From a virus, in the IMG/VR virus record IMGVR_UViG_3300030389_001472, positions 1 to 23,082 of that record: a DNA stretch of 23,082 bases; one strand, 5' to 3'. Within the stretch, counting starts at the first letter, position 1. Each line of letters starts with the position of its first letter. The translations under genes were made by a program, and so were the position numbers. The notes below the pieces were generated by a model that ran no database searches, was not told the origin of the DNA, and saw only the letters and a program-made list of their open reading frames with translations. Positions 1 to 23,082 of this stretch are shown piece by piece.

Positions 1-1
1 T

Positions 2-349
2 CTCAATCAACACGGAGCAGACGAATGGGATTTAGTTACTAACGAACTAGCCAATATTAAGATGTTACACTTGACAGACTTATCAATCCTTGCAGCGTAT
101 TGCAACGAGATAGGAATTTATAGAGAGATAGCTCAAGAGTTACAAGGCAACTTTACAGAACAGACCATTGACAAAGATGGTAGGTTGAGGTCTAGTAAGA
201 TTGCTCCTAAGTACAAGGTAATGCAAAACGCTTTACAGAATGCAATGAAAATTGCTACGCAATTTGGTTTCACTCCTAGCTCAAGAGCATCTCTTAGTAT
301 GCCAGAACAAGATGAGGAAAGGACTGACGATTTTAATTTCTTTGATTGA
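2..349 (+). CDS. terS: Terminase small subunit, P27-like family (5' partial)
   Basis: The frame is open from base 2, giving 115 visible residues with no start codon in the window, so the N-terminus is missing. The visible part (LNQHGADEWDLVTNELANIK onward) is helical and has the look of P27-family small terminases, which bind the packaging site and recruit the large subunit. The first in-frame ATG (base 62) falls inside the conserved region and is not a believable start. The stop overlaps the start of the large-subunit gene in a TGATG junction, which implies translational coupling. The identification rests on the family-like pattern and on the gene directly downstream; the family name is moderately sure and the role is quite sure. 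Confidence 0.8.
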   Translation, partial: LNQHGADEWDLVTNELANIKMLHLTDLSILAAYCNEIGIYREIAQELQGNFTEQTIDKDGRLRSSKIAPKYKVMQNALQNAMKIATQFGFTPSSRASLSMPEQDEERTDDFNFFD

Positions 350-1917
350 TGAAACTTAAAGAGGACAAGATTTTTTACTTTGATGACAAGGCAGCCGATA
401 GAGTTGTCTACTTTATAGAGAATCACATACACCATTTAAAAGGCGAATGGGGAAATAAAAAATTTAAGCTAGAGCCATTTCAGAAAACAATAGTAAGAGA
501 TTTGTTTGGTTGGAAATATAGAGATAGTGGTCTAAGAAGATTTAGAACTGCATACATTTGTCTACCAAGAAAGAACGGAAAGAGTACACTCATCTCAGCT
601 ATCGCACTCTATATGACGGTTGCAGACGGAGAGCCATCAGCAGAAACTTATGTGTGTGCCTTTGATAGGTCACAAGCTGGGATAATCTTCGACGTAGCTA
701 GTGGAATGGTTAGAGCTGACAAACAATTAGAAAAGAATCTAAAAGTATTTAAGAATAGTATAGTTCACGAAAAAAGCAATTCATCTTTTAAAGCATTATC
801 AAGTGAGGCATCTAGTAAGTATGGATATAATGCTAGTTGTTGTATAATGGATGAGGCATTTACTCAAAGAGATTCTAGTTTGTGGGATGCATTGACAACT
901 AGTGTTGCTAGTAGAAGGCAGCCATTAAATATCGCCATCACTACTGCTGGATATAATAGAGAGTCTTTCTGTTATCGCCTTGAGGAATATGGTCGCAAAG
1001 TTTCAGAGAATATTATCAAGGATGATTCGTTCTATTATGTAAAATATTATTGTCCAGATGATGTTGATTGGACTACAGAGGAAGCATTAAGATTAGCTAA
1101 TCCAGGTCTTGATAGTGGTGTAGTTAAATTAGACTATTTAAAAAGAGAACAAGCGAGAGCAATAAAGTTACCAAGTTTTACCAATACCTTCAGAATGCTA
1201 CATCTTAATCAATGGATGAACTCAAATGTTCTCTGGTTATCAGACGCTCAATTTATGGAGTGCAACAAAGCTCCAATACACTTAGAGGATTACAAAGGTA
1301 TGACGGCTTATGCTGGACTTGACTTAGCTAGTGTTAGAGATATATCAGCTTTTGTTTTAATCATTCCAGAAGATGATAGGTTTACGGTTATCCCTTATTT
1401 CTTTGCGCCAAAGGATAATGCTTTTATCCGTTCAAGACGTGACCAAGTAGACTACATAGGTTGGGAAAAAGAGGGATTGATGGAACTAACAGAGGGCGAT
1501 GTCACAGACTACAACTACATCAAACGTAGAATAAAAGAAGTGGCTGAAGTTGTAAACATCAAGTCTATTGCATACGATAGATGGAACTCAAGCCAATTAG
1601 TGATTGACTTGACAGAGGATGGATTGCCTATGGAAAGCTATGGGCAAGGCTTTGCTAGTATGTCAGCACCAACTAAAGAACTTGAAAAGTTAGTACTAGG
1701 AAAACAAATAAACCACGCTGGTAACAAAGTGTTGAGGTGGATGTGTTCTAACTTAGCTATGAAAACAGACCCAGCTGGTAACATTAAAATGGATAAGAGT
1801 AAGTCAAGCGAAAAGATTGATGGAATGGTTGCTCTTGTTATGGCTTTGGGATGCTATATGAATGACGATTCAAGCGACACATCTACCTATGATGATAGAG
1901 GTATAATGTGGATTTGA
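349..1917 (+). CDS. terL: Terminase large subunit (packaging ATPase/nuclease)
   Basis: This 522-residue protein is the motor that pumps DNA into the prohead and cuts it. An N-terminal ATPase domain shows a Walker A-like loop LPRKNGKST (residues about 72-80) and a Walker B CIMDEA (165-170). The C-terminal RNase H-like nuclease begins with AGLDLASVRD (about 322-331), whose Asp is an expected metal ligand. The length and order fit the Terminase_1 family of HK97-like phages. The ATG at 349 is preferred over the in-frame TTG one codon earlier because it overlaps the terS stop. Its closing codons contain the TTG of the promoter predicted for the portal gene. Confidence 0.97.
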   Translation: MKLKEDKIFYFDDKAADRVVYFIENHIHHLKGEWGNKKFKLEPFQKTIVRDLFGWKYRDSGLRRFRTAYICLPRKNGKSTLISAIALYMTVADGEPSAETYVCAFDRSQAGIIFDVASGMVRADKQLEKNLKVFKNSIVHEKSNSSFKALSSEASSKYGYNASCCIMDEAFTQRDSSLWDALTTSVASRRQPLNIAITTAGYNRESFCYRLEEYGRKVSENIIKDDSFYYVKYYCPDDVDWTTEEALRLANPGLDSGVVKLDYLKREQARAIKLPSFTNTFRMLHLNQWMNSNVLWLSDAQFMECNKAPIHLEDYKGMTAYAGLDLASVRDISAFVLIIPEDDRFTVIPYFFAPKDNAFIRSRRDQVDYIGWEKEGLMELTEGDVTDYNYIKRRIKEVAEVVNIKSIAYDRWNSSQLVIDLTEDGLPMESYGQGFASMSAPTKELEKLVLGKQINHAGNKVLRWMCSNLAMKTDPAGNIKMDKSKSSEKIDGMVALVMALGCYMNDDSSDTSTYDDRGIMWI

Positions 1918-1941
1918 CTTTTGCGATTTCTCTTATCTTTG
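1914..1941 (+). promoter_or_regulatory. Bacteroidetes-type promoter before the portal gene
   Basis: TTG at 1914-1916, a 17-nt spacer and TATCTTTG at 1934-1941 match the Bacteroidetes sigma-A pattern TTG-N(17-23)-TAnnTTTG. Transcription would start near 1947, leaving a leader of roughly 13 nt before the portal ATG at 1960. A 10-bp palindrome TGTAATTACA (1945-1954) covers the expected start site and could be an operator, though a palindrome this short can arise by chance. The site would let head and tail genes be transcribed independently of the terminase genes. Confidence 0.6.
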
Positions 1942-1959
1942 TAATGTAATTACAATTTT

Positions 1960-3159
1960 ATGGGACTATTTGACTTCCTACGTTCAGAAAAGCGTGGAGA
2001 TAATTTTTTAAGAGCCGTGTTTGGTGGTTATGGTGCAGCTAACAAAACGGCAGTTAATAGAGATACATCTTTAACATTTAGTGCAGTCTTTGCTTGTGTT
2101 AGAGTTATCAGCGAATCAATAGCAAGTCTACCTATAAAAGTTTACAGAGTCGAGGAGGATGACGATAAGATTACTGACGTCAGCCATCCAATATACCGAC
2201 TACTAGCTCGTAATCCTAACGAGTATATGACACCATACACATTCCTAGATACTCTAATGACCAACTTATTGCTAGAGGGGAATGCGTATTTTTATATTGA
2301 GAGAGATAGTTCAGCTAGACCAATATCTCTTATTCCTATCAACCCAAAAGATGTTAAAGTGATTAAGCACGATGGTCAAATATTTTATGATATAAAAGAC
2401 TATGAGATAGGAGTAATGAAAGAGGATATGTTACACTTTTTCAACTTATCATTTAATGGTTATGAAGGAGTAAGCGTATTGAAAGCACAGAACACAACAA
2501 TAGCAACTTCTATTGCTGCTAATGATACTGCAAATAGTTATCTAGGAAACTCTGCTCAAGTTGGTGGAGTAATTAAACATCCTGGCAAACTAAGTAAAGA
2601 AGCAGTAGCAAGATTAAAAAACTCTTGGAATCAAAACTATTCAGGCTCATTTGTATCTGGTAAGACTGCTATTCTTGAGGAGGGTATGACATTTGAGCAA
2701 ACTAACATTGATGCAAATAAGTATCAACTTTTAGAAACTCGTAGATTCCAAATAGAGGAAGTGGCAAGAATTTTTAAAGTGCCATTATCGTTGATTGGTC
2801 ACTTAGAGAAAGCTGCTAACTACTCATCTATTGAGGCTTTGAGTATTGACTTCGTAAGATTTACTCTGATGCCTTATATGGTTATGGTAGAGCAAGAGCT
2901 TAACAGAAAGTTATTTAGAGATAGAGAGTTTGGCTTGTTTAGTATTAAGCTAGATGCAAAGGCTTTACTTAGAGGAGATAGTTCATCTCGTGCAAGTTAT
3001 TACAGAGAGATGGCTAGTATCGGTGCTTTGTCTATTAATGAGATAAGACGAATGGAGGACTTGAATAGAGTTGGACCAGAGGGTGACCAGTTGTTTATGC
3101 CGTTAAATTTTGCTCCTATTGGAGACGTAGAAGAAGAAGACAATGCCGATACCGAGTAA
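1960..3159 (+). CDS. Portal protein, HK97 family
   Basis: This 399-residue protein is the dodecameric ring at the capsid vertex through which DNA enters and leaves. It has the family's typical length and features: an early segment with CVRVISESIASLPIKVYR, a run through HPIYRLLARNPNEYMTPYTF, a clip/stem region around GGVIKHPGKLSKEAVARL, and the conserved LETRRFQIEEVARIFKVPLS near residue 260. The acidic C-terminus is common in portals. It starts at an ATG 19 nt beyond a predicted promoter, without a Shine-Dalgarno sequence. Its end overlaps the protease gene by 17 nt. It sits between terL and the protease as in HK97. Confidence 0.96.
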   Translation: MGLFDFLRSEKRGDNFLRAVFGGYGAANKTAVNRDTSLTFSAVFACVRVISESIASLPIKVYRVEEDDDKITDVSHPIYRLLARNPNEYMTPYTFLDTLMTNLLLEGNAYFYIERDSSARPISLIPINPKDVKVIKHDGQIFYDIKDYEIGVMKEDMLHFFNLSFNGYEGVSVLKAQNTTIATSIAANDTANSYLGNSAQVGGVIKHPGKLSKEAVARLKNSWNQNYSGSFVSGKTAILEEGMTFEQTNIDANKYQLLETRRFQIEEVARIFKVPLSLIGHLEKAANYSSIEALSIDFVRFTLMPYMVMVEQELNRKLFRDREFGLFSIKLDAKALLRGDSSSRASYYREMASIGALSINEIRRMEDLNRVGPEGDQLFMPLNFAPIGDVEEEDNADTE

Positions 3160-5035
3160 AGAAGAAAACGAAACAAATGAGGAATTCATCGAGAGATGTA
3201 TGTCCGATGAGTTTATGAAAGAGTATGATGACAACGACCAACGTCTAGCAGTATGTTATGCTCAACTAGAAGATGATGAGGAAAGACAAACAAACTTTCC
3301 AAACAAGGGTGATGATAAAAAGATAAGTCTTAGAAATAGTGAAGAACCACAATTTGATTTTGACTTCGCTAAAACTATAAAAGAACAAACTCCAGAGATT
3401 TGGAAAGCTGGAGGTAACATAAGAGGGAATGAGGCTTTTATGTTATGGGGTCGAGCAAGAGATGGTCAAGATACGGAAGCTATCAGAGAATGGATAAAAG
3501 AGAGAGAGTCTTGGATTAAAAGACACTTTGAAGATGGTAAACAATTCAAAGGAGATACAGAGCCAAACCTTTCAAATGTAGGTGGTGTAGTTGCTCAAAT
3601 TAAATGGGGAACGATTGGAACATTAGGAGAGCAAGGAATGAAAGACGTAATTTTAGAACTGACTAAAAAGCTAGAAGGTAAGAAAGAAGAAAATCAAGTT
3701 AGTGCTAAAGTAAAAAAAGGATTAGAGAACAAAGTTGAAAAACATAATGAAGAAATAAAAGAGCTGGATTTAGCTTGGAATGGTCGTACTACTTACGCTG
3801 AACTTGTAAAAGTATTTGAGAGAGGTGTAGGAGCTTACAATACCAATCCTGGCTCGGTAAGACCTAATGTTACAAGTGCAGAACAATGGGCAATGGCTAG
3901 AGTCAATTCCTTTTTATTTGCTCTTAAAAAAGGTAGATTTCAAGGTGGTAAGCACGATACAGACTTACTACCCGACAATCATCCAGTAAAAAAAGAAATG
4001 GAAGAAAATAATAGATTTATGAAAAAGCACGATTTAAGACACATCCAAAAGATTGAGGAAACAGATGACTCAATCATTATTACTTATGATAAGCTAACGG
4101 ATGAAATGGAAGAAAGCTATCACCAAGATAAAGACGAGAAGCGTGAAAAGGTCGGCTCAATGATTGTAGATGGTATAGAGTTACCATTATACGACACAAA
4201 AGAAGAAGCTGAGGCTGAGGCTGAAAAACTTGGAGGAAATGGCTCTCACGAGCATACTATGGATGGCAAGACTTACTATATGCCATTCGATACACACGAC
4301 CAAGCAAAAGAAGCTCTAAAAGATAAAGATATGAGTGACCACACTCCAGACCACGATGAGGATGAAATGAAAAGACCATTATATATGAGAAACAATCCAA
4401 ACGCTGAGGTCAGAACATTTGACGTTCAAGACTTAGAACTAAGGATGGATGGAGATAAGCCAACTGTTGTAGGCTATGGTGCAGTCTTTAATTCAGAGTC
4501 TAATGACTTAGGAGGTTTTAGAGAGTATATTGCTCCAGGAGCTTTTGATGGTCGTCTAGAAGATGACGTAAGATTCTTAGTTAATCACGATGCTAACTTA
4601 ATACTAGCTAGAACAACTAATGGTACGCTAAGACTTTCTGTCGATGAGAAAGGGTTGAGATATGAAGCTGATTTACCAAACACATCAACTGCTAGAGATT
4701 TGATGGAACTATTAAAGAATGGAACTATTAGTCAATCTAGCTTTGCATTTACTGTTGAAGAAGATAGTTGGGAAGTAAAAGACGGAATGAATATAAGAAC
4801 TATCGACAAAGTTTCTCAACTTTACGATGTAAGCTCAGTAACTTATCCAGCATATAATGAAGCTAGTAGTTCTGTCGCATTACGTTCTATGGAAGAATGG
4901 CAAGAAAAAGAAAAAGCTAAAAAACTAGAAGAAAGTTTAGAGGCTGAAAAATTAGAGGGCATAAAAGAAGAAGAAGATTTAAAGCAACGCTCCCTCAATG
5001 AAATGCGTTTAAAAATCTTAAAAAATAAATATTAA
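3143..5035 (+). CDS. HK97-family prohead protease with long N-terminal extra domains
   Basis: The C-terminal part (about residues 420-585) is a prohead serine protease that would cleave the capsid delta domain and scaffold during maturation. It contains GYGAVFN, a His in FLVNHDANL (H482) and a Ser in ISQSSFAF (S532/533), matching the expected His and Ser. At 630 residues it is about three times the usual protease length. The added part holds an N-terminal segment with CYAQ near 38 and a domain at 70-175 (KAGGNIRGNEAFMLWGRARD). A further domain at 208-280 contains RGVGAYNTNPGSVRPNVTSA and HDTDLLPDNHP, followed by an acidic segment rich in His near 368-405. A charged tail (585-630) may form a helix or scaffold. 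The extra domains resemble segments I associate with other phage structural polyproteins, function unknown. No separate scaffold gene is present, so this protein may also provide it (inference). Confidence 0.93.
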   Translation: MPIPSKEENETNEEFIERCMSDEFMKEYDDNDQRLAVCYAQLEDDEERQTNFPNKGDDKKISLRNSEEPQFDFDFAKTIKEQTPEIWKAGGNIRGNEAFMLWGRARDGQDTEAIREWIKERESWIKRHFEDGKQFKGDTEPNLSNVGGVVAQIKWGTIGTLGEQGMKDVILELTKKLEGKKEENQVSAKVKKGLENKVEKHNEEIKELDLAWNGRTTYAELVKVFERGVGAYNTNPGSVRPNVTSAEQWAMARVNSFLFALKKGRFQGGKHDTDLLPDNHPVKKEMEENNRFMKKHDLRHIQKIEETDDSIIITYDKLTDEMEESYHQDKDEKREKVGSMIVDGIELPLYDTKEEAEAEAEKLGGNGSHEHTMDGKTYYMPFDTHDQAKEALKDKDMSDHTPDHDEDEMKRPLYMRNNPNAEVRTFDVQDLELRMDGDKPTVVGYGAVFNSESNDLGGFREYIAPGAFDGRLEDDVRFLVNHDANLILARTTNGTLRLSVDEKGLRYEADLPNTSTARDLMELLKNGTISQSSFAFTVEEDSWEVKDGMNIRTIDKVSQLYDVSSVTYPAYNEASSSVALRSMEEWQEKEKAKKLEESLEAEKLEGIKEEEDLKQRSLNEMRLKILKNKY

Positions 5036-5052
5036 TATTAATTTTCTATAAA

Positions 5053-6258
5053 ATGAAAACATCAAAACTTTATAAAGAAGAAAGAGCTGAGGTAATCGAA
5101 AAGATGGAAAGTCTAGTATCTTCTGCTGAAGGTCGTGATATGACATCTGATGAGCAAGTTAGCTTTGATTCTTTAAACGAAAAAGTAGAGGAGTTAAATA
5201 AGATGGCAGTACGTGCTGAGTCTTTTGAGAAACTTCAAGCTACAAAAGCTGTTAAAGAAGTAACAGAAAACACTCCAAAAGAAGTTAGAGATTATTCTTT
5301 CCAAGATGCTATGAAAGCTGCTTACTCTGGTAAACTAGAAGGATTAGTTAAAGAAATGGATTCTGAAGCTCGTAACGAGGCTCGTTATACTGGTCAAATG
5401 TATAAAGGTATAGCAATACCAAGTTCTGTACTAGAAGCAAGAGCAATCACAACTTCTAATGTAAACGAGGTTGAGACTATGAGTTTTACAGACCAGTTAC
5501 AAGCAAACTTAGTTTTAGCTAGTGCTGGTGCTAACTTTTACTCAGGAGTTAAAAATATGAAATTCCCAGTTATTAGTGGTATTACTACTACTTTCGTTGG
5601 CGAAACTGGAGGCTCAGTTTCTGCTGCTGGTTCTGCTTCAAGTTTAACACTTTCTCCTCAGAAATGTATCTCTATTGTTGAGATTTCTGCTGAGGCTATG
5701 ACTCAAAATGCTGGTGTAGAAGCTGCAATCCGTAGAAATATGGCTGCTTCAGTTGCTGCTCAGTTAGAGAAAAACTTATTAGCTGCTGCTGATAACTCAG
5801 ATGGTGGTCCTCAGTCAATCTTAGCTGATGCTGCTGATGGTGGAGCTACTCTTGATGCTGCTGCTCTTTTAGCTATGGAATCAACAGTTTTAGGTAACAA
5901 TGTACCATTATTAGGTGGTAGATTCGCTTATCTATGTAACTCTGACGCTTTAGCTGTAATTAAAGGTTTAGCTCAAGTTGCTTCTGTTTCACCAATCTAT
6001 GATAACAGAGATAAGACAATCAACTCTTACTTTAGCTTTGTATCTTCTAACGTAGGTAATAAAGCAAGTAATTTTGATTCTGTTTTATTCGGTGATTTCT
6101 CAAGAGTACACATTGCTCAGTTTGGTGGTTTAGACGTATTGTTTGACCCATATACTTCTGCAGCATCTGGTGTTGGTAGAATGATTGCTACTTCTTTAGT
6201 TGATGGTAATGCTGTTGATAATGGAACTGCATTTGTAGAAATACAAACTACATCATAA
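5053..6258 (+). CDS. Major capsid protein, HK97 gp5-like
   Basis: This 401-residue protein is the main capsid shell subunit. Residues 1 to about 85 are charged and predicted helical, as in the HK97 delta (scaffolding) domain. From about 115 onward the sequence is hydrophobic and Gly/Ala/Ser rich, with family-like stretches GETGGSVSAAGSASSLTLSP and VEISAEAMTQNAGVEAAIRR and a C-terminal FGDFSRVHIAQFGGLDVLFD. It follows the protease and ends just before a strong terminator. Its leader (about 5025-5052) is A/T only and contains near-palindromic AATATTAATATT, in keeping with a non-Shine-Dalgarno start for a highly expressed gene. The delta-domain cleavage site cannot be placed from sequence alone. 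Confidence 0.96.
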   Translation: MKTSKLYKEERAEVIEKMESLVSSAEGRDMTSDEQVSFDSLNEKVEELNKMAVRAESFEKLQATKAVKEVTENTPKEVRDYSFQDAMKAAYSGKLEGLVKEMDSEARNEARYTGQMYKGIAIPSSVLEARAITTSNVNEVETMSFTDQLQANLVLASAGANFYSGVKNMKFPVISGITTTFVGETGGSVSAAGSASSLTLSPQKCISIVEISAEAMTQNAGVEAAIRRNMAASVAAQLEKNLLAAADNSDGGPQSILADAADGGATLDAAALLAMESTVLGNNVPLLGGRFAYLCNSDALAVIKGLAQVASVSPIYDNRDKTINSYFSFVSSNVGNKASNFDSVLFGDFSRVHIAQFGGLDVLFDPYTSAASGVGRMIATSLVDGNAVDNGTAFVEIQTTS

Positions 6259-6272
6259 TTGATTATTTTAAC

Positions 6273-6311
6273 GGAGGGAGTGGAAACACTCTCTCCATTA
6301 ATTTTTTTTTA
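6273..6311 (+). terminator. Rho-independent terminator after the capsid gene
   Basis: GGAGGGAGTG (6273-6282), a GAAA tetraloop and CACTCTCTCC (6287-6296) form a 10-bp stem with one G-T wobble. A run of nine T (6302-6310) follows after a short A/T spacer. It lies between the capsid stop and the next ATG at 6313. Because the remaining head genes have no obvious new promoter, it probably acts as a partial terminator that lowers expression downstream of the capsid gene. Confidence 0.85.
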
Positions 6312-6312
6312 A

Positions 6313-6942
6313 ATGGAATACTACAACTACAACTTCAATACATTAAGAGGTACTGACTTTGTCCCTTATGGTAAGTTAGTTCTAAAGACTGGTCCAACTT
6401 CTACTGTTATATCTTTAGCAGAAGCTAAGACATTTTTAAGAATAGACTCAGACTATGATGATGACGATAGCTATATCACGTCATTAATTAATGTTGCTAC
6501 TAGTGTAGTTGAGGAATTTACTAGACGTAGATTAGTTACACAAACATTTAATATTTTTTATGATGAGTTTCCTCCTTACATTGACTTACAAGTAGGTGAG
6601 GTTGCTAGTGTTACTCACATCAAGTATTATGATACCAGCAATTCATTACAAACTTTAGCAGCATCAAATTATGATGTAGATACAAAGATAAGACCTGGAA
6701 GAATATATGAATCAGAAAACGGAGACTTCCCAGACACTTTTGAAAGACCAAACGCAGTTGAAGTTGAGTTTGTAGTTGGTGGTGCTGCTAGTGATGTTCC
6801 AGCTCCAATAGTACAAGCTATTTATATTATTGTTGGTCGTTACTATGAGAATCGACAAGACGTTGTAATGGGTACACAAGTAAATGAACTCCCATTGATG
6901 GTAGAACACTTACTAACTCCTTATAGATTGCTAGAACTATGA
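6313..6942 (+). CDS. Head-tail connector protein, gp6-like
   Basis: This 209-residue protein is probably the adaptor ring that docks under the portal. It contains the signature of the phage gp6/phiE125 gp8-type connectors: ISLAEAKTFLRID followed by ITSLINVATSVVEEFTRRRL (residues about 33-75). A beta-rich middle follows, then a C-terminal helix with IVQAIYIIVGRYYENRQDVV and PLMVEHLLTPYR. The start ATG comes three bases after the T-run of the capsid terminator. It overlaps the next gene by 4 nt. Confidence 0.9.
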   Translation: MEYYNYNFNTLRGTDFVPYGKLVLKTGPTSTVISLAEAKTFLRIDSDYDDDDSYITSLINVATSVVEEFTRRRLVTQTFNIFYDEFPPYIDLQVGEVASVTHIKYYDTSNSLQTLAASNYDVDTKIRPGRIYESENGDFPDTFERPNAVEVEFVVGGAASDVPAPIVQAIYIIVGRYYENRQDVVMGTQVNELPLMVEHLLTPYRLLEL

Positions 6943-7277
6943 TAATAGGCAAACTAGATAGAAAGTTAAAACTCTATAAAAGAACTATAACTAATAATTT
7001 ATATGGCGAAAGAGAAGTGAATAGTAGCTCTTTTGTGACTATCTATGGCAGCTTTGATTTTAAAAGTGGCGATACAAAATATGATGCTGATGCATTAATC
7101 AACAAACAAAATATAGAATGTCTAGTAAGATTTAGAACAGACATTGGAATAAGTCCAGAATATGCTATTACTTTCGGCTCTACGGTGTACTCAATCAAAA
7201 GCATCAAAGAGGTAGGAAGAAAAGATAAATTAATACTCACGTTATTGGAAACCAACGCAGAAGATTTAGCAGTATAA
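6939..7277 (+). CDS. Head closure / head-tail adaptor protein
   Basis: This 112-residue protein resembles the Phage_H_T_join family (SPP1 gp16-like), which closes the head below the connector. It starts with GKLDRKLKLYKRTITNNLYG, and its beta-strand pattern ends in VYSIKSIKEVGRKDKLILTL, which is typical of the family. The gene lies between the connector and the gp10-like gene and overlaps both by a few bases (ATGATAATAGG junction upstream, ATG at 7277 downstream). Confidence 0.87.
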   Translation: MIIGKLDRKLKLYKRTITNNLYGEREVNSSSFVTIYGSFDFKSGDTKYDADALINKQNIECLVRFRTDIGISPEYAITFGSTVYSIKSIKEVGRKDKLILTLLETNAEDLAV

Positions 7278-7756
7278 TGATAGTATCAGCTCAAATAGAC
7301 GAAAAAGAATTAAAACAAATCATAAAAGATTTGGATAGGTTATTCCCTAGCTCAGACACTAAGCTAAGAACTACTCTTAGAAGTGCTTTGAGAAAGTCTG
7401 CAACACCTTTGAGAAGTGAGCTTAGAACTAATATAAAGACCGACATAAAACCAACAAGACCAGGAGCTGAGTCTGATAAAACTGGTCAGCTAGTAAAGTC
7501 AATAGGTATAATTAATGGTAAAACCAAAGGTGGAAGAAAGCCTAGCGTATATGTAGGACCAAGAGTGAAAGGTAGTTTTTCATCTGCTAATAAGACTGGA
7601 TTTTACTTTTTCTTTCACGAGTATGGTTTTTATAATGCTCCAGCTTTGAGAATGCTTGACAAGACAGCAAGAGCAAAAGGGCAACAAGTTATGGATAGTG
7701 TAATCTCAAAACTTAAAACTATTATAGAAAAACGATTTGCAAAAAATATGAAATAA
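7277..7756 (+). CDS. HK97 gp10-like neck/tail component
   Basis: This 159-residue protein is a likely member of the HK97 gp10 family, small basic proteins at the head-tail junction. Support comes from ALRKSATPLRSELRTNI, a central VGPRVKGSFSSANKTGFYFF and the HEYGFYNAPALRMLDKTARA segment; a 'H-x-x-EyG...PA.pFm.pA'-like pattern near the C-terminus is characteristic. It is one base out of overlap register with the preceding and following genes (7277 and 7756 shared), indicating coupled translation. Confidence 0.87.
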   Translation: MIVSAQIDEKELKQIIKDLDRLFPSSDTKLRTTLRSALRKSATPLRSELRTNIKTDIKPTRPGAESDKTGQLVKSIGIINGKTKGGRKPSVYVGPRVKGSFSSANKTGFYFFFHEYGFYNAPALRMLDKTARAKGQQVMDSVISKLKTIIEKRFAKNMK

Positions 7757-8175
7757 TGAATGTAGGTAAAGCAATTTTCGACATCTTAACAAATATTAGT
7801 GCTGTGTTATCCATAGTATCTGACTCAGGTACAGACCCAAGAATCTTTCCAAGTCGTTTTGACTTTCCAAAAACTGTTAAAACACCATACATTACTTATC
7901 AAGTAGTATCAGATGAGCCGAATAATACTAAAAATGGAGCTAGTACATATGACTATGTTACCGTGCAAATAAATTTATATAGCACAAGCTACTCTTTGTT
8001 GATAACTTTAGCTGAAAAAATTAGAGGGAATATAGACTATGTTAGTGGCACATTCCAAGGGGTAGAGGTTGATAAGATATTTTTCCAAAATCAAAATGAA
8101 TTATTTGATGATTCTGCTGGTCAGCAAGGATTCTACGGTATAGCACAAGATTATAGATTTAACATAAAAAGATAG
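7756..8175 (+). CDS. Tail completion protein (DUF3168-like)
   Basis: This 139-residue protein matches the DUF3168/tail terminator pattern. It has an N-terminal helix (AIFDILTNISAVLSIVSD), then RIFPSRFDFPKTVKTPYITY and a Val/Thr-rich strand DYVTVQINLYSTSYS. A helix with LAEKIRG and a final GFYGIAQDYRFNIKR follow. Proteins of this family cap the tail tube and join it to the head. Its position just before the major tail protein region is the expected one. Confidence 0.87.
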   Translation: MNVGKAIFDILTNISAVLSIVSDSGTDPRIFPSRFDFPKTVKTPYITYQVVSDEPNNTKNGASTYDYVTVQINLYSTSYSLLITLAEKIRGNIDYVSGTFQGVEVDKIFFQNQNELFDDSAGQQGFYGIAQDYRFNIKR

Positions 8176-8177
8176 AT

Positions 8178-8354
8178 ATGTATAAAGTAAAGATAAAAAA
8201 AGACATTGAATGTAGAGGAGTAGAATATAAAGAGGGCGAATCTTACGAAGTAGTGAGAACAGTCTTCAACTTTCTCAGACACAACAATGCAATAGACACA
8301 ACAAAGAAAAAGTCTAAAAAGAAGGAAACTTCAAATGATTTAGATATTAGCTAA
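8178..8354 (+). CDS. Small Lys-rich protein between tail completion and tail tube genes
   Basis: This 58-residue reading frame starts at an ATG two bases after the preceding stop and ends 24 bases before the major tail gene, so it fills the gap neatly. The N-terminal part (MYKVKIKKDIECRGVEYKEG) looks like a small beta-rich fold. It is followed by EVVRTVFNFLRHNNAID and a Lys-rich stretch KKKSKKKE at about 43-50. No family recognised. It might be a minor tail or head-tail joining factor by position only. Confidence 0.72.
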   Translation: MYKVKIKKDIECRGVEYKEGESYEVVRTVFNFLRHNNAIDTTKKKSKKKETSNDLDIS

Positions 8355-8378
8355 TTATAAATTATAAAATTAAATATT

Positions 8379-8810
8379 ATGGCAATTTTCAACGGAACAG
8401 ACCTAGTACTTACTGTAAGTCCTAGCTCTGGTGGTAGTAATGCAAAATTGATGCATTCACAGACAGTATCGTTATCAATCAATGTTGATACGATAGACAT
8501 CTCGACTAAGGATAGTTCGGGATTTAGAGATTTATTAGGAGGACAAAAGTCTTTCAGTCTTTCGGCTGATGGTCTAATGGACTTCGCTGGTGTAGCTGGT
8601 GACACAGAGCCAGATGAGTTATTTACTCAAGCAATGGCTAGAACAGCAGTCACATTTGTTTTTGGTTTAGCTTCTCCAGCATCTGGAGACTATACTTATA
8701 GTGGCTCTGGTTTTATTACTAGTATGGAGTATTCTGCTGGAACAGAAGATGCTCCAACTTACTCTGTTTCGATAGAGGGAAGTGGTGCTTTAACTCAGAA
8801 CACTATTTAA
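8379..8810 (+). CDS. Major tail (tube) protein
   Basis: This 143-residue beta-rich protein starts MAIFNGTDLVLTV, has VDTIDISTKDSSGFRDLLGG in the middle and ends with FITSMEYSAGTEDAPTYSVS. These features match the TP901-1-type tail tube family (Phage_tail_2), whose members stack as hexamers around the tape measure. The pattern 'NVDTIDISTKDS.G..DLLGG.KS.S.S..G' is the clearest evidence. The leader (8355-8378) is A/T only. A structured intergenic element follows the gene. Confidence 0.93.
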   Translation: MAIFNGTDLVLTVSPSSGGSNAKLMHSQTVSLSINVDTIDISTKDSSGFRDLLGGQKSFSLSADGLMDFAGVAGDTEPDELFTQAMARTAVTFVFGLASPASGDYTYSGSGFITSMEYSAGTEDAPTYSVSIEGSGALTQNTI

Positions 8811-8818
8811 TAATTTCT

Positions 8819-8876
8819 TTGTTGGTTGGGGATTGTGCTACGGCACGTCTCCCAACTAGCAATTTAAAACCAACAA
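8819..8876 (+). promoter_or_regulatory. Nested inverted repeats (RNA hairpin) after the tail tube gene
   Basis: An outer perfect 9-bp stem pairs TTGTTGGTT (8819-8827) with AACCAACAA (8868-8876). Inside it, GGG (8828-8830) can pair with CCC (8851-8853), and GTGC (8835-8838) with GCAC (8843-8846) around a TACG loop of the very stable UNCG type. There is no T-run, so it is not a classic terminator. It ends four bases before the next ATG and could limit read-through, stabilise the tail-tube mRNA end, or hold down translation of the chaperone gene. Confidence 0.6.
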
Positions 8877-8879
8877 GAT

Positions 8880-9230
8880 ATGTACGAAGTAGTTATAATA
8901 AACGGAAAGGATTACCCAGTAAGATTTGGAATGAACTCGTTAAGGTTATTCTGTAAAGATACTGGAAGGAGTTTAGCTGACTTAGATAAGCTAGGAGAGG
9001 GTATGAGCTTAGATGATGCTTGTTATCTAATCCTAAACGGAATAAAAGACGGCTCTAGAGTGAGTGGTCAAGAATGTTCTTTAAATGTTGATGATGTCGC
9101 TGACTTGCTAGACGAGGATTTTGAGGCTTTGAATAAAGTGTTAGAAGTATTCTCAGAACAATTCTCTGCAAAATTTGGAACGGAGGGAAACGACAAAGCC
9201 ACGAAGAAAGTGGCAAAGAAGAAGAAGTAA
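8880..9230 (+). CDS. Tail assembly chaperone G
   Basis: This 116-residue protein occupies the place of lambda gpG, between the tail tube and tape measure genes. Chaperones of this type coat the tape measure before the tube polymerises. It is acidic and helical (GMNSLRLFCKDTGRSLADLD, then DVADLLDEDFEALNKVLEVF) and ends in a Lys-rich tail KKVAKKKK. It contains a slippery heptamer at codons 103-104, after which a fraction of ribosomes should move to the -1 frame and make GT. The assignment rests on position, size and the frameshift architecture. Confidence 0.87.
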   Translation: MYEVVIINGKDYPVRFGMNSLRLFCKDTGRSLADLDKLGEGMSLDDACYLILNGIKDGSRVSGQECSLNVDDVADLLDEDFEALNKVLEVFSEQFSAKFGTEGNDKATKKVAKKKK

Positions 9231-9556
9231 CTTGGGATAAGTTAGAGACAGTTGCTTATGGTCTTGGCTTATTACCTAAAGACTTTTGGAATCTAACTTT
9301 TCACGAGTTTCTATGTACTCAAAAAGGTATTAATGACCGATTTGAATTAGAACAACGTCAAGAGTGGGAACGAGTGCGATGGTTGGCTTGTGTTAATTTA
9401 CAACCACACACTAAGAAAGGACAAAACCTAACTCCCCAGAAACTTGTTAAGTTTGATTGGGAAAAAAAGAAAGTTAAAACCGACATCGAGAAACAAAAGA
9501 AAAGAGCAGAATATGTTAAAAAGAAATACGAATTGCTAAATAAAGACAATGGCTGA
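8880..9556 (+). CDS. Tail assembly chaperone GT, product of -1 frameshift
   Basis: The -1 frame is open from 9137 to the TGA at 9554-9556. Slippage at 9185-9191 would join residues 1-104 of G to 121 further residues, about 225 in total. The extension includes TWDKLETVAYGLGLLPKDFW followed by NLTFHEF, which resembles phage tail chaperone T domains with a 'PxdFWxlT..E' pattern. It ends in a basic coiled-coil-like stretch (VKTDIEKQKKRAEYVKKKYE). A free-standing start inside it (ATG 9374) would remove the conserved part, so fusion is the better model. The end overlaps the tape measure start by 8 nt. Confidence 0.88.
9185..9214 (+). promoter_or_regulatory. -1 ribosomal frameshift signal: GGGAAAC plus hairpin
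   Basis: GGGAAAC at 9185-9191 lies in the zero frame as G GGA AAC, exactly the X-XXY-YYZ arrangement, and differs from the lambda G-GT site (GGGAAAG) only in the last base. Six bases downstream, GCCAC (9198-9202) and GTGGC (9210-9214) form a perfect 5-bp stem with a 7-nt loop, a usual place for a stimulatory structure. The zero-frame stop comes 37 nt after the heptamer. Confidence 0.88.
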
Positions 9557-11390
9557 GAAGAATTTAAGTATTAAGTTATCGTTGAACGATAAGCAATTTA
9601 TGAGCGGATTGAGGAAAGCATCCTCATCTATGAAGCGATTCGGCAAATCAATGCAAAAGACTGGTAAAAATCTTAGCAGGAATTTGACTTTGCCAATCTT
9701 AGCATTTGGAGCTGCAAGTGTAAAAGCATTTGATAAACAACAAAAAGCCTTAGCACAAGTTGAGTCTGGTTTAAGAAGTACTGGCAACGCTGCTGGATTT
9801 ACTTCTGAGCAACTTCAAAAGATGGCTGCTGACTTACAAGGAAAGACCATATTTGGTGATGAGGTTATATTAAAAGATGCAACTGCTCAACTCCTTACAT
9901 TTACTAATATTAGTGGAGAGCAATTTGCACGAACTCAAGTAGCTGCTTTAGATTTAGCAACTCGACTTGATGGAGATTTAAAGTCAGCAAGTATTCAATT
10001 AGGTAAGGCTTTGAATGACCCAGTCGCTAATCTATCAGCTCTAAGTCGTAGTGGTATTCAATTCTCAGAAGAACAGAAAGCTACAATAAAATCTCTAGCT
10101 GAAACTAATAGACTAGCAGATGCGCAGACTTTAATATTAGATGAACTAAACAAACAATATGGAGGAAGCGCTGAAGCTGCTGCACAAGCTGGTATTGGTG
10201 GAATACAACAACTACAAAACTCTCTTGGAGATTTAGGAGAAGAATTTGGTAAAATTATTTCTGACAATATAGGTCCATTTGTAGAAAAAGTCAAAGGTCT
10301 TGTTGGATTTTTAAGAGGTTTGACAGATGAACAAAAAAAGACAATAGTCCAAGTTGCTGGTTTTGCTGCTGCATTAGGTCCAGCTATTTTCTTACTTGGT
10401 AAAATAACCACTGCCGTTGGAGGTCTATTAAAGATTATAAGAACATTAGGAGTAGTTATGGCAGCTAATCCAATTGGATTAATAGCAACTGCAATAGCTG
10501 GTCTTGTAGCTGGTATAGCTTTTCTAGCAACATCTTCAAGTGAAACTGCCGTCAATATTAGAAACTTCTTTAGAAAGATGGCTAACGGAGTTATTGAGGC
10601 TATCAATCAAATGATAAAAGCAATCAATAAAATACCTGGACTAGATATTGATTTGATAGACACCTTAGACCTTGAGGAATTTAAAAAAGAGGTCAAAGAT
10701 ACAACTGATGGCGTTGATAATCTTACTAAATCAATAAATGCAATTCCAAAGAAAACAACTATTACAATAGAAAGGAGTGCAGCACCTGGTAGAATAGAAC
10801 CAAAAAAACCTGGACAAATTTCAACTGATTCATCACTACCAACAACTTTAGAAGGAGTTGATACTCCAGAATTTACAGAAAATGTTGTTAGTGAATTTGA
10901 TTTAGCACAAAATAAACTTAAAGAAACTGCTAGTGTTTTTGAAAGTACTTTTGGTTCAATGGCAAACGCTGCTGATGCTTCTTTTTCTGATATTGCAAGG
11001 TCAGCAGCAAATGCAGCTAGAGAAGTAATAAAGGCAGCATTAGCAGAAGCAATAGCAAAACAAATATCTAATATTTTATTTTCTGTACCATTTCCTTTGA
11101 ATTTAGCTTTAGCAGCTGGTGCTGGTGTAGCAGTTGGTGCATTATTTGATAAAGCCATCCCAGCCTTTGCTGATGGTGGTATGGTTACTGGAGCTACTCT
11201 TGGTCTTGTTGGAGAAGGACCAGGAACATCAATGTCTAATCCAGAAGTCATAGCTCCACTAGATAAACTTAAATCAATGATTGGTGAAGGTCAAGGTAGT
11301 GTTGAGGTATTTGGTCGTATAAGTGGCTCAGACATATTAATAAGCTCAGACAGAGCAAGAAAGAACAGAGATAGAACAAGAGGGTACTAA
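9549..11390 (+). CDS. Tail tape measure protein
   Basis: This 613-residue protein sets tail length and may help DNA cross the cell envelope. It begins MAEKNLSIKLSLNDKQFMSG and continues with the amphipathic start usual for tape measures. Long Ala/Gln-rich helical stretches follow, with two hydrophobic segments at about 266-286 and 299-327. The C-terminal ADGGMVTGATLGLVGEGPG followed by EVIAPLDKL is a common tape measure ending. At roughly 0.15 nm per residue, the usual rule of thumb, the tail would be about 90 nm. The start ATG overlaps the GT stop. Confidence 0.95.
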   Translation: MAEKNLSIKLSLNDKQFMSGLRKASSSMKRFGKSMQKTGKNLSRNLTLPILAFGAASVKAFDKQQKALAQVESGLRSTGNAAGFTSEQLQKMAADLQGKTIFGDEVILKDATAQLLTFTNISGEQFARTQVAALDLATRLDGDLKSASIQLGKALNDPVANLSALSRSGIQFSEEQKATIKSLAETNRLADAQTLILDELNKQYGGSAEAAAQAGIGGIQQLQNSLGDLGEEFGKIISDNIGPFVEKVKGLVGFLRGLTDEQKKTIVQVAGFAAALGPAIFLLGKITTAVGGLLKIIRTLGVVMAANPIGLIATAIAGLVAGIAFLATSSSETAVNIRNFFRKMANGVIEAINQMIKAINKIPGLDIDLIDTLDLEEFKKEVKDTTDGVDNLTKSINAIPKKTTITIERSAAPGRIEPKKPGQISTDSSLPTTLEGVDTPEFTENVVSEFDLAQNKLKETASVFESTFGSMANAADASFSDIARSAANAAREVIKAALAEAIAKQISNILFSVPFPLNLALAAGAGVAVGALFDKAIPAFADGGMVTGATLGLVGEGPGTSMSNPEVIAPLDKLKSMIGEGQGSVEVFGRISGSDILISSDRARKNRDRTRGY

Positions 11391-14341
11391 TGGCAAGAAA
11401 TAAAAAATTCTTATTACAGTTTCAAACGGATAATGGCACTTTTTATAAGATAGAAGTATTTGATAACGATTCGGCTGATACTGAGCTTTTTCAACCAAAG
11501 TTAGGCAGCGATGGATTTAGTTTAACTTATCAAACAGATACAGATAATAGATTTACTGCTTTAATACCTAGTGAAGTAAAATTTGATATTTATATAGAAA
11601 ATGATGACCAAGAAGATGAGATTATCAATATCCGTCACGCCACTTATGGACAATATGATGTTGGTATTTACAAAAGTTTAGATGATTCTTCTTATGATTT
11701 GTATTGGGCTGGTGTGATTTTAAATGATATATCAAATGAAAAAGATGTTGATTATCCACGAGGAGTAACATTAACTGCAATAGACGGATTAGCAGCTCTT
11801 AAAGATAAACCATTTAATGAGGATGTCGGCTATAATACACCATCATCATTTCAAGTGATTGCTTATTTTAAAAATGCTTTTAGGTTACAGATTCCTTGGA
11901 CTGATAATTACATTAATGCTGGTGCAAATTTAGTAAAAACTTATATCAATTGGTCTACTGATTCAGCTGGTTATGTTGCACACAGAGACCCATTAAATTT
12001 CAGTAGGTTTAATTTTATGGCTTTTGTTGATGTTAATGAAGATGACGGAACAAAAGAGTTCAAAGATACATTCTTTTTATTAGACTCAATATGTAAAAGT
12101 TTTTGTGCAAGATGTTTCTTTAGTGAGGGTACTTGGCACATTGTAAGTGTAAATAACTATGATAAATGGCTTACTCCTTTCACAAATTTTGTAAGAACAT
12201 ATGACAATTCTGGCTCAGTAAATCTTGTTTCATCTGGTTCAGTTTCAGAAAATGAGATAGAGGGAAGTGGTAGCTTACACGATTCAATTTTAAGATTTGG
12301 AGCTGATTTTGGTATGCTACCAGTTCTAAAAGAAGTGAAAGGTCAGTATGCTCATTTAAGTCCTTTTGATATACCATTTATAAGTTATAACAATAATAGT
12401 AACACCTCAACAGATTACGAATTTAGCTCTAACGAGATTCCGATTTGGAATGGTTATAGATATAACAATGTTAATTATACTGGCTCAAGTTATGGTTTTA
12501 ATCTAGCATCTAGCGACAAGCTCATTATTAATTTAGGAACTGTTGCTGCTATAACTGGCTCTAGTATTTTAATTAATAGAGACTTTCAAATTATTAGAGA
12601 TGGTGCAGTTGATTTTAGTGATGTTACTGGAGCAAATGACAATGTTTTATTAAATTTAGCTTTAAGATTTAGACTGGTTGGAAATTCTGGTACTACACAT
12701 TATTTTGTTCTAAATAATAGTGGAAACACAGATTGGATTACTACAAATATACATCCAATTACACAAATTGTTGGTCCAGAATTATTACAAGCAAGTTCAG
12801 TTAATAATAATGATTTTATAAATGTAAACGTACAAACAACGGAGCTTCCAGAAAGTGGACAATTATTTTTTGAGGCTTATGCTAAATGTTACTATAACAA
12901 CTATGCTAGTGTCCCTTCTAGCTCTTCACAAATAGAAATACTCAACACAACTTCAACTATTGACCCAACAAAAATACTAATATTTTCTGCTCCAGAAAAT
13001 GACGAAAATAAAGGCATAAAATATTTATTAAATAATGAGATTATTTCTTCTAAGTTTTTTATTTCTAATAATGCTCCTGGAGGAACAATTATTAATGATG
13101 GAGCAAAATTAGAATTGGATGAGAGCTTTTTTGGAACTGGTCCAACAAGTGGTGCAGTTGGAAGATTAGAAACATTTGATTTTTCTAATTCATCATTTGA
13201 CGATGGTACTAATGCAACTTGGAAAGCATTTGGAACTGGTACTGGTGTAGAGTTTACTCAATTACAAGTAAATCAAGTCTTAAAAGGACAGATGAACGGG
13301 GCTAGAATATTCAACGGCAGTTTAAAGATAACTAATAAAAATCATCCATATAATTTTTTGAATGGATTACGTGTAGGTGGAACTGGACACGATTTTGCTC
13401 CATATCAAGTAACTTATAATGCAAATCAAGAGGTTTGGAGTGGAGTGTGGTATGAAGCAAACTTAAGTACTAACACACAAACTACGTCAAATGGTGTAAT
13501 TTCAGATAAACCAGATAGTGTAGGAGTTGTACCAACACTAGACAACTTTTTGAATAATATATCTCTTGGAGTTACTTCAGCCGATACTACTAGCTTGACA
13601 TTGACTTCCATAGGTCTAATACCAGCAGACGGTAATGAAAAAATTATAAAGTCTGGAGATGTTGTTAATGTAATTTGTTCTGATACTGGAGCTTTGAAAC
13701 AATTTACGACTAACGCTGATGTGAATCAAAAAGGAGGAAGTTTACAATTTGCATCAACAACAATTGACCAGATAATACCAGCTGGAAGCTTAGTGATGAT
13801 GAATAGGGAAAAGCTATACGAAAGAACTCACTCAAGTTTTCAATATATTACTTTTTCTAGTCAAGCAGCTGCACAAGCAGAATGGATTACCGTTAGTTCA
13901 TCTGGTATATCTAACCACACTTGGAATACAGTTACAACTGACACTGGTACAACGGTGAATGTAAGTCAATTAACGAATATATCAACTGCTATCCAATCTG
14001 TTGGAATTGTTGTACCTTTCGATTGTGAATTAATAGGAGTAAGAGCAATAATATACAGAGTCGGTAATTTTCAAACTGCTGTTGGTCTATTTTGTGGAAC
14101 TCCAGCCTATAATGACAATGCTACGCAAAACTTTACATTAAGAGCTTATGCTGCTGCCGATAATTCTGCTGGTCCTGACTCTAATTATAGTCAAAGACCA
14201 GTAAAAGCTGAGGATTTGACAAGGTCAAAATCTTTATCAGCTGGAGACATAATAATACCAGCTTTTAATAGTGTAACAGATGATGGAGGTAATGCTAGAA
14301 TCACATACACAATAGTACTAAAAACACTAAAACTATTATGA
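11390..14341 (+). CDS. Large tail-tip protein, probable hub plus host-recognition region
   Basis: This 983-residue protein follows the tape measure directly (TAATG junction). The N-terminal 150 residues are beta-rich (MARNKKFLLQFQTDNGTFYK onward, with YQTDTDNRFTALIPSEVKFD and GVTLTAIDGLAALKDKPFNE), which suits a baseplate hub or distal tail role. The middle and C-terminal parts are long Asn/Ser/Thr/Gly-rich beta stretches with little charge, as in phage adhesins. No separate fibre gene is seen, so this single protein may combine hub and receptor binding. The family is not recognised with certainty; the tail assignment comes from position, size and composition. Confidence 0.75.
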   Translation: MARNKKFLLQFQTDNGTFYKIEVFDNDSADTELFQPKLGSDGFSLTYQTDTDNRFTALIPSEVKFDIYIENDDQEDEIINIRHATYGQYDVGIYKSLDDSSYDLYWAGVILNDISNEKDVDYPRGVTLTAIDGLAALKDKPFNEDVGYNTPSSFQVIAYFKNAFRLQIPWTDNYINAGANLVKTYINWSTDSAGYVAHRDPLNFSRFNFMAFVDVNEDDGTKEFKDTFFLLDSICKSFCARCFFSEGTWHIVSVNNYDKWLTPFTNFVRTYDNSGSVNLVSSGSVSENEIEGSGSLHDSILRFGADFGMLPVLKEVKGQYAHLSPFDIPFISYNNNSNTSTDYEFSSNEIPIWNGYRYNNVNYTGSSYGFNLASSDKLIINLGTVAAITGSSILINRDFQIIRDGAVDFSDVTGANDNVLLNLALRFRLVGNSGTTHYFVLNNSGNTDWITTNIHPITQIVGPELLQASSVNNNDFINVNVQTTELPESGQLFFEAYAKCYYNNYASVPSSSSQIEILNTTSTIDPTKILIFSAPENDENKGIKYLLNNEIISSKFFISNNAPGGTIINDGAKLELDESFFGTGPTSGAVGRLETFDFSNSSFDDGTNATWKAFGTGTGVEFTQLQVNQVLKGQMNGARIFNGSLKITNKNHPYNFLNGLRVGGTGHDFAPYQVTYNANQEVWSGVWYEANLSTNTQTTSNGVISDKPDSVGVVPTLDNFLNNISLGVTSADTTSLTLTSIGLIPADGNEKIIKSGDVVNVICSDTGALKQFTTNADVNQKGGSLQFASTTIDQIIPAGSLVMMNREKLYERTHSSFQYITFSSQAAAQAEWITVSSSGISNHTWNTVTTDTGTTVNVSQLTNISTAIQSVGIVVPFDCELIGVRAIIYRVGNFQTAVGLFCGTPAYNDNATQNFTLRAYAAADNSAGPDSNYSQRPVKAEDLTRSKSLSAGDIIIPAFNSVTDDGGNARITYTIVLKTLKLL

Positions 14342-14466
14342 TAAAACAAGAGATAGAAAAACTAAAAATAGATATTGAAGTCGCTATGATGTCTGGAGAT
14401 TATCAGAGTGTTGTTAAGGTATTGCAATTAATTATTGATAAAATACAAGAACTAGAAGAAAAATGA
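14338..14466 (+). CDS. 42-residue helical micro-protein
   Basis: The ATG at 14338 overlaps the tail-tip stop in an ATGA junction, and the stop overlaps the next ATG in the same way. The product (MIKQEIEKLKIDIEVAMMSG, then DYQSVVKVLQLIIDKIQELE) is almost entirely predicted helix with heptad-like spacing of Leu and Ile, so a small coiled coil is likely. No function recognised. The coupled ATGA starts on both sides are the main evidence that it is translated. Confidence 0.7.
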   Translation: MIKQEIEKLKIDIEVAMMSGDYQSVVKVLQLIIDKIQELEEK

Positions 14467-14627
14467 AAAATTTAATCAAAGAATGTGCTGACGTTCTAAC
14501 ACTAAACATAACAACATTAGCAATCAGTTTTACTAAAGTTGAAATGCTTTTAAAAATCGTTTTGTTGATTTTATCTATAATATATACAACTGACAAAATA
14601 ATTAAAAATCGTAAGAAAAATGGCTAA
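14463..14627 (+). CDS. 54-residue small membrane protein
   Basis: The ATG at 14463 overlaps the upstream stop (ATGA). A hydrophobic segment LLKIVLLILSIIYT (residues about 29-42) is long enough for one membrane span, and a basic tail (KIIKNRKKNG) follows. A second, weaker hydrophobic stretch lies at about 11-22, so a hairpin of two spans is possible. It sits just upstream of the lysis genes and could be an extra holin or antiholin, but this is inferred from place and shape only. Confidence 0.68.
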   Translation: MKNLIKECADVLTLNITTLAISFTKVEMLLKIVLLILSIIYTTDKIIKNRKKNG

Positions 14628-14751
14628 GTTAATATCAAGTAATTTTCTAGCAAAACCAAAAAAAAAGAGAAATGGCATACACTCTAAAAATAAAAGCAGA
14701 ACAAAAGGTGATGCTCAATATAAAAAACCATATAATTCACAAGGTAAATAA
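14620..14751 (+). CDS. 43-residue Lys/Arg-rich phage micro-protein
   Basis: The product reads MAKLISSNFLAKPKKKRNGI, then a region with HSKNKSRTKG and a C-terminal YKKPYNSQGK. The combination 'K-R-x-G-[IV]-H-[SA]-K-...-Y-K-[KR]-x-Y-x-x-Q-G-[KR]' resembles a short basic protein I recall from other Bacteroidetes phages near the structural/lysis junction. Its function is unknown; nucleic-acid or capsid interaction is possible from the charge. It overlaps the previous gene by 8 nt. Confidence 0.7.
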   Translation: MAKLISSNFLAKPKKKRNGIHSKNKSRTKGDAQYKKPYNSQGK

Positions 14752-14766
14752 TATAAAAAAAACACT

Positions 14767-14859
14767 ATGGAAAAATTGAAGGCTTTATTATGTATTTGTT
14801 TGTACTACATAACATTTAACAAGATTTGTTTTGGCTCTTGTAAATACTGCAAATTATAA
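14767..14859 (+). CDS. 30-residue Cys-rich hydrophobic peptide
   Basis: The reading frame from the ATG at 14767 encodes a 30-residue peptide with five Cys. A hydrophobic N-terminal half (LKALLCICLYYITF) is followed by a CFGSCKYCK cluster. Its stop shares a base with the ATG of the next gene (TAATG), which supports translation. The size is at the lower limit of what can be called from sequence alone. A membrane-anchored peptide with a metal-binding or lipid-linked Cys end would fit. Confidence 0.5.
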   Translation: MEKLKALLCICLYYITFNKICFGSCKYCKL

Positions 14860-15068
14860 TGGAAGATATTTTAAAGTTAATTGAAACATACGGAATAACA
14901 CTAGTTTTATTAATTGGTAGTTGCTATGCCTTATATAAGTTTTTTGTATTCAGTATATACGAAGTAAAAGGACAATTCTCTAAATATCACGAGAATAACG
15001 CTAAAGATATGCAATATATCAAAAGTAAGATTGACATAATATTAGAATTTATAAAAGAAAAAAAATGA
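14859..15068 (+). CDS. Holin-like protein with one membrane span and coiled-coil tail
   Basis: This 69-residue protein has an N-terminal span ITLVLLIGSCYALYKFFVFS (residues about 13-32), followed by a charged helical tail with YIKSKIDIILEFIKEKK. This layout matches small BhlA/UviB- or XhlA-like holin partners. It stands directly upstream of the endolysin gene and overlaps it by 4 nt. The role in membrane lesion formation is inferred from layout and context, not from a recognised motif. Confidence 0.7.
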   Translation: MEDILKLIETYGITLVLLIGSCYALYKFFVFSIYEVKGQFSKYHENNAKDMQYIKSKIDIILEFIKEKK

Positions 15069-15484
15069 ATTTTAATACTTGGAAGAAAAGCGTAGAAAAC
15101 ATAGAGAAAGAAATGAATTTGAAATATTTTAAGCTAAGTGAGTTTGACTCTCCAGACTCTGAAGGTAGTGGCAAGAATATGACAAGAGACTTTTTAAAAA
15201 AATTAGATAGAGCTAGAGATATTGCAAAAGTACCTTTTAAAATATCGTCTGGTTTTAGAACACCACAACACAATGTTAATTTAAGAGAGCAAGGTTATAA
15301 GGCTAGTGCTAACTCAAGCCATTTAAAAGGCTGTGCTGCTGATATAGTTTGTAAAGATAGTGGAACTAGACAAAAGATAGTAAATGCTTTAATACAAGCT
15401 GGATTTACTCGTATAGGAATAGCTAAGACTTTCATTCATTGTGATACTGATAAAGATAAAAATTATGCTATATGGCTATACTAA
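15065..15484 (+). CDS. Endolysin, M15A-type peptidase
   Basis: This 139-residue protein belongs to the peptidase M15 (D-Ala-D-Ala carboxypeptidase-like) family, which cuts peptide bonds in peptidoglycan. The zinc-site pattern is clear: SSGFRTPQHN, then SSHLKGCAADIV with His86 and Asp93, and FIHCDTD with His125. No signal peptide is seen, so release to the cell wall needs a holin. It lies between two holin-like genes and overlaps both (4 nt upstream, 13 nt downstream). Confidence 0.94.
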   Translation: MNFNTWKKSVENIEKEMNLKYFKLSEFDSPDSEGSGKNMTRDFLKKLDRARDIAKVPFKISSGFRTPQHNVNLREQGYKASANSSHLKGCAADIVCKDSGTRQKIVNALIQAGFTRIGIAKTFIHCDTDKDKNYAIWLY

Positions 15485-15861
15485 AAAAACTTTTCAGCTC
15501 TGGAGCTAAAGAGCTTGTAGATAGCGTAGGGAATGCTATTGATAAAATACACACATCAGCAGAAGAAAAAGAACTTGTCAAGGCTGAAGTAGAAAAACAC
15601 ATATTAAATTATGAGGAAAAAATACAACAAGAAGTTACAAAACGATGGGAAGCAGATATGCAAGGGAACTGGCTTTCCAAGTCCGTTCGACCTATTAGCT
15701 TACTTTTTTTGCTTTTTGTTCTTACTGTATTCACTCTCGTTGATTTTAGTTTTATTGACCTAGAGATAAAAGACTCTTGGATTGACCTTTGGCAACTATT
15801 AGCCATAACTGCTTTTGGAGCTTACTTTGGTGGTAGGTCTTACGAAAAGATAAAAAGATAA
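15472..15861 (+). CDS. Holin of the 3TM (GTA-like) type
   Basis: This 129-residue protein has a charged helical N-terminus, then WLSKSVRPISLLFLLFVLTV (about 67-86) and a second hydrophobic segment LWQLLAITAFGAYFGGRSYE (about 105-124). The order 'W...SvRP...L......' and the closing GGRS.EK are typical of the 3TM holin superfamily. Its start lies within the endolysin's last codons and its stop shares a base with the next ATG (15861). Together with the endolysin it would form the lysis unit. Confidence 0.88.
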   Translation: MAILKKLFSSGAKELVDSVGNAIDKIHTSAEEKELVKAEVEKHILNYEEKIQQEVTKRWEADMQGNWLSKSVRPISLLFLLFVLTVFTLVDFSFIDLEIKDSWIDLWQLLAITAFGAYFGGRSYEKIKR

Positions 15862-16916
15862 TGAAGGACTTTAAGAGGTATAGGCTTAAAGAAGATGAAT
15901 GGAAATTAATAGACGAATATAGAAACGACAAAAAAAGACAATCTTTACTAGCTGATGAATGTAATGAAGTCGGAATAGATTTAGGCTCTGTTTCTCATTA
16001 TTGGTACAAAAGCCAAAAGTTCTCAATATTTGCAAAACCTAACGAATATACTAAAGATGATTTTTTACAATCTATTGAGGAGCTTATATCTAATTACGCT
16101 CCAAAATATCCCTCCATTGATTATCCTACTAGACAAGATGGACATCTACTAATTATAAATCCAGCAGACGTACACATAGGCAAGTATGCCGATGCTAGTG
16201 AAACTGGTCAAGAATACAATATAGATATAGCTAAGAATAGAGTAAGAGATGGAGTCAAGGGTATTCTAAGAAACGCTGAAGGCTATCCCATAGAGCGTAT
16301 ATTGTTTTGTATAGGAAATGATATACTACACACAGACAACGTACAAGGAAGCACCACTAAACTTACTCGTCAAGATACTGATGGTAAATGGCATAAACAC
16401 TTTACAGAGGCTCTAGAGCTTTATGTTGAGGTAGTAGAGATGTTGATGCAGATAGCTCAAGTTGATTGCGTACACTCTATGAGTAATCACGACTATATGA
16501 GTGGCTTTCATTTAGCACACGCTCTTAAGGCTTGGTATAGAAATACAGAAGCTGTGAGCGTAGATGCTGAACCAACGCACAGAAAGTACTATAAATTTAA
16601 AAATAGTCTAATAGGATTGACTCACGGAGATGGTGCTAAGTTGCCTAATCTACCATTACATATGGCACAAGAAAAGCCTAAGATGTGGGCAGATACTAAA
16701 TATAGATATTGGTATTTACATCATCTACACCACAAACAACGCTATAAATTTATGACTAGCTTTGACAACGTAGGAGTGACAGTAGAGTTTTTACGTTCTC
16801 CTAGTGGCTCTGATGCTTGGCATTTTACTCAAGGTTATACTGGTAGTATTAAAGCAGTAGAGGGGTTTATTCATAACAAATTTGGACAAATAGCACACTT
16901 AACTCATATTTTTTAA
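15861..16916 (+). CDS. Calcineurin-like metallophosphoesterase
   Basis: The N-terminal 90 residues of this 351-residue protein look like a short helical DNA-binding-type region (LADECNEVGIDLGSVSHYWY). The rest is a metallophosphoesterase. The metal-site motifs occur in order: DVHIGK (D103, H105), GND (152-154), SNHD (208-211, Ser replacing the usual Gly), THGD (254-257) and HLHHK (288-292). Enzymes of this fold hydrolyse phosphodiesters or phosphomonoesters. Phage versions are common but their substrate is generally unknown. It is the last gene before the terminator of the late block. Confidence 0.9.
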   Translation: MKDFKRYRLKEDEWKLIDEYRNDKKRQSLLADECNEVGIDLGSVSHYWYKSQKFSIFAKPNEYTKDDFLQSIEELISNYAPKYPSIDYPTRQDGHLLIINPADVHIGKYADASETGQEYNIDIAKNRVRDGVKGILRNAEGYPIERILFCIGNDILHTDNVQGSTTKLTRQDTDGKWHKHFTEALELYVEVVEMLMQIAQVDCVHSMSNHDYMSGFHLAHALKAWYRNTEAVSVDAEPTHRKYYKFKNSLIGLTHGDGAKLPNLPLHMAQEKPKMWADTKYRYWYLHHLHHKQRYKFMTSFDNVGVTVEFLRSPSGSDAWHFTQGYTGSIKAVEGFIHNKFGQIAHLTHIF

Positions 16917-16978
16917 TATATTTGCGGCGTTTTGGTTAGCAAATTAGTTTGATTTACTTGTTTATTAGTTTGTTTTAG

Positions 16979-17009
16979 GGGGATATTTTAGCGAATATCC
17001 TCTTTTTTT
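16979..17009 (+). terminator. Rho-independent terminator closing the late block
   Basis: GGGGATATT... pairs as GG plus ATATT (16981-16987) with AATAT plus CC (16994-17000) around a 6-nt loop TTAGCG. It is extended by one G-T and one G-C pair and followed by seven T (17003-17009). It lies 63 nt after the phosphoesterase stop. Confidence 0.88.
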
Positions 17010-17085
17010 ATACCTATATTTAAAAAACTTTAACATTTTTTTACTCTAGTAAACTAAAAAAAATACACTTTTTTTGTTAAAAAGT

Positions 17086-17116
17086 TTGCACAGAAGTTTT
17101 GAATGTATTACTTTAG
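17086..17116 (+). promoter_or_regulatory. Bacteroidetes-type promoter of the early/replication operon
   Basis: TTG at 17086-17088, a 20-nt spacer and TACTTTAG at 17109-17116 match TTG-N(17-23)-TAnnTTTG with one mismatch. Transcription would start near 17122 and give a leader of about 27 nt before the ATG at 17149. The palindrome TTTACT-CT-AGTAAA lies about 33 bp upstream of the TTG and may be a regulator site. Confidence 0.6.
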
Positions 17117-17148
17117 CCAAAGAAATTAACAAACTAAAACACAAAACA

Positions 17149-17379
17149 ATGCAAGATTTAAACAAACCAACTTACTTAGATGCTAAAATGGAGCTTGGAA
17201 CACAAGTACAATTTTTTAGCTTTACATTAACTCAATTATGTACTTATACAATGGTTTTAGCGTTTCTAACGCTACTTCTATTAAATTTGATACCCACATA
17301 CTATACAGAGGTATTAAGCCTTTATAGTGGCTCTTTTGTTACTATGGTAGTATTTTACATAAAATATGGAACTAATTAG
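17149..17379 (+). CDS. 76-residue membrane protein, first early gene
   Basis: The ATG at 17149 is chosen over an in-frame TTG at 17074 because the predicted promoter lies between them. The product starts MQDLNKPTYLDAKMELGTQV and has two hydrophobic segments, about residues 26-48 (LTQLCTYTMVLAFLTLLLLN) and 58-73. It looks like a two-span membrane protein with short loops. It is encoded first in the early transcript, a place where phages often put host-takeover or exclusion proteins; no family recognised. Confidence 0.78.
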   Translation: MQDLNKPTYLDAKMELGTQVQFFSFTLTQLCTYTMVLAFLTLLLLNLIPTYYTEVLSLYSGSFVTMVVFYIKYGTN

Positions 17380-17385
17380 ACTAAT

Positions 17386-17601
17386 ATGGAAGAAAGAAAA
17401 GAATTAGTAGAAAAATTACGAGTAATAGCAAATAGAATAGAAAGAAATAGACTAGACTATCGGTATGCTTGTGACAGAATAATTTTAGATAAATTATATG
17501 ATGAACTAAATAATGTTTTCAATAATTATCTTAAAATTAAAAATGAAGATGAACAAAAAGTTAAATCAATTAAATTTATGAATTATGGAAAAAGTAGTTA
17601 A
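17386..17601 (+). CDS. 71-residue helical protein, unknown
   Basis: This short charged protein (MEERKELVEKLRVIANRIER, then a region with DRIILDKLYDELNNVFNNYL) is almost all predicted helix. It starts 6 nt after the preceding stop and overlaps the next gene by 17 nt. No family or function recognised. The tight spacing on both sides is the main evidence that it is real. Confidence 0.72.
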   Translation: MEERKELVEKLRVIANRIERNRLDYRYACDRIILDKLYDELNNVFNNYLKIKNEDEQKVKSIKFMNYGKSS

Positions 17602-18019
17602 GTCAGTTAAACAAGTAGGAGATTTTGAATCTCAATATGGACACTTTTACAAGTGGTTATTAGAGTTTGAAGATGGATTTAAGGGTGAATACCTTTCTAA
17701 GACAGAAACTCAAAACAAATTCATTGAAGGACAAACAGCTTCAATAGAAGTAACGACAAGAGAGTACAATGGTGAAACAATCAACAAAATCAAACCAGCT
17801 TCTACTTTTCAAGGTGGAGGTAAAAGCTATACACCAGCTCCAAAAGACAATAAGACACAAGAGTACATTATCAAGCAGAACGCATTGACAAACGCTTGTA
17901 ATATAGTAGGAGAGGCTGATATTCCTAAGATAATAGAAATAGCTGACGCATTCAAAGAATACGTTTTAAACGATGTAAAACCAAAATCAACAAACGATGG
18001 CAATGACTTACCTTTTTAG
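17585..18019 (+). CDS. SSB-like protein with acidic C-terminal tip
   Basis: The first 75 residues of this 144-residue protein form beta strands (HFYKWLLEFEDGFKGEYLSK, ASIEVTTREYNGETINKIKP) that could make an OB fold. A Pro/Gly/Lys linker and helices follow, and the last residues are NDGNDLPF. This ending copies the acidic aromatic tip of bacterial single-strand DNA-binding proteins (consensus DDDIPF), through which SSB recruits replication and repair partners. Canonical SSB family motifs are not obvious, so it may be a diverged or analogous phage SSB. Its place in the replication operon agrees. It overlaps its neighbours on both sides. Confidence 0.72.
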   Translation: MEKVVKSVKQVGDFESQYGHFYKWLLEFEDGFKGEYLSKTETQNKFIEGQTASIEVTTREYNGETINKIKPASTFQGGGKSYTPAPKDNKTQEYIIKQNALTNACNIVGEADIPKIIEIADAFKEYVLNDVKPKSTNDGNDLPF

Positions 18020-18266
18020 CAAACAATCTCGTGACGAAGTATATGACTACGAAACCAGCTACTGTTTTAGACTAAGACGTGGCAAGGGTTGGATTCACCT
18101 AAACAAGAAAGCCACTGAGCTAATAGAACACGATGACCACTTTGAGATAAGACTAGCAGATTGGTATATAAATCTTGGAGATAAATATATCTCTGAAACA
18201 ATAATAAGACAAGAGCAATGTCAAGAGCTTCAAGAATGGTATTTAAAAACTAAGACAAATGGATAA
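17997..18266 (+). CDS. 89-residue protein, unknown
   Basis: The product (MAMTYLFSKQSRDEVYDYET onward) is mixed alpha/beta and rich in aromatic and charged residues (HLNKKATELIEHDDHFEIRL, LADWYINLG). There are two possible starts, ATG at 17997 and ATG at 18003; both are inside the end of the SSB-like gene. It overlaps the next gene by 8 nt. No domain recognised. It is most likely a small accessory of replication judging by its neighbours only. Confidence 0.72.
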   Translation: MAMTYLFSKQSRDEVYDYETSYCFRLRRGKGWIHLNKKATELIEHDDHFEIRLADWYINLGDKYISETIIRQEQCQELQEWYLKTKTNG

Positions 18267-18687
18267 AATAGATAGAGTAAAAAAAGTTGTGTGTTTTGTA
18301 ACTAAGATGACGGAAAAAGAGCTGCTATCTAAAAGTAGAAAAAGACACATAGTTGATAATAGACGGATGGCTTTTGTAATTTGCAGAGATATACTAGAAC
18401 TAAATTGGACTAAGATAGCCAAAGAGTTTAATTTAAACCACGCTAGTATCATACACCATTACAAAAAGCACAAAGACTTAATGGCTTACGATGATTATTA
18501 TAATAGTAAATATAACGATATTTTAGATGTATTTAAGTTACAAATAGACTATGTTGAGCCTAAAGAACTCATCAGAGAAATAGTAAATATTAAGAAGCAA
18601 AGATATAATGATTATCTAAAACAAAAACTAAGAGAGAATGAAGGTAAAGGACAAAGTGAAACAACTTTTATTGGACCATCCATCTAA
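18259..18687 (+). CDS. Stand-alone DnaA domain IV-like DNA-binding protein
   Basis: Residues about 23-72 of this 142-residue protein (SKSRKRHIVDNRRMAFVICR, then LNWTKIAKEFNLNHASIIHHYKK) follow the DnaA C-terminal domain. The basic 'S+.R...v..R..a.yl.r' helix comes first, then 'IG..F...H.tv.ha..ki', here with NHASIIHHYKK in place of DHTTVIHA. In DnaA this domain binds DnaA boxes. The AAA+ ATPase and N-terminal domains are absent, and the remaining C-terminal 70 residues are charged helices. It may mark an origin or compete with host DnaA. It overlaps the next gene by 50 nt. Confidence 0.85.
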   Translation: MDKIDRVKKVVCFVTKMTEKELLSKSRKRHIVDNRRMAFVICRDILELNWTKIAKEFNLNHASIIHHYKKHKDLMAYDDYYNSKYNDILDVFKLQIDYVEPKELIREIVNIKKQRYNDYLKQKLRENEGKGQSETTFIGPSI

Positions 18688-18946
18688 TAGAGATTCAGAT
18701 AGTAAACTTATAGCAAACTATTGGTATTATGAATTGAATAAAAAAGGTGTAGATTTACATCAGCTAAGTGCTTTTGATTTGCTTAAATACTATGCAGATA
18801 GTAGATTAACTAATGCAGAGTCAATAAGACGAATGAGAGCAAAGTTGCAAGAGCAACACATTGAGCTGAGAGGTAAGAAATACAATCTTAGAAAGACAAC
18901 AATACAAAACAAAGTTAGAAAGGAATTAGGATATGAAGCGTATTAG
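18638..18946 (+). CDS. 102-residue basic helical protein of the replication operon
   Basis: The product has LLLDHPSNRDSDSKLIANYW near the start and a central LLKYYADSRLTNAESIRRMR followed by KLQEQHIELRGKKY. The latter is a motif I associate with conserved hypothetical proteins in other phages ('LtnpesIrR.R.klQe..peLRG..Y'). Its function is unknown; DNA binding is possible from its basic helices. It starts well inside the DnaA-like gene and ends inside the initiator gene, so the three are probably co-translated. Confidence 0.75.
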   Translation: MKVKDKVKQLLLDHPSNRDSDSKLIANYWYYELNKKGVDLHQLSAFDLLKYYADSRLTNAESIRRMRAKLQEQHIELRGKKYNLRKTTIQNKVRKELGYEAY

Positions 18947-19637
18947 AGTAGAGAAGTCTAAGAACTTTACCACAATCAATAACGAGTTTATCTTTAATAA
19001 GAACTTATCGTTAAAAGCTAAGGGGTTGCTCTGTCACCTCTTGGCTTTGCCTAACGACTGGAAGTTATACGTAGAGGAGGTTGAAAAATGGAGTACAGAT
19101 GGCAAATCCTCTATTTACTCTGCTTTTAAAGAGCTGACATCTAATGGCTATATGAAACGAGAGCAAATTAGAGATAAAGGAAAGATTGTTAGCTGGGATT
19201 ATATAGTCTATGAAAAACCACATACCGATTTTCAAGAAATAGAAAATCAAGATGTAGAAATTCTAGATGTAGAAAATCAACCACTACTAAATACTAATAA
19301 TACTAAAGACTTAAATAAACTAAATACTAATAATACTAAAACAGAAAGGGATTATCCTTTTGAATTAAATTTAGAGGCTTGGAATTTATGGAAGGACTTT
19401 AGAAAAGAGCAATTCAGAACTTCTTACAAACCATTAGGCGAAGCAGCAGCTATTTCTAAGCTATTAAGAATCTCCAACAACAACAAAGAACACCAGGCGC
19501 AAATTATCCAGCAATCTATTGAGAATGGTTGGAAGGGATTATTTGAGCTTAAAACAGAAAAACAAAACAAAGTTCAAAAGATATTAAGCAACTATCACAA
19601 AGGACTTGAAATGATAAACAAAGAATACAATGAATAA
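18933..19637 (+). CDS. Phage replication initiator (O-like, winged helix)
   Basis: The N-terminal 95 residues of this 234-residue protein form a winged-helix domain of the type found in phage replication proteins (NFTTINNEFIFNKNLSLKAK, LLALPNDWKLYVEEVE, then DGKSSIYSAFKELTSNGYMK). Residues about 97-140 are a polar linker with two LNTNNTK repeats. The C-terminal part (EAWNLWKDFRKEQFRTSYKP, then IQQSIENGWKGLFELK) resembles regions that contact helicase or helicase loader. As in lambda O, the linker coding sequence carries direct repeats that could be the origin this protein binds. Neighbours include an SSB-like and a DnaA-like protein. Confidence 0.86.
   Translation: MKRIRVEKSKNFTTINNEFIFNKNLSLKAKGLLCHLLALPNDWKLYVEEVEKWSTDGKSSIYSAFKELTSNGYMKREQIRDKGKIVSWDYIVYEKPHTDFQEIENQDVEILDVENQPLLNTNNTKDLNKLNTNNTKTERDYPFELNLEAWNLWKDFRKEQFRTSYKPLGEAAAISKLLRISNNNKEHQAQIIQQSIENGWKGLFELKTEKQNKVQKILSNYHKGLEMINKEYNE
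19240..19340 (+). repeat. Iteron-like direct repeats, candidate replication origin
   Basis: A 21-bp sequence starting CTAAATACTAATAATACT is present twice without change at 19287-19307 and 19320-19340, 33 bp apart. Just upstream, TAGAAAATCAA occurs at 19240-19250 and 19270-19280, and GATGTAGAAA at 19251-19260 and 19266-19275. The block is almost entirely A/T and lies in the linker part of the initiator gene, where lambdoid phages carry their origin iterons. Confidence 0.65.
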
Positions 19638-20328
19638 AAAATATATTTATAAAAATCAAGAGTCTTTATGGGGCGAATCAGAGTGTATAGGATTTGGCAC
19701 TTATGATTTTTATGTTAAGGAAATAGATAGAAAATTAGCAAACGAAATAATTATTAAAAATCATTATTCTAAAAAAGTTTATAATGGAACTTATATACAT
19801 TTAGGGGTTTTTCATAATGAAAAATTAAAAGGGGTTTTACAATATGGTTATGCTATGAATCCTGCATCTTGTGGTAGTGTAGTTAAAGGTACTAATAAAA
19901 ATGAATATTTAGAATTGAATAGGATGTGGATAGATGATGATTGTAAACAATACGCAGAAAGTCAAGCTATAAGTTATTCAATTAAATATATTAAGAAAAA
20001 ATTAAAAAAAATTAAATGGATTCAGTCTTTTGCAGACGAAAGATGTGGAGGTTTTGGAATAGTATATCAAGCTTGTTCTTTTGATTATTTTGGAGAACAT
20101 ACAAATAAATTTTGGGAGCTAGATGGAGAAACATTTCATAATTCAATTATGACAAGTGAAAAAGCTGGTCGTAGAGGTTATAATTTATTAAATAATCCAT
20201 ACAATAAAGATAGAATCATCAAACACGAGCTTAGACAATTTAGATATATAAAATTTATAGACAAAAGGGAAAAGAAAAACTGTTTATTAAAACAAAAACC
20301 ATATTTAAAGCATTATAACAATGACTAA
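19630..20328 (+). CDS. Mom-like DNA modification protein (anti-restriction)
   Basis: This 232-residue protein follows the Mom family, close to the about 240 residues of Mu Mom. Mu Mom is a GNAT-like enzyme that converts adenine to N6-carbamoylmethyladenine and so protects phage DNA from many restriction enzymes. The family pattern is visible: NHYSKK (44-49), HLGVFHNEKLKGVLQYGYAM, YLELNRMWIDDD (93-104), AESQAISYSIKYIKK, then SFADERCGGFGIVYQACSFD and YFGE (133-156). The His-Tyr pair (45-46) and Asp136 are the residues I would expect to matter. The gene is visibly richer in AAA, AAT and TTA codons than its neighbours, suggesting separate acquisition. It overlaps the initiator by 8 nt. Confidence 0.86.
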   Translation: MNKKYIYKNQESLWGESECIGFGTYDFYVKEIDRKLANEIIIKNHYSKKVYNGTYIHLGVFHNEKLKGVLQYGYAMNPASCGSVVKGTNKNEYLELNRMWIDDDCKQYAESQAISYSIKYIKKKLKKIKWIQSFADERCGGFGIVYQACSFDYFGEHTNKFWELDGETFHNSIMTSEKAGRRGYNLLNNPYNKDRIIKHELRQFRYIKFIDKREKKNCLLKQKPYLKHYNND

Positions 20329-20485
20329 TTACTTAGATATAAAAGAGCGCAAAGACGTTACTGTCAAAAAGATGTTTGAGATTTACAAGACTGACAATAA
20401 ATACAGAAACAGAATAACTTGGGATGCTCATTATTTAATAACTGGATGGAAACACATACAACAAACTAAAGATGACAAAAAATAA
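20321..20485 (+). CDS. 54-residue protein, unknown
   Basis: The frame runs from an ATG 8 nt before the mom-like stop to a TAA inside the next gene (14-nt overlap). The product (MTNYLDIKERKDVTVKKMFE onward, ending GWKHIQQTKDDKK) is charged and helical. No family recognised. It fills the otherwise empty space between two overlapping genes, which argues that it is translated. Confidence 0.65.
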   Translation: MTNYLDIKERKDVTVKKMFEIYKTDNKYRNRITWDAHYLITGWKHIQQTKDDKK

Positions 20486-20897
20486 GACTAATCAAGTGTG
20501 GTATCTATATGCACACAATATTAAAGAACTAAAAAGACAATGCTATGACGTTATATCTACGCTTTATGTTCAGCTAGGACAAGCTCCAGAAGCTGAGATA
20601 ATAGTTCAGATGACTAATCTATTCTGTAATGACTTAGCTACCAACTACGGCTCTATGGAACTAGAGGAGGTTAGATTTGCTTTAAACAAACACATAAGAG
20701 AGAACGATGGTCCACACTTTGTAAACGTACCAATGTGGAGTCAAGCGTTAAGAGATTATAAAAAATCTAAAGCATTAAAAAGACAGACTAATCAAATAGA
20801 CCAATATGAACTCTATAAAAAGCGTGTTGAGTCATTTAGCAAGACAATAGATAAAAGAGAGATAAAAAAGATAGGCAATGCCAACCACAATAAGTAA
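20472..20897 (+). CDS. 141-residue helical protein, unknown, possible replication accessory
   Basis: The protein shows a helical domain at about residues 15-95 with LFCNDLATNYGSMELEEVRF and ALNKHIREND, then FVNVPMWSQALRDYKKSK. This general layout (an acidic 'eE...A' helix followed by 'v..w...l..Y') appears in phage proteins of the replication region, but I cannot name a family. The C-terminal 45 residues are basic and coiled-coil-like. It overlaps the NinG-like gene by 20 nt. Confidence 0.72.
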   Translation: MTKNKTNQVWYLYAHNIKELKRQCYDVISTLYVQLGQAPEAEIIVQMTNLFCNDLATNYGSMELEEVRFALNKHIRENDGPHFVNVPMWSQALRDYKKSKALKRQTNQIDQYELYKKRVESFSKTIDKREIKKIGNANHNK

Positions 20898-21267
20898 ACT
20901 CAAAAAAAAGCTAGATAAATTATTTAGTGAGTACATAAGACGTAAAAATGCAGACCATTTAGGTTTTATAACTTGTTTCACTTGTGGAGTTAAAAAACAT
21001 TGGAAAGAGCAACAAGCTGGACACTTTCAAAGTAGAAGCCACCACTCTACTAGGTGGGATGAGATTAACGTTCAAGTTCAATGTGTTAAGTGCAATATGT
21101 ATAGACAAGGAGAGCAATATAAGTTTGGAATGTATTTAGACCAAAGGTTTGGAGATGGAACGGCAGATGAGTTAGAACACAGAGCAAAGACAATATTAAA
21201 ACTTAACAGAGTAGATTATGAAGAGGCAATCGAAAGGTATAAACAAAAAATTAGAGAGCTGGATTAA
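20878..21267 (+). CDS. NinG/Rap-like recombination protein
   Basis: This 129-residue protein resembles the NinG family (lambda Rap), a structure-specific nuclease acting on recombination intermediates. It has the zinc-binding pairs CFTC (33-36) and CVKC (69-72), with QAGHFQSRSHHSTRWDEINV and CNMYRQGEQYKFGMYLDQRF between and after them, as in the family. The N-terminal helix LKKKLDKLFSEYIRRKNAD also fits. It is shorter than lambda NinG (about 200 residues), with a reduced N-terminal part. It would work with the replication proteins upstream. Confidence 0.9.
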   Translation: MPTTISKLKKKLDKLFSEYIRRKNADHLGFITCFTCGVKKHWKEQQAGHFQSRSHHSTRWDEINVQVQCVKCNMYRQGEQYKFGMYLDQRFGDGTADELEHRAKTILKLNRVDYEEAIERYKQKIRELD

Positions 21268-21300
21268 CAATCGGTTGTTTAAAACTTTAAACTCTGAAGA

Positions 21301-21330
21301 TTGGATAATTGAATCTATTTTATATATTTA
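21301..21330 (+). promoter_or_regulatory. Possible Bacteroidetes-type promoter before the gene at 21336
   Basis: TTG at 21301-21303, a 19-nt spacer and TATATTTA at 21323-21330 match the consensus with one mismatch (final A for G). The ATG lies only 5 nt further on, so the transcript could be leaderless or nearly so. A perfect inverted repeat GTTTAAA-AC-TTTAAAC (21277-21292) lies just upstream of the TTG and may bind a regulator. Confidence 0.45.
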
Positions 21331-21335
21331 CAAAG

Positions 21336-21701
21336 ATGAAGAAAACAGTAATATTTGAAGGAGGAGTGAACAAGGTAAGCACTCTAGCAGACGGAACTCT
21401 TAGCATAAACATACATACTCAAGAGCTTCCAGAGGAAACAATGATGAGAGTTTTTAGCTTACGAAAGTCTCCTGGAATGGTTTTGATAAGCTCTGATGAC
21501 ATTAGCAAAGCAGAGCAAGAGGAAGTAGAGAAGTTTACAACAGACTTTGAGGTAGGTAAAACAAAGACTGCATCACAAAGATTAAGAGCCGTATTGTATA
21601 GAGTATGGGAACAAAGCGAACAAGCGTATGATTTTCCAATATGGTATGAGACTCAAATGGAAAGAATAATAAATAAATATAAATCAACTCTTGAAGTCTA
21701 A
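21336..21701 (+). CDS. Conserved phage early protein of unknown function
   Basis: The ATG at 21336 is preferred over the in-frame TTG at 21309, which lies within the predicted promoter. The 121-residue product has a beta-rich N-terminus (VIFEGGVNKVSTLADGTLSI, NIHTQELPEETMMRVFSLRK). A C-terminal segment with KTASQRLRAVLYRVWEQSEQ and YETQMERIINKYKSTLE follows. This 'QELP..e..r.f.Lr', 'k..SQRLRavLy.lWeq', 'me.iI...K' layout recurs in early regions of many phages. The function is not known to me; single-strand DNA or recombination accessory roles are possible from context only. Confidence 0.8.
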   Translation: MKKTVIFEGGVNKVSTLADGTLSINIHTQELPEETMMRVFSLRKSPGMVLISSDDISKAEQEEVEKFTTDFEVGKTKTASQRLRAVLYRVWEQSEQAYDFPIWYETQMERIINKYKSTLEV

Positions 21702-21912
21702 TAGGGCAACCAGACACCAAGAGATTTATAAAAGAACGAAGAACGGACTAGAGTTAGTATTACCAAAAAAAATATCATCAGACATTGGATTTCAATTAAT
21801 GTTTGGATACAGAGAGGATTACAGAATAGAACTAGAAAAGATGCAAAGAAATGCAGATAGATACTTTACTAAAACTTATATAGATGTTGAGGATTTTAAA
21901 AAGTATATTTAG
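21691..21912 (+). CDS. 73-residue protein, TTG start, unknown
   Basis: The frame has no ATG before position 21799, which would remove most of it; TTG at 21691, 11 nt inside the preceding gene, is the best start. The product (MKSNRATRHQEIYKRTKNGL, then LMFGYREDYRIELEKMQRNA and YFTKTYIDVEDFKKYI) is basic at the N-terminus and ends in a helix. No family recognised. Confidence 0.68.
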   Translation: MKSNRATRHQEIYKRTKNGLELVLPKKISSDIGFQLMFGYREDYRIELEKMQRNADRYFTKTYIDVEDFKKYI

Positions 21913-22039
21913 AACGCTAATAGCTTTGATAATATTATTGAGTTGTTTGCCAATTTTTTTAGTGATATTTATACACTATTTTATAGTTGGCTTTATAGCA
22001 GAAGAGAATAAAAGAAATGAAGATAATTGCAAGTGTTAG
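21884..22039 (+). CDS. 51-residue membrane peptide overlapping both neighbours
   Basis: ATG at 21884 opens a 51-codon frame ending in TAG at 22037-22039, overlapping the upstream gene by 29 nt and the downstream gene by 23 nt. It is the only frame that uses the gap 21913-22016. The product has a basic start (MLRILKSIFR), one long hydrophobic run at about 11-38 (LIALIILLSCLPIFLVIFIH) and a charged tail with two Cys (EENKRNEDNCKC). It is probably a single-span membrane protein; role unknown. The start could also be an internal TTG. Confidence 0.6.
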   Translation: MLRILKSIFRTLIALIILLSCLPIFLVIFIHYFIVGFIAEENKRNEDNCKC

Positions 22040-22214
22040 CATTGAATTAAAAGTTGATGACACAGAATTACTAGACGAGGCTAAAGACCGAGCGATTGAT
22101 ACTTTGATTGATAGCTTAGAGGAATGGATAAATAACAATGGCATTCCTCCAATAATAAGTTTAGAGTATAAGCTACCAGAATACGATGACAACGATTTAG
22201 AATTTTTAAACTAA
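22017..22214 (+). CDS. 65-residue acidic protein, unknown
   Basis: The product (MKIIASVSIELKVDDTELLD, then AIDTLIDSLEEWINNNGIPP and a strand ending in EYDDNDLEFLN) is strongly acidic and mixed alpha/beta. Small acidic proteins of phages often mimic DNA or bind host enzymes, but nothing specific supports that here. Its stop shares a base with the HNH gene start (TAATG). Confidence 0.68.
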   Translation: MKIIASVSIELKVDDTELLDEAKDRAIDTLIDSLEEWINNNGIPPIISLEYKLPEYDDNDLEFLN

Positions 22215-22555
22215 TGCCTAATCTACCAAAGGGAAAGAAAAAGAAATGGATAGCAAGTAGTAAAAAGACTACTGGATTTACTGAAAAGCATAAGAGCGAT
22301 AATTATGACTTTTATAATAGTAGAGCTTGGAGAAACCTTAGAAAGTGGCACATAGAACGAGAGCCACATTGTAAATGGTGTACTGAGGAGGGCAAAGTAA
22401 ATTATAAAGATAAGATAATCATTGACCACATTATTGAGATAAAAGATGGTGGAGACAGTCTGAATCAAGATAACTTAATGACTTTATGTCTACCACATCA
22501 CAATCAGAAAACGGCGTGGGCAAAAGCAAAACGTAAAAGAAATGGCAAAGAGTAA
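22214..22555 (+). CDS. HNH endonuclease
   Basis: This 113-residue HNH nuclease is of the HK97 gp74-like type that assists terminase-driven DNA cutting. Visible are the zinc/structural pair CKWC (53-56), the catalytic DHI (71-73), the Asn of LNQDNLMTLC (84-92) and HHNQKTAW (95-102), giving H-N-H order. A basic N-terminus (KGKKKKWIASSKKTTGF) probably binds DNA. HNH genes of this kind usually sit next to terminase genes, so the gene may lie close to terS once the genome ends are joined. Confidence 0.93.
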   Translation: MPNLPKGKKKKWIASSKKTTGFTEKHKSDNYDFYNSRAWRNLRKWHIEREPHCKWCTEEGKVNYKDKIIIDHIIEIKDGGDSLNQDNLMTLCLPHHNQKTAWAKAKRKRNGKE

Positions 22556-22829
22556 ATATTACTACGACTATACTAGGAACATAGACGAAGCTAAAGAAGT
22601 TATACAAGACTTAAAGAGCAATCCTATACCAAACTACTATGTAGGTAGTACTTATGGATATGAAGCTCGTAAAGTGTGTGAGGATTGGGATTTAAGTTAT
22701 AATGTTGGGGTTGCCGTTAGTTATCTTCTCCGTTGTAATTATAAACACGACTCACCATATGATGACATACAAAAGGCTATAAATCATCTAAAATTTGAAT
22801 TAGATAAACTAAACAATAGAGAACAATGA
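22542..22829 (+). CDS. DUF3310-like protein
   Basis: This 95-residue protein matches the DUF3310 pattern found in many phages: GYEARKVCEDWDLSYNVGVA followed by VSYLLRCNYKHDSPYDDIQK and AINHLKFELDKL. It corresponds to 'eaidv...w.l.fn.G.aikYl.R...K....eDlkKA..yl'. The family is often annotated as nucleotide-metabolism related, but its biochemical role is not firmly known. It overlaps the HNH gene by 14 nt and the next gene by 4 nt. Confidence 0.85.
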   Translation: MAKSKYYYDYTRNIDEAKEVIQDLKSNPIPNYYVGSTYGYEARKVCEDWDLSYNVGVAVSYLLRCNYKHDSPYDDIQKAINHLKFELDKLNNREQ

Positions 22830-23047
22830 CAAGCGAACTACTAGACTTATTTGATGAGGCTAAGACAATAATAGACAAGCAAGAGCAATTAATTAAGATG
22901 CAACAATCATTAATTAAAACAATGCAACAAGGACTACAAGGAGTAGAAGTCAATGAGTTACTACTTAAGAAACAATTAGCAGACTTACAAGATGAATTAA
23001 AAGCTATCACTAATGATTATATCGATACAAAAAATAATTTTAGGTAG
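22826..23047 (+). CDS. 73-residue coiled-coil protein
   Basis: The product is almost wholly predicted coiled coil (LFDEAKTIIDKQEQLIKMQQ, then ELLLKKQLADLQDELKAITN). It is the last complete gene before the window ends. No family recognised. Its overlap with the DUF3310 gene (ATGA) suggests coupled translation. Confidence 0.72.
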   Translation: MTSELLDLFDEAKTIIDKQEQLIKMQQSLIKTMQQGLQGVEVNELLLKKQLADLQDELKAITNDYIDTKNNFR

Positions 23048-23082
23048 GGGGGCAAAAAAGTATAACGACATACGACGTACAT
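23045..23082. other. G-run and terminal intergenic stretch
   Basis: The last 35 bases contain GGGGGG after the stop codon, followed by CAAAAAAG and a mixed segment with ACGAC twice (23065-23069 and 23073-23076 partly). A six-G run stands out in this A/T-rich genome. Its place between the HNH gene and, on a joined genome, the small terminase gene would suit a packaging site, but no cos or pac consensus can be recognised. Confidence 0.3.

Follow-up and report, generated by a model that had tools for sequence, protein, structure and literature searches.

The N-terminal half of the prohead protease encoded in a 23-kb viral contig (the window, meaning the whole stretch of 23,082 nucleotides analysed here) consists of four modules, C, A, B and H, which are separate conserved units that recombine independently. 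The first ∼425 residues of this fused protein are real and under purifying selection. Most likely, the modules are not part of the protease itself and travel into the phage head as passengers. On balance, we favour by a little over even chances a reading in which they are prohead-lumen units brought in by a carrier head protein, perhaps to be released proteolytically and packaged.

Domain organization of the fused protein

The fused gene is a single uninterrupted frame of 630 codons (3143–5035, + strand), whose start codon sits within the final codons of the portal gene. The features of this region, in window coordinates, are as follows.

346–1917: terminase large subunit, first in the order terminase, portal, fused gene, capsid
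1960–3159, + strand: portal protein, the last 17 bases overlapping the start of the fused gene
3143–5035, + strand: fused protein of 630 amino acids, four N-terminal modules plus the S78 prohead protease (open reading frame list, Pfam, NCBIfam)
3143–3286, + strand: module C, residues 1–48 (“ERCM...VCYAQ”), acidic, three helices predicted
3290–3682, + strand: module A, residues 50–180, a compact helical domain found at 224 loci
3698–3988, + strand: module B, residues 186–282, DUF5824 (Pfam PF19141)
4013–4147, + strand: variable linker, residues 291–335
4148–4336, + strand: module H, residues 336–398 (HEH..DGKTYYMPF..H), DUF3721-like (Pfam PF12518)
4337–4414, + strand: charged linker, residues 399–424, poorly conserved
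4433–4903, + strand: Peptidase_S78 prohead protease, residues 431–587 (Pfam, PHROG and NCBIfam profile searches)
5053–6258, + strand: major capsid protein, HK97 type, in its own gene in the window phage

The protease domain is recognized with a Pfam Peptidase_S78 match of 162.9 bits (E 9.6e-48; cut-off 21), and the NCBIfam profile TIGR01543 agrees, matching residues 441–577 with 113.5 bits against a cut-off of 59. Since S78 begins at residue 431, about 430 residues precede the protease, bearing out the long N-terminal part that had been described from the sequence. Residues His482 and Ser533 are invariant in 25 relatives and are putative catalytic residues, and a C-terminal helix is predicted after the protease domain.

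The module boundaries were read from comparison of relatives. Module C is present in some relatives and absent in others. Its absence marks residue 50 as a sharp boundary, since in many of the relatives without C the protein starts with a methionine at exactly that position. Module C also occurs as stand-alone copies of 55 amino acids (L220 and L226) and C-terminal to A (L178). Module A carries the motif “FP..GDD..SLRNS...GGNIRGN...RE.W.RH...GVVAQ.KW” and belongs to no family in Pfam, PHROG or NCBIfam; residues 1–190 of the fused protein gave no credible family match in the same three libraries. No PHROG matched any of 43 diverse copies of the 50–180 domain. Module B passes the Pfam cut-off for DUF5824, with residues 212–265 scoring 27.0–28.1 bits against a cut-off of 25 over ∼50 of the 127 profile positions. 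Module H likewise passes for DUF3721, residues 350–385 scoring 27.7 bits (30.9 for the segment) against a cut-off of 27 over 32 of 33 positions, and it is found elsewhere on portals and at protease C-termini. Neither DUF has a known function, and no paper naming either was found in the literature searched.

The sequence motifs quoted in the original prediction lie at about residues 88–107, 227–243 and 369–381. Its two compact conserved domains correspond to A and B and are upheld by the structural model and the dN/dS values below; there are, however, four modules, and the first (residues 1–48) had been missed. What had been read as an acidic His-rich linker is instead the small conserved module H. 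In seven relatives (L035, L051, L060, L061, L067, L079 and L109), a P-loop kinase-like domain of ∼140 amino acids (G[AS]SCSGKST) is inserted between B and H; its match to AAA_33 is weak (E 0.009) and does not reach the cut-off.

The family call for the major capsid protein comes from homologous fusion proteins that match Phage_capsid, and head-tail and tail genes (functions assigned by inspection) follow the capsid gene. Nearly all gene starts checked in the window lack a Shine-Dalgarno match and are AU-rich upstream, which made a Shine-Dalgarno test for an internal protease start uninformative. Gene starts in Bacteroidota are of this kind, and the host of the window phage may belong to that phylum. 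Further along the window, positions 19630–20328 match the Mom family strongly (PF25680, E 6.3e-70), a DNA base-modification protein, suggesting that the phage protects its own DNA, and positions 20878–21267 and 22214–22555 encode a NinG-like recombination protein and an HNH endonuclease.

Conservation and selection

All 80 first-round relatives from IMG/VR retain residues 50–290 as far as their contigs extend; A and B are always kept among them, while C and H are variable. The dN/dS values are 0.01–0.13 for A, 0.06–0.18 for B and 0.06–0.20 for the protease, with the linkers looser. A and B are under purifying selection like that on the protease or stronger, and conservation within the fused protein is highest in A.

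The same fusion was found on more than 80 other contigs, and is therefore not a sequencing fusion, the alternative that the original prediction had named. Relatives with separate genes and intact starts do exist (L059, L062, L063, L073 and others), as would be expected if an error in sequencing or assembly had run two genes together, but more than 80 contigs, drawn from many samples, carry the fused frame intact, and dN/dS is low across the modules. We give an artefact practically no chance; the independent contigs rule it out, and the separate genes are a genuine alternative architecture.

Predicted structure

An AlphaFold2 model of A and B together, built with 72 sequences, has a mean pLDDT of 88.7 and shows two compact domains, both helical, with a short disordered segment between them at model residues 130–135. 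Prediction of the full-length protein reached a mean pLDDT of 59.5, too poor for fold searches. Searches against sequences of solved structures returned no match for B and, for A, one chance-level match only; A has no sequence match to R596, the mimivirus sulfhydryl oxidase. The predicted fold of A nevertheless aligns with residues 168–292 of R596 (PDB 3td7), nearly all of its C-terminal domain. The VIA-align Z-score is 7.6 over 113 residues (rmsd 4.0), and a Z below 8 can reflect a common helical arrangement. R596 does not appear among the matches listed by Foldseek for A. The C-terminal “ORFan” domain of R596 (residues 180–292) was reported by its authors as a new fold (PMC3509050). We regard the possible fold link between A and R596, which comes from a predicted model, as a lead only.

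Relatives and carriers of module A

Relatives are numerous among viruses. By tblastn, A and B occur at 46–50% identity in 183 Salinibacter ruber phages, inside a protein of 846 amino acids upstream of a capsid-like gene. One scan of IMG/VR found 242 relatives with A and B, and others found at least hundreds more of A and of B. With the strict patterns used, two loci were found among 84,980 cellular genomes, and module A looks mainly viral. Cultured cases are the Salinibacter phages and Roseobacter CRP-831.

The 224 A loci, a count of loci and not of independent phages, since some contigs were fetched twice, show ∼25 architectures. The window type is [C+]A+B[+H]+S78. Others on the protease are A+B+S78+capsid, A+S78 and A+B+P-loop+H+S78, together with S78+A and S78+B+A, in which the modules follow the protease. 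Portal-borne forms are Portal+A+MuF, Portal+B+A+MuF and Portal+H+A+B, and the stand-alone forms are A+B (303–360 amino acids), B+A and A (∼130 amino acids). Pfam finds no MuF domain in the window protein itself, although other phages have A fused to MuF. In a Verrucomicrobiales contig (L148, 7960–9141), a frameshift that is either real or a sequencing error interrupts module A of a portal-A-MuF protein.

At 218 of the 224 loci, the same few kilobases also hold a gene for a portal, protease, MuF or capsid protein. No head gene was seen at the remaining six, including L165, an 80-kb contig in which A is fused to a PAP2 phosphatase domain (4257–7571, 1104 amino acids) with no head gene seen within 5 kb of that protein.

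Two sets of relatives show natural swaps of the carrier. In L145, H, A and B sit at the portal C-terminus and the S78 protease is a separate gene of 227 amino acids, in agreement with the suggestion that the protease needs its C-terminal part only. In the L059 group, A and B form a gene of their own (306 amino acids), preceded by the portal and a DUF6712 gene. These phages have a ClpP-type protease (PF00574, E 2.6e-34) and, by the profiles used, an unrelated capsid protein, yet their A and B are ∼76% identical to the window copy. The stand-alone A+B protein ends in CPDGYEHQMPDGSWMCG..HGG, a possibly metal-binding motif, in the place where others have module H. A tree of A requires 15 carrier changes against a least possible four and places the stand-alone copies of the ClpP phages next to the window copy, although it is built on few columns and many of its forks are unresolved.

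A second module, A' (“RHEVDK”), occupies the same slot and has the same carriers as A, namely protease-capsid fusion, portal and portal-MuF. Its architectures include A'+S78+capsid, A'+B+S78+capsid and Portal+H+B+A'. It is present in the cultured Roseobacter CRP-831 and CRP-821, Synechococcus S-CBS3 and Vibrio phages, as well as in the portal of Halorubrum virus HATV-3 and the portal-MuF protein of HRTV-28. Two series of loci (L309–L388 and L389–L393) show A' to be very widespread, N-terminal in protease-capsid fusions and in archaeal virus portals. A and A' share no open reading frame in the loci examined. Homology between the two was considered and rejected, as their profile comparison is not significant (hhalign probability 3.4%), even if the two share a register in their best alignment.

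A proposed role inside the prohead

The carriers all face the prohead interior, whether protease, C-terminal end of the portal, MuF protein or N-terminal end of a capsid precursor of HK97 type, and from this we infer a lumenal place for the modules; adjacency to head genes alone is insufficient proof of such a position. Each carrier, which in the window phage would be the protease, would place its module inside the prohead. The maturation protease would then cut the flexible variable linkers and free the module, which would stay with the packaged DNA in the head and might enter the host with it. No cleavage site for an HK97-type protease was identified. As a guess by analogy with T4 internal proteins, the modules may associate with DNA or play a host-directed role early in infection. 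The kinase-like P-loop domain in the tail of some relatives would fit an enzyme cargo, and we counted it in favour of the cargo reading. The window protein matches no effector or defence family in Pfam, PHROG, NCBIfam or PADLOC, and a known defence or counter-defence family was set aside as a candidate when PADLOC gave no match. A search of the literature on Roseobacter protease-capsid fusions and on the virion proteins of S-CBS3 and HRTV-28 gave nothing usable and found no virion proteomics.

The main rival to the cargo reading is that A and B are assembly adaptors, docking modules by which protease, portal, MuF protein and capsid protein would find one another or the portal vertex, and whose work would end with maturation. 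The carriers are indeed head-assembly proteins, A is the most strongly conserved segment, and A and A' fill one slot and never occur together. The module is also N-terminal in S78-capsid fusions, where the scaffolding delta domain of HK97 would be. However, the same module accompanies unrelated proteases, portals and capsids at 75–80% identity, a related S78 protease goes without it in L145, and B alone is a small free gene away from annotated head genes in HTVC202P and C48C1. We therefore consider an adaptor role unlikely, although well short of negligible.

The function originally proposed was a scaffold, a portal- or DNA-associated module, or an internal virion protein. A portal-associated or internal virion protein fits the carriers found, and a scaffold fits them less well: some phages have the modules on the portal or in a gene of their own, forms that would give few copies. 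An N-terminal half acting as an internal prohead scaffold would agree with lumenal carriers, and internal proteases with scaffold-like extensions are known in other phages. Nevertheless, related phages do without the N-terminal half, and the window capsid protein itself starts with ∼100 charged residues that appear to resemble a delta domain. A scaffold thus seems very improbable.

DUF5824 outside the fused protein also bears on the cargo reading. Alone, it is a protein of 79–90 amino acids in Pelagibacter phage HTVC202P and phage C48C1, whose B genes are not beside annotated head genes, while in marine T4-like contigs it is often part of longer proteins. The tripeptide [LI]xE, the cleavage motif of the T4 prohead protease gp21, directly precedes the domain in 41 of 47 non-redundant cases from these contigs, and in 28 of the 34 longer proteins against 4.4 expected at random positions. 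A helix cap may be behind part of this signal; the spacing from motif to domain varies by two residues, which would favour a linker. T4-style targeting starts (M..F..[FL][IL].E), which some DUF5824 proteins of T4-like phages have, are weakly enriched (18 of 51 against 66 of 331 other open reading frames, p 0.014; p 0.12 with a stricter pattern), and we rejected them as a DUF5824 feature, such starts being present on many further proteins of the same phages. About one-fifth of the other open reading frames (those 66 of 331) in the T4-like marine contigs examined (L084, L085 and L234–L308) have such starts, and many proteins of these phages may be head-packaged.

Comparison with known systems

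The window protein shares its C-terminal domain and its position between portal and capsid genes with the HK97 family prohead protease (Peptidase_S78, TIGR01543), from which it differs by 430 extra N-terminal residues. For the proposed fate of the modules, one precedent is the internal head proteins of T4 (IPI–III and Alt), which are small and put into the prohead. T4 packages its internal proteins, trims them with the prohead protease and injects IPI into the host (PMC9958956). They have separate genes and an N-terminal targeting peptide of ∼10 residues, whereas a carrier bears the window modules, and the first residues of the window protein, MPIPSKEENETNEEFIERC, contain no T4-type targeting start. 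A second precedent is the polyvalent proteins, which are multi-domain like the window protein; additional domains on portal and MuF are believed to be packaged and then injected (Iyer et al., 2017; PMC5512222). In the portions of that study consulted here, the prohead protease is mentioned once and A, B, C and H are not among the domains described (Iyer et al., 2017).

Module A occurs in hundreds of viral contigs, many of them marine, yet is in none of the family libraries searched, and its carriers point to the head interior. Should the modules prove to be packaged and delivered, phages would have in carrier swapping a general means of loading proteins that calls for no dedicated targeting peptide, and this would account for many of the long proteins that databases label “portal”, “protease” or “capsid”. 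More broadly, and doubtfully at this stage, A, A' and B could belong to a large class of virus-specific cargo modules of the head lumen, most of them without a name, which move among portal, MuF, protease and capsid protein in the tailed viruses of bacteria and archaea and reach the host together with the DNA, A perhaps sharing a fold with a giant-virus enzyme domain. Internal head proteins and polyvalent proteins are already known; what is new here is the swapping of carriers by an unnamed and widespread module family.

Follow-up and report, generated by a model that had tools for sequence, protein, structure and literature searches.

A Mom-family gene in an exchangeable slot of a phage replication gene cluster

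Why does a gene for a Mom-type DNA modification enzyme stand among the replication genes of a phage, and what would it do there? This question is raised by a 23,082-nt stretch of viral DNA (the window), a 23-kb contig from IMG/VR in which an initial annotation, made from the letters alone, had recognized a mom gene at positions 19630..20328 on the plus strand. The explanation that we consider very probable is that this gene encodes a Mom-type adenine modifier of the phage's own DNA, carried in an exchangeable cassette, probably made early and serving to escape restriction.

Family identity of the predicted protein

The reading frame starts with ATG, has no internal stops and encodes 232 amino acids, and the motifs on which the annotation was based (NHYSKK, LELNRMW, FADERCGGFG and FDYFGE) are all present in its translation. 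A profile search, one of the checks that the annotation had proposed, identified Mom as the best Pfam and PHROG match, rather than another acetyltransferase family: the Pfam profile PF25680 aligns over positions 1-200 of 202 with an E value of 6e-70 and 235.4 bits, compared to a curated cut-off of 27.1, and PHROG 1384 matches with an E value of 4e-56. The sequence of Mu Mom in the PDB (8bv8) matches amino acids 16-225 (E 4e-58), and the best matches in an annotated phage collection are Moms of Pseudomonas, Aeromonas and Mu-like phages, at approximately 45-48% identity. Another proposed check, structure prediction, led to the crystal structure of Mu Mom. An AlphaFold model for which 33 aligned homologues were the input (mean pLDDT 90, pTM 0.83) has as its top PDB fold matches 8bv8_A (E 5e-27, TM 0.85/0.88) and 8bv8_B (E 2e-25).

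Ordinary GNAT enzymes are found among the weaker fold matches, and many phage homologues of Mom carry the annotation "acetyltransferase", so that the protein could be thought to be a GNAT-family acetyltransferase that acts on a protein or metabolite instead of DNA. We regard this as extremely unlikely, because Mom comes out on top by Pfam, PHROG, PDB sequence and fold alike, and because the genomic positions described below otherwise hold DNA methyltransferases. A plain GNAT acetyltransferase was rejected given the lead of Mu Mom in the fold search, where ordinary GNATs reach an E value of 2e-5, far weaker than the 5e-27 of Mu Mom.

Conservation within the family agrees with the profile and the predicted fold. 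In an alignment of 24 homologues that includes Mu Mom and divergent relatives, the positions that never vary are I32, H45, Y46, G68, G73, E95, R98, D103, D136, G143, Y146 and A148; conservation at S111 and S115 is at least 90%. A 33-member alignment has 13 invariant columns, including H45, Y46, E95, R98, S115, D136 and Y146, with S111 at least 90% conserved. Several conserved positions are reportedly needed in Mu Mom, as judged by mutation. The title of 8bv8 names an inactive mutant, S124A, of Mu Mom; S111 of the window protein is probably the equivalent of Mu S124, given an assumed 10-residue offset between the numbering of 8bv8 and that of AF083977, and both nearby serines, S111 and S115, are present in the window Mom. 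The dN/dS ratio of 0.04-0.14 between the window gene and five homologues indicates that the gene is maintained by selection, and we rejected a decayed gene on this ratio. Like Mu Mom (AF083977, 8bv8), to which it is 44-45% identical, the window protein shows near full-length homology, the predicted fold and the core residues of the family. Sequence profile, conserved residues and predicted fold thus bear out the family assignment, and by sequence and model the protein is a true member of the Mom family, a predicted GNAT-fold DNA adenine modification enzyme that is a new enzyme of a known family.

Precise insertion and two slots for DNA-modification genes

Between 17386 and 21267, the window genes are arranged in head-to-tail overlap. 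This cluster includes, on the plus strand, genes for a DnaA C-terminal-domain-like protein (18259..18687; Pfam Bac_DnaA_C, E 5e-15) and a replication initiation protein (18933..19637; Pfam HTH_36, E 5e-7; phage initiator PHROG 4707, E 1e-26), followed by mom, a 54-aa gene (20321..20485) and a 141-aa gene (20472..20897), both of unassigned function, and a gene for a NinG/Rap-like recombination nuclease (20878..21267; Pfam NinG, E 3e-16; PHROG 5034, E 1e-26). An HNH endonuclease gene (22214-22555; Pfam HNH, E 4e-8) lies downstream of the replication cluster. The position first given for mom, between initiator and NinG-like genes, is correct in outline, but the two small genes at 20321-20485 and 20472-20897 separate mom from the NinG gene.

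Direct reading shows that mom is joined to its neighbors by two 8-nt overlaps on the plus strand. Its start lies on the stop of the initiator gene at 19630..19637 (ATGAATAA), and its stop lies on the start of the 54-aa gene at 20321..20328 (ATGACTAA). Empty sites in relatives identify these overlaps as the left and right insertion junctions. In L027, L036, L044 and L046, whose initiators are 90-96% identical to that of the window and whose sites were read base by base, there is no gene at the mom site, and the same 54-aa gene starts in direct overlap with the end of the initiator gene (AATGACTGATTAC in L044). The insertion of mom is precise and scar-free.

Two positions in this cluster accept additional genes: slot A, from the initiator to the 54-aa gene, and slot B, from the 141-aa gene to NinG, which is empty in the window. 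We counted their contents in 57 distinct contigs with initiators at least 60% identical, locating the borders by tblastn and scoring a slot as filled if it held a cargo gene of 130 aa or more. Of the 54 relatives in which slot A could be read, 6 have it filled; for slot B the count is 24 of 50. All of the 30 cargo genes scanned for family membership are DNA-modification genes, namely 24 methyltransferases (20 matching the C5-type PHROG 363 and four the N4/N6 PHROG 67) and six Moms; representative Pfam matches are DNA_methylase, N6_N4_Mtase and Mom. The counted exception is L084 (initiator 61%), whose larger interval contains thymidylate synthase along with other genes. Where initiator identity falls below 60%, slot contents further include a Dam methyltransferase (L098) and a PAPS-reductase/ParB pair (L092). 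Three or more lineages are represented among the slot Moms: the window type (window and L007), a divergent type that is 24-31% identical to the window Mom (L048:4668-5345 in slot A; L049:5496-6173 and L032:5499-6125 in slot B), and that of L053.

The closest relative of the window Mom, in L002, is 94% identical in amino acids and 88.8% in nucleotides over 670 nt, and the L002 contig shares with the window only mom and a weak (67%) match in the NinG region. In a FastTree phylogeny of 131 Moms, these two group together with a support of 99, inside a 74-row clade that contains only IMG/VR viruses (support 95). Adjoining this clade is a 45-row Mu-type clade from phages and genomes, mostly of Pseudomonadota and Desulfovibrio-type. 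The Mom of L007, which occupies slot A beside an initiator 94% identical to that of the window, is found elsewhere in the IMG/VR clade, apart from the window Mom, suggesting that slot A has probably been filled or refilled more than once. The divergent slot Moms of L048, L049 and L032/L033 group in the same tree with the Mom of Polaribacter phage P12002L. Mom is a common family in these viruses; in one pattern search, relatives were found to be encoded in 488 IMG/VR stretches.

Base composition, which the initial annotation had described as differing from that of the neighbors, indeed does so: the GC content of mom is 25.5%, compared to a mean of 34.3% among window genes of approximately 80 aa or more (z -2.9), although a few small window genes are even lower, and its third-position GC content is 15% compared to 26% (z -2.0). 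In all 31 comparisons, the cargo gene has a lower third-position GC content than the neighboring initiator (p 9e-10), which makes the odd composition of mom a general property of cargo. The suggestion that mom is a cargo gene was upheld by the empty sites in near-identical relatives, by the L002 mom in an otherwise unrelated phage, and by exchange in the slots with methyltransferases and other Moms. Taken from sequence comparison, these observations point to the slots as exchangeable sites for anti-restriction cassettes, such that near-identical phages differ in their DNA-modification gene or have none. A similar pattern has been reported in cryoconite phages, in which methyltransferases are the commonest identified genes exchanged between near-identical phages (PMC7468147). 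The exchangeable genes there are orphan methyltransferases, whereas the slots described here are used by Mom as well as by methyltransferases. In the literature that we covered, which is partial, we found no paper describing Mom as a member of such an exchangeable set.

Several other features of these loci were observed. A family of 82-84 aa with no Pfam match is present in slot A of most relatives (L025:4698-4946 and approximately 40 others) and absent from the window; its gene stands alone or after the cargo gene. Both slots are filled in L053 (4665-6447), with an N4/N6 methyltransferase in A and a divergent Mom in B. An in-frame TAA lies within the profile match of the L053 Mom in a genome search, so the C-terminal end of this protein may be truncated. 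In slot A of the more distant relative L092 (4668-6911), DUF3440/PAPS-reductase and ParB-like proteins resemble the IbrA/IbrB pair; since DNA modification is the function of other slot genes, these two may form an unrecognized DNA-modification or anti-restriction module. A second link between ParB-like proteins and Mom is seen in Psychrobacter phage vB_PmaS_Y8A (L151:882-2139), where a gene with a ParB/sulfiredoxin domain overlaps the Mom gene by 8 nt. Another distant relative has a gene for a GNAT acetyltransferase other than Mom between the 141-aa gene and NinG (L087:6306-6866).

Expression of mom in a replication cluster

In Mu, mom is a late gene under the control of C and overlapping com, and further transcriptional and translational measures, including Com, restrain it (PMC4461284). 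The window mom, in contrast, has no com, lies in the replication cluster and overlaps the initiator gene. The initial annotation had remarked on the lack of a visible com-like regulator. This proved accurate for the window, where no Com-like ORF was found and zinc-knuckle-like frames are limited to NinG and one on the reverse strand near 22.8 kb, and it is general in the clade of the window Mom. We searched with Mu Com by tblastn, which might overlook a strongly diverged regulator, and some of the loci covered were truncated or duplicates. None of 97 related IMG/VR Moms had a Com-like match nearby, compared to 27 of 61 loci of named phages or cellular genomes that had one upstream of mom. Judged by position, mom is in the replication cluster rather than at the genome end, where the Mu-type late gene lies under the control of C. 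A hairpin controlling translation at the mom start, as in Mu, was considered and rejected for the window, since RNA folding there was no better than in shuffled sequences (z +0.5). A sigma-70 promoter scan of the region gave promoter-like matches no more frequently than shuffled sequences.

The head-to-tail overlaps from 17386 to 21267 make it likely that mom is transcribed together with the replication genes, and the overlap of its start with the initiator stop suggests translational coupling. We infer, soundly in our view, from this overlapping gene order that mom would be expressed early. Mu Mom is lethal if its expression is untimely or high (PMC4461284), and so uncontrolled early expression in the window phage would need a tolerance or a form of control that is not visible here.

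Other phages carry Moms in different settings. Aeromonas phage pAEv1818 and Pseudomonas phage PAN70, which are annotated without a Mu-like end position, encode Moms 44-48% identical to that of the window, but the genomic positions of their mom genes differ from that in the window, and PAN70 has a Com-like match upstream. The cultured flavobacterial Polaribacter phage P12002L (KR136259) has a Mom gene, P12002L_0053, beside a DNA methylase and NinG and near a DnaA-like gene; this Mom is approximately 28% identical to the window Mom and falls among the divergent slot Moms rather than those of the window type. The Com-less, translationally coupled, probably early setting of the window mom is thus unusual, but P12002L and the cryoconite phages are precedents for it.

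Proposed role and its significance

We propose that the product of the window gene is an enzyme of the Mom type, built on an acyltransferase fold, that would modify adenines in the phage's own DNA. The product would most likely be N6-(carbamoylmethyl)adenine, as in Mu, and several host restriction enzymes may then no longer cut the modified DNA. Carried as a scar-free exchangeable cassette in an overlapping replication gene cluster, mom would be co-transcribed, translationally coupled and made early, and so could modify DNA soon after its replication, free of the control by Com and C that operates in Mu. The base modified, the chemical group, the early expression and the protection from restriction are all parts of this proposal that we infer. 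An anti-restriction phenotype is conferred by Mu mom (PMC4461284). Because mom occupies slots that methyltransferases also use, its most likely role is to protect against host restriction, and this positional equivalence, drawn from gene order, is the best evidence for it.

By analogy, the Mu adduct is the most likely chemistry of the window Mom, but the adduct could differ because only 44-45% of residues match. A DNA-modifying Mom homologue with a chemical group or sequence target other than that of Mu Mom, still serving anti-restriction, would be consistent with this modest identity, with the separate IMG/VR clade beside the Mu-type clade, and with slots that take protections of differing chemistry (C5 methylation, N4/N6 methylation and Mom). 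We consider this alternative unlikely, since the residues that do not vary from the window Mom's clade to the Mu-type Moms span the core motifs HYS, ELNR.W, FADERCG and VYQA, and the modeled fold closely matches that of Mu Mom. Mom could also mark or damage other DNA, to the detriment of the host or of competing phages, instead of protecting that of its own phage. Inappropriate expression of Mu Mom kills cells (PMC4461284), and jumbo phages have some Mom domains joined to nuclease domains (PMC7824862). The window mom carries no nuclease fusion, however, and most of the genes that take its place in the slots are plain methyltransferases, of a type known to protect phage DNA, so that this use seems very improbable. 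Protection of the phage's own DNA remains the reading that we prefer.

The host of the window phage is only suggested. Searches of the phage collection found no DNA related to the window, and its terminase and initiator match only distant phages. The AT-rich sequence and the near absence of Shine-Dalgarno-like motifs, present at 2 of 34 window starts, would fit a Bacteroidota host; a Bacteroidota-type promoter pattern, with one match per strand, gave no evidence for such a host. Inferring the host from a Mom search in 399 genomes of the phylum of L197 was rejected, as one match, L356, is the same sequence as Magnetococcales contig L180.

Mom has been studied almost only in Mu, where elaborate late controls restrain its toxicity. 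A natural Mom with no visible Mu controls that is swapped for methyltransferases between phages otherwise nearly identical would allow a direct test of tolerance to early Mom and of Mom chemistry outside Mu. We speculate, tentatively, that a widespread clade of uncultivated phages uses a Com-independent, early, translationally coupled Mom as one of several interchangeable protection cassettes at set positions within the replication cluster. Such a Mom might differ from that of Mu in adduct or target and would have a built-in means of avoiding Mom toxicity. The slot system would inform how phages exchange protection as the restriction systems of their hosts change. The slots also offer a search route to new DNA-modification genes, for which the other genes found in them are candidates.
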